A DNA stretch of 64,000 nt from Candidatus Methylobacter titanis (GTDB lineage: Bacteria; Pseudomonadota; Gammaproteobacteria; Methylococcales; Methylomonadaceae): assembly GCA_029946125.1 (NCBI GenBank), contig JAQSDX010000005.1, positions 1-64,000 on the forward strand. Reading direction: 5' to 3'. Shown in pieces: positions 1 through 64,000 of the stretch (positions are counted from its first letter, which is position 1; the number at the start of each line of letters is the position of its first letter). The notes beneath the pieces are model-generated. The model did no database searches. It had not been told where the DNA came from and saw only the letters and a list, made by a program, of their open reading frames with translations. Made by a program: the position numbers and the translations under genes.

Positions 1-55
1 CTGATGCAGTTCATGCAATACGGGAGAGATAAATTACCTGTTCAAACATAAGGCT

Positions 56-226
56 TTAAATTGGGAATTGCTGGCCGAATGCGGCCAGCAGTGACAACTG
101 CGGGGCGAAGTGATACCACGTCGTATTGCGCTTGGACAGCATCAAGGCAACCACGCCCAGCACGAAAAAAGCCAGACCGTAGACCAGGTAGATCAGTCCC
201 ATTGTCTGGGAATCCCAATAACTCAT
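56..226 (-). pseudogene. Truncated N-terminus of a membrane sensor-type protein
   Basis: A short frame from an ATG at 226 encodes 56 residues. A good ribosome-binding site (AAGAGGAAG) lies just upstream. The product begins with one long hydrophobic helix (about residues 9-29, GLIYLVYGLAFFVLG), then a basic turn, then HFAPQLSLLAAFG. This pattern resembles the start of multi-helix sensory membrane modules found in some histidine kinases and diguanylate cyclases, which usually continue after LLAAFG with further helices. Here the frame stops after five unrelated residues. I infer a gene cut off by insertion or deletion near position 60-68. Family assignment is from memory and uncertain; a genuine single-helix small protein is the alternative. 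Confidence 0.4.
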
Positions 227-275
227 CGCTGCTTCCTCTTAGAGATTGATACGGTGAACACGTTCATTATTACAG

Positions 276-550
276 TCAACATCGAAAGCCTGGGTAAAAA
301 TCAGGTAATGATGCCCACTGGCGGGAGCATAGAGAATGCATAGCTTCAGTATTGGCTTTTGGCATGATCAAGCCTGCGGTTTTGCTATTCTTAGGACATA
401 GGGTGCCAAAAATATAAGCCGCTGTAAATTGTTGCTGTTGAACAATACGGGGCGAGTGCCTTTTTGTGCCCAAATACGACTGACTGTCCGACGTTGTCCG
501 ACTAGCGCCTCATCTTGAAACCAGCCTCAACCGGCTTCACATCGATACCT
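276..550 (-). pseudogene. IS630-family transposase remnant, frameshifted
   Basis: Read on the minus strand, three short frames join into one recognisable IS630-type transposase segment. FQDEALVGQRRT followed by RIWAQKGTRP carries the DDE-domain 'QDEA..GQ' motif. After a one-base shift it continues as RIVQQQQFTAAYIFG and KTAGLIMPKANTEAM. A second shift lies just before FQDEA, where one T appears to be missing in the expected VEAWFQDEA. Only the middle of the catalytic domain is present; no terminal inverted repeats or start codon are seen. It is a dead relic. The boundaries are approximate. Confidence 0.6.
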
Positions 551-727
551 TTCGGTAGTAAGCGGTAGATGAAAACAAGTTATAGACTAATTCTCGTGTA
601 AATATTTTGGGATGGGTATAAGGTTTTTACCGTTGACAAAATTTTACCAACAGGGGGCTTATTTTGCTAAACAAATTTAAACAAATATCGAAGATAGTGG
701 GGCACTACCGAATTGAACCGCTTACAT

Positions 728-752
728 CCCCGCCCTGAACGGCGGGGTTTTT
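728..752. repeat. GC-rich hairpin, IS605-end-like or terminator
   Basis: CCCCGCC and GGCGGGG pair around a short loop, with five T's to the right on the plus strand. The T-run points away from phoU, whose stop is at 792 on the minus strand, so this is not a classical phoU terminator. Read on the minus strand it has the form CCCC..C.TTCAG...GGGGATGT, the same shape as the hairpin at 44345-44370, and resembles right ends of IS200/IS605-type elements. Either reading is possible. Confidence 0.45.
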
Positions 753-791
753 CGCTGCTTAGTGATAAAGGCGTTGCGCCGGAAATGGCTG

Positions 792-1508
792 TTACTGCTT
801 CATCTTCCTTTCCAGTTCTTCCTGGGTCAAATGTCGCACATCTTCGCCTTTGACCATATAAACTAAATGTTCGCAGACGTTACAGGCATGATCGCCGATT
901 CTTTCTAATGAACGGGCAATCCAAAGCACATCCAACATCCGGGTAATGTTTCTTGGGTCTTCCATCATCTTGGTAATCAACTGGCGGATGATACTGCCGT
1001 ATTCACGATCGACATTTTCATCCAAACCGGTAATTGTGGTCACGCCTTCTATGTTCATCCTGGCAAATACATCCAGCGCGCCGTGCAGCATTTCCTGAAC
1101 CAATTCGGCCATGTGTTCCAGTTCGTAATATTGGTCATGTTTGTTGCTGTCGGCTCCCGCCAATTGTATGGCCATCTCGGCGATGCGTTCGGCCATATCG
1201 CCGACGCGTTCAAGCTCATTAACCACTTTGATTACGGTAATTAACAATCTTAAATCGAATGCGGCAGGTTGCCTTAACGCTAAGATTTGCATGCATTCCT
1301 GATCGATAGCCATTTCCAGCGCATCGACCTGATTGTCTTGTTTGATGACCAGTTCGGCCATTTCCATATCGCCGGTTGCAAAAGCGCTAACGGCTAGCTC
1401 TATTTGCTGTTCAACCAGTCCGCCCATGGTTAAAACTTTGTTGCGTACATCTTCCAGCTCTTTATTGAACTGGCCTGATATGTGCTGTCCTATTTTGCTG
1501 TTGTCCAT
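792..1508 (-). CDS. phoU: Phosphate transport regulator PhoU
   Basis: PhoU is the negative regulator that links the Pst phosphate importer to the PhoR-PhoB two-component system. The 238-residue product has the normal length and the expected two repeats of three-helix bundles. The metal-binding E/D-rich signature appears as VNELERVGDMAERIAEMA in the first half and RSLERIGDHACNVCEHLVYM in the second. The gene is the last of pstSCAB-phoU and follows pstB by 13 bp. Nothing looks damaged. The assignment is firm. Confidence 0.96.
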   Translation of the reverse strand: MDNSKIGQHISGQFNKELEDVRNKVLTMGGLVEQQIELAVSAFATGDMEMAELVIKQDNQVDALEMAIDQECMQILALRQPAAFDLRLLITVIKVVNELERVGDMAERIAEMAIQLAGADSNKHDQYYELEHMAELVQEMLHGALDVFARMNIEGVTTITGLDENVDREYGSIIRQLITKMMEDPRNITRMLDVLWIARSLERIGDHACNVCEHLVYMVKGEDVRHLTQEELERKMKQ

Positions 1509-1521
1509 TGCTTGCTCCTGG

Positions 1522-2355
1522 TTAGCCGTACCGACCGGTAATGTAATCTTCGGTTTGTTTCTTTTGAGGATTGGTAAACAACTCGCTGGTCGTACCCATC
1601 TCTATCAATTCGCCCATGTACATAAATGCGGTGTAGTCCGAAACCCGTGCGGCCTGCTGCATATTGTGCGTGACGATAACTATCGTGTATTTTTCTTTAA
1701 GCTCGTTGATCAGTTCTTCAATTTTTAAGGTTGAAATAGGGTCCAGCGCCGATGCGGGTTCATCCAGTAACAGCACTTCGGGCTCTATCGCAATCGCTCT
1801 GGCAATCACCAGCCGCTGTTGCTGTCCGCCTGACAAACCTAGGGCGTTATCATTCAAGCGGTCTTTAACTTCATCCCACAGCGCTGCACCGCGCAACGCA
1901 TTTTCAACCGTTTCTTCCAAAACTCGTTTGTCGTTAATGCCCTGAATTCTAAGGCCGTAAGTGACATTCTCGAAGATAGATTTGGGGAAGGGATTCGGCT
2001 TTTGAAATACCATGCCGACGCGCCTGCGTAAAGCGGCGACATTGACGGATTTATCGTAAATATTTTCATCATCGAGCAGAATCTTGCCTTCGATGGTGAC
2101 GTTATCGACCAAGTCATTCATTCGGTTGATGCAGCGCAGCAGTGTCGATTTGCCGCAACCGCTGGGGCCAATATAGGCGGTTACCTTTTTCTTCGGCATT
2201 TCCATATTAACGTTATGCAAAGCCTGCTTGTCCGCATAGAAAAGATTTAAATTTTCTACTTTGATACAGGTCTCATTCGGCTCAGCCGTTTTTTTCTGAT
2301 CGCGTAAAACTGAACTTACATCAATGGCATGTGTACGTACGTGTTGATCTGTCAT
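1522..2355 (-). CDS. pstB: Phosphate ABC transporter ATP-binding protein PstB
   Basis: PstB is the cytoplasmic ATPase that powers phosphate import through PstA/PstC. The 277-residue protein shows a complete ABC domain: Walker [10 protein letters not shown] (about residues 63-71), signature LSGGQQQR, Walker [13 protein letters not shown] and a switch histidine (VTHNM). An N-terminal extension of about 30 residues precedes the domain. The gene starts 4 bp after the pstA stop codon, as expected for translational coupling, and precedes phoU. Confidence 0.97.
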
Positions 2356-2359
2356 TTCT

Positions 2360-4015
2360 TTAACCTTCCAGTGCCCGGTATTTTTCTCGCAGATGATTTC
2401 TGATTAAAATGGCTGATAAATTCAGCCCCACAATGACCAGTACCAACAATAATGATGTCGCATAAACCAAGGGTCTCGCCGCCTCAACATTGGGGCTTTG
2501 AAAGCCGACATCATAAATATGAAATCCTAAATGCATAAATTTTCTGTCCAAATGCAAGAACGGATAATTGCCGTCCAGCGGCAATGTGGGCGCCATTTTT
2601 ACCACACCCACCAGCATTAACGGAGCCACTTCGCCGGCCGCCCGCGCCACAGCCAGAATCAAGCCGGTCATCATCGCCGGGCTTGCCATCGGCAATACCG
2701 TCAGCCACAGAGTCTCCAGTTTGGTAGCGCCCAGGGCCAGACTGCCTTCGCGTATCGATTTGGGGATACGCGCCAAACCTTCTTCGGTTGACACGATAAC
2801 CACCGGCAAAGTCAGCAAAGCCAGGGTAATTGAAGCCCATAGTAAGCCTGGCGTACCGTAGACCGGCGCAGGTGCCGCTTCCGGGAAAAACAGCTGATCG
2901 ATGTTGCCTCCCAGGATATAGACAAAAAAGCCCAAGCCGAATACCCCGTAAACAATCGAGGGTACGCCCGCCAGATTGTTGACCGCGATTCGGATCAAGC
3001 GGGTGATAAAACCCTGCTTGGCATATTCGCGTAAATATACTGCCGCAATGACGCCGAACGGGGTGACGATAATCGACATCATGATCACCATCATCACTGT
3101 ACCAAAAATAGCCGGAAAAATACCGCCTTCGGTATTAGCCTCGCGCGGATCATCGGTTAAAAATTCAACCAGTTTAGCGCCATAATGCCAGACTTTATCG
3201 AACCGGCTCATGGTGTTCGGCTGGAAAATCCTGACTACTTTGGCCACGGGTATTTCAATTTCCTTGCCGCCTTCGGTTGTTGCGACCAGGCTATCCCGTC
3301 TTATTTGTCGATACAGCTCGCTTAACTGCGTTTGATATTTTTTATAGTCAATTTCCAACTCCGCTTTTTCGGCGGCCAACCGTTGCTCAGCTGCCGCATC
3401 CCAGCGATTGTTCAGTTCCAGTCTTTTCTGTTCAAGCCTTAACTGTTCCAGACTGTAGTTGATCGCACCGACTTCTTTTTTTTCCAGGTGGGCTATTTCC
3501 TTAAAAATAGCCAAAGCTTGATCTATTCGGGCTTGAGCGGCAGGCCAAGCTTGATCGCCTGCAGCGATAATCTTGCCGCTTTCCTTGACCGCAAGCAATT
3601 GGCCGTAGAAATTACCCCATTCACGTCGTTCCACTACCATCAGTTCGGCAGGCGTCTGTTGCTGTTGGATATTGCGCTCCAATATCCAACGAAAATCAGC
3701 GCCGGTAATATCCCGGTTGCCGGTTTTAATCAGGTATTGCACCAGCGTATCTTCATCATCGGCCATGATATGACCGGTTGATTTTGCCATCGCGGCTGGC
3801 GTAATACTGGTATCGATATGCTCGCCGATAATGGTTTGGACTGGCCCGCCCGGTTCCTGATAGCTGAACTGTATAACGGGGGCAGGCCAGAAGTGACCGA
3901 CTCCGCGCACTACAATTAAGCCCAGCACGCCGACTACCATAATAAGGCAGGTACTGACTGCCGCCGCATTGAGCCATACCCAGGGAGTACCGCTTTTAAA
4001 CCATGCTTTAATCAT
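2360..4015 (-). CDS. pstA: Phosphate ABC transporter permease PstA (long form)
   Basis: PstA forms half of the inner-membrane phosphate channel. The start chosen at 4015 (MIKAWFKSG) lies 10 bp after the pstC stop; a longer frame to 4090 would overlap pstC. The protein is 551 residues, far longer than the roughly 290-residue E. coli PstA. After a first helix comes a periplasmic insert of about 250 residues with a charged, coiled-coil-like stretch ([25 protein letters not shown]). The conserved permease core follows from about residue 280, with the EAA loop ([15 protein letters not shown]). Long PstA forms of this type occur in several gammaproteobacteria. Confidence 0.93.
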
Positions 4016-4025
4016 AATAGACTCA

Positions 4026-6356
4026 TCATAATGAACTGTATTTTTCACGTAAGCGCTGACGAATGACTTCGGCCAGCGTATTAAAAACAAAAGTAAACAT
4101 AAACAAAACCAGAGCCGCTAAAAACAGGATTCGATAATGGGTACTGTCAACTTCCGATTCCGGCATTTCCACCGCGATATTGGCAGCCAGGGTACGCATG
4201 CCCTGAAAAACGCTTAAATCCATGACCGGTGTATTTCCGGTTGCCATTAATACAATCATGGTTTCGCCGACGGCCCGGCCGAAACCGATCATCACCGCAG
4301 AAAAAATTCCCGGACTTGCGGTTAACAGCACTACCCTGATCATGGTTTGCCAGGGCGTCGCGCCTAATGCCAGTGAGCCTACGGTCAAATGTTTGGGCAC
4401 GCTAAAAATCGCATCTTCGGCGATTGAGAAAATAGTCGGAATCACCGCAAAGCCCATCGCCACACCGACCACCAAGGAATTGCGTTGGTCGTAGCCTATG
4501 CCCATTTCAGCCTTCAACCAATCCTGTAGGGTGCCGTGAAACAAGTAAGTTTCCAATGGCACGCTTACCTGAAAGGCAATCCAGCCGCTGAGTAAAATAA
4601 CCGGGATTAATAGGGCTGCATCCCAGCCTTCAGGGAGATTTTGGGTAATGGTTTTGGGTAGAAATTGCCAGGCGAAGGCAAACAGCATCACGCCGACAGG
4701 AACGATCATCAATAGGGCAAAGATTCCGGTCAGGTGCTCTTCCATAAACGGAGCCAGCCAAAGGCCGGCAAGAAAGCCCAAAATAACCGTCGGCAACGCA
4801 CCCATAATTTCAATAGAGGGTTTTACGTACTGTCGCATCCCCGGGGCCATAAAATAAGCGGTGTAAATCGCCCCCATCAGTGCCAGTGGAATGGCGACTA
4901 ACATCGCATAAAATGACGCCTTCAGGGTGCCGAAAACCAATGGCGTTAAGCTGTATTTAGGCTCAAAATCATTATTTGCCGAAGAAGATTGCCAGATATA
5001 ATCAGGTTTCGGATAGCTTTCGTACCAGACTTTCTGCCAAAGCGATTTGATCGAAACTTCGGGATGTTCATTATCGACTTGCCAGAAATGCATGTTGCCG
5101 GCTGCCGACTGCAACAACAAGGCATTGGCTCTCGGTGACAAAATCGCTGTCGATGGTAAGGCATCGCTGACCCGTTCTTTAATCATTTCCCGTTCAGCGG
5201 TTGAATGATAAATGCCTACGATGCCGTCGGCATCGGTGGTCATAAAGCCTTTACGACGCTGTTCTGAGTTGATCGCAATGATCGCTTTATCAGAGACCTT
5301 AAATGCCCTGATTTTTTGCATGGCAGGGCGATTCAGTTTGTCTCTAACCATGCTCCACTGTGACACCAAGCCGCTGGAGTCGCCTATCATCAGCGAAAGA
5401 TCGCCATTTAAAAAAGTCACACTGGTAATCTTTTGTCCCGCATCAACCACATTCAGTTGCTGCTTTAAGTCTGGGCTGCTCTTGTCGCTAATATCGAAAT
5501 AGCCCAACTGTCCGTCGTTGTTGATCAGATACAGATTGGACTCATCCTTGTCGATTAAAATTTCGGCAATACCCGCAGTCGGCAGATCCAGAACCGAATC
5601 CGTACGCGTTAAAGCCGCCTCATCAGCAAATAAAGATAGTTCTTTTTTAAAATTGATCAGGCGTATTTTATCGGCCGTTTTGGCAACGATAGTCGTTGAA
5701 TCAGAGCCCACTTTAACCGCGATTGCCTCCAAAGCGGCGCCGGACTCATCCAGTGCCAAAGGTTGTTCGCCCAATGGATATTTAAGCGACGGCGTAATAA
5801 GCCGAACATTGTCCGGATAAGTGACTTTATATTGCTGTTTAGCGATGATGGCCCGGCCATCGGATAAACCGTAAATGACTGCGCCTTCTTTGATAGGACT
5901 GCCCTGAGCAAAGCTGGTGATATGTGCGCCTTCGGGTATTGCCACAGCTTGTGTCAACAGGGTTTTACCCGTAGCGGCATTAAAAAACACCACTTGCCCG
6001 CTGTCGGTAAACCGGGCTGCGACCTCATTTTGCTCTTCTATTGCCAGCAGCAAGGTATTGCCCAGTGCCTGCTCGGGTACCGGGTATTCGCTGACCGGCG
6101 CTGCGCTAGCCGATATAAATAGCGGATACACCACATACAGTAAATAGAAGAAAATCAGTACGATGGCGACGATCACACCCAGACCGCCCGCCACCACGCC
6201 ATAGCGTGCCAAGGCATCTTTAATAAGTCGCCAGCGCTGGTGATATTCGCCGGAACTGATTTTTATGGGTCGCTTAGGTTCCATACCGCTTGCGGCACTT
6301 CCGCCATCCTTGGCAGTCGCGGGAGGTTGTTTTATCGGGGCGTTTATTTCTGACAT
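4026..6356 (-). CDS. pstC: Phosphate ABC transporter permease PstC (long form)
   Basis: PstC is the second phosphate permease subunit. The start at 6356 (MSEINAPIK) is preferred because the longer frame to 6416 adds an unlikely hydrophobic leader and overlaps the hairpin downstream of pstS. The 776-residue product is long: one N-terminal helix (about 60-85), a large periplasmic region of about 380 residues with WD/beta-propeller-like short repeats (for example NNDGQLGYFDISDKS), and then the C-terminal permease core with the EAA loop ([18 protein letters not shown]). Both pst permeases here carry enlarged periplasmic parts, consistent with a co-adapted variant. Confidence 0.93.
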   Translation of the reverse strand: MSEINAPIKQPPATAKDGGSAASGMEPKRPIKISSGEYHQRWRLIKDALARYGVVAGGLGVIVAIVLIFFYLLYVVYPLFISASAAPVSEYPVPEQALGNTLLLAIEEQNEVAARFTDSGQVVFFNAATGKTLLTQAVAIPEGAHITSFAQGSPIKEGAVIYGLSDGRAIIAKQQYKVTYPDNVRLITPSLKYPLGEQPLALDESGAALEAIAVKVGSDSTTIVAKTADKIRLINFKKELSLFADEAALTRTDSVLDLPTAGIAEILIDKDESNLYLINNDGQLGYFDISDKSSPDLKQQLNVVDAGQKITSVTFLNGDLSLMIGDSSGLVSQWSMVRDKLNRPAMQKIRAFKVSDKAIIAINSEQRRKGFMTTDADGIVGIYHSTAEREMIKERVSDALPSTAILSPRANALLLQSAAGNMHFWQVDNEHPEVSIKSLWQKVWYESYPKPDYIWQSSSANNDFEPKYSLTPLVFGTLKASFYAMLVAIPLALMGAIYTAYFMAPGMRQYVKPSIEIMGALPTVILGFLAGLWLAPFMEEHLTGIFALLMIVPVGVMLFAFAWQFLPKTITQNLPEGWDAALLIPVILLSGWIAFQVSVPLETYLFHGTLQDWLKAEMGIGYDQRNSLVVGVAMGFAVIPTIFSIAEDAIFSVPKHLTVGSLALGATPWQTMIRVVLLTASPGIFSAVMIGFGRAVGETMIVLMATGNTPVMDLSVFQGMRTLAANIAVEMPESEVDSTHYRILFLAALVLFMFTFVFNTLAEVIRQRLREKYSSL

Positions 6357-6400
6357 GCTAAAGAGACTAGAAATTAAATAGAACAATGATATAACAAAAA

Positions 6401-6448
6401 AACAAAAAACGACCAAGACTCACAAAGCAAATCTTGGCCGTTTTTTGT
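6401..6448 (-). terminator. Hairpin between pstS and pstC
   Basis: On the minus strand a stem built from ACGGCCAAGA and TCTTGGTCGT (one G-T pair) is followed by a run of six T's and another T-rich stretch. It lies between the pstS stop (6543) and the pstC start (6356). Such a partial terminator or mRNA-stabilising hairpin would give more PstS than permease, which is usual in pst operons. The function is inferred. Confidence 0.7.
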
Positions 6449-6542
6449 CAGATGCATTTTTACTTACTGAGGGGGAAGATAATAACACATTCGGGCTGAC
6501 ATCCTTGTCCTACGCATTCCTGCGCGATATTAAATCCTTAGC

Positions 6543-7523
6543 TTATTTAAGCGTAGTCAATATTTTATCAACCACTTTTGCAGGCAGAGGAATATAGCCG
6601 TCTTTTATAACCACTTGCTGACCTGTTTTTGACAACACCATTTTGATAAATTCATTTTCTAACGGTGCCAGCGGTTGGTTTGGCTTCTTGTTGACATAAA
6701 CATACAAGTAGCGAGTCAAAGGATAAGTGCCGGAAACTGCATTTTCGGGTGTTGGATCAACAAATGTCTTGCTGCCCTTGGCTGCTAAAGGCACCATCTT
6801 AACGCCCGACGTTGTATAGCCCATGCCGGAGTAACCGATGCCGTTAACCGAAGAAGTGACTGATTGAACAACCGACGCGGAACCGGGCTGCTCATTGACG
6901 TTACTTTTTAAGTCACCCTTGCATAAAGCGTGTTCTTTAAAATAGCCGTAAGTACCTGAAACCGAGTTACGTCCGTATAACTGGATGCTTTTTGAGCCCC
7001 AAGCGGCAACACCGGCGTCGCCCCAGGTTTCAATATTTGTGCCGCCGCATTTGTTGGTGGAAGAGAAAATACCATCGACTTGTTCCATGGTCAGACCTTT
7101 AACCGGGTTGTCCTTGTTGACAAGGACCGCCAGCGCATCAATAGCTACTGGAATAGCGGTAGGCTTGTAGCCGTATTTATCTTCGAAGGCTTCAAGCTCG
7201 TCATCTTTCATTTGGCGGCTCATAGGCCCGAGGTTTGATGTGCCTTCAGTCAATGCAGGAGGCGCTGTTGAAGAGCCCGCTGCTTGAATTTGAATGTTGA
7301 CATTAGGATAAGCGCGGTTAAATTCTTCAGCCCATAGCGTCATCAGATTGGCCAGCGTATCGGAGCCGACACTGGACAGGTTGCCTGAAATACCGCTGGC
7401 TTTTTGATACTCGGGAACACCGGCATCAACAGTCTGTACGGCACCAGCAACACTGCTGGTTAATGCTGCGATACCAAAACCGATCGCAGTTACCAACGAT
7501 TTAGTTTTAAAAGATACTTTCAT
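6543..7523 (-). CDS. pstS: Periplasmic phosphate-binding protein PstS
   Basis: PstS captures phosphate in the periplasm and delivers it to PstC/PstA. The 326-residue precursor begins with a signal peptide ([23 protein letters not shown], cleavage after about residue 28). Phosphate-contact segments characteristic of the family are visible: [20 protein letters not shown] and [12 protein letters not shown]. The ribosome-binding site is GAGAG, 8 bp upstream of the ATG. It is the first gene of the operon and has a Pho box in front of it. Firm assignment. Confidence 0.95.
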
Positions 7524-7554
7524 GGTTAACTCTCAAATAAATTAAAGTGGCTCT

Positions 7555-7588
7555 ATTATGTAAATAGAATATGACAACAATATTACAG
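7555..7588 (-). promoter_or_regulatory. Pho box and -10 element of the pst operon
   Basis: Read on the minus strand, 7588-7571 is CTGTAAT-ATTG-TTGTCAT, the classical PhoB arrangement of two 7-bp CTGTCAT-like repeats with a 4-bp spacer. A -10 hexamer CATAAT (7560-7555) follows about 10 bp downstream, where PhoB-dependent promoters place it in lieu of a -35. It is about 30-65 bp ahead of the pstS start. One mismatch per repeat is likely (CTGTAAT, TTGTCAT). Confidence 0.8.
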
Positions 7589-7780
7589 TGCGGTTTTTTT
7601 TGCTATGCTAAGGCTTCAGCGCAAAATGGCTGTTTATCTTAACTTATTTTTTTGGCGAATATCGGCTGATGCAGCTTTTTTGATCTATCCTTATGGCCGT
7701 GTCATTAAACATTAATACTAAGCTGTTATGCTAAAAAATTAACCACCAAATGACTTCTGAATCGATACCTTGTGATCAAT

Positions 7781-9322
7781 ATGTCCTTACAATTTGAATT
7801 CCCCGCGAATTTAACGGCTGAAAATTTTATTGCCGCATTAAGTCATGAGGTCGACACGCAACTGGCTTCAAGGCAGTCATCCTGCAAAACCTATTACGAC
7901 AGCTTTGACTGGCGATTGTACTCAAACGACATCACTGGCGAGTTTAACCAAGCAAAATCGGCTTCATCTTTAACATTAAGATCGATTAAAAATGGTTCGG
8001 TTATTGCCGAATCAGAGCGTAAGAAAGTTCCTTTATTCAGCAAAGAATTCGAACCCGGAATAATACATGATATCGTGGCACCGCTGTTGGAAATGCGCGC
8101 ATTATTGCCGGTTTGCACGCTGGAATATGAGGTTTATCACCTCAATATCGTTAATAAAAATGAAAAAATCATAGTCCGGCTGTTAATCGAAGCATACAGT
8201 CAATTCAATAGCCGCGTTCTTTTGCAACCGGTAAAAGGCTACGACAAGGCCGCCGAACATATTGCCGAACTATTGACCGCAACACTGGGCTTAACAGCGA
8301 CGGATAAATCTGTTTTGTTAACAGCTCTGCAGCTTCAGGGCCGCAAGCCTAAAGATTACTCATCAAAATTGAATATCAATCTTGACCCCGAAATGCGTGC
8401 CGATATTGCCGGCAAATATATCTACAGTCACCTGTTAAAAGCCATTAAAGTCAACGAACAGGGGACTATTGCCCATACCGACAGCGAGTTTTTGCACGAC
8501 TTTAGAGTTGCGGTCAGAAGAACCCGCGCGGGACTCAGCCAGATCAAAGGCATACTACCTCCAAATATCAGCGCGCATTATGCCGATTTTTTCTGCTGGC
8601 TGGGGCAGATTACCGGACCGGCACGAGACTTGGATGTCTATCTGCTGAGCTTTGACCGCTATAAAAGCAGTCTGCCGGACTCAATCAGGGAAGACCTCAA
8701 TCCGTTATATGATTTCTTACTCATCAAACAGCAAAAAGCCCGGAAGGAACTGGCAAAAAAACTGCAGTCAGCCCAGTATCTATCCACCCTGGCTGAATGG
8801 GAGCTGTACCTTAAAGAGCCCTCATATAAAAAACCGCTTGAGGAAAATGCTAAGCTGAGCATTAAAGAACTTGCCGACAGGAGAATATGGAAGACTTTTA
8901 CCCGTGTGATGCACGAAGGTGAAGCGATTAACGGCTCATCAGCGGATGAAGCATTACATGATTTAAGAAAATCCTGTAAAAAGCTGCGCTACCTGATGGA
9001 ATTTTTCCAAAGCCTTTATTCTGAGCATCAAATAAAACACCTGATTAGGAAATTGAAAGGCCTGCAGGAAGTTTTGGGCGACTTTCAGGATTATGCCGTT
9101 CAAGAACGCACCCTAAAGCTGTTTAGCGAAGAAATGATGGCGCTTAATATCCCTGCCAATACCTTTTTAGCCATGGGTGTCTTGATTCAAGATCTTGATG
9201 CTCATCGATGCTGTGCCCGCAAGGACTTTGCATCAGAATTTGAGGTTTTTCAGCAGGAAGAAAATCAGTCTGACTTTAGATTACTGTTCGCCTCGTCAAA
9301 ATCCTCCCGTCATCAGCATTGA
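7781..9322 (+). CDS. CYTH-like/CHAD domain protein
   Basis: The 513-residue product has a CYTH-like N-terminal half (about 1-200; YYDSFDWRLYSNDI resembles the substrate-tunnel strands) and a clear CHAD domain from about 215 to the end. The CHAD helices carry the conserved histidines and basic residues in HDFRVAVRRTRA and LHDLRKSCKKLRYLMEFF. CHAD domains bind inorganic polyphosphate; CYTH members include triphosphatases. The catalytic ExExK signature of CYTH enzymes is not obvious, so catalysis is unproven. ATG 7781 is chosen over a GTG three codons earlier. The gene diverges from pstS and shares its upstream region, which fits a role in phosphate storage. Confidence 0.85.
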   Translation: MSLQFEFPANLTAENFIAALSHEVDTQLASRQSSCKTYYDSFDWRLYSNDITGEFNQAKSASSLTLRSIKNGSVIAESERKKVPLFSKEFEPGIIHDIVAPLLEMRALLPVCTLEYEVYHLNIVNKNEKIIVRLLIEAYSQFNSRVLLQPVKGYDKAAEHIAELLTATLGLTATDKSVLLTALQLQGRKPKDYSSKLNINLDPEMRADIAGKYIYSHLLKAIKVNEQGTIAHTDSEFLHDFRVAVRRTRAGLSQIKGILPPNISAHYADFFCWLGQITGPARDLDVYLLSFDRYKSSLPDSIREDLNPLYDFLLIKQQKARKELAKKLQSAQYLSTLAEWELYLKEPSYKKPLEENAKLSIKELADRRIWKTFTRVMHEGEAINGSSADEALHDLRKSCKKLRYLMEFFQSLYSEHQIKHLIRKLKGLQEVLGDFQDYAVQERTLKLFSEEMMALNIPANTFLAMGVLIQDLDAHRCCARKDFASEFEVFQQEENQSDFRLLFASSKSSRHQH

Positions 9323-9446
9323 GTGTGAGGGATACATCCATCTCATAATATTGTATGATTAAAACGTAGGGATTATTTCAGTATGAGTCGTTCGGGGTAG
9401 CGCTGTTGCCATTTTTAATCAATCTTCCTTGCTGGTTTAAACCTCG

Positions 9447-9537
9447 GCCTTTAGGCCGAAAGGAGCGCCCGCAACAAGCGAAGCGATGTTGCTTTATCGG
9501 GCGCGGATTGGGGAGGGGATGCATACCCCTGCCCAAT
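9447..9537. repeat. Compound hairpin element in the intergenic region
   Basis: Three consecutive inverted repeats are visible within about 90 bp: GGCC..GGCC with a short AT loop; GCGCCCG...CGGGCGC, which encloses CAACA...TGTTG; and GATTGGG...CCCAATC, which encloses GGGG...CCCT. The order suggests a folded REP/BIME-type element. It fills most of the 309-bp gap between the CHAD gene and the BON lipoprotein gene. No coding frame is seen in the gap. Confidence 0.5.
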
Positions 9538-9631
9538 CGTTGGTTTCATCCCAACGGGATGTTTCCTTATTGCTAGTAGAAATAATCGTTTTTAAAACTT
9601 ACGCCTAATTAAACTATAAGGGTTAAACATT

Positions 9632-9934
9632 ATGAATAAGTTCAAGTTGATAATAGGTTTTGTATGCGCCATGTTAATTGCCGGATGTGCTGGAGGGCCT
9701 ACACATGAAAGCACCGGGGAATTTTTAGACGATTCTGTGCTCACTACCAAAGTTAAAACCACTATATTAAGTGATTCCAGGCTTAAGCTGCTACAAATCA
9801 GCGTTGAAACCTACAAGGGCGTCGTTCAGCTAAGTGGGTTTGTGGACTCTGAGAGCGCCGCCACCAGAGCGGTGGAGCTGACAAGAAAGGTTAAGGGAGT
9901 CAAGTCGGTTAATAATAGCTTAGTGGTGAAGTAA
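9632..9934 (+). CDS. BON-domain lipoprotein
   Basis: A 100-residue protein with a lipoprotein signal (LIAGC, lipidated Cys19) and one BON domain covering about residues 30-100 (LTTKVKTTILSDSRLKLLQISVETYKGVVQLSGFV, here given only as landmarks at 39-73). BON domains bind membranes or phospholipids, and such OsmY/DolP-like small lipoproteins help maintain the outer membrane under stress. It stands alone, with a stable hairpin after the stop codon. The exact role is unknown. Confidence 0.85.
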   Translation: MNKFKLIIGFVCAMLIAGCAGGPTHESTGEFLDDSVLTTKVKTTILSDSRLKLLQISVETYKGVVQLSGFVDSESAATRAVELTRKVKGVKSVNNSLVVK

Positions 9935-9942
9935 GCAGGGGT

Positions 9943-9981
9943 GTCTGGGCAGATTTATTTCTGCAATATCTCTGCCCAGAC
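9943..9981 (+). terminator. Hairpin after the BON lipoprotein gene
   Basis: GTCTGGGCAGA and TCTGCCCAGAC form a perfect 11-bp stem around a 17-nt loop, starting 9 bp after the stop codon. No strong T-run follows, so it may act as a transcript stabiliser or a bidirectional barrier rather than a strict intrinsic terminator. Confidence 0.6.
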
Positions 9982-10004
9982 AGTCGTCGATTTGTACATC
10001 TACA

Positions 10005-10337
10005 TCAGGTTAATGCCAGTTCATGCTCGTCTAATGCAGGTTCGGCTATAGTCGTTACATTGGCTATTTCAGCCTGTTGAGGTGCTCTCGGCATCCCGCT
10101 TCGCTGCTTTATGAAGTCGTCGGCAATTGCTCTCGGCAACTGCTCCATGCGTTGCTCTACCTCCTTCATCCATGGAGTCGTACCTCCTGCATCCGTGCAG
10201 TCGTCATTTTGTGTATACAAAAAACGCCTAATTTCAACGCTCAGCGCAACGTCAAAGTTGGCGCTAAATTCGTCGAGTTCGGTATCTTGTACCGGTAACA
10301 GTTGTTGTGCCTTGGCTGCAACCCAATTGATAATCAT
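10005..10337 (-). CDS. Small unknown protein carrying an in-frame repeat insert
   Basis: The 110-residue product has no family I recognise. It starts MIINWVAAKAQQLL and ends with an acidic, alanine-rich tail. Residues about 45-70 (CTDAGG...EVEQRMEQLPRA) are not native-looking: the DNA there (10131-10203) matches a dispersed repeat also present at 31123-31184 and 54750-54810. The insert keeps the frame open, so the protein would be made with about 24 foreign residues. Whether the gene is functional is unknown. Confidence 0.5.
   Translation of the reverse strand: MIINWVAAKAQQLLPVQDTELDEFSANFDVALSVEIRRFLYTQNDDCTDAGGTTPWMKEVEQRMEQLPRAIADDFIKQRSGMPRAPQQAEIANVTTIAEPALDEHELALT
10131..10203 (-). repeat. 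Dispersed repeat, family B copy 1, with a 23-bp partial duplication
   Basis: On the minus strand the segment reads ACGACTGCACGGATGCAG..., a short variant duplicate (ACGACTCCATGGATGAAG...), then GTAGAGCAACGCATGGAGC and AGTTGCCGAGA. The same order, without the duplication, occurs at 31123-31184 and 54750-54810. Internal pairings include CTGCA/TGCAG and GCAAC/GTTGC. This copy is embedded in a coding frame. Confidence 0.75.
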
Positions 10338-10526
10338 CAGAACACCTTGTTGTTTTGTTAGCTTGTTGCTGATTATGCAACAACTTGATTAAATTTATAT
10401 GACAGTAGGATCAACCCTGTTATTTATTGGCTACGGGCTTCAAGCCCCATTTTGGGGATAATCGGACAACGCGGTAAAAAATGGTAGAATTGCCGTTTTT
10501 GTGTAATCCGAGAACATCCCCTATTC

Positions 10527-12917
10527 ATGTCTAATTCCCTGAAGCTCCCCCTTGAGTTACTGAAACTAAATGTCGATCTAACGGGCTTTGAGTTCCCAGC
10601 AGCACCTGAACTGCCCAATACCATTTTAGGGCAGTCCAGAGCCCAGTCGGCGCTGGAGTTTGGCGTTGCAATGCGCAACCCAGGTTACAATGTTTTTGTG
10701 ATGGGCGAGCCGGGATTGGGCCGGTTGTCGATGATTACCAACCATCTGAATGCTCAGGCAAAAACGCTGTCCGCGCCGCCGTCCTATGCTTATGTCGATA
10801 ACTTTACTAACCCGAGAGAACCGGTGGCCGTTGAGCTGCCCGCAGAGCATGGATTGACGCTCAGCAAGGATATTGAAAAGTTAATCGATAACCTGCTGGC
10901 GACCTTTCCCGCCGTCTTTGAAAGCCCCACTTATCAACAAAAAAAGGGGGCTATTGAGCGCCATTACAACCAGTACTATAACGATGCCATCGATCTGGTC
11001 GATAAAAAGGCTCAAACCTTGAGTATTGCGTTATTCAGGGAAGGCGAATCGATTTCTTTTGCACCTATCCAGGACAACAAGGCGCTGAATGAAGATCAAT
11101 TCACCCAGTTGCCGCTGCCGGAACGGGAAATCTTTCATAAGCATGTTGAGGAACTGGAAGAATATCTGAGCGACGTATTGCTGGAATTACCGCAGTGGCG
11201 CAGAGCCATGGTCGAGAAAATCAAGCAGCTGGATACCGACACCATCAGTCTGGCGATAGAGCCGTTGTTTGCCGAACTGAATGACAGCTATCAAAATATC
11301 GATGACGTGCTTACCTTTTTAGCGGAAATTAAAAAAAACCTCAGCAACACCATTGCCGATTATCTGATGCCCGGGCGAACGCCGGAACCCCAGGATAACA
11401 CCGCAAAACGGCTGTTGCTGACCGAGCTGTATGCGCCCAACATTCTGGTCGATAACCTGCAGGAAAGCGGTGCGCCGGTTGTTTACGAGCCGCATCCGAT
11501 TTATCAGAACCTGTTCGGGCGCATTGAATATGTCAGCGATCAGGGCGCACTGGTCACCAATTATCGGCGGATTTGCGCCGGTTCCTTGCACAAGGCCAAT
11601 GGCGGTTATTTGATTCTCGATGCCGAAAAGCTGCTGAATTATCCGTTCGTCTGGGAAGGCCTTAAACGGGCCCTGCAATCCGGACGCATCGAAATCGAAT
11701 CGCCCTATTCGGATTTAGGCATTAACACCATCACCCTCAAGCCCGAAGTCATCCCGTTAAACGTTAAAGTGATCCTGGTTGGCTCCAGAGATATTTATTA
11801 TCTGCTCGAAGAATTGGATGATGAGTTTAACGAGATGTTCAAAATCCTTGCCGACTTTGACAATTACATTCCGCGTAACGACGAGTCGATGCAACGCTTT
11901 ATACTGCTGATGATTAAGCAGGCGGCAGATTCCGGTGTCAAGCCGTTAACGCGGACAGCTATTGAATGCCTGATTGAGCACAGCTGTCGCATTGCCGAAA
12001 ATCAGCATCATTTTTCCGCCCGCATCAAAGATTCGCTGGAAATTATCGCCGAAGCCAACCTGTTTTGTCAGCGCGACAATCAGCCAGTGTGCGACCGGGC
12101 GCATATCGAACAGGCTTTGGCCGCAAGAGAGCATCGCAACGGCAGAATGCCCGAGAATATCCTCGAAGAAATGCTGGTCGGCACCATTCTGATCGATACC
12201 GAAGGTGTCGCAATAGGTAAAGTCAACGGCTTAACCGTGCTGGAAGTCGGCGGCAGCAGCTTTGGCGCGCCGGTGCGTATTACCACCAGCGTTCATCCCG
12301 GCTCCAGAGGCATTGTCGATGTCGAGAGGGAAGTAGAACTGGGGCAATCCATTCATTCCAAAGGCGTGATGATCTTGACCGGCTATTTGGGGCACACCTA
12401 TGCCCAGCAATTTCCGCTCGCCATATCGGGCAGCATAGCCATAGAGCAATCCTATGGCTATATCGACGGCGACAGCGCCTCGCTGGCCGAGCTTTGCTGT
12501 CTTATTTCAGCACTGACCCGGACGCCGATTAAGCAGACTTTTGCGGTGACCGGCTCGATCAACCAGTACGGCGAAGTTCAGGCGGTAGGCGGCGTTAATG
12601 AGAAAATAGAAGGCTTCTTCAGGTTGTGTCAGGCGCGAGGCCTTAACGGACAACACGCCGCTATTATTCCAGCAGCCAACAAGCGCAACCTGATGCTGAA
12701 ACAGGAAGTGATCGATGCGGTAGCAAAGGGGCTGTTTGCGGTTTATACGGTGTCCAGCGTAGATGAAACGCTGGAATTATTGACCGGGAAACCGGCTGGT
12801 GTGTTAGATGACGAAGGCCTGTACCCGGAAGACAGCATTAATTTTAAAGCTATCTCAAGGTTGAAAGAGATTTCGGATATGGCTACGGATGAGGAGGATA
12901 AGGAGGAGGGGATTTAG
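10527..12917 (+). CDS. Lon-family ATP-dependent protease (LonB/YcbZ-like)
   Basis: The 796-residue protein has an N-terminal AAA-like domain and a C-terminal S16 (Lon) proteolytic domain. A divergent Walker A, GEPGLGR (residues 60-66), carries Arg at the usual Lys position, as often seen in this subfamily. The Ser-Lys dyad is present: Ser650 in GDSASLAE and Lys693 in NEKIEGFF, 43 residues apart as in E. coli Lon. The middle contains a large helical insertion (about 150-260). It lacks the Lon N-terminal substrate domain. It stands alone, facing an aldo/keto reductase gene. Substrates are unknown. Confidence 0.92.
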   Translation: MSNSLKLPLELLKLNVDLTGFEFPAAPELPNTILGQSRAQSALEFGVAMRNPGYNVFVMGEPGLGRLSMITNHLNAQAKTLSAPPSYAYVDNFTNPREPVAVELPAEHGLTLSKDIEKLIDNLLATFPAVFESPTYQQKKGAIERHYNQYYNDAIDLVDKKAQTLSIALFREGESISFAPIQDNKALNEDQFTQLPLPEREIFHKHVEELEEYLSDVLLELPQWRRAMVEKIKQLDTDTISLAIEPLFAELNDSYQNIDDVLTFLAEIKKNLSNTIADYLMPGRTPEPQDNTAKRLLLTELYAPNILVDNLQESGAPVVYEPHPIYQNLFGRIEYVSDQGALVTNYRRICAGSLHKANGGYLILDAEKLLNYPFVWEGLKRALQSGRIEIESPYSDLGINTITLKPEVIPLNVKVILVGSRDIYYLLEELDDEFNEMFKILADFDNYIPRNDESMQRFILLMIKQAADSGVKPLTRTAIECLIEHSCRIAENQHHFSARIKDSLEIIAEANLFCQRDNQPVCDRAHIEQALAAREHRNGRMPENILEEMLVGTILIDTEGVAIGKVNGLTVLEVGGSSFGAPVRITTSVHPGSRGIVDVEREVELGQSIHSKGVMILTGYLGHTYAQQFPLAISGSIAIEQSYGYIDGDSASLAELCCLISALTRTPIKQTFAVTGSINQYGEVQAVGGVNEKIEGFFRLCQARGLNGQHAAIIPAANKRNLMLKQEVIDAVAKGLFAVYTVSSVDETLELLTGKPAGVLDDEGLYPEDSINFKAISRLKEISDMATDEEDKEEGI

Positions 12918-12945
12918 GCCAACGGAGAGGATGACAGTTGTCTAA

Positions 12946-13791
12946 TCAAAGCAACGTTTCCACAGCGTTGCACTCGTCGGCGGTCAATTCAAAATCGAAG
13001 ATCGCAAGGTCTTCTCGCATATGGCTTGCCGATGTAGTACCGGTTAAGGGGATAATGTCGGTTTGGCTCAGGTAGCGGAAAAATACTTGGGCCGCGCTGC
13101 GCCGGTATTTTGCCGCTAGAGTTTGAACGGTGGCATGTGCCAAAACTTGGGGATTGCCGGTCAGCGTCCAGAAGCTTTGGTAAATGATTCGATGTTGTCT
13201 GCAAAAATTGCGGATGCTGCGGTCGTACTGGGTCTGCGCATAAAAACGGTTTTGGATGACGGCTGGTTTGATCGTGGCCTCTCGATACAATAGCGCAAGC
13301 TGTTGGGGATCGTAGCAATTGCTGATTCCAAGCTGCTTGGCACCACCGTCGTGAAATATCCGCTCCATTGCCCGCCACACTTCCAGGGTCTGCTGTTGAT
13401 TTGCCAATGGTGAGTGCAGCACTAAGCAATCCAAATAGGTGGTTTGCAGATTTTTCAGCGAGGTTTGAAATGATTGCGCTACTTGCTTACCTAGGTTGGC
13501 CTTGGGATCATAAGGCAGCCGCATCGGATCCTGGCCGTTTAATGAGGTGAATTTGCTTTGCAGATAAAGATCACTGCGATCTATCCCGCGACGCAGACAA
13601 GCCGCCACGCCGTCACCCACGCCCGCTTCGTTATAATGCTTAGGCTGGCAGGCCGTATCGATACCGCGAAAACCCAGTTCGATAGCCTGTTCTACTAGCG
13701 CCGCCGTGTTATCTTTTTTCCAGGCCGTGCCGTAAATAATCCGGGGTATCCGTACGTCGTAAGCGGACGTTAAAAAGTCGATATGGTTCAT
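12946..13791 (-). CDS. Aldo/keto reductase family protein
   Basis: A 281-residue (beta/alpha)8 oxidoreductase of the aldo/keto reductase superfamily, expected to reduce carbonyls with NADPH. Landmarks are GFRGIDTACQPKHYNEAGVG (catalytic Asp region, but with Gln-Pro-Lys-His where the family Tyr normally sits), DLYLQSKF (Lys) and DCLVLHSP (His). The likely change at the catalytic tyrosine position is worth noting. ATG 13791 is preferred over a frame 66 bp longer because AAGGA lies 6 bp upstream of it. Convergent with the Lon-type gene, 28 bp apart. Confidence 0.85.
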   Translation of the reverse strand: MNHIDFLTSAYDVRIPRIIYGTAWKKDNTAALVEQAIELGFRGIDTACQPKHYNEAGVGDGVAACLRRGIDRSDLYLQSKFTSLNGQDPMRLPYDPKANLGKQVAQSFQTSLKNLQTTYLDCLVLHSPLANQQQTLEVWRAMERIFHDGGAKQLGISNCYDPQQLALLYREATIKPAVIQNRFYAQTQYDRSIRNFCRQHRIIYQSFWTLTGNPQVLAHATVQTLAAKYRRSAAQVFFRYLSQTDIIPLTGTTSASHMREDLAIFDFELTADECNAVETLL

Positions 13792-13907
13792 CACATTTCC
13801 TTGCTGGTCTGAAACCGCCCTCTTCAGGGGGATTATTTGAGATTGACAGCGAGACACCCGCGCCGCTATCCTTTTTGATAACCTTCTCGTTCACGGAGAG
13901 GAACAAT

Positions 13908-13931
13908 CCGCCGACCTCTATTCGTCGGCGG
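13908..13931. repeat. Short GC-rich hairpin
   Basis: CCGCCGAC and GTCGGCGG form an 8-bp perfect stem around an 8-nt loop, between the divergent aldo/keto reductase and alcohol dehydrogenase genes. No T-run follows. It could be a REP-type palindrome or a regulator site. Confidence 0.4.
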
Positions 13932-13988
13932 CTGTCATTCGATGGCTGAGGTCGGGTACGCTTAAAACATTAATTCACGGAGTTTATC

Positions 13989-15035
13989 ATGAAAAAAACG
14001 CTGGGTTATGCGGCCCATAATCACAATACGCCGCTGGTGCCGTTCAGTTTTGAACGGCGTGATCCTATGGCTACCGATGTCCGGATTGAGATTTTGTTCT
14101 GCGGGGTTTGTCACTCCGATATTCATCAAGTGCGTAACGAGTGGGGTAGTTCGGTATTTCCGATGGTGCCCGGTCATGAAATTGTTGGCAAAGTGACCCA
14201 AGTGGGTAGTGAGGTCAGCAATTTTAAACTCGGGGATACCGTTGGTGTCGGTTGTCTGGTTGATTCTTGTAAGGCATGCCCTGATTGCAATGATAATCTG
14301 GAGCAATTCTGTGATAACGCAGTATTTACGTATAACAGTCCCGATAAGCATACCGGCGGTAGTAACTACGGCGGCTATTCCAGGCAGATTGTCGTCAATC
14401 AGGATTTTGTGCTGCATGTTTCGGATAAACTTGATCCGGCGGCTGTAGCCCCGTTGTTATGTGCGGGAATTACCACTTATTCTCCGTTGAGGCACTGGAA
14501 GGTAGGCAAAGGAGACAAGGTCGGCATCGTTGGCTTGGGCGGACTGGGGCACATGGGAATAAAGTTTGCCCATGCGTTTGGCGCACACGTCGTGCTTTTT
14601 ACCACAACACCCGGCAAGGCAGAAGACGCCAAACGGCTAGGTGCTGATGAAGTAGTCATATCCAAAAATGCCGATGAGATGCAACAGCATCTTGCCAGTT
14701 TTGACTTCATCCTGAACACCGTGGCGGCACCGCATAATCTGGATAATTACACCGCTTTGCTGAAACGTGATGGTACGTTATGTCTGCTGGGTGTGCCTGA
14801 CCACCCGCATCCGTCACCTGCTGTCGGCAACTTGATTTTCAAGCGTCGCCGTATTGTGGGTTCTTTGATTGGCGGTTTGAAAGAGACGCAGGAAATGCTC
14901 GATTTCTGTGCTGAAAACGCGATCACTTCAGACGTCGAAATCATCCCTATCCAGCAGATTAACGAAGCCTACGAGCGCGTGTTGAAAAGCGATGTGAAGT
15001 ATCGCTTTGTTATCGATTTGGCTAGTCTAAAATAG
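13989..15035 (+). CDS. Zinc-dependent alcohol dehydrogenase, NAD(P)-dependent
   Basis: A 348-residue medium-chain dehydrogenase of the cinnamyl-alcohol/YahK type. The catalytic zinc ligand Cys lies in CGVCHSDIHQ with GHEIVG following; the structural zinc cysteines are in CKACPDCNDNLEQFC. The Rossmann motif GLGGLGHMGIKFA places the cofactor site near residue 180. Length is standard for the family. It is divergent from the aldo/keto reductase, suggesting a shared aldehyde-handling context. The physiological substrate is not evident. Confidence 0.92.
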   Translation: MKKTLGYAAHNHNTPLVPFSFERRDPMATDVRIEILFCGVCHSDIHQVRNEWGSSVFPMVPGHEIVGKVTQVGSEVSNFKLGDTVGVGCLVDSCKACPDCNDNLEQFCDNAVFTYNSPDKHTGGSNYGGYSRQIVVNQDFVLHVSDKLDPAAVAPLLCAGITTYSPLRHWKVGKGDKVGIVGLGGLGHMGIKFAHAFGAHVVLFTTTPGKAEDAKRLGADEVVISKNADEMQQHLASFDFILNTVAAPHNLDNYTALLKRDGTLCLLGVPDHPHPSPAVGNLIFKRRRIVGSLIGGLKETQEMLDFCAENAITSDVEIIPIQQINEAYERVLKSDVKYRFVIDLASLK

Positions 15036-15124
15036 TCTGTAGCTTAACAGGACTACTGTGTAAGCTAAAGGTAATGGCCGGTGTGGAACGAGAGGGTTGA
15101 ACGCCGGCAGTGAGCTTTTGAATA

Positions 15125-15511
15125 TTAATCGGCAATTTTTACCAGCCAGCCGTCATCGCCTTTGCACTTGTTTTGTCCTTCAGCAGTGATAGCAATTCTG
15201 GCGTATACGCCTTTTAACGACATTGGAATGGTTCCGCTTGCCTGAAAACCACCTTTGTTTGCGGTGACTTTGAGGTTGGTGGGTAGACCTTTTACGGTAA
15301 CTTTGATGGTATTTGGCAACGTGTTTGCAGACGCTAAAAAAGAAAAGTCTGAGCCTGCTGCAACTTCGGTATTTTCAGTCGGAGTAAAATCGGCAAACTT
15401 AGGTTTGGTACAGGATTTTGAGCTACTGCTGCTGCCGTAAGCCCATGAAGCGCTAGTTACAATCATTAAAACTAAAATCCACAAGAAGTTATAGCGTTGT
15501 TTCATCATCAT
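15125..15511 (-). CDS. Small secreted protein of unknown function
   Basis: A 128-residue precursor with a clear signal peptide (FLWILVLMIVTSASWA, cleavage near residue 24). The mature part is beta-rich and contains two cysteines (in KSCTKPKF and QNKCKGDD) that could form a disulfide. The pattern of short alternating hydrophobic strands (PNTIKVTVKGLPTNLKV) resembles a small immunoglobulin-like fold; this is inference only. A GAGG site precedes three consecutive possible ATGs (15511, 15508, 15505). No partner gene is evident. Confidence 0.65.
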   Translation of the reverse strand: MMMKQRYNFLWILVLMIVTSASWAYGSSSSSKSCTKPKFADFTPTENTEVAAGSDFSFLASANTLPNTIKVTVKGLPTNLKVTANKGGFQASGTIPMSLKGVYARIAITAEGQNKCKGDDGWLVKIAD

Positions 15512-15770
15512 GCCTCATCGTGTTGTTAGGGTGGTTTATATGTGTTTTGTTGCCGGTGACTTGCAGCGACCTATAAGGTAAACGGTCAAGCAGATATCCA
15601 ACGGTATTTTTAAGGTTAGCCCTGACCGATTTTGATAATAATCCCAAGTTAAAATGAACACAACAAGACAATTTAAGCGGGACTATCTTTGTTGCCTACT
15701 GCATCGGCAATCGATCGATAAATCCAATTTGAATTATAATTGATGTAATTTTTGGCGAATTGGAATAACT

Positions 15771-16178
15771 ATGCGGCAAGCAATTAAGGCAAAACACGAG
15801 TTGCGCTTGTATGAGCTTAAAAAAGCGGTGAACGATTTTATTGAGTTCACTGAAAATTTAACGCTACTTCAGTCGGTTAATGAAAAAGCGCGGGAAATGG
15901 CTCAGGCGGTTGATATGTTGCAACAATTATTGCAACAAGGCTTGGATGCCAATAAGCTGGTCAGCGCTGTTAATACTTCCGAGGCGTCGACGCTGCTTGA
16001 TGAGATTGTCGATGCCGATGCGGTGAGTGAACTGGAAGCTTATATGCTGTCGGCGGCAGAAGGTATAGAAGATGCCGAGGTCACGCAGTTTTTAACCGAG
16101 GTCATGGACAAGGTTGAGCGTAAATATAATCTGCTGCTTGAAAAAGCGCATGCTTATAATGCGCTGCTTAAAAGCTAG
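15771..16178 (+). CDS. Unknown helical protein
   Basis: A 135-residue, strongly acidic, almost entirely alpha-helical protein with no signal peptide or membrane segment. Heptad-like stretches (ELKKAVNDFIEFTENL; VDMLQQLLQQGLDA) suggest a coiled coil. I do not recognise a family. The stop codon is 12 bp from the convergent ispB stop. Codon use looks like that of its neighbours, so it is probably a real, lineage-restricted cytoplasmic protein. Confidence 0.65.
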   Translation: MRQAIKAKHELRLYELKKAVNDFIEFTENLTLLQSVNEKAREMAQAVDMLQQLLQQGLDANKLVSAVNTSEASTLLDEIVDADAVSELEAYMLSAAEGIEDAEVTQFLTEVMDKVERKYNLLLEKAHAYNALLKS

Positions 16179-16190
16179 GCGAGTGCGGTT

Positions 16191-17204
16191 TTAATAATTA
16201 CGTTGGACAGAAAATTTCGCCAATAAAGTCAATGCTTGTTTGTATTCGGAGTCGGGCAGCACACTTAATGCACTGATCGCTTTTTGAGCTTCCTCATCGG
16301 CACGTTGTTCTGTGTAATCAATGGCTTTAGTGCGTTGCACGATCGCGTAAACTTCGTTGAAGGCATCGCGATCGCCATTTTTGATCGCATCAATAACGAT
16401 TTTGGCCTCGCTTTCGTTGCTGTTTTGAATGGCGTAAATCAGCGGTAAGGTTGGCTTTCCCTCTGCCAAGTCATCGCCGAGATTTTTTCCCAGTTCATCT
16501 TTGCTGGCTTTGTAATCGAGGGCGTCATCAATCAGCTGAAAGGCGATGCCCAGATGTTGGCCGTATAGCGCTAGGCCTTGTTCGGTTTCAGCTGACGCTC
16601 CAGCGATAACGGCGGCCAATTTGGTCGCGGCGCTGAATAAAATAGCGGTTTTTCTGGCAATAACTTCGAGGTATTTTTGTTCGGTGGTCTCGGGATTATT
16701 GCAGTTTAACAGTTGCAGCACTTCGCCTTCGGCAATGGCGGTAGTGGTTTTCGACAGGATTTCCATTACCCGCATATTGCCGGTACGCACCATCATTTCA
16801 AACGCGCTGGAATAAAGGTAATCGCCTACCAATATGCTGGCCGCATTGCCCCAGACGGCATTGGCGGATTCTTTACCGCGTCTGAGGTCGGAGTCGTCAA
16901 CAACGTCATCATGCAGCAGTGTGGCGGTGTGGATAAATTCAATGACCGCCGCCATCAGCAGGTGGTTGTCGCTGGCACCACCTAAGGCCTTGGCTGCCAA
17001 TAACAGCAGCATTGGACGTAATCGTTTGCCGCCGCTGCTGACGATATAATGGCTCATCTGGTTGATGAGGACAACATCTGAACTTAACTCGCCAATAATG
17101 AGCTGATCGACGGCTTTTGCCTCAGCGGTAGTTAATTGCTTAATTGAGTCAAAATCAATGGGAGCGAGCGTGTTAGCGGGGGATTGTGAGTGCGATGCCA
17201 TCAT
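16191..17204 (-). CDS. ispB: Octaprenyl diphosphate synthase
   Basis: A trans-isoprenyl diphosphate synthase that makes the C40-type side chain of ubiquinone. The 337-residue protein has both aspartate-rich motifs: DDVVDDSDLRRG (first, FARM) and LIDDALDY (second, SARM), plus the GGKRLRP substrate motif. Length matches IspB with a short N-terminal extension. It is divergent from rplU, the common gammaproteobacterial arrangement. Chain length cannot be read directly, so solanesyl synthase is an alternative. Confidence 0.93.
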   Translation of the reverse strand: MMASHSQSPANTLAPIDFDSIKQLTTAEAKAVDQLIIGELSSDVVLINQMSHYIVSSGGKRLRPMLLLLAAKALGGASDNHLLMAAVIEFIHTATLLHDDVVDDSDLRRGKESANAVWGNAASILVGDYLYSSAFEMMVRTGNMRVMEILSKTTTAIAEGEVLQLLNCNNPETTEQKYLEVIARKTAILFSAATKLAAVIAGASAETEQGLALYGQHLGIAFQLIDDALDYKASKDELGKNLGDDLAEGKPTLPLIYAIQNSNESEAKIVIDAIKNGDRDAFNEVYAIVQRTKAIDYTEQRADEEAQKAISALSVLPDSEYKQALTLLAKFSVQRNY

Positions 17205-17383
17205 GTCGTGTTGCGTGTAAGTTTGGGTTACTTTTCATGGCGATAGCTATGAAAATCAAATTCTGCTACGCTATTATAGCTTAATAAAACCTTAATCGCC
17301 CATGCTATTGGCGTGGTAGGTTGATGATAATGGCTTTTTTATATTATTTTTAAAAGATATTTAGGACATAAGTTTAATTTAGA

Positions 17384-17412
17384 TTGACTTAGCTTTGATT
17401 TATAAATATAAT
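17384..17412 (+). promoter_or_regulatory. Sigma70-type promoter of rplU-rpmA
   Basis: TTGACT (17384-17389) and TATAAT (17407-17412) are separated by exactly 17 bp, an almost consensus promoter. It lies 47 bp upstream of the rplU ATG in an AT-rich intergenic region. Strong expression is expected for ribosomal protein genes. Confidence 0.8.
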
Positions 17413-17458
17413 TTTTTGTTCACTTTAAACAGATTAATGCTTGATGGAGCTTGCGCCG

Positions 17459-17770
17459 ATGTATGCGGTAATTCAAACAGGTGGTAAACAGTACCGCGTA
17501 GAAGAAGGTACTTACTTAAAAATAGAAAAACTGGAGCTAGGCGAAGGCGACAGCATTGAATTCGATAAAGTACTGATGATTCAGTCAGACGATGCTGTTC
17601 AGGTCGGGATGCCTTTTATCGAAGGCGGAAAAGTTACAGCGACTGTCCTGTCTCAAGGTAGACATAAAAAAGTCAAAATTATTAAATTCAGAAGACGTAA
17701 GCACCATATGAAACAAATGGGGCATCGTCAGTACTATACAGAAATCCAGATTACTGGTATTTCTGCTTAA
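17459..17770 (+). CDS. rplU: 50S ribosomal protein L21
   Basis: The 103-residue product begins [17 protein letters not shown], the standard L21 start, and ends with the [14 protein letters not shown]-type rRNA-binding segment. The ATG at 17459 is chosen over an upstream in-frame start because GGAG lies 10 bp before it and the family begins there. L21 binds 23S rRNA. First gene of rplU-rpmA. Confidence 0.97.
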
Positions 17771-17787
17771 GATATTAGGAGTTACAG

Positions 17788-18045
17788 ATGGCTCATAAAA
17801 AAGCTGGTGGTAGTACTCGTAACGGACGTGACTCTAATGCAAAAAGATTAGGTGTTAAGCGTTACGGTGGTGAGAGTGTGACGGCAGGCAATATTATTGT
17901 TCGTCAACGTGGAACTAAGTTTCATGCTGGTGATAATGTAGGTTGCGGAAAAGATCATACTTTGTTTGCAACGGCTGATGGCAAAGTGGTTTTTCAGGTC
18001 AAAGGACCTCATAGCCGCAAATTTATCAGTATTGTTGCTGCATAA
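17788..18045 (+). CDS. rpmA: 50S ribosomal protein L27
   Basis: The 85-residue protein begins [20 protein letters not shown], the canonical L27 N-terminus whose tail reaches the peptidyl-transferase centre. It lies 17 bp after rplU with a TAGGAG ribosome-binding site. There is no Firmicutes-type cleavable extension. Confidence 0.98.
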
Positions 18046-18114
18046 GACATACGGCTGTATCGCGCTATAACATGGCGAGGCAGTTAGGTCGGGTTAGTTT
18101 AATCCGGCAACTTA

Positions 18115-18149
18115 AAAAAGCTCCGCCGTTCATGGCGGGGCTTTTTTTG
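18115..18149 (+). terminator. Intrinsic terminator after rpmA
   Basis: AAAGCTCCGCC pairs with GGCGGGGCTTT (one G-T pair) around a 6-nt loop, followed by a run of T's. It ends the rplU-rpmA transcript and separates it from obgE, which begins 40 bp downstream. Confidence 0.88.
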
Positions 18150-18186
18150 TTTTTATCGGTTGAGTTTTAAGTTTGGCGGCGTGTGA

Positions 18187-20332
<2,146 letters not shown>

Positions 20333-20350
20333 CGTGATTAGCCAGGCAAT

Positions 20351-20386
20351 AAAAAAGGCCGTAACTCAATGAGTCCGGCCTTTTTT
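20351..20386. terminator. Bidirectional terminator between proB and rpsT
   Basis: AAAAAAGGCCG and CGGCCTTTTTT flank a 14-nt loop, giving T-runs on both strands. The element lies between the convergent proB and rpsT stop codons and can serve both. Confidence 0.88.
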
Positions 20387-20406
20387 ATTGAGTAAGGCTA
20401 AAGCTG

Positions 20407-20670
20407 TTAAGCGATAGCTTTTACTTTTGCATTCAGTCTGCTTTTACCGCGTGCGGCTTTATTCTTGTGAATAATGCCTTTGGTAACTGCTGAATCGATA
20501 ATCGGAACGGCAGTATTGTATGCGGCTTGCGCTTTTTCTTTGTCGCCAAGTTTAACTGCGGCAATGATTTTTTTAATGAAGGTGCGTAAGTTGCTACGTT
20601 GTCCTGCGTTGCGAATACGGCTTTTTTCCGCTTGTCGCGCACGCTTTTTAGCTTGTGCTGTATTAGCCAT
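20407..20670 (-). CDS. rpsT: 30S ribosomal protein S20
   Basis: An 87-residue, lysine-rich protein beginning [18 protein letters not shown] and ending [12 protein letters not shown], typical of S20, which binds 16S rRNA in the small subunit. Divergent from murJ, as in many gammaproteobacteria. Confidence 0.98.
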
Positions 20671-20708
20671 AGTGTCTCGATTCTTGTGGTAAGTTAATTA
20701 AACCGTGT

Positions 20709-20737
20709 ATTATCATTAGAAGTGGTAATATTGTCAA
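20709..20737 (-). promoter_or_regulatory. Sigma70-type promoter of rpsT
   Basis: On the minus strand TTGACA (20737-20732) and GATAAT (20714-20709) are separated by 17 bp. The -35 is perfect and the -10 has a single change. It lies 39 bp upstream of the rpsT start. Confidence 0.8.
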
Positions 20738-20768
20738 ACGTTTTTAACGCAACACAGCAGGAGTAGCA

Positions 20769-22319
20769 TTGAGCAGGCAACTTTTCAAATCCGCAGTAGT
20801 TGTCGGCAGCATGACTCTGATCTCACGTATACTCGGGTTTATCCGGGATATGTTGATTGCACATTTCTTCGGCGTGGATTCGGCAACCGATGCCTTTTTT
20901 GTGGCGTTCAAGATTCCCAATTTTTTGCGGCGATTATTTGCCGAGGGCGCTTTTGCCCACGCCTTTGTTCCGGTGTTATCCGATTACAAAGAACGTGGCA
21001 GCAAAGTCGCATTGAAACAGTTTATCGATAAAACCGCCGGAACCCTGTCCGTTTTTTTACTGCTGATTACGGTGATCGGCGTCGTTGCCGCTCCGGTGCT
21101 TATCATGCTGCTGGCCCCCGGTTTTATGTGGCAAGGAACTCAGTACGAGCTGTCCGTGCAACTGTTACAAATTACCTTTCCGTACTTGTTTTTTATCGCG
21201 TTGGTGGCTTTTGCCGGAGGCATTTTAAATGCGCACGGACAATTTGCGATCCCCGCGTTAACGCCGGTTTTTCTGAATATCTGCATGATTGCCGCCGCAA
21301 TCTGGCTGGCGCCATTGATGGACGTGCCGGTTACGGCCTTAGCATGGGGCGTTTTTGCGGCGGGCATCGTGCAGCTGTTGTTTCAGTTCCCCGCGTTGAT
21401 GCGCTTGGGCCTGATGCCTAGACCAAGATTAGGTTTTGATGACTCGGGCGTTAAACGGATTATAAGCCTGATGCTACCGGCGATATTTAGCGTCTCGGTG
21501 ACGCAGATCAACTTGTTACTGGATACCTTGATAGCCTCATTCTTAACCGTAGGCAGCGTGTCCTGGCTGTATTATTCCGATCGACTGGTGGAGTTTCCAT
21601 TAGGCATTTTGGGTATTGCGCTGGCAACGGTTATTTTGCCGAATTTATCCAAAAGTCATGCAGCAGAAGATGCGACAACTTTTTCAAATGCGCTGGATTG
21701 GGGCTTGCGCTGGGTTGTTCTGGTAGGCTTGCCCGCCACCATTGGCTTGGTGATACTGGCTGAGCCAATGCTGTCGACACTGTTCCAATATAATGAATTC
21801 GGCGTCAGCGATGTGCATTTGGCAGGGCAGAGCCTGAAGGCGTATTCATTGGGTTTGCTGGGCTTTATCCTGATTAAAGTACTGGTGCCGGGATTTACCT
21901 CGCGCGGCGACATGAAAACGCCGGTACGCTACGGGGTTTACGCGATGCTAGTCAGTCTAGGCCTGAATCTGGTGCTGGTTTTCCCGCTGGCACATGCGGG
22001 GCTAGCTTTAGCGACATCCTTGGGCGCTTTTTTTAACGCGGCCTTGTTGCTGATAAAATTGCACAAAGACAAGGTGTATCAACCGGCTAACGGTTGGTGG
22101 TTGTTTGTTGCCAGAGTCTCTCTGGCCGGTGCAGCCATGGCGGCAGGCCTCTTTTATTTTGTCGATACGGCCTGGTGGAATGACTGGGATTCGACAGCGC
22201 GCGTGATCAATTTGATGAAATGGATAGGCTTAGGCTTGGTCATTTACGGCGCAACATTGCTGGTAACGGGCTTAAGGTTAAAGCATTTGACCGGTCGTAC
22301 GCACAGCTCAATAGTTTGA
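20769..22319 (+). CDS. murJ: Lipid II flippase MurJ
   Basis: MurJ moves lipid II across the inner membrane for peptidoglycan synthesis. The 516-residue protein has the expected 14 membrane segments and the family start SAVVVGSMTLISRILGFIRD, with SATDAFFVAFKIPNFLRRLFAEGAF (landmarks at about 40-65). Translation probably starts at TTG 20769, with AGGAG about 8 bp upstream. No Walker or catalytic motif is expected. Normal length. Confidence 0.95.
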   Translation: MSRQLFKSAVVVGSMTLISRILGFIRDMLIAHFFGVDSATDAFFVAFKIPNFLRRLFAEGAFAHAFVPVLSDYKERGSKVALKQFIDKTAGTLSVFLLLITVIGVVAAPVLIMLLAPGFMWQGTQYELSVQLLQITFPYLFFIALVAFAGGILNAHGQFAIPALTPVFLNICMIAAAIWLAPLMDVPVTALAWGVFAAGIVQLLFQFPALMRLGLMPRPRLGFDDSGVKRIISLMLPAIFSVSVTQINLLLDTLIASFLTVGSVSWLYYSDRLVEFPLGILGIALATVILPNLSKSHAAEDATTFSNALDWGLRWVVLVGLPATIGLVILAEPMLSTLFQYNEFGVSDVHLAGQSLKAYSLGLLGFILIKVLVPGFTSRGDMKTPVRYGVYAMLVSLGLNLVLVFPLAHAGLALATSLGAFFNAALLLIKLHKDKVYQPANGWWLFVARVSLAGAAMAAGLFYFVDTAWWNDWDSTARVINLMKWIGLGLVIYGATLLVTGLRLKHLTGRTHSSIV

Positions 22320-22344
22320 ATTTAACCGGAGCTAGATCGAAAAG

Positions 22345-23025
22345 CTAAACGGTTGGTTTATTATTAGCAGTTTCCAGAACGTCGATAATTTCATTGCATT
22401 CTATGACACTTTTGTCTTCACTGACAATATAGTCCGCCAACGCAGTAATTGCCCGCCAATTTGACCTTTCATTAACGAAGCTGAATGCCGCCAAAAATAA
22501 CGCAGTGATTTTTTGTTCTCTCAGTACTTTATTTGCAATAAAGCATTCAAGATATTCGCGGACTTTTTCTAAATCGGAAGTGCCGCCAAAGTAATGCAGG
22601 TCATTTAACTGTATGAGACCAGAGTTAATCAGTTCTCTGTCCCGTTGTGCGATATATTTTGCTTCAGCCAAAGGTCCGGCCAGGATATTGATCATATCCG
22701 CTTCAAAAGCGCATTGATAAGCAATTTTCTGGGCTAAAGAAAAGCCGTCTGTTGTTTCTTCAATTGATGAGGGCAGTGTATGAATTAAGCGGCCACCGTC
22801 TATGTTGGCAATATATTTCGTGTCAGATTTACTTGAAAACCGTGATGATTGAAAATCATCATTCACCGAAGTGATAAAAATCTGAAAAAAGATCGGTGGT
22901 AATTTTTTTTGTTTGTTGCCGAGGTAAATAGCTGCTGCGTGCCCAGCTTCATGAATAGCAACTTTCCTATTGATTTCTTGATGTGTCAGATTTAACGCTT
23001 TGTTAAAAATGTGGTTACGATTCAT
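22345..23025 (-). CDS. Stand-alone M41-like (FtsH-protease-type) metallopeptidase
   Basis: The 226-residue protein has HEAGHAAA at about residue 25, the zinc-binding motif of FtsH-type M41 peptidases. Further on, ILAGPLAEAKYIA followed by FGGTSDLEKVREYLE resembles the FtsH segment whose aspartate is the third zinc ligand. There is no AAA ATPase domain and no membrane helix. Such free M41-like proteins are known but poorly characterised. It is isolated: murJ is convergent upstream, and a gene-free stretch follows its start. Activity is inferred from motifs only. Confidence 0.7.
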   Translation of the reverse strand: MNRNHIFNKALNLTHQEINRKVAIHEAGHAAAIYLGNKQKKLPPIFFQIFITSVNDDFQSSRFSSKSDTKYIANIDGGRLIHTLPSSIEETTDGFSLAQKIAYQCAFEADMINILAGPLAEAKYIAQRDRELINSGLIQLNDLHYFGGTSDLEKVREYLECFIANKVLREQKITALFLAAFSFVNERSNWRAITALADYIVSEDKSVIECNEIIDVLETANNKPTV

Positions 23026-23372
23026 GATATTGATCCGGAGATATGATGTATTAAATTGTTTCGAATTGAGCTTTTATTAGCCCTTCATTCATGACAGCTT
23101 GAAATGAGCAGGATCAATCTTAAAAGTGTTTTGTTAATGGTTTCTTAACGGTCTCTAAATAGATAGGACAGCCACTGCTTTAGCCGTGGGGCAGGGCGCT
23201 CTATAAAACGAACAATTAGGGAGTGCTTCTGAAGGGTGGTTTCGGGTTGAAACAGGACAGTCAATGTCAGTTTCAATTGAGACCATTTTTTGACGGCGCC
23301 AGATCAATTCCGGCTGATAATCTCCCGATGCGCGGTCAGCCGCGCATCGGGAGTTGCGTGTCTATTTAAAAT
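23026..23372. other. Gene-free interval with a strong palindrome
   Basis: No coding frame is supported in these 347 bp. The main feature is a perfect 14-bp inverted repeat (23322-23335 with 23340-23353; CTCCCGATGCGCGG, loop TCAG) just past the purC stop codon. It lacks a T-run on either strand, so it may be a REP-type palindrome or a Rho-independent barrier rather than a classical terminator. Confidence 0.5.
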
Positions 23373-24266
23373 TCAACCCTGCGTTAACCTGATTTCCGCT
23401 TCACGGTATTTTGCCGCACAATACTCAGCCACTTCCGCGGGCAAATGCGGGCCCGGCGCGGTTTTATCCCAGTCCAGAGTTTCCAGATAATCACGGATAT
23501 ATTGCTTGTCGAAACTGGGCGGACTGATGCCGACCCGATATTGATCGGCAGGCCAGAAGCGTGATGAATCTGGTGTTAAAGCTTCATCGATCAGGTATAA
23601 AACGCCGTCATCGTCGACGCCGAATTCGAATTTGGTATCGGCAATAATAATGCCCCGTTCTTTGGCGTAGGCGGCGGCTTCCTTGTACAGTTTCAGGCTG
23701 GCGTCGCGCACTTTTCCGGCCAACTCCCAGCCCATCAATTCGACGGTTTTGTCAAAAGAGACGTTTTCATCATGCTGATCCACTTCGGCTTTTGTGGACG
23801 GCGTATAAATGGGTTCCGGTAATTGCTGCGCCTGCTGCAAGCCTTCGGGCAGTTTAATGCCGCAGATAGCACCTGATTTTTGATAATCTTTCCAGCCGGA
23901 GCCGATCAGATAACCGCGCACAATCGCTTCAACCGGCAGCGGTTTTAACAATTTGACGACGATAGCGCGGCCTTCAATCTGTGCGCGCTCGGCGGCATCG
24001 GGCACGACTTGTTCCAGAGGAATGTCAGACAGGTGATTGGGCATAACGTGCTTCATTTTTTCAAACCAGAAATTGGACACGCTGGTTAAAACCCGGCCTT
24101 TGCCAGGGATAGGGTCAGGCAAAATCACATCGAATGCAGACAGCCGGTCGGTGGTCACAATCAGCATGTGCCGGTCATCAATGTCGTAAATATCCCGTAC
24201 TTTGCCGCGTGCTCTGAGCTTTAAAGACGACAGTGTTGATTGGTATAGCGCTTCTGGAGCAGTCAT
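23373..24266 (-). CDS. purC: Phosphoribosylaminoimidazole-succinocarboxamide synthase
   Basis: PurC joins aspartate to CAIR in purine synthesis. The 297-residue protein shows GKVRDIYD, the nucleotide-binding start, [19 protein letters not shown], and [13 protein letters not shown] and [13 protein letters not shown] further on. The length corresponds to the longer bacterial/eukaryotic-like form rather than the 237-residue E. coli form. Single gene, with a palindromic intergenic region on either side. Confidence 0.96.
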
Positions 24267-24341
24267 AGGTTCTCGCTGGGGTCAAATAGAATGATTTTAT
24301 CAGTTGTTCGGGGCTGGGTTAACCAACAATCCGATTTATAT

Positions 24342-24377
24342 AGCGTAATGGGCCACCGGCCGGTCGCCCATTACGCT
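24342..24377. repeat. 12-bp inverted repeat between pilT and purC
   Basis: AGCGTAATGGGC and GCCCATTACGCT are perfectly complementary around a 12-nt GC-rich loop. It lies downstream of pilT (minus) and upstream of purC (minus). No T-run, so a REP-like element or a read-through-limiting hairpin is more likely than a strict terminator. Confidence 0.55.
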
Positions 24378-24411
24378 TTATCCTGTGTTCGGGTTATTTC
24401 ATTTTCATTCC

Positions 24412-25449
24412 TCAACGGAACATATCCTTATTCACCGCTTTATCCATGGCGATTTTTGCAGTAATGATGCCTTTATCAACCAGCTCTTTCATATTCTGAT
24501 CCAGCGTCTGCATGCCGTCCTTGCGACCGGTTTGAATCGCAGAATACATTTGCGCTACTTTGGCTTCACGGATCAGGTTTCTAATCGCCGCTGTACCCAC
24601 CATGATTTCATGAGCGGCAACACGCCCGCCGCCGATTTTCTTCAGCAGGGTTTGCGAAATAACCGCCTGTAATGATTCAGACAGCATGGATCGAATCATG
24701 TCTTTTTCGGCGGCAGGAAATACGTCGATAATACGGTCGATGGTTTTCGCGGCAGAAGTGGTATGCAAAGTGCCGAACACCAGATGACCGGTTTCTGCCG
24801 CAGTCATCGCCAGACGGATGGTTTCCAGATCGCGCATTTCACCGACTAGAATAATATCGGGATCTTCCCGTAGCGCTGAACGCAACGCTTCAGCAAAGCC
24901 GTGGGTGTCGCGCTTGATTTCCCGTTGGTTAATCAACGATTTTTGGCTCTCATGAACAAACTCGATAGGGTCTTCTACGGTCAGTATGTGTGCATAATCA
25001 TTGCAGTTAATATGATTAATCATCGCCGCCAGCGTAGTTGACTTGCCGGAGCCGGTAGGGCCGGTCACCAGAACCATGCCGCGTGGTTTTTGGCATAATT
25101 CTTCAAAAAACTTGGGCGCTTTCAACTCTTCCAGACTCATGATGACCGAGGGAATCGTTCTAAATACAGCGGCGGCGCCACGCTCCTGATTAAATGCGTT
25201 AACACGAAACCGGGCAACACCGGGTAATTCGAATGAAAAATCAGTTTCCAAAAACTCCTCATAATCCTTGCGTTGCTTGTCATTCATAATGTCATAAATC
25301 AGCGCATGCACTTCTTTATGATCCAAAGCAGGAATATTGATCCGGCGAATATCGCCATCAATCCTGATCATAGGCGGGAGTCCCGCCGATAAATGTAAAT
25401 CCGACGCTTTGTTTTTAGCTGAAAAAGCCAGCAATTCGGCAATATCCAT
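24412..25449 (-). CDS. pilT: Type IV pilus retraction ATPase PilT
   Basis: PilT is the hexameric ATPase that depolymerises type IV pili for twitching motility and DNA uptake. The 345-residue protein has Walker A GPTGSGKST, the Asp box (LTVEDPIEF), Walker B IILVGEMRDLETI and the His box (GHLVFGTLHTT). The C-terminal AIRNLIREAK matches the AIRNLIRE retraction motif, which distinguishes it from PilB. ATG 25449, with AAGGA 4 bp upstream, replaces a TTG start 21 bp earlier. It diverges from yggS, as in Pseudomonas. Confidence 0.96.
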   Translation of the reverse strand: MDIAELLAFSAKNKASDLHLSAGLPPMIRIDGDIRRINIPALDHKEVHALIYDIMNDKQRKDYEEFLETDFSFELPGVARFRVNAFNQERGAAAVFRTIPSVIMSLEELKAPKFFEELCQKPRGMVLVTGPTGSGKSTTLAAMINHINCNDYAHILTVEDPIEFVHESQKSLINQREIKRDTHGFAEALRSALREDPDIILVGEMRDLETIRLAMTAAETGHLVFGTLHTTSAAKTIDRIIDVFPAAEKDMIRSMLSESLQAVISQTLLKKIGGGRVAAHEIMVGTAAIRNLIREAKVAQMYSAIQTGRKDGMQTLDQNMKELVDKGIITAKIAMDKAVNKDMFR

Positions 25450-25762
25450 AACATCCTTAGGAGAAGACAAAAAAATATCTTTATACCATAGATCATCGGG
25501 TTGTTTTTTTGAAACTGTGTTGTTGTGTTAGTTGTCGCTTGAATTTATGTTAGGTTAAATTCATCGGTAACAATTTAAGATGATTCACCACGAAGACAGG
25601 ACGTTATTTACCTTTCTTAAAAATGACAGGGCTTGCTTTGGTTGTTTTGCGATTTTGATCGGTGTGCTGTGGGCAGCTGCGCGGAGAGAAAAAAGCGGAT
25701 TTAAAAAAATCGACAATGAAAAGCAAACACTATAATAACCGACGACTCACTGAGGAAAAACC

Positions 25763-26452
25763 ATGGCAACCCTAGCGCAAAGACTCAAACACATACGCTC
25801 GCAAATCAACGATGCAGAGCTGGCCTATAACCGTCAGCCCGGATCGGTGCTGTTATTGGCGGTCAGCAAAACCAAGCCATCCGAAGCGATTGCCTGTGCC
25901 TATCAATTTGGGCAACGCCATTTTGGCGAAAACTATTTGCAGGAAGCATTGAAAAAACAACAGGAACTGGGTGCTTACGCTATTACCTGGCATTTTATCG
26001 GCCCGATACAATCGAATAAAACCAAGGCATTGGCAACCCACTTTGACTGGGTACACAGTGTAGACAGTTTAAAAATAGCCCGCCGCCTTAGCGAACAGCG
26101 CCCGTCTCATTTGCCGCCGTTAAATATTTGCCTGCAAGTCAATATCAGTGATGAACCCAGCAAGTCCGGCATTACCTTGGCTGAATTGCCGCCATTGTGC
26201 GAGTTAGTCGCCAAACTGCCGAATCTCAAATTACGCGGCGTCATGGCCATTCCCGCGCCGCAACAGGATTTTGAGCAACAACGCCGGCCCTATAAAATAC
26301 TTTATCAGGCCGTTGCAAAGTTGGGGCAACCCGAGCTGGATACCTTCTCGTTCGGTATGACCGGCGATTTAACCGCCGCGATAGCCGAAGGCTCGACTAT
26401 CGTCAGAATCGGCACCGCGTTGTTTGGCGAGCGGGATTATTCGCAAATGTAG
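25763..26452 (+). CDS. yggS: Pyridoxal phosphate homeostasis protein YggS
   Basis: A 229-residue PLP-binding (beta/alpha)8 protein of the YggS/PipY/PROSC family that buffers intracellular pyridoxal phosphate. The PLP lysine lies in AVSKTKPSEAI (about residue 36), and GENYLQEA and WHFIGPIQSNK follow in the usual order; SFGMTGDLTAAIAEGSTIVRIG closes the phosphate site. It normally heads yggS-proC-yggT-yggU; here proC-yggT lie 26 kb away. Confidence 0.95.
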   Translation: MATLAQRLKHIRSQINDAELAYNRQPGSVLLLAVSKTKPSEAIACAYQFGQRHFGENYLQEALKKQQELGAYAITWHFIGPIQSNKTKALATHFDWVHSVDSLKIARRLSEQRPSHLPPLNICLQVNISDEPSKSGITLAELPPLCELVAKLPNLKLRGVMAIPAPQQDFEQQRRPYKILYQAVAKLGQPELDTFSFGMTGDLTAAIAEGSTIVRIGTALFGERDYSQM

Positions 26453-26455
26453 GCG

Positions 26456-27322
26456 TTAACTCAAATCATCGGGTTCCTCAATAACCGGATTAATCAATGT
26501 TCCGATGCCCTCAATTTCAATCCGGGCAGTTTGTCCCGGCAGCAGATAACCGCGCGGTTTCATTTTTACGCCGACCCCGGCCGGTGTGCCGGTGGCAATC
26601 ACATCGCCCGGCTCCAGCGTCATCGCCTGCGACAAATAGGCGATCATTTCATAGCAGTTAAAAATCATCTGTCCGGTATTGGCATGTTGCCGCAGTTCAT
26701 CGTCAACCCAGGTTTTAAGATTCAGGTTATGCGGGTCGCCGATTTCATCGCTAGTCACTAGCCAAGGCCCCAACGGGCCGTGAGTATCGAATGATTTGCC
26801 CAAGGTAAACGTCGGCGAACGAAACTGCCAGTCGCGCACCGACACATCGTTGGCAATGGTAAATCCGGCAATGACTTGGTGAGCCTTATCGACCGGCACA
26901 TGGCGGCAGCGGGTGCCGATAACAAAAGCCAGTTCGCCTTCATAATCCAGTTTATCGGAGACTTTAGGCCGGTGTATCGCATCGCCAGGCCCGATCACAC
27001 AGGTGCCTTGTTTGGTGAAAAAACTGGGATATTCCGGCTTATCCCTGCCGGTTTCTTCGATATGGTCGGCATAGTTCAAGCTGATACCTAAATATTTACC
27101 CGGTCTTGGCACCGGCGCATGCAGCTTGACTTGATCCAGAGCGATACGATCGTTGCCGTTGTCGATTTGCTGCTGCATCGCCTCCAAGGCTCTGGCACCT
27201 GCACCCAGAAATTCAAGCAGGGTTGCCGGGATTTTAGTATTATTTTTGCTGTCAACCACAAGGCCATCAACGACAGCGCCTACGCGAGTTTCGTGATTAT
27301 GAGTAAAGGTTACCAGTTTCAT
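26456..27322 (-). CDS. Fumarylacetoacetate hydrolase family protein
   Basis: A 288-residue protein with the FAH catalytic fold from about residue 75 on. Metal-binding acidic residues are seen in DYEGELAFVIG and in the VSVRDWQ segment; GTPAGVGVKMKPRGYLLPGQTARIEIEGIGTL (landmarks at about 243-274) is the family C-terminus. Members include oxaloacetate decarboxylase/acylpyruvases, ureidoglycolate lyases and isomerases, so the substrate cannot be read. It is convergent with yggS, 3 bp apart. Confidence 0.88.
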   Translation of the reverse strand: MKLVTFTHNHETRVGAVVDGLVVDSKNNTKIPATLLEFLGAGARALEAMQQQIDNGNDRIALDQVKLHAPVPRPGKYLGISLNYADHIEETGRDKPEYPSFFTKQGTCVIGPGDAIHRPKVSDKLDYEGELAFVIGTRCRHVPVDKAHQVIAGFTIANDVSVRDWQFRSPTFTLGKSFDTHGPLGPWLVTSDEIGDPHNLNLKTWVDDELRQHANTGQMIFNCYEMIAYLSQAMTLEPGDVIATGTPAGVGVKMKPRGYLLPGQTARIEIEGIGTLINPVIEEPDDLS

Positions 27323-27439
27323 CAGTTAAGCTTTTCCGTACGATTTCAGGTGCCGCTATTATAAACACAAGCGTAAACGTAAGAGTTTGTGCAAAAAAAA
27401 GATATAATTAATTATTTTTAATTTAATGAGGAACATAAA

Positions 27440-28111
27440 ATGAATGAAAACTGGATTGCGCCTTCTATCCTGTCAGCTAATTTCGCCAAATTGGGTGAAG
27501 AGGTTGATAACGTTTTAAAAGCGGGTGCCGATGTGGTGCATTTTGATGTCATGGATAACCATTTCGTGCCTAACCTGACTATCGGGCCTTTGGTTTGCGA
27601 AGCGTTGAGAAAACACGGCGTTACCGCACCGATTGACGTACATTTGATGGTTGAGCCGGTTGACCGTCTTATTCCCGACTTTGCTAAAGCCGGCGCCAGC
27701 ATTATTACCTTCCATCCCGAAGCCTCCGTGCATATCGACCGCACCCTGCAATTGATCAAAGATTGTGGCTGCAAGGCTGGATTGGTATTTAACCCTGGCA
27801 CACCGCTGCATTATCTGGATTATGTGATGGATAAGCTGGACATGATTTTGTTGATGTCGGTCAACCCCGGCTTTGGCGGTCAGTCGTTCATTCCTTCGGC
27901 GCTGGATAAATTAAGGCTGGTCAGAAAAAGAATCGACGACAGCGGTTTGGCTATTCGTCTGGAAATCGACGGCGGCGTTAAAGTCGACAATATCCGCGAC
28001 ATTAAAGCGGCGGGTGCCGATACTTTCGTCGCAGGTTCAGCGATTTTCAGCCAGCCGGATTATAAAAAAGTGATCGATGAAATGCGTGCTGAATTGGCTA
28101 AAGCGGTTTAA
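27440..28111 (+). CDS. rpe: Ribulose-phosphate 3-epimerase
   Basis: Rpe interconverts ribulose-5-phosphate and xylulose-5-phosphate in the pentose phosphate pathway; in methanotrophs it also feeds the ribulose monophosphate cycle. The 223-residue TIM barrel shows [41 protein letters not shown] and EIDGGV, all standard metal and phosphate contacts. A GAGG site precedes the ATG. It is not followed by gph; trpEG lie downstream beyond a gene-free gap. Confidence 0.97.
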
Positions 28112-28469
28112 AGATTAGTTTAGGGCGGTTATCGTTCCAGCGCTCGTCTTGATACATATCTCGAAGTAGGCCGGAATAAGGCTATCGAAGCGCGTAGCGC
28201 GAAATAGCGTTTCCGGCCTACGCAACTATTTTTCATTATATGGATGAAGCAATCAAGTCATTGCAATATCAAAATCATGATATGAAGCTTGGTAAATAGT
28301 ATTGGCGTCGCACGAGTTAATTAAGAAAGAAAAAGTAGCAGAGTTAAAGTCTCTTATAAAGGCAAGATTAATATTGAAATAGATATTGATTCGCTTAGAA
28401 ACAGAAATACATAGGTTGATCGATAAAATTATTTTGACACGATAACGCTACACACATTGAATAACAAAA
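28112..28469 (+). other. Gene-free interval upstream of trpE with a REP-like palindrome
   Basis: The 358-bp gap holds an inverted repeat at 28166-28221: GTAGGCCGGAA pairs with TTCCGGCCTAC across an imperfect inner stem (GGCTA/TAGC and a GCGC-rich tip). This is the shape of REP/BIME elements. The remainder is AT-rich. A 16-codon frame begins at 28240 but has no support. No trp leader peptide with tandem Trp codons is visible. Confidence 0.5.
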
Positions 28470-29957
28470 ATGACCCCAGAACAATTCACTCACTATGCCC
28501 GGCAGGGCTACAACCGCATCCCGATTTGCCGCGAAGTGCTGGCTGATTTGGATACGCCCTTGAGCGCCTATCTGAAACTGGCTGACGGCGCTTATTCCTA
28601 TTTATTTGAATCGGTGCATGGCGGCGAGCAGTGGGGTCGTTATTCGATCATCGGTCTGCCCTGCAAGACCATCGTGAAAATTACCGGCAATCAAATCCGT
28701 CTGGAACAAGACGGCGAACTGCTGGAAACGCTCAATCACGATAATCCGCTGATCTGGATAGAGCAGTTTAAAGAACGCTACAACGTTCCCGATATTGACA
28801 CTCTGCCCCGGTTTAACGGCGGCCTAGTCGGCTATTTCGGCTATGAAACCATCGGCTATATCGAGCCGAAGTTGCGTGGCACAGCAAAGCCCGACCCGCT
28901 GGGCAATCCGGATATTCTGCTGATGGTGTCCGAAGACATGCTGGTGTTCGACAACCTGTCCGGCAAAATGCTGCTGCTGACTCACGCCAATCCCGAAGAA
29001 GCCGATGCCTATAACCGTGCCGTCGCACGGGTCGATGGTTTGGCCGTCAAACTACGCGAACTACAAGCCAAGCCGGTAAAGAACCAGACCCACAACAAAG
29101 TCGAAGAGTCCGATTTTATCTCCGGCTTTACCCAACAGGGCTATGAAGATGCAGTACTGAAAGCCAAAGAATACATCACCGACGGCGACATCATGCAGGT
29201 GGTGTTATCGCAACGCATGTCCATCCCCTACACCGCCTCGCCGCTTAATTTATACCGGGCTTTGCGTTGTTTGAATCCTTCGCCGTACATGTTTTACCTG
29301 AACCTGGACGATTTCCATATCGTCGGCTCGTCGCCGGAAATTCTGGTCAGACTGGAAGACAACATGGTCACGGTCCGCCCGATTGCCGGTACCCGCCGTC
29401 GTGGCGAAACGCCGGAACAGGATCTTGAACTGGAAAAAGAGCTGCTGGCCGATCCCAAAGAACTGGCCGAGCATTTGATGCTGATCGACTTGGGCCGCAA
29501 TGATGTCGGCCGGGTCGCGGAAATCGGCACGGTGCAGTTGACCGATAAAATGATCGTCGAACGCTATTCGCATGTGATGCATATTGTCTCCAACGTTACC
29601 GGCCAGTTACAGCGAGGCGACAACGCCTTTGACGTGCTGGCAGCGACTTTTCCCGCCGGTACCGTCAGCGGCGCGCCGAAAATACGCGCGATGGAAATTA
29701 TCGACGAACTCGAACCCGTCAAGCGCGGCGTTTATGCGGGCGCAGTCGGCTACATAGCCTGGTCGGGCAACCTGGATACCGCCATCGCGATCAGGACTGC
29801 CGTGATCAAAAACAATATGTTACATATACAAGCCGGTGCCGGTATCGTTTACGATTCAGTGCCCAGAAACGAATGGGATGAGACCATGAATAAAGGCCGC
29901 GCAATATTCCGCGCTGTGAGTATGGTCGAAGCAGGTTTGGACGGAGAGCAATCATGA
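28470..29957 (+). CDS. trpE: Anthranilate synthase component I
   Basis: TrpE converts chorismate to anthranilate with ammonia supplied by TrpG. The 495-residue protein has the chorismate-binding core with [40 protein letters not shown] and [23 protein letters not shown] (landmarks at about 390-412). Tryptophan-sensing residues [13 protein letters not shown] lie near residue 35. Its stop overlaps the trpG start by 4 bp (ATGA). Confidence 0.97.
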
Positions 29958-30544
29958 GTGCAGTTAAAGTGGTCATGGTCGATAACTACGACTCGTTCAC
30001 TTACAACCTGGTGCAATATTTCGGCGAGTTAGGCGCTGACGTGACCGTGGTGCGTAACGATCAGGTGAGTATCGAAGACCTGGAAAAGCTTGCGCCCGAT
30101 AAACTGGTAATTTCCCCCGGTCCCTGCACCCCCAAGGAAGCCGGTATCTCGGTTGCAGCGATCTTAAAGTTTGCAGGAAAAATTCCTATCCTGGGTGTTT
30201 GTCTGGGACACCAAAGTATCGGTTACGCGTTCGGCGGCCATATCGTCCATGCCAAAAGCATCATGCACGGTAAAACCTCGCCGGTTTATCATCAGAATCA
30301 AGGCGTATTTAAAGGGCTTAATAACCCGTTTATAGCCACCCGTTATCATTCGCTGGTTATCGAACAGGCGACCTTGCCCGATTGTCTGGAAATAACCGCC
30401 TGGACGCAGGACGAAGCGGGAAAGCTGGATGAAATCATGGGTGTAAGGCACAAACAGCTGGATATTGAGGGCGTGCAATTTCATCCCGAGTCGATTTTGA
30501 CTGAGCATGGGCATGATTTGTTGAGGAATTTTTTGGAAAGGTGA
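29954..30544 (+). CDS. trpG: Anthranilate synthase component II (glutamine amidotransferase)
   Basis: A 196-residue class I glutamine amidotransferase that supplies ammonia to TrpE. The catalytic Cys is in [15 protein letters not shown] and the His/Glu pair in [27 protein letters not shown] is typical of TrpG/PabA, so it may also serve folate synthesis. Translationally coupled to trpE. trpDC are not directly downstream in this window. Confidence 0.96.
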
Positions 30545-30588
30545 TTGTTAGTCACTCCCGCGTTACGGACCTGAGATTGAGTGCCTAA

Positions 30589-30828
30589 ATGAGCCCAACA
30601 GTATTTAAAGAAAATGGCTATCGGTTCTTTTTCTTCTCCAGAGAAGAACCAAGAATGCATGTCCATATTGTTTCGGGAGACGGAGAGGCTAAATTCTGGC
30701 TGGAACCGGAAATTGAATTGGCTAGAAATTATCAATACTCAAGAAAGCAGTTAAAAGAAATCGAATCACTTCTGGAGGCACATTACAATGAGCTTATTAG
30801 CGCATGGCAACAGCACTTCCCCGGTTGA
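30589..30828 (+). CDS. DUF4160 family protein
   Basis: A 79-residue protein with the DUF4160 pattern: FKENGYRFFFFSREEPRMHVHI, then an acidic/aromatic strand (EAKFWLEP) and a C-terminal helix. These proteins often sit directly before a DUF2442 gene and the pairs are treated as toxin-antitoxin-like or of unknown role. It overlaps the next frame by 41 bp. Biological function is not established. Confidence 0.8.
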   Translation: MSPTVFKENGYRFFFFSREEPRMHVHIVSGDGEAKFWLEPEIELARNYQYSRKQLKEIESLLEAHYNELISAWQQHFPG

Positions 30829-31054
30829 AGTTACGCATATTTCAACCCACGGGGTCTGGCTGCTGACTGATGATGAAGAATTATTCATGTCCTATGACGA
30901 TTTCCCGTGGTTTAAAAGTCAGCAGATTAAATCGGTCATTCATGTTGAAGAGCAATCGCCGGGGCACTTTTATTGGCCAGATATTGATGTGGATTTAACG
31001 CTGGAAATCATCAGGCATCCAGAACGCTTTCCATTGCAGGCAAAAAGTCCCTAA
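30788..31054 (+). CDS. DUF2442 family protein
   Basis: An 88-residue protein with the DUF2442 core: a beta-hairpin followed by GVWLLTDDEELFMSYDDFPWF and HFYWPDIDVDLTLEIIRHPERFP (landmarks). The family includes small DNA-binding-like partners of DUF4160. The ATG at 30788 lies within the DUF4160 gene and has GGAGG ahead of it, so the two are probably co-translated. Confidence 0.8.
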   Translation: MSLLAHGNSTSPVEVTHISTHGVWLLTDDEELFMSYDDFPWFKSQQIKSVIHVEEQSPGHFYWPDIDVDLTLEIIRHPERFPLQAKSP

Positions 31055-31097
31055 CGAAAGACAATAACACATCAGCTGAAAGCATCAAACCACGAAG

Positions 31098-31184
31098 GAC
31101 ACGAAGAAAAAATGCCGTGTTTTTCGTGTCTCGGCAACTGCTCCCTGCGTTGCTCTACCTTCTGCATCCGTGCAGTCGTTCGCG
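31098..31184 (+). repeat. Dispersed repeat, family B copy 2
   Basis: GACACGAAG (31098-31106) is mirrored by TTTTCGTGTC (31121-31130), then the shared body TCTCGGCAACTGCTCC...TGCGTTGCTCTACC and TGCATCCGTGCAGTCGTTCG follows. The copy ends about 22 bp before the start codon of the large envelope gene, so it sits in its 5' leader. Confidence 0.75.
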
Positions 31185-31206
31185 ATTAACAAATCAGGAG
31201 TGCATC

Positions 31207-34200
31207 ATGAGTCGTATCGTCTGGCTATTCTTAAGCGTAGCATTGTTTACATCCGCCACTCAGGCAAAGCCGTTAACCCCGGAACAGGTGCCGGAACCGC
31301 TTAAACCCTGGATAGCCTGGGTGTTGCAGGATAGCCCTGAACCCGTCTGCCCTTTTATCTACAACAGTTATGAGCAAAAACGCTGTAGCTGGCCTACTCA
31401 AACCCAACTGAATTTAACGGCCGAAAAAGGCGTTTTTTCGATGAGCTGGACGGTGTATCAGGACAGCTGGATCAGCTTGCCGGGCGATAAAACACACTGG
31501 CCGCTGAATGTGACGGTTGATAACAAAACCGCTCTGGTCATGGATAAAAACGGTGACCCCTCGATTAAACTGGCTGCGGGCTCGCAGCATCAAATTAATG
31601 GCGAGTTCTTCTGGGCCGCTATGCCGGATAACTTAAAAGTACCCGGCGATACCGGGCTGATTGAGCTGCGTATTAATGGCGCTATCATACCGACACCGAC
31701 CATAAGAAACGGACAGCTGTGGCTAAAGGAAAGCGAGACAGGTTTAAAGAAGCCGGAAAATATCCAGAACAATCTGGATATTCAGCTATTTCGAAAAATC
31801 ACCGACGAAGTGCCCGTGCAGGTTTTAATCCGGCTGGTGCTGGAAGTCTCCGGCGAGCAGCGTGAAATCAAATTGCCCAAGCCCATGCTGGACGGTTTTA
31901 TTCCGCTGAGTTTGCAAAGTCCGTTGCCCGCCCGATTGGAACCCGACGGACAGTTATTGGTTCAACTGCGTCCCGGCCGCTGGCAGATCGACATACTGGC
32001 CAGAAACAGCAAAGAACTGAATGAACTCCCGCTCAAGGGCGACCGGCCGGTCGCCTCTACCGAACCGCCGGTCGTTGCTGCTGACCAAGGCATCCATTGG
32101 CCGGAGTCGGAAATCTGGTCGTTTGAAGCCCGTCCGCAACTGCGCGTGGTTGAAATCGAACATCTCAGCGCCATAGATCCCAGCCTGACCAATTTGCCTG
32201 ACGACTGGAAAAACCTCCCGGCCTATAAAATCAATCAAGGTCAGGCTATGGGTTTTAAAACCCTACGCCGGGGCGACCCGGAACCTGAGCCCAATCAACT
32301 CAATCTATCCAGAAAGCTATGGCTGGATTTTGACGGATCAGGCTATACCGTCAATGACATCATCACCGGCAAGATGACCCGCGGCTGGCGGCTGAACAGC
32401 TTGCCGCAAACGCAGTTGGGAAGAGTTACTTTAAACGGTAGTAACCAGTTTATTACCCAGGACAAATCCGGCAAGCAAGGTGTTGAAGTCAGAAGCGGCA
32501 CGATAACGCTGGATGCCGATAGCCGCGCCGTCGGTGCCGTCAGCTCTGTCAGCGCGGTGGGTTGGGAGCAGGATTTTCACACGGTCAGCGCCGAACTGAA
32601 CCTGCCGCCGGGTTGGCGTTTGCTGGCGGCCAGCGGCGTGGACAATGTGCCTGACAGCTGGATTTCCCGCTGGACCTTGCTGGACTTGTTTGTGGTGTTA
32701 ATTGCCGCGCTGGCAACAGGCAGGCTGTGGAATCCCTATTGGGGCTTTCTCGCCTTGGTAACACTGGTATTAATCTGGCATGAACCCGGTGCGCCTCAAT
32801 TCGTCTGGCTGAATATTCTGGCCGCAACCGCATTGATTAGGGTATTACCGCAAGGCAGGTTCTTAAAATTTATCAACGGGTATCGCTATGCTTTCTGGCT
32901 GGCGTTAATCGTGATGACCTTGCCTTTTATGGTGGAGCAGATACGTACCGGGCTTTATCCGCAACTGGAAAAACCCGCTCAAGCGATCAATATGCCCGGC
33001 TTCCAGGATAGCGGTATGCTTGGAAGAGTGGCACAAATGAGTGTACCGGCTCCGGCCTCTGAAGCGATCAACGAGATGAAAGCAAAAGTATTAAGAAGAT
33101 CGATGTCATCCGATTCCGCAGCGTATTATGGCGCTACAGATCAAGCGGTCGACTTCGACCGCATCGACCCTAAAGCCAAAGTGCAGACCGGGCCCGGCTT
33201 GCCGCAATGGCAATGGAACAAGGTCATGTTGTCATGGAACGGTTCGGTTGATGCCCGGCAACAGCTGCACTTATGGTATTTAACGCCGACGCTGACTCTG
33301 CTGCTCAATTTCGTCCGCGTGATTCTAGTCGTGGTGCTGGCCTTGCTGATGTTCGGCGTTGCCGAAAAATTCAAGTTTACAACCGCTAAATCAGCGACGC
33401 CTTTGCTGCTGTGGTTTTTGCTGTTGCCGATGCTGTCGTTGCCGTCAGCCAAAGTCTATGCCGAACTTCCGGACAAGGCTTTACTGGACGAACTCAGAAG
33501 CCGACTGCTGGAAAAACCGGTACCGCCGGACTGCTTGCCGGGCTGTGCGCAAATCCCGCAGATGAAAATAGCCATTACCGACAAGGAACTGACTATTTCT
33601 CTGCAAATTCATGCCCAGCAATCCGTGGCGATTCCGTTACCGGCCGAATATGAGCAATGGTTTCCTAATCAAATTCTGGTTGACGGCAAAACAGCGCCAG
33701 GGCTGTATCGCGATAATAACGGCTTGTGGATTAACTTAGGCGAAGGCGAACATCACGTCGTGCTGAGCGGAGCTGTGCCCTCATTAAGCAAATTCACGCT
33801 GCCGTTACCGTTAAAACCGAACTGGGTCAGCATTCAGAATACTGGTTGGCAAGTTATCGGCCTACAGGAAAACAGCCAGGTTGACGATCAACTGCAATTT
33901 AGCCGGATAAATCAAACCAAACAACAGCAAGGCGACCCGTTAGAGCGCATAAGCGAATTCGTCCTGGAGCCGGGCGCGTTGCCGCCGTTTGTCAGGATTG
34001 AGCGCATCCTGCAACTGGGTTTGGACTGGCGCGTCGTCACCCGGATCATCCGAGTTTCGCCGGCCGATTCCGCCGTGGTATTGGCCGTGCCCTTGTTGCC
34101 GGGCGAGTCGGTTACCAGTGCAGGCATCCACGTTAAAGACGGCAAAGCCGAGGTCAATATCCCTGCCCGGCAAACCGAACTGCAATGGGAATCGACGCTG

Positions 34201-35370
34201 GAAAAATCGGAACAAATCGATGTTGTCGCCACTCAAACCGAGCAATGGATAGAAGTGTTGCAAGCGGATATAAGCCCCATCTGGCATATTGAAACTTCCG
34301 GCATCGCGATGATCCACCTGAATAACGAAGGACAATGGCTGCCTGAATGGCATCCCTGGCCCGGAGAGAAAATCACCCTGCACATAACCAGGCCGGAGGC
34401 GGTAGAAGGGCAAACCCTGACCATCGACAACAGCCGCTTAAGCATTAAGCCGGGACAGCGCACTCAGGAAGCCGAATTAAACCTTAATTTAAGAAGCTCG
34501 CAAGGCTCGCAGCACACGCTGATCCTGCCGGAAAATGCGGTGTTACAAAGCGTCGCTATTAATGGACAGATTCAGCCGATCAGGCAGGATGGCAGCAAGC
34601 TCACCTTGCCGATTAATCCCGGCAAGCAGCAAGTCTCAATCAGCTGGCGGGAAGCGACCGGCATAAGCGGCATCATGAGGACGCCGCAGGTCGACTTGGG
34701 AACGGTGAGTGTCAACGCCAACCTGCATATCGGCCTGGGTCAGGATCGTTGGGTATTATTTACGCTGGGGCCGAAAATGGGGCCTGCTGTGTTATTTTGG
34801 GGTGTGCTGATGGTTGTTTTTATGGTGTCGCTAGGTTTGGGCAAAATCCCGCTGACGCCTTTAAGAAACCGGCACTGGTTTTTGTTGTTGGTCGGGCTTA
34901 GCCAGATTCCGCTGCTGTCGGCAGGTCTGGTAATTGCGTGGTTAATGCTGTTAGGTTGGCGCAAGACCCAGCAGGCTTCGGACTTGCGTTATTTTAATGC
35001 CGTGCAAATTATTATCGGCGGCTTAACCTTGGTCTCGCTGAGCCTGTTGTTTTTGGCGGTTGAGCAGGGTTTGTTGGGTTCGCCCGATATGCAGATCATC
35101 GGCAACCAGTCCTCGGCGTTCAACCTGAACTGGTACCAGGATAGAAGCCCGGCGACGTTGCCCATTGCGACGCTGATCTCGGTTCCGCTGATAGTGTACC
35201 GGTTATTGATGCTGGCCTGGTCGCTATGGTTGGCGGTGTCATTGCTCAACTGGCTGAAATGGGGCTGGGCGTGTTTTTCAAATAACGGGCTTTGGCATAA
35301 AAGCGTAGCTAAGAAGGAAACGGTAGTTGTTGAGCAGGGAGATAAATGGCTAGCCGATGATGAGCATTAA
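31207..35370 (+). CDS. Large membrane-anchored periplasmic protein, unknown function
   Basis: A 1387-residue protein. ATG 31207 is chosen because a clear signal peptide starts there (IVWLFLSVALFTSATQA) with AGGAG 9 bp upstream. The region to about residue 490 is a soluble, beta-rich, proline-rich segment. Hydrophobic blocks follow near 495-590 and 700-780, then a second soluble beta-rich region (about 790-1190), and a final membrane block of several helices (about 1190-1370). The order suggests two periplasmic lobes tied to the inner membrane. I do not recognise a characterised family. No partner gene is adjacent; a perfect terminator-like palindrome follows. Confidence 0.8.
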   Translation: MSRIVWLFLSVALFTSATQAKPLTPEQVPEPLKPWIAWVLQDSPEPVCPFIYNSYEQKRCSWPTQTQLNLTAEKGVFSMSWTVYQDSWISLPGDKTHWPLNVTVDNKTALVMDKNGDPSIKLAAGSQHQINGEFFWAAMPDNLKVPGDTGLIELRINGAIIPTPTIRNGQLWLKESETGLKKPENIQNNLDIQLFRKITDEVPVQVLIRLVLEVSGEQREIKLPKPMLDGFIPLSLQSPLPARLEPDGQLLVQLRPGRWQIDILARNSKELNELPLKGDRPVASTEPPVVAADQGIHWPESEIWSFEARPQLRVVEIEHLSAIDPSLTNLPDDWKNLPAYKINQGQAMGFKTLRRGDPEPEPNQLNLSRKLWLDFDGSGYTVNDIITGKMTRGWRLNSLPQTQLGRVTLNGSNQFITQDKSGKQGVEVRSGTITLDADSRAVGAVSSVSAVGWEQDFHTVSAELNLPPGWRLLAASGVDNVPDSWISRWTLLDLFVVLIAALATGRLWNPYWGFLALVTLVLIWHEPGAPQFVWLNILAATALIRVLPQGRFLKFINGYRYAFWLALIVMTLPFMVEQIRTGLYPQLEKPAQAINMPGFQDSGMLGRVAQMSVPAPASEAINEMKAKVLRRSMSSDSAAYYGATDQAVDFDRIDPKAKVQTGPGLPQWQWNKVMLSWNGSVDARQQLHLWYLTPTLTLLLNFVRVILVVVLALLMFGVAEKFKFTTAKSATPLLLWFLLLPMLSLPSAKVYAELPDKALLDELRSRLLEKPVPPDCLPGCAQIPQMKIAITDKELTISLQIHAQQSVAIPLPAEYEQWFPNQILVDGKTAPGLYRDNNGLWINLGEGEHHVVLSGAVPSLSKFTLPLPLKPNWVSIQNTGWQVIGLQENSQVDDQLQFSRINQTKQQQGDPLERISEFVLEPGALPPFVRIERILQLGLDWRVVTRIIRVSPADSAVVLAVPLLPGESVTSAGIHVKDGKAEVNIPARQTELQWESTLEKSEQIDVVATQTEQWIEVLQADISPIWHIETSGIAMIHLNNEGQWLPEWHPWPGEKITLHITRPEAVEGQTLTIDNSRLSIKPGQRTQEAELNLNLRSSQGSQHTLILPENAVLQSVAINGQIQPIRQDGSKLTLPINPGKQQVSISWREATGISGIMRTPQVDLGTVSVNANLHIGLGQDRWVLFTLGPKMGPAVLFWGVLMVVFMVSLGLGKIPLTPLRNRHWFLLLVGLSQIPLLSAGLVIAWLMLLGWRKTQQASDLRYFNAVQIIIGGLTLVSLSLLFLAVEQGLLGSPDMQIIGNQSSAFNLNWYQDRSPATLPIATLISVPLIVYRLLMLAWSLWLAVSLLNWLKWGWACFSNNGLWHKSVAKKETVVVEQGDKWLADDEH

Positions 35371-35381
35371 ACATTATCGCC

Positions 35382-35415
35382 AATATAGGAGCGGGCAAAA
35401 GCCCGCTCCTATATT
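35382..35415. terminator. Perfect 15-bp palindrome between convergent genes
   Basis: AATATAGGAGCGGGC and GCCCGCTCCTATATT form a perfect stem with an AAAA loop. The core TAGGAGCGGGC is the REP-like motif also seen at 55852-55938. Lying between the large envelope gene and nfeD stop codons, it probably stops transcription from either side. Confidence 0.75.
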
Positions 35416-35461
35416 TTAATTTCTGGAAAGCGAAGGACTCGTAAAATAGTGCTATTCGACG

Positions 35462-35905
35462 TTACTCGGCTCGTTCGACATCAAACACGGTGCCGCGAGC
35501 CGCAATAACTCTTACTTTGGTGTTAATATCGCAATCTTGTCCATGAACTTTCCAGATAGAATCATCGACTTTTATTTTGCCTTCGCCATTTTCTATCGGC
35601 TTATATAGGCTAAAAACTCTGCCGATGTATTGTTGTCCGCGTTTATTTAACAACGGGTGATCTGTTATCACGGGGTATTTTTTGCCATAAAGTCGCCAGA
35701 AGGTGATAGCAGAAATAGAGAGTACGGAAAAAATCAATGCCTGCAATTCGACACTCATTGAGGGTATCAGTAACAGCAGGCATCCGGTTACAAAGCTTGA
35801 TGCCGCCAACCACATAAAGAAAAAACCGGGGGCTAACAGTTCTATAACCAGAAGGACTAAAGCTAACTCCCACCAATTCCAAAAAAAAATCTCCAGCTCA
35901 GTCAT
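35462..35905 (-). CDS. NfeD family protein
   Basis: A 147-residue inner-membrane protein with two or three helices in the first 70 residues and a C-terminal OB-fold domain (GQQYIGRVFSLYKPIENGEGKIKVDDSIW, landmarks at 90-118). Short NfeD proteins are usually encoded directly after an SPFH/stomatin protein, as here (1 bp after qmcA), and are thought to aid its membrane microdomain function. Confidence 0.9.
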   Translation of the reverse strand: MTELEIFFWNWWELALVLLVIELLAPGFFFMWLAASSFVTGCLLLLIPSMSVELQALIFSVLSISAITFWRLYGKKYPVITDHPLLNKRGQQYIGRVFSLYKPIENGEGKIKVDDSIWKVHGQDCDINTKVRVIAARGTVFDVERAE

Positions 35906-35906
35906 C

Positions 35907-36818
35907 TTAGCTTTTTTTGCTCAAGGCTTCTTTAGCCAGTTCGCCAATGCCGCCAAGGGCGCCAATTACGCTGGATGAATCCAGCGGCATAAAAACCAGT
36001 TTGCTATTGTTAGACGCGCCAATATCTTTTAACGCTTCTATATATTTTTGCGCGACAAAATAATTGATCGCCTGGACATCGCCTTTACCGATGGCTTCCG
36101 ACACCATTAACGTCGCTCTGGCTTCGGCCTGAGCCAAGCGTTCACGGGCATCGGCATCACGGTAGGAGGCTTCTTTGCGGCCTTCCGCTTCCAAAATGGC
36201 GGCCTGTTGTGCGCCTTCTGCGCGTAAAATCTCGGACTGTCTTAGACCTTCGGCTTCCAGAATCGATGCGCGTTTTAAACGCTCGGCTTTCATTTGTCTG
36301 CCCATGGCTTCGACCAAATCTTTAGGCGGCGCAATGTCTTTTATTTCGATCCGGGTGACTTTGATGCCCCACGGCGTAGTGGCGTCATCGACAACGGACA
36401 GCAGCTTTGCGTTGATGTCATCCCGGCGCGACAGTAATTCATCCAGATCCATGGAACCCATGACCGTACGAATATTGGTCATCACCAAATTCAGAATGGC
36501 CCAATCCAGTTGGCGGACTTCATAAGCGGCTTTGGCAGCATCCATTACCTGGTAAAAAACCACGCCATCCACCGTCACCATCGCGTTATCTTTGGTAATA
36601 ACTTCTTGCGACGGCACATCCATCACTTGCTCCATCATGATCATTTTGTTGCCGATACGATCAATAATCGGCACGATAATGTTCAAGCCGGGCGTCAGTG
36701 TATTGATATATTTACCAAAACGCTCAACGGTGTATTCCATGCCCTGAGGAACCGATTTGACACTCATAAATACCACTAAGACAGCGAAAATTAACAATGC
36801 TAAAACAAAATTATCCAT
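35907..36818 (-). CDS. qmcA: SPFH/stomatin-like membrane protein QmcA
   Basis: A 303-residue stomatin/prohibitin family protein with one N-terminal helix, then the SPFH domain (about 25-190; [33 protein letters not shown]) and a helical C-terminal part rich in EAEG repeats ([27 protein letters not shown]) that drives oligomer formation. Stomatin-NfeD pairs organise membrane proteolysis and lipid microdomains. The symbol follows the E. coli relative and is likely but not certain. Confidence 0.92.
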
Positions 36819-36840
36819 ATAAATCCCTGATTTTCATGTA

Positions 36841-36867
36841 AAAAACTCTATATATAAGAGTTTTTTT
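36841..36867. terminator. Hairpin in the qmcA leader / intergenic region
   Basis: AAAAACTCT and AGAGTTTTT pair around an AT loop with T's on both strands. It lies 22 bp upstream of the qmcA start on the minus strand, so either it belongs to transcripts entering from elsewhere, or it is an attenuator-like structure in the qmcA leader. Confidence 0.5.
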
Positions 36868-37040
36868 GACACGGAATGTGTCAATAAACAGCGAACAAAT
36901 CGTATTTTATTAGCTGACTGAAAAAAGCAATGCTAAGAATTAAAGTAAAACCGTTAAAATAACATCGCGGCGTATTGCAAACAACCGCATAACTAATAAT
37001 AATATAAATCTATCTAAATGTAAGTTAACGAGTAATTATA

Positions 37041-37343
37041 ATGCTGATAAACGCCGCTTTTCACACTGGGATTTGGGCCTTGGTTTTTTTTATTGTCGGA
37101 ATGATTAAGCCAAGATGGCCTTTATTCTTTTTGAAAAAACCGGACAGATTTAAAATTCTGATTATATCGACCATCCTATTTATGATTTCCGCTACGCTTT
37201 ACGGTGAAGGCAACCGGCAAGCCAAACTGGCACAGGCTCCTAAACCCGCTGCTGCTGAAAGCTTCGATCCGGCTTCCGCTCCCGTTCCTGTACCTATGCC
37301 TGCACCTGCACCGGTGAGCAAACCGAATTCTCCAAAAATTTAA
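37041..37343 (+). CDS. Small membrane protein with a proline/alanine tail
   Basis: A 100-residue protein with two membrane helices (about 5-22 and 45-58) and a low-complexity C-terminal tail (APVPVPMPAPAPVSKP). The intervening loop is basic (KPRWPLFFLKKPDRFK). I do not recognise a characterised function. ATG 37041 is the only good start. The next gene begins 63 bp downstream; no functional link is evident. Confidence 0.6.
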   Translation: MLINAAFHTGIWALVFFIVGMIKPRWPLFFLKKPDRFKILIISTILFMISATLYGEGNRQAKLAQAPKPAAAESFDPASAPVPVPMPAPAPVSKPNSPKI

Positions 37344-37406
37344 CGCATCCACTCAACTCACTGCAGATATTCCGGGCCTCCACGTAACAATCTCAGGAAC
37401 AATGGC

Positions 37407-38141
37407 TTGGCAACTTTATTGAAAGCGCTTGCAGCACAGGCGATGGGTTTGACGGTTACCATCACGTTGGCCTGGATGTCGCCTGCGCTGTTTCACGGCT
37501 CATGGCGTTTGGCACTGATACAAGGTGCTGCAGCTGCGTTGTGGTCAACCGTTTTACGCCAGCGGTATTGGTGGATTCTCATCCATTTGCTGTTTCTGCC
37601 CATGGCAATTGCGATGCTCACCTTGCAGCTGTCTTCCTGGTTGTATCTGTCGATTGTGCTACTGTTGGCTCTGGTGTTCTGGGGTACAGTCAAGGGCGAT
37701 GTGCCGTTATTCCTGTCCTCTAGCGCGGTAGCAGATGCGGTGGCGACCATGGTTGAACAGGAAAACGCCAGCGTGTTTGCTGACCTCGGTGCCGGGGTTG
37801 GCTCGGTGGCAGTGCCGCTGGCGCAACGTCGAGCCATTACGATTCATGCGTGGGAGCGTGCGCCGCTACCGTGGCTGATTACCGCTAGTCGCTGCCGCAA
37901 ACTGCCGAATGCGTGCGTAAAACGCGCCAGTTTATGGGAATGCAATCTTGCCGGTTATGATGTGGTGTTTGCGTTTCTTTCCCCGGCGGTCATGGTGAAG
38001 CTTGGCGAAAAGGTTGGTAGTGAAATGCGCACCGGACGCTTATTCATCTCTTCATCCTTCCCGATTCCTGGCTGGAATCCGGAATCGATAGTGCAGATCG
38101 ATGATCGACGCAGAACAAAACTTTTTTGCTATCGGATATAG
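37407..38141 (+). CDS. Membrane-anchored methyltransferase-like protein
   Basis: A 244-residue protein with three or four N-terminal helices (residues about 5-100), followed by a Rossmann-type segment with FADLGAGVGSVAVPLA, the motif I of SAM-dependent methyltransferases, and ERAPLPWL at the expected acidic motif II position. Later strands (YDVVFAFLSPAVM; GRLFISSSFPIPGW) fit a class I methyltransferase fold. Start at TTG 37407, the first in-frame start; an ATG 12 codons later is possible. Substrate unknown; related proteins are annotated only as hypothetical or methyltransferase. Confidence 0.6.
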   Translation: MATLLKALAAQAMGLTVTITLAWMSPALFHGSWRLALIQGAAAALWSTVLRQRYWWILIHLLFLPMAIAMLTLQLSSWLYLSIVLLLALVFWGTVKGDVPLFLSSSAVADAVATMVEQENASVFADLGAGVGSVAVPLAQRRAITIHAWERAPLPWLITASRCRKLPNACVKRASLWECNLAGYDVVFAFLSPAVMVKLGEKVGSEMRTGRLFISSSFPIPGWNPESIVQIDDRRRTKLFCYRI

Positions 38142-38195
38142 TTTTTTAGGCGCGTTCAGATATTTCCATCAAAACCAGCTGCACCGATGCCAACG

Positions 38196-38624
38196 TCAAA
38201 CTCCGGCAATAAATCCCACTGCCTCGATGCCCTCAATGGCGCAACGTTCGTCCTGATCGGAACTGTCACCGCTAATACCTACTGCACCGATGACATTGTT
38301 TTTGGTATCACGAATCAAAACGCCGCCCGGAACCGGCATTAAGTTTCCACCGGTTATGCCGATCAAGGCATTCATAAAATCGGGCCGTTTTTCGGCAACG
38401 CTGGCTAAACTTCGTGACGATATGCCCATGCTGACCGCGCCCCAGGCTTTTGCGGTGGCAATTTGCTGTCTGATCATGGTCGCGCCATCTTCCCGTTGCA
38501 TGGCTTTTAAATGCCCGGCTTCGTCCAGAACTACTACGGTAAGCGGAGCCATGTTTAGTTTACGGGCCTTGTTGGTTGCGGTATTGATAATGATATTGGC
38601 TTTTTCAAGTGTTAGTGATTTCAT
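38196..38624 (-). CDS. GlcG/HbpS (DUF336) family protein
   Basis: A 142-residue protein with the GlcG/HbpS fold. Landmarks: VVVLDEAGHLKAMQREDGA, GGNLMPVPGGVLIRD and GAVGISGDSSDQDE. Members bind haem or cobalamin, or act as accessory proteins near glycolate or diol pathways; none of those pathways is next to it here. No signal peptide, so cytoplasmic. Function not assignable beyond the family. Confidence 0.88.
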   Translation of the reverse strand: MKSLTLEKANIIINTATNKARKLNMAPLTVVVLDEAGHLKAMQREDGATMIRQQIATAKAWGAVSMGISSRSLASVAEKRPDFMNALIGITGGNLMPVPGGVLIRDTKNNVIGAVGISGDSSDQDERCAIEGIEAVGFIAGV

Positions 38625-38653
38625 CTATCGTTCTCTTCCTGTTGAAGTCGTTG

Positions 38654-39256
38654 TTATTTTAATAGCGGCAGTAACTGCAGCCACACTTTATCTGCAATCG
38701 CAGGTTGCCCTTTGGCATTGGGATGCAGTCCGTCCGCTTGCATCATGTCCTTAGTCAACGCGACATCCTCCATGATAAAAGGCACATACGGAACACCCAG
38801 TTCTGTGGCTAATTGAGGGTAAATGGTGTAAAAAAGATCGGTATAGCGCTTACCGTAATTGGGCGGAATTCTCATGCTCAGCAACAACACCTTGGCACCG
38901 GCTTGCTGTGCGCGATGGGCAATTTCGGCAAGATTGCTTTTTATTAATGTCGGCGGTAAACCGCGCAAGCCGTCATTAGCACCCAGTTCAATGATGATGA
39001 TATTCGGCTTATGCAAGGTTAAGGCCCGGTCTATCCGCGCTAAACCACCCGCGCTGGTATCTCCGCTAATGCTTTCATTATGGATAGTATAGTCCGGCTC
39101 CTTTTCATCCAATTTTTTCTGTAATAAGGCCACCCAGCCCTGTGCCACTTCAATTCCGTAACCGGCACTGATACTATCACCCAATACCACAATGGTTTTG
39201 GCCGTAGCGGTCATCGACATTAACGAAACAATTACAGCAAATAAAAAACGGGTCAT
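38654..39256 (-). CDS. tesA: Periplasmic arylesterase/acyl-CoA thioesterase TesA
   Basis: A 200-residue GDSL hydrolase. It starts with a signal peptide (FLFAVIVSLMSMTATA) followed by VVLGDSISAGYG (block I, nucleophile Ser), GGLARI (block II), LGANDGLRG (block III) and DGLHPNAKGQ (block V, catalytic Asp and His). TesA hydrolyses thioesters and esters in the periplasm. The ATG lies one base from the divergent ybbA ATG, the tesA-ybbA-ybbP order known from E. coli and others. Confidence 0.94.
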   Translation of the reverse strand: MTRFLFAVIVSLMSMTATAKTIVVLGDSISAGYGIEVAQGWVALLQKKLDEKEPDYTIHNESISGDTSAGGLARIDRALTLHKPNIIIIELGANDGLRGLPPTLIKSNLAEIAHRAQQAGAKVLLLSMRIPPNYGKRYTDLFYTIYPQLATELGVPYVPFIMEDVALTKDMMQADGLHPNAKGQPAIADKVWLQLLPLLK

Positions 39257-39257
39257 T

Positions 39258-40064
39258 ATGCAAACTCAATCATTAAACAACATTAACAGCACCTGCTCCC
39301 GGCAGGATGGTGGCATACACGCCGTCCCTGGCGATCGCCGCTCCTGTTCCCGACAGGATTACGGCATACACGCCGTCCCTGGCGATATAGTAACGGAAAA
39401 GCTGAGTAAATCGGTTATTACCTCCGATGGAATATTGCATATCTTGTCATCCATAGATTTGATAATCAAATCCGGTGAGAGTATTGCGATTGTCGGCGAG
39501 TCGGGTTCAGGTAAATCTACCTTAATCAGCCTGCTGGCCGGATTAGACACGCCAACTTCCGGATCCATCAGTTTGAACGGAAAATCATTAACCGCGATGA
39601 ACGAAGACGGTAGGGCGGCAATGCGCAATCAGCTGATTGGCTTTGTCTTCCAGTCTTTTCAATTGCTGCAAGGACTGACCGCACTGGAAAACGTGATGCT
39701 GCCTTTGGAATTAAGCGGCGATAAAAACGCCAACGCCTCGGCTACTGCATTATTGGATAGAGTCGGCTTGTCGCATCGTTTATCGCATACACCACAGAAA
39801 CTTTCCGGTGGCGAGCAGCAGCGTGTCGCATTGGCCAGAGCCTTTGTGACCAGGCCCTCGATTTTATTTGCCGATGAGCCGACCGGCAATCTTGATAGCA
39901 AAACCGGCGCGTGTATTGTTGATTTATTGTTCGAACTTAATCAGGAAAACAACACCACATTAATTCTGGTGACGCATGATCAGGCTTTGGCTGCACGTTG
40001 CCAACGCATTATTAAACTGGATGCAGGACGCATAGTGACAGTCACGTCCAATGAAAAAGCATAG
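39258..40064 (+). CDS. ybbA: ABC transporter ATP-binding protein YbbA with a repeat-encoded N-terminal insert
   Basis: A 268-residue MacB/LolD-type ATPase that partners the permease YbbP. Walker A GESGSGKST, signature LSGGEQQR, Walker B ILFADEPTGNLD and VTHDQ are all present. Compared with the family start, about 34 residues are extra near the N-terminus (about 11-44): CSRQDGGIHAVPGDRRS followed by CSRQDYGIHAVPGD. They are encoded by two tandem 51-bp copies of dispersed repeat A. The native frame resumes at IVTEKLSKSV. The ATPase core is intact, so the protein probably still works. Confidence 0.93.
   Translation: MQTQSLNNINSTCSRQDGGIHAVPGDRRSCSRQDYGIHAVPGDIVTEKLSKSVITSDGILHILSSIDLIIKSGESIAIVGESGSGKSTLISLLAGLDTPTSGSISLNGKSLTAMNEDGRAAMRNQLIGFVFQSFQLLQGLTALENVMLPLELSGDKNANASATALLDRVGLSHRLSHTPQKLSGGEQQRVALARAFVTRPSILFADEPTGNLDSKTGACIVDLLFELNQENNTTLILVTHDQALAARCQRIIKLDAGRIVTVTSNEKA
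39292..39386 (+). repeat. Dispersed repeat A, two tandem copies inside ybbA
   Basis: Each copy consists of a 15-nt hairpin and a conserved 24-bp motif. Stems: CCTGC-TCCCG-GCAGG (39292) and CCTGT-TCCCG-ACAGG (39343). Motif: GGCATACACGCCGTCCCTGG followed by CGAT, beginning at 39312 and 39363, exactly 51 bp apart. Stem bases change together between the copies (C-G to T-A), keeping the pairing. Same family as 57222-57317, 59245-59288 and 60851-60886. Confidence 0.85.
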
Positions 40065-40216
40065 TCTACGAATTGTGGTGGCGAATTCATTCGCCCAGGG
40101 CGACTACCAACAGTAGGTGCTTTAGGCGAAGTCGCTTCCACAGGAACTTGACGATGTATAAAAACCGAAAACTTAAGCGCTCAGAGTATAGTAACTACAT
40201 TTTTACAGGCAAACTT
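40065..40216 (+). other. Interval between ybbA and ybbP with a palindrome
   Basis: The gap carries GGCGAATTCATTCGCC (around 40089-40104), a near-perfect palindrome, and a GGGCGAC...GTCGCTTCC pair further on, the look of a REP-type element. The longest frame into ybbP passes through it without family support, so ybbP is taken to start at 40217. Confidence 0.45.
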
Positions 40217-42700
40217 ATGACACGTTTTCATTTGGCATTGCGGCTGTTATGGCGCGACAGCCGCTCCGGCGAATTAACCATACTGGTATTGGCTTTGATT
40301 ATTGCGGTCACCAGTTCAACCGCCATATCGCTGTTTGCAGATCGCCTGCAACGCACCATGAGCACTCAGGCCGCAGAGTTTTTGGCGGCGGATTTGGTGA
40401 TCTCAAGCCCAACCACGATTCCAGTCGAATGGCTGGCCAAGGCAGCGCAGCTTAATCTCGCTCAAGCGCAAACGGTTGAGTTTTCCAGCGTGTTGATTGA
40501 ACATAATGAGTTGTTATTGGCGGGTATTAAAGCCGTCAGTTCCGCTTACCCCTTACGCGGTTTTTTAAAAACCACGACGGCGGATTATCTGACCGAAACT
40601 GTTACACACACGGGTCCAAAATCGGGGAATGCCTGGGTTGATAAGCGCATTTTGCCGGCGCTGAAACTAAACCTCGGCGATGCCTTACAGGTTGGAGAAA
40701 AACATCTCACCGTCAGTCACATCATCACTTATGAACCCGACAAGCGCGGCGATTTTTACAGCTTCTCCCCGCGCGTTATGATTAATGCCGACGATTTGCC
40801 AGCGACCGGCATATTGCAGCCAGGCAGTCATGTGCATTATTTCTTTCAATTTAGCGGCGACAACAAAGCATTAGCCCAATTCAATCGCTGGATCAAGCCG
40901 CAGTTGAATCCGTCTCAACGCATTATGGATATACATGAAGACCGCCCGGAACTGGGCTCGGCGCTGGAACGTGCGGAACGTTATCTGGGCTTATCCAGTA
41001 TTATCGTCATCTTGATTTCCGGCGTGGCGATTGCAATGGCGACCCGGCGTTATACCGAACGGCACTTTAACGCCACCGCTATCCTGCGTTGTCTGGGCTG
41101 TAAACAGCGCGAAATTCTTTGGCTTTATGGCAGTCAGTTGGTCGTCTTGGGTTTATTAGCTAGCGCTATCGGTTGCCTGTTGGGCTGGTTTGTGCAGCAA
41201 GCGCTGTTTCATTTATTAAGATCATTATTACCGCAGCAAGTCGCTAATCCCAGTTTACTGGCGGTTTCATTCGGATTTATTATCGGCATGGCGATTTTGT
41301 TGGGTTTCGCGCTGCCGCCATTATTGCGCCTTAAAAAGGTTTCGCCGTTACGAGTATTGCGTCGCGAACTGGAACCTTTACCCAGTAGCGCATGGCTGAT
41401 TTATGGCTTGGCAGTCGGCATTATTGGCGTATTAATCTGGCGCTATACCGATGATCTTAAAATGACGACGACTATTCTCGGTGTCGGCTTGGGCACCATG
41501 CTGCTGCTTGGCTTGCTGGTTTACGGCCTGCTAAGGGTAAGCCGTAAACTGCTGCCGCACATGAGCCTGACCTGGCGATTCGGCCTGCAAGGCTTGTTAA
41601 GAAACAGTCGCGCCAGCGTCAGCCAAATACTGGCTTTCAGTATTACGCTGGTGGCTATGGTGCTCAGTTTTACCGTGCGCACCGACTTAATCGATAACTG
41701 GCAAAAGCAGTTGCCTGATAATGCACCCAACCATTTCGCGCTGAATATTTTTCCCGATCAACAATCCGCTTTTCAACAAGAACTGCAACAGCAGCACATC
41801 AACGGCAGTCAGTTTTACCCTGTGATTAGAGGCCGTCTGGTAGAAATTAATAACGTGCCGGTGCAACAGGTGGTCAGTAAGGAAACTCAGGGCGAAAGCG
41901 CCACGCATCGCGAATTAAGCCTTACCTGGACTAAAGATTTGCCTGAAGATAATAAAATTTCCGCCGGAAACTGGTGGCAGGATGACCAAAGCGGGCTGGT
42001 TTCTGTTGAACAGAAGCTGGCCAAAAGCTTAAAAATAAAGCTGGGCGATCACTTGACCTTCACCGTAGGCAGTGAACAGATTAAAGCGACGGTATCCAGT
42101 ATCCGCGAACTTCGGTGGGATACGATGAAGCCGAATTTTTATATGGTGTTCTCGCCCGGCACGCTGGATGCCTACCCCAGCACCTTTATCACCAGTTTTT
42201 ATTTGCCTGATGCGCAAAAAAACGTCCTAAATACGCTGGTAAAAAAATATCCCAGCACCACCATTCTGGAAGTCGATTTAATTTTGCAGCAATTTAAAAC
42301 CATTCTGACCCAATTGACCCAAGCCATAAACTACCTGCTTTACTTCGCGTTAATGGCCGGATTTACGGTATTGTTCGCCGCCGTTTATTCCACGTTGGAT
42401 AACCGGATTTATGAGGGTGCTTTAATGAGAACGCTGGGCGCTAATCGCTCATTTTTAAGAAAAACCCATATTATTGAGTTTAGCCTGCTCGGATTGATTT
42501 CCGGCCTGTTAGCCGTAATCATTGCAGAAGCCATCCTCTATGCCCTATATACACAAGTTATGCATTTGGATTACAGTATCAATGTTTATTTGTGGGGGCT
42601 TATTCCATTAATCGGCGCTGTATTTGTTGGTCTGGCCGGATGTTGGGGGGTGAAAGATGTGGTGAATAAATCTCCACTACAAGTCTTAAGAGAACTATAA
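40217..42700 (+). CDS. ybbP: ABC transporter permease YbbP (FtsX-like)
   Basis: An 827-residue FtsX/MacB-type permease working with YbbA; the system has been linked to transport or removal of hydrophobic compounds. ATG 40217 (MTRFHLALRLLWRDSRSGEL) is the family start. Helix 1 at about 20-45 is followed by a periplasmic domain, three helices (about 255-390), a second duplicated half with another large periplasmic domain, and the terminal helices at about 690-820. Normal length for YbbP. 152 bp separate it from ybbA. Confidence 0.92.
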   Translation: MTRFHLALRLLWRDSRSGELTILVLALIIAVTSSTAISLFADRLQRTMSTQAAEFLAADLVISSPTTIPVEWLAKAAQLNLAQAQTVEFSSVLIEHNELLLAGIKAVSSAYPLRGFLKTTTADYLTETVTHTGPKSGNAWVDKRILPALKLNLGDALQVGEKHLTVSHIITYEPDKRGDFYSFSPRVMINADDLPATGILQPGSHVHYFFQFSGDNKALAQFNRWIKPQLNPSQRIMDIHEDRPELGSALERAERYLGLSSIIVILISGVAIAMATRRYTERHFNATAILRCLGCKQREILWLYGSQLVVLGLLASAIGCLLGWFVQQALFHLLRSLLPQQVANPSLLAVSFGFIIGMAILLGFALPPLLRLKKVSPLRVLRRELEPLPSSAWLIYGLAVGIIGVLIWRYTDDLKMTTTILGVGLGTMLLLGLLVYGLLRVSRKLLPHMSLTWRFGLQGLLRNSRASVSQILAFSITLVAMVLSFTVRTDLIDNWQKQLPDNAPNHFALNIFPDQQSAFQQELQQQHINGSQFYPVIRGRLVEINNVPVQQVVSKETQGESATHRELSLTWTKDLPEDNKISAGNWWQDDQSGLVSVEQKLAKSLKIKLGDHLTFTVGSEQIKATVSSIRELRWDTMKPNFYMVFSPGTLDAYPSTFITSFYLPDAQKNVLNTLVKKYPSTTILEVDLILQQFKTILTQLTQAINYLLYFALMAGFTVLFAAVYSTLDNRIYEGALMRTLGANRSFLRKTHIIEFSLLGLISGLLAVIIAEAILYALYTQVMHLDYSINVYLWGLIPLIGAVFVGLAGCWGVKDVVNKSPLQVLREL

Positions 42701-42794
42701 TATTGTTGGTTTTAGAAGTGGTCCCTGTTCATTTTTTATTCATAAACATTGAACTACCATTGCAGAAAATCTCACTACTAAAGGAAGAATCGAT

Positions 42795-43190
42795 ATGAAA
42801 AAATTAACAACCAGCATCGTTTTGATAGGCAGTACATTAATCTCAGGTTGCTACAGTTACGGAGGATGGACGCCGACAGTTGACGCCTCTAATGACCGTA
42901 ATGCCTATCGAATCAACCAGGATATGGCTGAATGTAAAGAGCTTGCTAGTCATGCTTCCGGTGGCGCTGCAAAAGAAACCGCTATCGGTGCGGGAGTCGG
43001 CGGTTTAATTGGAGCGGCTGGAGGTGCAATTGTTGGTGCGTTCACTGGCAGTCCGGGCGCAGGCGCAGCCATAGGCGCTGCGGCGGGTGGTTTTGGTGGT
43101 GGTGCAGTCAAAGGACTTAGTTCGGAAGATAAATTTAAAAATGCTTATAACAACTGCATGAGCGGCCGCGGACACAACGTTGTCAGATAA
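42795..43190 (+). CDS. Glycine-zipper lipoprotein
   Basis: A 131-residue lipoprotein with the lipobox LISGC (Cys19). The middle (about 58-107) is a glycine-zipper stretch (GAGVGGLIGAAGGAIVGAF, AGAAIGAAAGGFGGGAVKG) predicted to insert in or lie on a membrane. Flanking cysteines in MAECKEL and NNCMSGRGH may pair. Similar small SlyB/YMGG-like outer membrane proteins respond to envelope stress. Specific role unknown. Confidence 0.8.
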   Translation: MKKLTTSIVLIGSTLISGCYSYGGWTPTVDASNDRNAYRINQDMAECKELASHASGGAAKETAIGAGVGGLIGAAGGAIVGAFTGSPGAGAAIGAAAGGFGGGAVKGLSSEDKFKNAYNNCMSGRGHNVVR

Positions 43191-43393
43191 TTTGATTAAC
43201 ATTTAAAATCCTCAATACTGCAACACAGGGACGTGTTTGCTTAGGTTGCGTAAAGGACGGCCAGAGCCGCACCATTAACGCGTACAAAAAACTTGTAGCC
43301 CGTATGTAGCGTAGCGGAATACCGGCGATCTGCGCCACAAAGCCCTGGATTTTGCAAGCTCCATCCAGGCTACTTGCTGGTTTGATTCGTTCT

Positions 43394-44125
43394 TTAGCTT
43401 AGTCGCTTAGGCTCGGCTCTAGCAAACCTCAATAAAAAATCCGCTAGATAAGCCGCACTGTCTGAACTATAAACGTTGTGGGATTCATAGATCGTCAACA
43501 ACCTTATTTGCAGCACAGCCGCTATGCGACTGAATGTCAGCGCAGATACTTTGGCTTCGTTATGCGCATAGCCTCGAAAATCGGTTTGATTGATCAAATA
43601 AAACCCCGAAGCTGATGCCTGAGCGGAAAACTTTGTTACCGCATGGGCGGGAAGCAACAGGTAAAACAAACCCTGCGGGGCTAATAAACTTCCTGCAACG
43701 CTGATCAAATCGGCAAAGGGCAGTTGATCGGTGTGTCGGGCGGCATTTCTCAGGGTGTCGACGGTCTTGAGATGATTTTCGAAAAATGGCGGATTGCTGA
43801 TGATAAGGTCGTATTGCCGGTCGGCGGTTAAGGCAAAGCTTTGAATATCCTGATGCACAAGCTCAAGTCGTTCGGCCCACGGGCTGTTGTTGACGTTAAT
43901 ATTGGCCTCTTGATAAGCTTCTTGCGTTAACTCTACGGCAGTCACTTTTGCCGCGTCCAGTTGGGCGGCCATTAGTGTAAGCACGCCGGTTCCTGCGCCG
44001 ATGTCCAGCACTTGGTCGCCCTGTTTGACCGGAGCCATAGCGCCGAATAAAACGGCATCGGTGCATATTTTCATGCCTGAGTGTTTTTGTAACACTGAAA
44101 ACTGCTGAAAGCGGAAGGTCGACAT
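43394..44125 (-). CDS. trmN6: tRNA1(Val) (adenine(37)-N6)-methyltransferase
   Basis: A 243-residue SAM-dependent methyltransferase. Start MSTFRFQQFSVLQKHSGMKI matches the usual TrmN6 (YfiC) beginning; an in-frame ATG at 44188 with a better ribosome-binding site would add 21 residues. Motif I is VLDIGAGTGVLTLMAA and the catalytic N6-adenine motif is ISNPPFFENHLK (NPPF). It modifies A37 of valine tRNA. The start codon is the uncertain point. Confidence 0.88.
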   Translation of the reverse strand: MSTFRFQQFSVLQKHSGMKICTDAVLFGAMAPVKQGDQVLDIGAGTGVLTLMAAQLDAAKVTAVELTQEAYQEANINVNNSPWAERLELVHQDIQSFALTADRQYDLIISNPPFFENHLKTVDTLRNAARHTDQLPFADLISVAGSLLAPQGLFYLLLPAHAVTKFSAQASASGFYLINQTDFRGYAHNEAKVSALTFSRIAAVLQIRLLTIYESHNVYSSDSAAYLADFLLRFARAEPKRLS

Positions 44126-44200
44126 AGTTTGGATGAAGTTAATATTGGGACTATATTGCACACGGGCATAGGTTATATTGATTAGCATAGCGCTTTCCAT

Positions 44201-44545
44201 ACGCTCGCTCTAGCTCATTCCGGTGTTTTGTAGGGCCAGCAGACAACACAGTGTAAGCCGAAGCTGATTAAGGTTTGCCGAATATGACCTGACGGGCTGA
44301 ATCTAAAGGCTGAGAAATTGCATTTTACCAAAAAAGTCCGTAAAGCCCCTTCCTTCAGCTGGGGGATGTCAGGATGCTGTTGATTTGTTTTTGTTATCAT
44401 CTATAATTTTTGTCGTTGGGTGCGCTGTTGCTGCGTATCTCCTGCCATCAGGGTCACTGAGATGGCGTGAAGTAAGACGATTTTCAGAGTCGTCCTCTTC
44501 GGGCATGGAGGGCTGTACTAAGGAATCCCCTGCTTTAGCTGGGGG
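44201..44545 (+). other. Gene-free interval with two IS605-type end hairpins and an omegaRNA-like segment
   Basis: Two similar hairpins lie in direct orientation: CCCCTTCCTTCAGCTGGGGG then ATGTCA (44346-44371), and CCCCTGCTTTAGCTGGGGG then TGGATGTCAA (44527-44556). The form CCCC..TTYAG..GGGG..ATGTCAA is typical of right ends of IS200/IS605 elements encoding TnpB. The 3' part of the segment before the second hairpin (44450-44520) has further pairing (ACGA/TCGT around 44477-44493) as would an omegaRNA. No tnpA or tnpB frame remains. Confidence 0.45.
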
Positions 44546-44623
44546 TGGATGTCAATGAAAATCGGCTTTATTATAGAGCAAGATTCAAACGCCACTAAGG
44601 CCGGACAAAAAGAGGACGCTGTC

Positions 44624-44959
44624 ATGAAAGAATATGAAGACGTACGCCACAGTCTAATCGATATGCTGGAAGATCTTGATGATCGGCTGACTAAGATTAC
44701 GCATGATGTTAAAGAGCCTTTAGATAAAGACTTTGAAGAGCAGGCGACCCAAGCGGAAAATGATGAGGTTTTGGATAGCTTGGGCAATGCCGCAAGAACG
44801 GAAATAGAACTGGTCAAGCAGGCTATCACCAGAATTGACAAGGGCCAATACGGGTTGTGTCAGGTTTGTGGGCAACCGATCAGTAAGGAGCGATTAAAAG
44901 CCATACCTTATTCCACTCTGTGTATAAAGTGCGCCAGTCAGATGGGCGCTAAGCAATAA
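44624..44959 (+). CDS. TraR/DksA family zinc-finger protein
   Basis: A 111-residue protein with an N-terminal coiled-coil helix pair (about 1-75) and a C-terminal four-cysteine zinc finger (CQVCGQPISKERLKAIPYST then LCIKC). The DksA-type tip is present but the protein is shorter than DksA (151 residues), more like DksA2/TraR-type proteins that bind the RNA polymerase secondary channel. ATG 44624 has AGAGGA upstream; an earlier frame start at 44549 would begin inside the adjacent IS-like end. Confidence 0.85.
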   Translation: MKEYEDVRHSLIDMLEDLDDRLTKITHDVKEPLDKDFEEQATQAENDEVLDSLGNAARTEIELVKQAITRIDKGQYGLCQVCGQPISKERLKAIPYSTLCIKCASQMGAKQ

Positions 44960-45295
44960 AAGTCGGTTTGAGGGTGCTTACTCGGTCATCAATATAATAG
45001 AACGCAGATGACGCTGATACTTAAGATAAAAATAAGATTTTTTTCTTAAACTATCTGCGTTTATCTTATTTATTTGTGTCGCCTTCAGGGACAGATATTG
45101 GCTCCTCGGTAATTGCTCCTGCGCTCTATTTTTCTAACGGATGCATCGTTACGTTTTAGGATGAAAAACGGAGGTTGCAATGCCATTTTTTCAAATCTTT
45201 TTGGTTAAATAGCTTCTCCCACTTATAATTCGTCAAAACGTCCACGTTTTTTATTATTTCCCCCTATTTCACTACAACCAGAGACCTGTTTAACA
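44960..45295 (+). other. Gene-free interval with a degenerate repeat B copy
   Basis: No gene is visible in these 336 bp. Around 45104-45160 the order CCTCGGTAATTGCTCC, TGCGCTCTA and GGATGCATCGTTACG recalls repeat family B in a decayed form. A TATAAT hexamer is at 45223-45228 about 70 bp upstream of the ompH start, and AACGTCCACGTT (45237-45248) is a short palindrome next to it. Confidence 0.4.
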
Positions 45296-45796
45296 ATGAA
45301 AATGAAAATTGCTCTATTTTTAGGATTGTTGCTCATTACCAATGTGAGCTTTGCTGATTTAAAGATTGGTTTTGTCAATATACCTGCCGTTCTTGAAAAA
45401 GCCCCCCAAGCCGAAAAAGCTAAAAAACGATTGGAACAAGAGTTTTCACCGCGCGATAAGCAGTTAGTTGCTCAGCAAAAAGAAATTCAAAGCATGGATG
45501 ATAGAATAGCCAAAGATTCCGCCGTAATGGGTGCGTCAGAGCGAACAAATATGGAAAGAGATATCCTCAACAAGAAAAGGGATGCAAAAAGAGCTCAACA
45601 AGAATTTAGCGAAGATTTTAATGTTCGTCGTAATGAAGAATTGGGTAAGTTGCAAAATCGTATTGTTGAAGTTATTCGCGGCATAGCCAAAGATCAAAGC
45701 TATGATTTGCTGCTTACTGATGGTGTTATTTATGCCAGCGACCAAATTGATGTCACGGCTCAAGTTCAACAAAAATTAGCTGCCTTGCCAAATTAA
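45296..45796 (+). CDS. OmpH/Skp family periplasmic chaperone
   Basis: A 166-residue precursor with a signal peptide (IALFLGLLLITNVSFA). The mature protein begins DLKIGFVNIPAVLEKAPQAEKA, the typical strand-plus-helix of OmpH/Skp, and continues with a long charged helical 'tentacle' (about 45-115). Skp trimers hold outer membrane proteins in the periplasm. It is not next to bamA here as in E. coli, so it may be a second paralogue. Confidence 0.9.
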   Translation: MKMKIALFLGLLLITNVSFADLKIGFVNIPAVLEKAPQAEKAKKRLEQEFSPRDKQLVAQQKEIQSMDDRIAKDSAVMGASERTNMERDILNKKRDAKRAQQEFSEDFNVRRNEELGKLQNRIVEVIRGIAKDQSYDLLLTDGVIYASDQIDVTAQVQQKLAALPN

Positions 45797-46561
45797 TTGA
45801 TTTTTACCGGCAGTCCTTGAGACTGTCGGAGCAACAAGTTCCATCGTTAAAGGCGACCGCGTCTGGTTGCCTTTACGGCACAGATGTCATCATGTGCCTT
45901 TGATTTCTCCCATTTTCCTCTTTATCATCAAACCTAGCTGCGTAGATTCAATTGCCGTATTTCCGGCAATCCAACCCAAATTCTGCCTGATGAATTTATA
46001 CGACTTGATAGCGCTATGAACACGTTTCCACGCGTATTAAAAGATTCATCGTAACCCCCGATTCATGTACCGATAAGGAGTTATATGGTCGAGTAATTTG
46101 CGGGCTAATTAAGCTGCTTTAATCAGCCTGTTTTTTATCGCCAGGCCTGAAAAAAAGTCATTGTTTTTTCACTATATTTTAGGCGGTCGTTGAATTCATT
46201 ATGGATTTTTGCCCTAGACAATGAGTTTTATTCGTGTAGTATGTTTCTGGTATTAAACAAAAAAACGATAGATTTTTTTTTGCTATTCCTTAAGTTATTA
46301 TTCACAACCTAGATACTGCAAAGCGCTGCTGAAAAAATATCGTATGTGTTTGAAATTAAATATAAATATCATGAATTATGGGGCTGTTATTTCATAAGAA
46401 ATGAATGGGTTGATTTGAGTTTTTTATATTTAATATCAATTATATATAATTCTACTATGTAGAGTACGCAGGATTCGGTGATTAGTTTTTAACATAGATT
46501 TATCTCTATTGTTAATTGTTTAGTGCTATAAACAATATTAACTATATACCAAGTATAAGGC
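45797..46561 (+). other. Long AT-rich gene-free interval upstream of ectABCD
   Basis: No coding frame is supported in 765 bp; in particular there is no MarR-type ectR gene, which sits here in several methanotrophs. A hairpin after ompH (CCGGCAGTC/GACTGTCGG, 45807-45829) has no T-run. The stretch 46370-46560 is very AT-rich, contains TATAAT at 46445-46450, and ends with the palindrome listed separately. Confidence 0.5.
46515..46536. promoter_or_regulatory. Perfect 8-bp inverted repeat ahead of ectA
   Basis: ATTGTTTA (46515-46522) and TAAACAAT (46529-46536) are perfectly complementary with a 6-bp spacer, 25 bp before the ectA ATG. The size and symmetry fit a dimeric regulator site, such as that of a MarR-family EctR. 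EctR binding itself is not demonstrated. A chance palindrome in AT-rich DNA is possible. Confidence 0.45.
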
Positions 46562-47062
46562 ATGTCTAAAACTACGCATTTAACAATCGAACTACGCCCA
46601 CCTTTGCCAGAAGATGCTGCATCAGTATTCAAGCTGGTTAATCAATGCCCCCCATTGGATCCCAATTCCATGTATTGCAATTTATTGCAATGCAGTCATT
46701 TTGCAGGCACCTCGATTGCTGCTGTTTGCCAGGGAGAACTAGTGGGATTTATCTCTGGTTATCTTATTCCGGGTCGTCCTGACACGCTGTTCATCTGGCA
46801 AGTAGCTGTCGGGGAGAAAGCTCGAGGTCAAGGACTGGCAACCAGAATGTTGCAAAACATCTGGCTACAACCTCAATGCAGCAATGTCAGCTATCTTGAA
46901 ACGACCATTACAGAGTCGAATCAGGCTTCGTGGGCGCTATTTCAGGGTTTGGCAAATAAGCTGAAAACGGAACTCAATACATCGGTGATGTTTGATCGTG
47001 AACGGCATTTTGACAATGAACATGACACAGAAATGTTGGTCAGAATTGGCCCTATCAAATGA
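46562..47062 (+). CDS. ectA: L-2,4-diaminobutyrate acetyltransferase
   Basis: EctA acetylates diaminobutyrate in the second step of ectoine synthesis. The 166-residue GNAT protein shows LELRPPLPEDAASVFKLVNQCPPLDPNS-type residues at the start (here IELRPPLPED and CPPLDPNSMYCNLL) and the acetyl-CoA loop VGEKARGQGLATRML. ETTITESNQASWALF near the C-terminus is typical. First gene of ectABCD with TAAGG ahead of the ATG. Confidence 0.96.
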   Translation: MSKTTHLTIELRPPLPEDAASVFKLVNQCPPLDPNSMYCNLLQCSHFAGTSIAAVCQGELVGFISGYLIPGRPDTLFIWQVAVGEKARGQGLATRMLQNIWLQPQCSNVSYLETTITESNQASWALFQGLANKLKTELNTSVMFDRERHFDNEHDTEMLVRIGPIK

Positions 47063-47083
47063 TACCCCGGGGTGGACGCTTGA

Positions 47084-48409
<1,326 letters not shown>

Positions 48410-48601
48410 CCGCGAAAAATAACTAACTGAAGTTTCCCGTTGTTGAGCCCGCAACGTATAAAGGGAAAGGATTAAATTGGGTTTTGTTATAAACCCAGTA
48501 AACCCTGCATAAAATACCTGCCCCTGCATAAATAGCGGGATTAGACCTCTTATAAACGAGGAAGCTTCAGTAATTAGCTATATCATAAAGAAGGCATAAT
48601 C
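48410..48601 (+). other. Structured ectB-ectC spacer
   Basis: The 192-bp spacer is unusually long for an ect operon. It holds a 7-bp stem TGGGTTT/AAACCCA (48478-48497) and a CCTC/GAGG hairpin further on (about 48546-48561). Neither has a terminal T-run, so they more likely shape or stabilise the mRNA than end it. A second promoter for ectCD is possible but not evident. Confidence 0.4.
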
Positions 48602-49006
48602 ATGATAGTGAGAACATTACCAGACGCTGAAAAAACCGGACGCCGTATCGTTTCGCCAGATGGCAACTGGGAAAGTACTCGGTTGTTATTGAAAGATGAC
48701 AATATGGGTTTTTCCTTTCATATTACGACGATCTACCAGGGAGCTGATTTTCAGATGCATTATCAAAATCATCTGGAATCAGTCTACTGTATTTCCGGAG
48801 AGGGTGAGGTTGAAACCCTGGATGATGGTAAAAAACATGCCATTAGCCCGGGTACGCTTTATATTCTGGATAAACATGATAAGCATATATTGCGTGCTTA
48901 TAAGGAAATGAAACTGGCATGTGTCTTTAATCCTCCCTTGAGCGGCAAGGAAGTACACAATGCTGAGGGCGCCTATGAGTTGATTTCAGAGGCTGTTGCC
49001 GACTAA
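48602..49006 (+). CDS. ectC: L-ectoine synthase
   Basis: EctC closes N-gamma-acetyl-diaminobutyrate to ectoine. The 134-residue cupin starts [14 protein letters not shown], has the metal/active-site segment [19 protein letters not shown] and ends with the [10 protein letters not shown] motif. Length is standard. RBS AAGGC-type, weak. Confidence 0.97.
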
Positions 49007-49039
49007 TCAATGAAATTTATAGAGGCAGAAATATTCACC

Positions 49040-49987
49040 ATGAGTGTTAACAATAAACAGACTCCGAATCAGGTTAAAGATTTTTATCCATCCCGTGGCG
49101 GCAAAACAGCGCAATTGATACAGCGGCAAGACCCCGTTCTCTACGCTGCAACTGCCAGTAATAGCCCCATAGATTACAAACTTGTTAAGCAATACGAACA
49201 ACAAGGGTTTCTGGTTCTGGATGACGTGTTTACTGAAAAAGAGGTTTGCTGTTTTCAGCAGGAGCTTGACAGCATGAGACATGATGATCGTCGTAAAGCC
49301 TCTGAGCAAACCATTACCGAGCCCGGGAGTGGCGATATCAGGTCAATCTTCAATGTGCATCAGAACAGTGCGATGTTTAAAAAATTGGCTTCGGATGTTC
49401 GTCTGGCTGGTTTGGCGCAATATCTATTGGGTGATGAGGTCTATATTCATCAGTCGCGGGTTAATTACAAACCGGAGTTTCGTGGCAAGGGATTTTATTG
49501 GCATTCAGATTTTGAAACCTGGCATGTTGAAGATGGTATGCCCAGAATGCGTGCTTTAAGTATGTCCATTACGCTGACAGAAAATTATCAGCACAATGGC
49601 CCACTGATGATGATTCCTGATTCTCATAAAGACTATGCCGTGTGTGAGGGAGATGCGCCTGCCGAGCACTACAAGTCATCGCTTAAAAAACAGGAATACG
49701 GTATTCCTAGCGACAGCTCTCTTCAGCAAATGGTGGAGAAAGGTGAGAGGATTGTGACAGCGACCGGTAAACCAGGCAGCGTGATTATTTTTGATTGCAA
49801 TGTTATGCATGGATCTAACAGCAATATCACCCCTTATCCGCGTTCCAATATCTTTTTTGTCTATAATGCGGTGAGTAATCGAGTTGCAGAGCCGTTCTCT
49901 ACTAATCCGCCGCGCCCCGAATACATCTGCACGAGAAAGCATATTCAAGCCATTGCCCCGCAAACGGTTCAATTCATCCTCGATTAG
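49040..49987 (+). CDS. ectD: Ectoine 5-hydroxylase
   Basis: EctD makes 5-hydroxyectoine with Fe(II), 2-oxoglutarate and O2. The 315-residue protein has the iron-binding facial triad: His and Asp in FYWHSDFETWHVEDGMPRMR, and the distal His in FDCNVMHGSNSN. The start at 49040 (MSVNNK) fits the family; ATG 49010, 3 bp after ectC, is possible and would add ten residues. Presence of ectD indicates the strain can make the hydroxylated solute. Confidence 0.95.
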   Translation: MSVNNKQTPNQVKDFYPSRGGKTAQLIQRQDPVLYAATASNSPIDYKLVKQYEQQGFLVLDDVFTEKEVCCFQQELDSMRHDDRRKASEQTITEPGSGDIRSIFNVHQNSAMFKKLASDVRLAGLAQYLLGDEVYIHQSRVNYKPEFRGKGFYWHSDFETWHVEDGMPRMRALSMSITLTENYQHNGPLMMIPDSHKDYAVCEGDAPAEHYKSSLKKQEYGIPSDSSLQQMVEKGERIVTATGKPGSVIIFDCNVMHGSNSNITPYPRSNIFFVYNAVSNRVAEPFSTNPPRPEYICTRKHIQAIAPQTVQFILD

Positions 49988-50002
49988 CTGGGTTAAAAAT
50001 CT

Positions 50003-50719
50003 TCATGATTTCTTGAATTTTACAACCTTGTTCAAAGGACTCAGATTGATTTCATCGACCACGATATGTGCTCGCGAATTAAGCACATAGGAGACTGCTT
50101 CGGCGACATCTTCCGGCTTTATAAAATGGCTATCATCGTCGCCCGGCTCAAAAGACAGTTGTTCAAAAAATGCCGTTTTGACCATGCCGGGATTAATCAG
50201 ACAAACCCGCACCTTGCTTTTGCCGCATTCTTCGCGCAAGGCTTGGGTAAAGCCGCGCAGCGCAAACTTGCTGGCGCAATACATCGTCCCTTTGCGACTG
50301 CCTTTTAAGGCGGCTTCCGAGCCGATAAAAATCAAATCGCTGTGCCCTTTACGTTTTAACGCAGGCAGTAACGCTCTTACCAAAAAGGCCTGGCTGGTAA
50401 AGTTTAGCGTCATCAGCTCTTCAATTTGAGCGTAGGAAAACTCCTCTATTGAGCCGAACTGTCCTCTCCCTGCACAAAAAACCACCGCATCGATTTCGGG
50501 AAAGGCTTGTTCCAGTTCGCCGATTTTTTGCGCTATATCGGTTAACCGGCTTAAATCCAGTTGCACGGGAGTGAAGTTATCCATCGGTCGGATAAACTTG
50601 GCGCTATCGCGGGATACGCCGAGCACCCGATGCCCCTGTTGCAATAAATTCCTGGCGATGGCTCGGCCTATGCCGGAGCTGGCCCCGGTCACCAGAATGG
50701 TGCGTTTTATAGCGTGCAT
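50003..50719 (-). CDS. SDR family oxidoreductase
   Basis: A 238-residue short-chain dehydrogenase. The cofactor motif is TGASSGIGRAIA near the N-terminus and the catalytic pair is in YCASKFALRGF, with the catalytic Ser in GSEAAL. It overlaps the 3'-end gene of the same strand (the radical SAM gene, start of this gene at 50719 within its last codons), so the two are probably co-transcribed. Substrate unknown. Confidence 0.9.
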   Translation of the reverse strand: MHAIKRTILVTGASSGIGRAIARNLLQQGHRVLGVSRDSAKFIRPMDNFTPVQLDLSRLTDIAQKIGELEQAFPEIDAVVFCAGRGQFGSIEEFSYAQIEELMTLNFTSQAFLVRALLPALKRKGHSDLIFIGSEAALKGSRKGTMYCASKFALRGFTQALREECGKSKVRVCLINPGMVKTAFFEQLSFEPGDDDSHFIKPEDVAEAVSYVLNSRAHIVVDEINLSPLNKVVKFKKS

Positions 50720-51699
50720 GGAAAAAATTTGTCGGATGGTATGTAAGTTAAGAGTTGTTCGCTGCAGTAATGCATCATCTCCTGCTCCAGTTCTTGTTTA
50801 TACGAAACCATCCCTTGTTGACTCACCAAGGGGCCTGCAAAAAGTTTTTCTTCGGGATAAAGTTTATGCACTTTTTTAAAGAAATTCTCCGGCAGTCTGA
50901 ATACGCCAAGACTGACCGAGTGCAACAGGTTTAGATCGATACGGGAAAAAACCTGCTCGAATAATTGCCGATACTGCTGTTGATAGCCTTTTTGATAAAG
51001 CAACGGATCGAAGCGCAGTCCGATTTGCCAGCCTTGTTGCTGCAATTTGACCAATGCATCCAGACGCCGCTGTACCGATGGCGCTTTGTCCTCGACTTTT
51101 GCGGCTATTTCATCCGGGGACAGACTGAACGCCACGATACATCGTGGCAAGGGTTCGCGGTTTAACAGGCTTCTGACCTGGGTGCTTTTGGTTCTTAGTT
51201 CCAGCCAGGCATTGGGCAGTGTGGCAAAAAACGGCAAAAACTGCTCGGCAAACCGGGTTACCGGCTCCAAAGCCAGACTGTCGCAATCGTAGCCGGAAAA
51301 AAAATGCAGGTTTTCGTCCGGTGATTCGGCACATAGTTGGCGGATGTCTTGCTGGAAATCCTCGTAATTGACAAACAGCAGGTAATTGGCCGACTGATAC
51401 ATGCCCTGTAAAAAACAGTAACGGCAATCGTACAGACAGTTGAGCATGTGCGAGAAATAATAATTTCTTGTCGCCCCGATGCCGTAACCCGGCGGAGCAG
51501 GCAGCGCAAAGTTTTTATATTTTTCCGCCAATATCAAGGCAGGCTGTTGCTTTTGCAGGCGAAAGTTTTGCGCTTTGGGGTTAAACACTTCGCCGTAACG
51601 GCCACAGGTTATTTTTCTGGCTTGGGGAAATCGCGCCACAATATCGAGAACACGTGGGTGCTGCAAGATAGCTTGTTCTATATAAATGGTTTCAATCAT
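50707..51699 (-). CDS. SPL-family radical SAM protein
   Basis: A 330-residue protein of the spore photoproduct lyase-like radical SAM family. The cluster-binding motif is CLYDCRYC (C-x3-C-x2-C), then FLQGMYQ. YGIGATRNYYFSHMLN precedes it, as in SplB relatives. In non-sporulating bacteria these proteins have no settled role; DNA repair of thymine dimers is one guess. It is transcribed with the SDR gene, which overlaps it by 13 bp. Confidence 0.87.
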   Translation of the reverse strand: MIETIYIEQAILQHPRVLDIVARFPQARKITCGRYGEVFNPKAQNFRLQKQQPALILAEKYKNFALPAPPGYGIGATRNYYFSHMLNCLYDCRYCFLQGMYQSANYLLFVNYEDFQQDIRQLCAESPDENLHFFSGYDCDSLALEPVTRFAEQFLPFFATLPNAWLELRTKSTQVRSLLNREPLPRCIVAFSLSPDEIAAKVEDKAPSVQRRLDALVKLQQQGWQIGLRFDPLLYQKGYQQQYRQLFEQVFSRIDLNLLHSVSLGVFRLPENFFKKVHKLYPEEKLFAGPLVSQQGMVSYKQELEQEMMHYCSEQLLTYIPSDKFFPCTL

Positions 51700-51823
51700 A
51701 AGTTCTGTTTATCGTTTGGTACGGCTAATGTAGCACAGCTTGCCAGATCAAAAGCCTTGTGATTTATTATGCCGACCTCATATAGGGTAAAATACTTTCA
51801 ACTCAACCAACACATTAACCAGC

Positions 51824-52651
51824 ATGAAAATACATAAAATAGGATTTATCGGCGGCGGTAATATGGCATCCAGTCTGATTAGCGGATTGATTGCCAGCGG
51901 ACATACACCGGAGCAGATTTGGGTGTCGGATATTAACCCGGACACGCTGACTGACCTGGCGAAACAACTGCACATTAATACTTCGGTTAACAATGACGAC
52001 ATCATCAATGCGGTCGATGTCGTGGTTTTAGCGGTCAAGCCGCAGACACTGAGCGCCGTGGCACAAAGCGTTGCTGCGCTAATTCAGCAAAAAAAATCGC
52101 TGGTGGTCTCTATTGCCGCCGGTATAAACCAGAACAGTTTAAGCCGCTGGTTAGGCGCTGATACCGCGATAGTGCGTTGCATGCCCAACACCCCGGCACT
52201 GGTATTGACCGGCGCTACCGCCTTGCATGCCAACGACAAGGTGACAGCTGAACAACGCGATCTGGCGGAAAACATCTTACGGTCGGTCGGCATTGCGCTG
52301 TGGGTTAACGATGAAGCCGAGTTGGACGCGGTGACCGCCGTTTCCGGCAGCGGCCCCGCCTATTATTTCCTGCTGATGGAAGCCATGGAAAAAGCCGCAT
52401 TAGAGCTGGGTTTGAGCGAACAGACCGCGCGTTTACTGGTACAACAGACGGCATTGGGCGCGGCCAAAATAGCGCTGGAATCGGCCGAATCGCCGGAACA
52501 GTTACGCAAGCGCGTCACCTCTCCCGGCGGCACGACCCAGCAGGCTATAGAAACGTTTGAGCAAGGCGGTTTTACCGAGCTGGTGTCAAAAGCCTTACAT
52601 GCGGCACGAGACCGATCTATTGAAATGTCTAAACAAATGGAGAACTTCTAA
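51824..52651 (+). CDS. proC: Pyrroline-5-carboxylate reductase
   Basis: ProC reduces pyrroline-5-carboxylate to proline. The 275-residue protein has the NADPH motif GFIGGGNMASSLISG, the central AVKPQ segment and the substrate region VSGSGPAYYFLLMEAMEKAA, and the C-terminal TSPGGTTQQAIETFEQGGF. Its stop overlaps the yggT ATG by one base. The upstream partner yggS is not adjacent in this genome (25763). Confidence 0.97.
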   Translation: MKIHKIGFIGGGNMASSLISGLIASGHTPEQIWVSDINPDTLTDLAKQLHINTSVNNDDIINAVDVVVLAVKPQTLSAVAQSVAALIQQKKSLVVSIAAGINQNSLSRWLGADTAIVRCMPNTPALVLTGATALHANDKVTAEQRDLAENILRSVGIALWVNDEAELDAVTAVSGSGPAYYFLLMEAMEKAALELGLSEQTARLLVQQTALGAAKIALESAESPEQLRKRVTSPGGTTQQAIETFEQGGFTELVSKALHAARDRSIEMSKQMENF

Positions 52652-53226
52652 TGGGTTCAAGCTACATGGCCGATCCGGCTATTTTTATCATCGATTCGCT
52701 GTTTTCTCTGTATATTTTAGCGGTGTTACTGCGCTTTTTATTGCAATGGTGCGGCGCCGATTTTTACAACCCAATTTCCCAGTTTCTGGTCAAAGTGACG
52801 CACCCGCCGTTAAAACTGCTACGCCGCTTTGTTCCGTCTATCGGAAAAATAGATACGTCGTCGCTGGTTCTGGTATTTGGCCTGCAAATGCTGGCCGATT
52901 TTTCCATATTACTGCTGAAGGGCATCGCTATCAGTATCGGCGCATTGACGATTTTATCGTTGACCCAGCTGGTTTCGTTGCTGATCAATATCTTCATCTA
53001 TGCGGTATTTGCCAGAGCCATTCTCAGCTGGCTGAATCCCGGCTCGTTTAATGCCGCATCGTCTATCTTGAACAGCCTGACCGAACCTGTGCTTGATCTT
53101 TGCCGCAAATTCATTCCCGATCTGGGCGGCATTGACTTGTCGCCTTTAGCCGCGTTAATGCTATTGCAACTGGCAAAAATGGTGGTGCTGCCGCCGCTGC
53201 ATCAATTAGCCAATTTGATTGGTTAA
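52651..53226 (+). CDS. yggT: YggT family membrane protein
   Basis: A 191-residue membrane protein with a duplicated YGGT domain: FYNPISQFLVKVTHPPLKLLRR in the first half and LNSLTEPVLDLCRKFIPDLGGIDLSPL in the second. Family members sit next to proC and relate to cell-division and osmotic balance, but the function is not established. ATG overlaps the proC stop. Confidence 0.93.
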   Translation: MGSSYMADPAIFIIDSLFSLYILAVLLRFLLQWCGADFYNPISQFLVKVTHPPLKLLRRFVPSIGKIDTSSLVLVFGLQMLADFSILLLKGIAISIGALTILSLTQLVSLLINIFIYAVFARAILSWLNPGSFNAASSILNSLTEPVLDLCRKFIPDLGGIDLSPLAALMLLQLAKMVVLPPLHQLANLIG

Positions 53227-53238
53227 ACCGGTGATCGG

Positions 53239-53490
53239 TTGAACGGGTACCGCTGGCAACATTGCGTTTTGACGCAGAAGCTCCCTGTTCAACCCAAGGC
53301 CGGCAAGAATGAATGGTCGGGACTGCAGGGCGACAGATTAAAACTCAGGATCAAGGCGGCGCCAGTCGACGGCAAAGCCATCCGTATCTGATCGGGTTTA
53401 TAGCCGATGAGTTCGCCAAAGAAATCCCCATACCTGTCTGATGCGCTGCAATTCGATCTTTCCTTGTTACGATTGCGATTTAAAGACTAA
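53239..53490 (+). pseudogene. yggU: Frameshifted yggU (DUF167) gene
   Basis: Directly after yggT, the frame reads YRWQ...LPVQPKAGKNEWSGLQGDRLKLRIKAAPVDGKA, a clear YggU/DUF167 protein, and then stops (TGA) because one base appears to be missing in GGCAAAGCC-ATCC. In the +1 frame it continues PYLIGFIADEFAKE until another stop at 53439, and the terminal LRLRFKD occurs in yet another frame. At least two frameshifts, so it is inactive unless they are sequence errors. A TTG at 53239 is the likely old start. Confidence 0.7.
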
Positions 53491-53604
53491 AAAACGGCCA
53501 TGATGAAGCCAAGGTTTTTTGTCTTGCACCTTTTGCCTTTCGCCTGCTCTTCCAGTATCTTTGCCCTATCATTTATTTTCCCTGGAAAAAACCACACCTC
53601 AGCC

Positions 53605-54600
53605 ATGCAAACACGCACTTTTTCAGCCAGTATTTTTCTGGTTTGTTTTCTTTTTTTATGTGGCAGCCAGTCTGCACTTGCCAAAAAAATGTACCGTTGG
53701 GTAAATGAAAATGGCGAAACCATTTTCTCCGATCAGGTTCCGCCGGAACAGTCTCAATATCGGCGAGAATCGCTAAGCGACAAAGGCCGGGTTCTTGCCG
53801 TCACCGAAAAGGCAAAAACAAAAGAACAGCAGGCGATGGATGAACGACTGAGTACCCTGAAAAAAGCTCAGGAAGAAATCATCGCCCAGCAACAAGCTAA
53901 CGACAAAGTGCTGCTCAGCACCTTCCGTAATGTGAAGGACATGGAAGAGAGTATTTACGCAACCCTACAGACTCTGGATGCTCAACGAAACGTGGCTCAG
54001 GGCAATTTAAAACGGGTAGAAAATCAACTGGGAATACAGCAAAAGAAAGCCGCAGAACTCGAACGTAACGGCAAAAAAATGACAAAAGATTTGCTGAGTG
54101 ACATCAAACAAACAGAAGCACAGATACAAGTTGCTTATGCCGAAATAAACAAACAGATCGAAAAAAAGAATCGGGCCAAGGCCGAATTTGAAGCCGACAT
54201 CGAACGTTTTACATTTTTAACCCGGGACCATAAAGACCCCTCTAAAGAATCTGACAAGATTGCAGAGAATAAAGTTGCCGATGACATGGGTTTATACACC
54301 TGCCGGACTGATGAGCTTTGCGTAAAGGCTTGGATGAGCGCGCATGAGTTCATCAAAACGCATGCCACAACACCGATTGATACCGATACTGACAAATTGA
54401 TTCTGGGCAGGGCACCAGCAACCGACAGCGACCTGAGCTTGGCGATTTCAAAAATAGAAGATGAAAACAAAAAAAAGCAGCTTTTCCTTAACATTCGCTG
54501 TTGGGAATCATCGGCAGGCACTGAACTCTGCGCCAGCCAGAAAGTGCGTGACATAAGGACGGCGTTCAGGCCGTTTATTGAAGCTGCGGTGGGTGAGTAA
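53605..54600 (+). CDS. DUF4124-containing secreted protein with a coiled coil
   Basis: A 331-residue protein. ATG 53605 starts a signal peptide (FSASIFLVCFLFLCGSQSALA), and then the DUF4124 motif KMYRWVNENGETIFSDQVP. The central part (about 90-220) is a long charged helix. Four cysteines lie in the C-terminal third. DUF4124 proteins are periplasmic with unknown roles. The longer frame from 53500 is not used because it puts a second hydrophobic leader ahead of the real one. Confidence 0.83.
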   Translation: MQTRTFSASIFLVCFLFLCGSQSALAKKMYRWVNENGETIFSDQVPPEQSQYRRESLSDKGRVLAVTEKAKTKEQQAMDERLSTLKKAQEEIIAQQQANDKVLLSTFRNVKDMEESIYATLQTLDAQRNVAQGNLKRVENQLGIQQKKAAELERNGKKMTKDLLSDIKQTEAQIQVAYAEINKQIEKKNRAKAEFEADIERFTFLTRDHKDPSKESDKIAENKVADDMGLYTCRTDELCVKAWMSAHEFIKTHATTPIDTDTDKLILGRAPATDSDLSLAISKIEDENKKKQLFLNIRCWESSAGTELCASQKVRDIRTAFRPFIEAAVGE

Positions 54601-54721
54601 TGAGCCAGCACGCGGCGAATTCGACCAACGTTTCAACGACTATCGGAAGTGCCGTCTGACGGGGTTCATCGCTTTTGCGCTCACGTTGCCGTTTACAGGC
54701 AAGGGCCGTAGGATTCGATCA

Positions 54722-54810
54722 GACACGAAGTTTTTACCTTGGATTTTCTTCGTGTCTCGGCAACTGCTCCATGCGTTGCTCTACCTCCTGCATCCATGCA
54801 AGTCGTTCGT
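54722..54810 (+). repeat. Dispersed repeat, family B copy 3
   Basis: GACACGAAG (54722-54730) and CTTCGTGTC (54749-54757) flank a short loop; the shared body TCTCGGCAACTGCTCC..TGCGTTGCTCTACC and TGCATCCATGCAAGTCGTTCG follows. It lies 12 bp before the argB stop codon (minus), in the DUF4124-argB convergent gap. It differs from the 31098 copy at only a few bases. Confidence 0.8.
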
Positions 54811-54821
54811 GGTGGAATTCC

Positions 54822-55733
<912 letters not shown>

Positions 55734-55782
55734 TTATGGGTGATGTTACGTATTGGCCACGAAAAGCACGAAAATGTTTAAA

Positions 55783-55816
55783 GGGGTGTGCTGTAAGTTG
55801 GGGTGTGCTGTAAGTT
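55783..55816 (+). repeat. Tandem 17-bp direct repeat
   Basis: GGGGTGTGCTGTAAGTT occurs twice without a gap (55783-55799 and 55800-55816) between argB and pyrC'. No function is evident. Slippage is the likely origin. Confidence 0.85.
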
Positions 55817-55851
55817 ATTGTTACCCCGTTTGTCATTTAAGCACAATGACA

Positions 55852-55938
55852 TTGTAGGAGCGGGGCCATGCCCGCGCCATTTGAACAGGGATTGCAAAGT
55901 TGTCGCTCCTTCTTCGCGGACATGGCCCGCTCCTACAA
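55852..55938. repeat. REP-like inverted pair at the end of pyrC'
   Basis: Left arm TTGTAGGAGCGGGGCCATG then CCCGCG (55852-55876) and right arm CGCGGACATGGCCCGCTCC then TACAA (55915-55938) are inverted copies with one insertion, separated by about 38 bp. The right arm contains the pyrC' stop codon (TAG at 55933-55935). The shared core GTAGGAGCGGGC recalls Pseudomonas REP elements and the palindrome at 35382. Confidence 0.75.
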
Positions 55939-57210
55939 GCGGTGAATGATTTTGCCTGCCTGCAAAGTATGGGTTACCCGGCCTTTCAGGGTTTGCCCCC
56001 AAAACGGCGTGTTAACGCCCTGGCTTTTCCAGTTTTCCGAATTAATCTGCCAGTCGAGTTCCGGGTCGAAAATACATACATCGGCTGAGAAGCCGGGCGT
56101 TAACGCGCCGCTGTTTAAGCGCAGCACCCGCGCCGGATTGGCGCTTAAGCAGGCGATGCCCTGTTTCAGGGTTATCGCGTGCCGTGTGACCAGTTTCAGC
56201 ATTAACGGCAACAGGTTTTCCAAGGATGACATCCCCGGTTCGGTTTCCGGGAACGCACCCAGCTTGGCGTCCAGATCATGCGGCTGATGATCGGAACAGA
56301 TGCTGTTGATCGTGCCGACGGCTAGCCCTCGTCTTAAATACTGCCTATCTTCTTCGGTACGCAATGGCGGCAACACATGATAAGCGCTGTCAAAAGGCTT
56401 CATGTCGTTTTCAGTCAGATGCAGTTGATGGATGGAGACATCGGCACTGACTTTCAAGCCATATTTTTTGGCCTGATGTATTTTAATCACTGATCGTTTG
56501 CAGCTTAACTGGCCAAAATGTACTCGGCAGCCGGTCAGCTCGGCCAGTTCCAGGCATTGTGCCAGAGCGATGGTTTCGGCGGCTTCGGGAATGCTGGGCA
56601 AACCGTAGCGGGTGGCGACTACGCCTTCATGGGCGCAACCGTTATTGCCCAACCAAAAATCATTAGGCCGGAACATCAATAACAAATCATGACTGGCCGC
56701 ATATTCCATGGCTCGTCTTAAAATCAACAGATTTTTCACCGGCCGATTGGCATTACCGACCGCTATGCAGCCAGCTTGTTTCAGCGATAGCATCGAGCTG
56801 AGTTCGGTGCCTTCCAGTTTCTGGGTGAGGGCGCCAATTACATAAATTTGCGGGTAATCGGCTTTTTCTGCCAGCTCCTTGATCAGCTCGACCACGGCGG
56901 TGGTATCGATCACCGGCACGGTATCCGGTTGCAGGCACAGGGTGGTAACACCGGCAGCGGCAGCGGCACGCACTTCGCTTTTAAAGGTCGCTTTGCGGCT
57001 GTGTCCCATATCCCGCAAACGCGTACTTAAGTCGATAAAGCCGGGACAGACGATTTGATTTTCGGCATTGATAACCGTATCCGGTTTAAATCCAGCCGGT
57101 TCGTCAGTCACCGACACAATCTTGCCGCCTTTGATATACACGGAACCGATGCGATCGATGTCGTTGGCCGGATCGATGATCCTGCCGTGATTTATGTGAA
57201 TTTTCATCAT
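55933..57210 (-). CDS. pyrX: Dihydroorotase-like protein PyrC' (probably non-catalytic)
   Basis: A 425-residue dihydroorotase-fold protein. The metal-binding HxH of true dihydroorotases (GFIDxHxHxR) is replaced: here [11 protein letters not shown] has no histidine. DHQPHD and the C-terminal barrel are present. In Pseudomonas an inactive PyrC' pairs with PyrB to form the ATCase dodecamer; the pyrB overlap (4 bp) supports the same here. Start ATG 57210, GGGAG upstream. A separate active dihydroorotase must exist elsewhere. Symbol pyrX follows that usage. Confidence 0.9.
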
Positions 57211-58268
57211 GCAACTCCCTTATCGCCAGGGATGGTGTGTATGCCACTAGCCGATAGGGAATCGGCGTGGCGATCGCCAGGGATGGTGTGTATGCCGCTA
57301 AACCTACCGGGAGCAGGTGCGGTTTGCATCGCCATGGCCATGATGGCCATGCGCACCGCGATGCCGTTGCTGACTTGTTTGAGTATTACCGACTGCGGGC
57401 CGTCCGCGACTTTGGAATCAATCTCTACGCCCCGGTTGATAGGACCTGGGTGCATCACGATAGCATCGGGTTTGGCGATTTTGAGTTTTTCTTCGGTCAG
57501 TCCGAAACACTTGAAATACTCGCTTTCGCTGGGCAGTAGCGCCGAACTCATGCGTTCTTTCTGCAAACGCAGCATCATCACCACATCAATATCTTTAAGC
57601 CCTTCGGTTAAATTATGCGAAACGTTCACGCCTAAACTTTCCACATGCGCGGGCAATAAGGTTTTGGGCGCAATCACTCTGACTTCGGCGGCACCCAGGG
57701 TATTTAATGCCTGGATCTCCGAGCGCGCCACTCGAGAATGCAATATATCGCCGATAATGGCGACTCTGAGGCTGGAAAAATCCGGTTTGAGCTGGCGTAT
57801 CGTAAACATGTCCAGCATCGCCTGCGTCGGGTGCGCGTGCTGCCCATCGCCGGCATTGATTACGCTGATATGCGACGCGGTTTGCTGGGCGATAAAATGC
57901 GCCGCGCCGCTGAGTGCATGGCGCACCACAAACATATCGACAAACATGGCTTCCAGATTGCGGATGGTGTCGAGCAGACTTTCGCCTTTTGACGTGGCCG
58001 AGGTGGCGATATTCATATTGATGACATCGGCGGACAGACGCGTCGCTGCCAATTCGAAGGTTGTTCGGGTGCGGGTACTGTTTTCAAAAAACAGATTGAC
58101 GATGGTTTTGCCGCGCAACAGCGGAACTTTTTTAACCTGGTGCTCCGACATCCCGGCGAATGACTCGGCAGTATCGAGAATTTCGGTTAATAAGCTCTTG
58201 CTCAGGCCTTCGATGGTCAAAAAATGTTTGAGCTTGCCTTCCGTATTTAATTGCAGGTTATCAGTCAT
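57207..58268 (-). CDS. pyrB: Aspartate carbamoyltransferase catalytic subunit with a repeat-encoded C-terminal tail
   Basis: PyrB condenses carbamoyl phosphate and aspartate. The 353-residue protein has the carbamoyl-phosphate motif [21 protein letters not shown] and the aspartate region in [21 protein letters not shown]. The conserved core ends near [12 protein letters not shown]; about 36 more residues follow, [17 protein letters not shown] and GIHTIPGDK, encoded by two copies of repeat A. The tail keeps the TGA/ATG overlap with pyrC' intact. Confidence 0.95.
57222..57317 (-). repeat. Dispersed repeat A, two tandem copies at the end of pyrB
   Basis: Minus-strand stems CCTGC-TCCCG-GTAGG (57317-57303) and CCGAT-TCCCT-ATCGG (57265-57251). 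The conserved motif GGCATACACACCATCCCTGG then CGAT occurs at 57296-57273 and 57245-57222, 51 bp apart. The second stem differs from the first at several bases yet pairs perfectly. Both copies are inside the coding frame. Confidence 0.85.
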
Positions 58269-58271
58269 TGC

Positions 58272-58778
58272 TTATGCCACTGCTTCAATAGTTTCCAGGT
58301 GAACGGCCAAGGGTTCCGGTCCGGTCAATTTAATCCGTTGATCCGGATCTAAGGTAATGCTGGTACCAACACAATCGGGATTTAACGGGATTTGCCTGCC
58401 GTCGCGCTCTATCAGTACCGCCAGCACGATCTGGTTCGGCCTGCCGTAATCGAAAATTTCATTCATCGCGGCACGTATGGTTCTGCCGGTATAAAAAACA
58501 TCATCGATCAGGATAAGGTCTCGGCCTTCAATGTGAGTCGGCAACTGGCTCGGCTTTACATTGGGGTTAACGCCGATTTGCGAAAAATCGTCCCGGTAAA
58601 ATGAGATATCCAGCAGCCCCAAAGGTTCGCTGATATGTAAACGGCGGTGCATTTGCTCGGCAATCCAGACGCCGCCGGTACGGATGCCTATCATCAGCGG
58701 ATTAACCAGCTGTCGTTCATCGATAATGCGTTTTAGCTCAGCTTCCAGGTGATTTAATAATTCGGGTATTGCTAACAC
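58272..58778 (-). CDS. pyrR: Bifunctional pyr operon regulator / uracil phosphoribosyltransferase
   Basis: A 168-residue PyrR-type protein. The PRPP-binding loop is DLILIDDVFYTGRTIRAAM. In Gram-positives PyrR is an RNA-binding attenuator; in Pseudomonas-type gammaproteobacteria it regulates the downstream pyrBC' genes. Start is GTG at 58778, abutting the ruvX stop. The pyrR-pyrB-pyrC' order is the same as in Pseudomonas. Confidence 0.94.
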   Translation of the reverse strand: MLAIPELLNHLEAELKRIIDERQLVNPLMIGIRTGGVWIAEQMHRRLHISEPLGLLDISFYRDDFSQIGVNPNVKPSQLPTHIEGRDLILIDDVFYTGRTIRAAMNEIFDYGRPNQIVLAVLIERDGRQIPLNPDCVGTSITLDPDQRIKLTGPEPLAVHLETIEAVA

Positions 58779-59237
58779 TTAATAGTCCTTTCTTGTACGG
58801 TCATTTAACCAGGTTTGCAAGATAAGCTGGGCGGCGAGTTGATCTTGCACTTCCCAGAGTTTGCTTGCACTGACGCTGACTTCATCAAACAGTAGTTGTT
58901 TGGCCTCATAGGTCGACAGGGTCTCATCCTGCTGGAAAACCGGCAGTTGATAACGGCCTTCCAGCTGTCGGCAAAATTTTAACATACGCGGCGTTACCGG
59001 GTTGTCAGAGCCGTCGGCCTGCTTTGATATGCCGACCACTAAACCGGCCGGCCGCCATTCTTGTATCAGCTTGCCGATGATTTCCCAGTTAGGGATTTGA
59101 TTGATCGAGCGTATGGTTTGTAGTGGACTTGCGCTAACTGTGGTCGTTTGACCGACCGCTGTGCCTATCTTTTTAGTACCGAAATCGAAACCCAAATAGG
59201 TATCGGTGTTGGCTTTGGCTAGTAAGGGGTCTTGCAT
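58779..59237 (-). CDS. ruvX: Putative Holliday junction resolvase / pre-16S rRNA nuclease
   Basis: A 152-residue RNase H-fold protein of the YqgF family: YLGFDFGTKKIGTAVG contains the first catalytic Asp, VVGISKQADGS the middle strand, and DETLSTYEAKQLL the glutamate motif. It is needed for 16S rRNA 5' maturation in E. coli. Upstream of pyrR, abutting its start codon. Confidence 0.94.
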   Translation of the reverse strand: MQDPLLAKANTDTYLGFDFGTKKIGTAVGQTTTVSASPLQTIRSINQIPNWEIIGKLIQEWRPAGLVVGISKQADGSDNPVTPRMLKFCRQLEGRYQLPVFQQDETLSTYEAKQLLFDEVSVSASKLWEVQDQLAAQLILQTWLNDRTRKDY

Positions 59238-59244
59238 AGTTTAT

Positions 59245-59288
59245 ATCGCCAGGGATGGTGTGTATGCCGCAAACCTGCCGGGAGCAGG
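59245..59288 (-). repeat. Dispersed repeat A, single intergenic copy
   Basis: Minus strand stem CCTGC-TCCCG-GCAGG (59288-59274), then GGCATACACACCATCCCTGG and CGAT (59268-59245). It sits between yqgE and ruvX, ending 7 bp before the ruvX start, where it may occupy the ribosome-binding region. Confidence 0.85.
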
Positions 59289-59355
59289 TGCGGCGTCTGG
59301 TTGGTATTCAAAGAAAGATTAGGCTGAAGGTCACAGGCAATACAGTTACCCAAAA

Positions 59356-59919
59356 TTAGCCATGTCCTGCCGGGGCAGTCAATTGATTAATATCAATGCC
59401 GATCTGGTCGGCTGCCGCATTCCAGCGCAAGTTAACGGGCGTATCAAATATAATTTGTTTACCGCAAGGCGTATTAAGCCAGGCATTATCCAGGATCTCT
59501 TTTTCCAATTGCCCTGCGCCCCAACCGGCATAGCCTAACGCGACCAGATACTGTTCTGGGCCTACGCCTGTGGCAATGGCTTCAAGTACATCACGTGAAG
59601 TTGTCAGGGAAATGGTCTCTGAAACGGCTATGGTTGCATGCCAATCTCCACCGGAAGTATGTATCACGAAGCCGTGTTGCTGTTGCACCGGGCCACCTGC
59701 AAAAATCGGCATTTCGGCGGCAGCGGGCGAGGTGACGTCTATACCCATCTGTTTAAAAATTTCGCCCAGCTTCATGTCCGTTGATCGATTAATGACGATA
59801 CCTAATGCACCGTCTTCATTATGTTGACACAAATAGGTAACCGTATGAAAAAAATTGGGATCCGCCAGAGTGGGCATGGCGATAATAAACTGGTTGGTTA
59901 AGTAAGTAGCTTGGTTCAT
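59356..59919 (-). CDS. YqgE/AlgH family protein
   Basis: A 187-residue protein of the YqgE/AlgH family, whose role is not settled; in Pseudomonas the gene (algH) affects alginate regulation. The pattern begins TNQFIIAMPTLADPNFFHTVTYLCQH, then GALGIVINR, FAGGPVQQQHGFVIH and GYAGWGAGQLEKEI (landmarks). ATG 59919 is chosen over 59934. Normally between tonB/gshB and ruvX, as here. Confidence 0.93.
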   Translation of the reverse strand: MNQATYLTNQFIIAMPTLADPNFFHTVTYLCQHNEDGALGIVINRSTDMKLGEIFKQMGIDVTSPAAAEMPIFAGGPVQQQHGFVIHTSGGDWHATIAVSETISLTTSRDVLEAIATGVGPEQYLVALGYAGWGAGQLEKEILDNAWLNTPCGKQIIFDTPVNLRWNAAADQIGIDINQLTAPAGHG

Positions 59920-59959
59920 GGATCTTAGTATCAAAGTTTATAGTCACTTAAGCAACTGT

Positions 59960-60841
59960 TTATCGCGAGGTCATACCCGATTCATCAGAAAATTTCCAAA
60001 CCCGGGTAATGACCAAAACATCGAGCTCTTTCAGCAAGTCGGCAGGTAACGGTGCAAATGGCGCGCTCATACGAACAATTCTTTTAGCAGCCTCATCCAA
60101 TGCCGGATTTCCCGACGACTGGTTGATGCGTATGCTGTAAATGCTGCCGTCGGCTTTAATGCCGACATCCATGGTTAAGATGCCGGAAAAGTTTTTCTTG
60201 ATGGCCACTTCCGGGTAATTAAGATTGCCGGTACGCTCCACCTTAGATTCCCAATCTTTCATGTATTGGGCGGCCACATATTTATGGGCGCTCACCGAGT
60301 TGACAAATTTTATCTTAGTTTGCTCGGCACTTTGCTGGTTTAGCCTGATTTCGGTACCCAATTGCGCAATTTGTTGCTGTAGCAACTCAGGCGACAATTG
60401 TGGATGCTTTTCAGCCGGGTGCTTTGTATCCGGCTTGCTTGCAGTAACGATTTTCTTTTCTGCCTTTTTTTGAGTGATCAGTTTTTTCGCTACTTTAGGC
60501 TCGCTGTGTTCCGCTACGCTCTTTTTTAGCTGTTTGGGCTGGTTTTTGCCCTGGCTGGGCAGTTGTTGTGGCGGCGGCTGTTTCGGCTTCTTACTTTGTT
60601 CGCCAGCGCCCAGCTGATTTTCCGGCGCTAAAAACGTCGCCTTTTCAGGCACTTTTGGTGTCGGTATATTGACGAGGGTAATATCGATAGCACGGCTGAC
60701 TTGCGCCGGCTGCGGCGCGGTGAAATTAATGCCCAGTCCGATAACAACATGAATGACCGTCGCTACAAATAAGGCAATCAATAATGAATCATTGGTAGAC
60801 AGCTCTGCAGGTGGATCAAATATTGGCTGATGTGTGCTCAT
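59960..60841 (-). CDS. TonB family energy transducer
   Basis: A 293-residue protein with an N-terminal membrane anchor (LLIALFVATVIHVVIGLGI), a long proline/lysine/glutamine-rich periplasmic linker (about 60-150), and a C-terminal TonB domain (GILTMDVGIKADGSIYSIRI, FAPLPADLLKELDVLVITRVWKF). It transmits proton-motive force to outer-membrane receptors. It follows gshB, as in Pseudomonas-type clusters, but no exbBD is nearby. ATG 60841 (MSTHQ) preferred to 60850. Confidence 0.9.
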   Translation of the reverse strand: MSTHQPIFDPPAELSTNDSLLIALFVATVIHVVIGLGINFTAPQPAQVSRAIDITLVNIPTPKVPEKATFLAPENQLGAGEQSKKPKQPPPQQLPSQGKNQPKQLKKSVAEHSEPKVAKKLITQKKAEKKIVTASKPDTKHPAEKHPQLSPELLQQQIAQLGTEIRLNQQSAEQTKIKFVNSVSAHKYVAAQYMKDWESKVERTGNLNYPEVAIKKNFSGILTMDVGIKADGSIYSIRINQSSGNPALDEAAKRIVRMSAPFAPLPADLLKELDVLVITRVWKFSDESGMTSR

Positions 60842-60846
60842 TATCA

Positions 60847-61836
60847 TCATGGATGGTGTGTATGCCGCAAACCTGCCGGGAGCAGGTGCGGCAGCAGGAC
60901 GGTTTCAATATGGTCCATCAGTTGACCGCAAATATTCAAGCCAAACTGGCGATCCAGTTCCTGAACGCAAGTGGGACTGGTCACATTAATTTCGGTCAGC
61001 GTATCGCCAATCACATCGATCCCGACAAAAACCAGGCCTTTTTCCCGTAATGTAGGTCCGACCTGGCCCGCAATCCAGCGATCTCGCTCGGTGAGTTCCC
61101 GGCCTTCGGCCCGCCCGCCCGCCGCCAAATTGCCGCGGGTTTCGCCTTGTGCAGGGATGCGCGCCAGAGAGTAGGGTATGACCTCGCCATTAACCAGCAA
61201 TATCCGTTTATCGCCGTCTACAATTTGCGGCAGATACTTTTGCGCCATCACATAGCGACTGTTGTACTGGGTCATGGTTTCCAGAATCACGCTAAGATTG
61301 GGATCGTTTTGGCGCAAATGGAAAATAGAAGTACCGCCCATGCCATCCAGCGGTTTTAAAATAATTTCGCCTTGCTCCAGCAAAAAACGCCTGATTCTGG
61401 CTGGCTCTCTAGCGACTAAAGTCTCAGCGCAACACTGCGGAAACCATGCGGTAAAAAGCTTTTCATTGGCATCCCGCAACGACTGCGGTTTGTTAACCAC
61501 ATAAACACCCATACTTTCCGCGCGTTCCAGCAAATAGGTGGCATAAATATATTCCTGATCGAAAGGAGGGTCCTTGCGCATCATAATTACGTCCAGCTGA
61601 TCCAAAGGAATGTCCTGCTCGGCCGTAAACTCGTGCCAGCTTTTTTCATCTCGCTGAACTTTAATCGTTCGTGTTCTGGCATAAGCTCTGCCGTTTCTCA
61701 GGAATAAATCGTTGAGCTCCATATAATGCAGCTCCCAGCCTCGAGCCTGTGCTTCAAGTAACATTGCAAAACTGGTGTCTTTTTTTATGTTGATATGGTC
61801 TATGGAGTCCATGACCATGCCGAGTTTAATGGGCAT
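60847..61836 (-). CDS. gshB: Glutathione synthetase with a repeat-encoded C-terminus
   Basis: GshB joins gamma-glutamylcysteine and glycine with ATP. The 329-residue ATP-grasp protein shows IKLGMVMDSIDHINIKKDTS, the ATP-grasp segment LKPLDGMGGTSIFHL and GRAEGRELTERDRWIA. ATG 61836, with AGGA 9 bp upstream. The last residues, LLPAGLRHTHHP and stop, come from a repeat A copy (60851-60886), where the normal family C-terminus would continue or end differently. It precedes tonB by 5 bp. Confidence 0.94.
   Translation of the reverse strand: MPIKLGMVMDSIDHINIKKDTSFAMLLEAQARGWELHYMELNDLFLRNGRAYARTRTIKVQRDEKSWHEFTAEQDIPLDQLDVIMMRKDPPFDQEYIYATYLLERAESMGVYVVNKPQSLRDANEKLFTAWFPQCCAETLVAREPARIRRFLLEQGEIILKPLDGMGGTSIFHLRQNDPNLSVILETMTQYNSRYVMAQKYLPQIVDGDKRILLVNGEVIPYSLARIPAQGETRGNLAAGGRAEGRELTERDRWIAGQVGPTLREKGLVFVGIDVIGDTLTEINVTSPTCVQELDRQFGLNICGQLMDHIETVLLPHLLPAGLRHTHHP
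60851..60886 (-). repeat. Dispersed repeat A copy forming the end of gshB
   Basis: Minus strand stem CCTGC-TCCCG-GCAGG (60886-60872), then TTTGCGGCATACACACCATCC. The copy is cut short where the CCCTGGCGAT of the other copies would follow; instead ATGATGATAATG begins, supplying the gshB stop and tonB start. Same family as 39292, 57222 and 59245. Confidence 0.82.
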
Positions 61837-61942
61837 ATTTTTTCCTGGTAATTGTTTGAGTCGCAAGGCTAAAGGCTAAAAAATGAGGCATCTTTTGCCC
61901 TTCGTCTTGCGCCTTTTATCGTATTCATTTTATAGATTCTTA

Positions 61943-61971
61943 TTTACCTTGGAAAGAATTTTTGGTATAAA
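61943..61971 (+). promoter_or_regulatory. Probable promoter of rpmB-rpmG
   Basis: TTTACC (61943-61948) and TATAAA (61966-61971) are 17 bp apart. The -35 is weak but the spacing and -10 are good; it is 44 bp ahead of the rpmB ATG. Confidence 0.55.
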
Positions 61972-62014
61972 GCTCGGCTAACTTTTGAATTTAGGCACGC
62001 ATTAGGGGTTAATC

Positions 62015-62251
62015 ATGTCCAAAGTATGTCAAGTAACAGGCAAACGCCCGGTTACAGGTAATAACGTTTCACACGCTAACAACAGAACTAAAAGACGCTT
62101 TTGTCCGAATCTGCAACATCACAGATTCTGGGTAGAAAGCGAAAATCGCTGGGTTCGCCTCAGAATTTCCACCAAAGGTATGCGTATCATTGACAAAAAT
62201 GGCATTGATGCTGTTCTTGCCGACTTGCGTAAATCTGGCTATAACGCTTAA
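62015..62251 (+). CDS. rpmB: 50S ribosomal protein L28
   Basis: A 78-residue protein beginning [21 protein letters not shown], the standard L28 start, with the basic [12 protein letters not shown] segment. It binds 23S rRNA. Followed by rpmG 14 bp downstream, the common rpmBG pair. Confidence 0.98.
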
Positions 62252-62265
62252 AAGAGGATAGAAAA

Positions 62266-62421
62266 ATGCGCGATAAAATTAAATTGGTTTCTAGCGAAGG
62301 CACCGGGCACTTTTATACCACTACAAAAAACAAACGGACTATGCCCGAAAAAATGGAGATCAAGAAATTTGATCCTGTGGTTCGTAAATACGTTATTTAT
62401 AAAGAAGCTAAAATCAAATAA
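62266..62421 (+). CDS. rpmG: 50S ribosomal protein L33
   Basis: A 51-residue protein, [20 protein letters not shown] and then [17 protein letters not shown] (landmarks), ending KEAKIK. It lacks the CxxC zinc pairs of the zinc-binding L33 form, so it is the zinc-independent type. AGAGG precedes the ATG. Confidence 0.96.
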
Positions 62422-62559
62422 TTAGTTGATTTAAACGCTCTTTTCCGGCTTGTACTCCACGAGCGCAAGCCACGCGTAGCATGGCCCGACGTCAGTAATT
62501 TTGACTGTCGGGTTAGGTTGCCGCATTTTTCCCTGCGGACAAAGCTCACCTGTCCGACC

Positions 62560-63927
62560 TCACACTTGCTTTAGTTTATCCAGCACCTGGGTTAACTTCT
62601 CCACTTGCTTGTGCAATACTCGACATTGCTTTTCAGCATTTTGCCGGTCAAATTCCAGCTTCATACACTTATCATTAAGCTGTTGGTTGGTATTTTTCAG
62701 CGCTTCATTTTCCACTTTAAGCGTGTTGACTTGATCTTCGAGGATACTAACAGAGGCGTTTGCTGACGACTGTATTGATGAAGACGCCGTTGCCGAATTA
62801 TCGACAGCTTGTTTTTGATCACTTTGTTGATCAGAGCTTTCCGGGTCAGCATCAGCAGAAATAGGCGCTTCATTTTCCGGTTTAGGCGCAAGACTTTCCA
62901 TCCCGCCTCTCAAAATCATGGCTTCGATCTTATGCCTGAGCAGTAAAAATGCGGCCGCCTCGCTAATCTTGCCATCTCGACAAACAACAATGACAAGCTT
63001 TTCATGGCTTAAGGTTTTAAGCTGTATTCTTAAGGAGAAAAAAGGCGCATTGATGCTGCCGTCAAGATGTTGAGCGTCATATTCATCCTGCGAGCGGACA
63101 TCCAACAAAACAGCGCCTTTTATTATCGCCGCCTGCATTTCCGCATAATCAATAAACTTTAAACAGGGCTCTTTTATTAACGATACAAATTGTTTTTTGT
63201 CCAAGCGTAACAAAGTAATATCGGTCGCTGCCGTAATCGTTACGTTTCTGGGCGCGCCGGAAAGCAATGAGTCTTCGCCAAAAGTGTCACCGTTTGCCAG
63301 CTGAGCTAATGTAATCTCTTTGGCATTAGGTGATGGTTTACGCGTTAACAGGCATCGTCCATTTTTAATCAGGTAATAATAATCTCCTGTGCCGCCTTGC
63401 TCGAGGATGTGCTCGCCCTTTTTATAATAAATGGCCTCCAAACTCATCAATATTTTTTGTAAATTGGCGGGGGGGAGACGTTGGAAAATAGGCGATCTCA
63501 ATAACGCTGTCATCCAATCTTCTGGATCATCTTTAGTCTCGTCAATGACCATGTAACTGTGGTTCTCTTGGTAAGCAATAGGAAGGGGATTATTAACAAT
63601 ATCAGTGTGCAGGCGCAAGAAACGTACTTTTCCGTTCGCGACTGCGTCAATTTTTTTTGGGATCTGGTGTGCCAATGCAAACTTCGCAGAATCGCTACTT
63701 GCGGCAATCACCTCGACAACCAACCCGGCTGCCTGAAGCGTAACCTCGCCACTTAGCAGATAAACAAAATGGGGGGCTATATCGCCTTTTTTAAACAAGA
63801 AACCGTCCTGAGCTTCTTCGACAGTCATTTCAGCGCATAACGCAGCAAACTGAACGCCCGGTAGGGTTGCGAGCGGAATTAGCTTGCGAATAATCAGTCC
63901 ATCTTCAGAATTGATGTCTACGGCCAT
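62560..63927 (-). CDS. Cyclic nucleotide-binding and rhodanese domain protein
   Basis: A 455-residue protein. An N-terminal cNMP-binding-like domain (about 20-110) appears degenerate; a second, complete one follows (about 145-240; HILEQGGTGDYYYLIKNGRC, GDTFGEDSLLSGAPRNVTI). A rhodanese domain (about 255-340) contains the Cys loop VVCRDGK and the DVRSQDEYDAQHLDGSINAP start. The C-terminus is a low-complexity linker (SSDQQSDQK) and a coiled coil (about 400-455). No output domain for DNA binding, so a sensor or scaffold role is inferred. Next to rpmBG by chance. Confidence 0.85.
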   Translation of the reverse strand: MAVDINSEDGLIIRKLIPLATLPGVQFAALCAEMTVEEAQDGFLFKKGDIAPHFVYLLSGEVTLQAAGLVVEVIAASSDSAKFALAHQIPKKIDAVANGKVRFLRLHTDIVNNPLPIAYQENHSYMVIDETKDDPEDWMTALLRSPIFQRLPPANLQKILMSLEAIYYKKGEHILEQGGTGDYYYLIKNGRCLLTRKPSPNAKEITLAQLANGDTFGEDSLLSGAPRNVTITAATDITLLRLDKKQFVSLIKEPCLKFIDYAEMQAAIIKGAVLLDVRSQDEYDAQHLDGSINAPFFSLRIQLKTLSHEKLVIVVCRDGKISEAAAFLLLRHKIEAMILRGGMESLAPKPENEAPISADADPESSDQQSDQKQAVDNSATASSSIQSSANASVSILEDQVNTLKVENEALKNTNQQLNDKCMKLEFDRQNAEKQCRVLHKQVEKLTQVLDKLKQV

Positions 63928-64000
63928 TTGAATATTCTATGCAAGATCAGCGTTAAATGACAGTGTTGATTGTTTAAAAAACTACTTTAACACACCTTGT

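Follow-up and report, generated by a model that had tools for sequence, protein, structure and literature searches.

The stretch of DNA analyzed in this work (the window, 64 kb) comes from Methylobacter, a genus of methane-eating bacteria, and carries a small gene whose open frame is interrupted by a dispersed element which we call repeat B, and two further copies of the element between genes. The window belongs to genome G000; the other genome in which copies were counted, Methylobacter tundripaludum SV96 (G019), is of the same genus. The features, with the evidence for them in brackets, are:

10005..10337, minus strand: small conserved protein gene adjoining lonB, 110 aa here and about 71 aa when uninterrupted (open frame, orthologues)
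10181..10203, minus strand: 5' half of an outer element, the 23-bp hairpin half (sequence comparison of copies)
10133..10180, minus strand: complete 48-bp element lying within the outer one (such nesting is found in place in two other genes)
10120..10132, minus strand: 13-bp remnant of the outer element's 3' half (identical truncated end in purL of G000 and G007)
10084..10119, minus strand: 36 additional bp of insert, within a 15-aa stretch that G015 lacks
31131..31178, minus strand: intergenic 48-bp copy of repeat B
54757..54805, minus strand: intergenic 49-bp copy of repeat B
31098..31130, no strand assigned: separate palindrome of GACACGAAG...CTTCGTGTC type, on one side only of the copy at 31131-31178
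54722..54756, no strand assigned: separate GACACGAAG...CTTCGTGTC palindrome, on one side only of the copy at 54757-54805

A previous reading of the window, made from the sequence only, had placed repeat B at three sites, and all three were recovered with refined spans; a search allowing up to six substitutions gave these 3 matches, and five base-shuffled windows gave none even at 12. The in-gene copy is an 84-bp composite (23 + 48 + 13 bp) with 36 bp more, and it consists of one 48-bp element inside another that is truncated. The insert had been delimited as 10131-10203, and these bases do belong to it, but it is longer by the 13-bp remnant and the additional 36 bp. A partial duplication of about 23 bp had also been noted here; the 23-bp half is indeed present twice, but a 74-base query over both halves finds full or near-full matches at several other places in G000 and its relatives, and because the composite form recurs in this way a local duplication was rejected. 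At the two intergenic copies GACACGAAG and CTTCGTGTC had been taken for inverted flanks of the repeat, a description that has to be given up, since both arms form one palindrome lying on a single side of it. The two palindromes are related to each other and each directly adjoins its copy of repeat B. Another dispersed repeat (ATCGCCAGGGATGGTGTGTATGCC and its complement) occupies 39289-39386, 57221-57301, 59244-59305, and 60842-60903, at least partly at gene ends, and is probably the family that the sequence-only reading had listed first.

As had been claimed, the minus-strand frame at 10005-10337 stays open through the repeat without a stop. In 17 of 23 Methylobacter genomes the 110-aa protein was matched from its first residue on, and in the remaining six it was not. 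An uninterrupted homologue in relatives had been proposed as the check on the insertion and does exist: seven of the 17 orthologues, with 66-72 aa, are uninterrupted, and the other ten carry extra sequence at a single shared position, for a total of 91-138 aa. These ten inserts are more or less decayed, with repeat ends that can be recognized by eye, and in all of them the conserved C-terminus remains in frame; the 15-aa stretch missing from G015, the closest relative, includes 10084-10119. The protein has no match in a plasmid collection. It also has no Pfam or NCBIfam family, and the strict codon-usage test described below did not class the copy at 10131 as in-gene, two points that would suit a chance open frame in which nothing was interrupted. 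That explanation is already contradicted by the 17 orthologues, whose ends are conserved and which all keep the frame, and by the constraint on these ends (pN<pS in all 105 pairs from 15 orthologues, with G008 and G018 excluded), and we regard it as highly improbable. The comparison of orthologues supports the frame as a real gene with an in-frame insertion. On a nucleotide tree of UvrA and PurL (FastTree, 22 genomes, some weak forks), which was used because a LonB protein tree of 11 rows did not resolve the branching, carriers and non-carriers of the small-gene insert interleave, with at least five gains or losses when counted by hand. This may reflect recurrent insertion at the same site, repeated loss, or gene exchange.

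On the minus strand repeat B consists of CGACTGCATGGATGCAGGAGGTA followed by GAGCAACGCATGGAGCAGTTGCCGA, 48 bp in total, which is also its usual length. The element is bipartite and GTAG-tagged: its 5' half is a hairpin (CGACTGCANGGATGCAGGAGGTA) and its other half an imperfect palindrome (GAGCAACGCANGGAGCAGTTGCCGA). Both halves are predicted to fold into hairpins as single-stranded DNA (z of about -5 against shuffles, for one copy), and 3 of the 13 pairs of paired positions show changes on both sides among 23 copies. The 3' half together with the preceding GGTAG is built like a GTAG-tagged REP that has a bulge of one base, and in the GGTAG ahead of this second palindrome the T and A are invariant and the G's at least 90% conserved in the 23 aligned copies. 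The repeat had been called dispersed and a genomic count proposed; a covariance model built from the 23 copies, with 150 candidates scored in each genome, gave 88 matches at E<=0.1 in G000, 65 of them good matches (E<1e-4), and for M. tundripaludum SV96 a minimum of 149 at E<=0.1. The two features which mark GTAG-tagged REPs, a stem-loop with GTAG or a close variant at one end and a high copy number mostly between genes, are thus both found, 182 of 207 copies failing the strict in-gene test. Most copies lack the inverted doublet that makes two REPs into a REPIN; neighboring inverted pairs less than 120 bp apart number one among 65 copies in G000 and two among 143 in G019. The orientation of repeat B relative to replication followed no consistent pattern in sampled stretches of G019 (GC skew), and the window had no Rfam match at gathering scores. 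Contigs whose titles name Sedimenticola, Thiohalomonas, Endozoicomonas, or tubeworm symbionts, many of which are metagenome assemblies, also contain the exact 32-base core of the element, in at least 117 stretches among the matches listed; viral contigs gave no exact match to this core.

The mode of insertion was read from pairs of occupied and empty sites. In a cysN-like gene which is occupied in G000 and empty in G008 the difference is exactly 48 bp, without duplication; G000 has a second, uninterrupted cysN-like homologue, so the interrupted gene is not the sole copy. Among all DNA fetched there were 42 junction-distinct pairs with clean junctions, with net differences of 48 (32 pairs), 47 (5), 49 (3), 50 (1), and 67 bp (1), which are not 42 independent events since several share one host palindrome. 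None of 111 occupied/empty pairs showed a target duplication, although overlaps of up to 60 bases were allowed, and the duplication that characterizes a MITE of a DDE-type IS is accordingly absent from this set. Of the 161 well-aligned copies among 208, 117 have A and 26 have T immediately ahead of the element, and 137 have G immediately behind it. Repeat B therefore inserts as an exact unit of 48 or 47 bp, without target duplication, and prefers A (or T)|G. It also inserts into its own copies, which generates composites: in two genes the form is nested in G000 and single in G019, the difference being +48 bp at A|G. A frequent location of repeat B is the two-base loop of another dispersed palindrome (CGAAGCT-GG-AGCTTCG), which is filled at loci L263, L118, L393, L207, L283, and L379 and free of repeat B at L356, L116, L227, and L352.

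Copies might also spread without any transposition, by homologous recombination, gene conversion, or exchange of gene segments among carrier strains. The carriers of the uvrA and purL inserts, like those of the small-gene insert, are scattered on the UvrA and PurL tree as gene exchange would have it, and the host palindrome shared by several of the empty/occupied pairs fits such a process as well. The exact 48-bp insertion is however also seen in a Sedimenticola pair whose flanks are unrelated to those of the cysN-like gene, and this, with the fixed target preference in 161 copies, calls for a defined insertion reaction; we therefore hold spread by recombination to be unlikely. Our preferred reading, to which we assign a probability of roughly 0.68, is that repeat B is a mobile element of REP type, GTAG-tagged and non-autonomous, that inserts exactly, in some cases in frame, and would be moved in trans. 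Insertion would be largely blind to genes, and selection would weed out copies with a frameshift or a stop, so that those remaining sit in tolerant loops; the gene at 10005-10337 would be one such case.

Copies inside genes were identified with a codon-usage model built from 33 ORFs of the window, whose 96% accuracy refers to the same sequence windows from which it was built. The strict class, defined by the same frame on both sides and one open frame through the element, holds 25 of 207 copies (12 of 64 in G000, where one further copy was dropped for poor alignment, and 13 of 143 in G019); four more in-gene copies are not cleanly open, one strict call (L393) lies in the dispersed palindrome and its frame may be misjudged, and the rule overlooks copies near gene ends, including the one at 10131. 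The strict test was passed by 6 of 12 composite forms and by 19 of 195 single forms. Lengths divisible by 3 are found in 24 of the 25 strict copies versus 74 of the 182 others (p = 7e-8), an excess which is close to built in, because a shared frame on the two sides is a condition of the class; what it shows is real insertion into older genes as opposed to chance frames. As proof of selection the count was rejected, being nearly true by definition, and the test by frame context gives a weaker result: where there is same-strand coding on both sides, contexts which include some gaps between neighboring genes, 29 of 50 copies keep the frame with one third expected (p = 0.0004), and this points to filtering by selection. 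In same-strand coding contexts of any frame there are 31 of 82 copies of 48 bp versus 12 of 70 of 47 bp (p = 0.006); the difference is seen in G019 alone (16 of 44 versus 9 of 61, p = 0.02) and not in G000 alone (15 of 38 versus 3 of 9). These data suggest that frame-shifting copies are purged by selection, an argument of moderate strength. The sequence-only reading had supposed a genome permissive to such insertions, with which neither the low share of strict in-gene copies nor the excess of kept frames agrees.

Because 48 bp is a whole number of codons, an insertion adds a short peptide without shifting the reading frame, and comparison with insert-free orthologues gives additions of 16 aa for the 48-bp form, 23 aa for a 69-bp variant, and 28 aa for the 84-bp composite. 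All 12 strict cases in G000 could be named, ten by Pfam (molybdopterin oxidoreductase, a CcmH/CycH-type protein, a CysN-like GTPase, Mfd, PhoR, a VWA protein, MutL, a transglycosylase, an NtrC-type regulator, and a STAS protein) and UvrA and PurL by solved homologues. The scan of G019 covered 9 genes holding 10 of its 13 strict copies and gave ATP-grasp (two copies), Mur ligase, glucosaminidase, pyridine nucleotide oxidoreductase, VWA, leucyl-tRNA synthetase, M3 peptidase, methyltransferase, and E1 dehydrogenase. UvrA carries the insert at a single site in 2 of 19 genomes (69-bp form in G000, 48-bp form in G010), and loop 1 of PurL in 3 of 21 (G000 and G007 with the 84-bp form, G003 with the 69-bp type); both have empty orthologues. 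Aligned to solved UvrA (2r6f) and PurL (4l78), the proteins show a break at the insert, and it falls between residues that are adjacent or nearly so. In loop 2 of PurL, viewed in 6 of 21 loci, repeat B is present in G006 and G007, and G019 and G003 have no insert. Other longer insertions occupy loop 1 in G001, G004, and G014, and that of G001 (L448), which is not repeat B, belongs to a frame of 1655 aa as against about 1300 in relatives. Loop 2 of G000 (L022, codons ~692-718) and of G021 (L446) holds a different, GC-rich palindromic insert, also in frame.

These inserts could have been retained for a function in the host protein or mRNA, as domesticated peptides or regulatory hairpins, beyond mere tolerance. 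The recurrence at the same site of uvrA and of purL in distant species would agree with this, as would the sense orientation of 21 strict in-gene copies versus 4 antisense (p = 0.0009); antisense peptides are, by eye, more hydrophobic, which would explain the bias without function, and given that the host proteins are functionally unrelated, that insert-free orthologues exist, and that the inserts vary and decay among the small-gene orthologues, we think retention for function quite improbable. A further possibility, which we hold doubtful but of some weight, is that repeat B is itself adapted to genes and would act as a Y1-moved source of insertions of 16 to 32 aa into essential proteins, at A|G sites. 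The forms of 48, 69, 84, and 96 bp are all whole numbers of codons, only one of the six frames of the 48-bp consensus contains a stop, and the element includes its own insertion target, by which composites would grow in codon-sized steps.

As a REP-type element repeat B belongs to a kind that is already known. GTAG-tagged REPs, in the parts available of the 2013 report of Di Nocera, De Gregorio, and Rocco (PMC3733652), likewise carry GTAG on a palindrome and occur in many dispersed copies, mostly outside genes, with some in frame within ORFs including uvrA. Repeat B differs from them as there described in its 48-bp unit of two different hairpin halves, its exact empty sites without duplication, and its nested composites; it may still correspond to one of the 24 families of that report. 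The Rickettsia palindromic elements (RPEs), as cited in PMC3733652, are also palindromic and lie in frame in functional protein genes. The likeness to RPEs drawn here is one of behavior, and the hosts differ, Methylobacter being a free-living gammaproteobacterium. RPEs and repeat B differ in element size as well. REPINs moved by RAYTs share with repeat B that they are short, non-autonomous GTAG palindromes (available parts of PMC3116915, PMC8049555, and PMC8266576), and repeat B departs from them in mostly lacking the inverted REP doublet and a consistent RAYT linkage. The REPIN model, in the part of PMC8049555 consulted, assumes that insertion destroys a gene, which in the case of repeat B it need not do. 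We found no description of the Methylobacter repeat B in the literature searched, which mostly did not extend to subscription journals, and what repeat B adds within that literature is a 48-bp unit in two parts, composites formed by nesting, and sites seen both empty and filled. A text search for the letters of the element brought up three papers, with titles concerning human SNPs, monocytes, and a Pseudomonas permease. A bacterial repeat has here entered UvrA, PurL, and CysN-like genes without breaking the frame, and Methylobacter supplies natural pairs of interrupted and uninterrupted proteins.

The spread of REPs is described as unresolved in the available sections of PMC3116915 and PMC8266576. 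The occupied/empty pairs of Methylobacter define the inserted unit, the target, and the absence of duplication, and a candidate enzyme is therefore testable against a defined product. At about even odds, a Y1/HUH transposase of RAYT kind would move repeat B in trans as single-stranded DNA. Such a mover fits because target duplication is absent and because the TnpAREP/RAYT enzymes studied cut at C|T (PMC8266576, part available), the complement of the A|G target of repeat B, but on the strand opposite to GTAG. Consistent linkage to RAYT genes was not found: repeat B lies near 2 of the 7 Y1_Tnp loci of G000 itself, a lone half of it was seen at 1 of 48 Y1 loci of relatives, and among named loci, which were chosen for holding repeat B, a Y1 homologue is also present in 5 of 117. 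In one contig titled Methylococcaceae bacterium (L126, ~470-1009, minus strand) repeat B is itself inserted in frame in a RAYT-type transposase gene, directly after the HUH motif.
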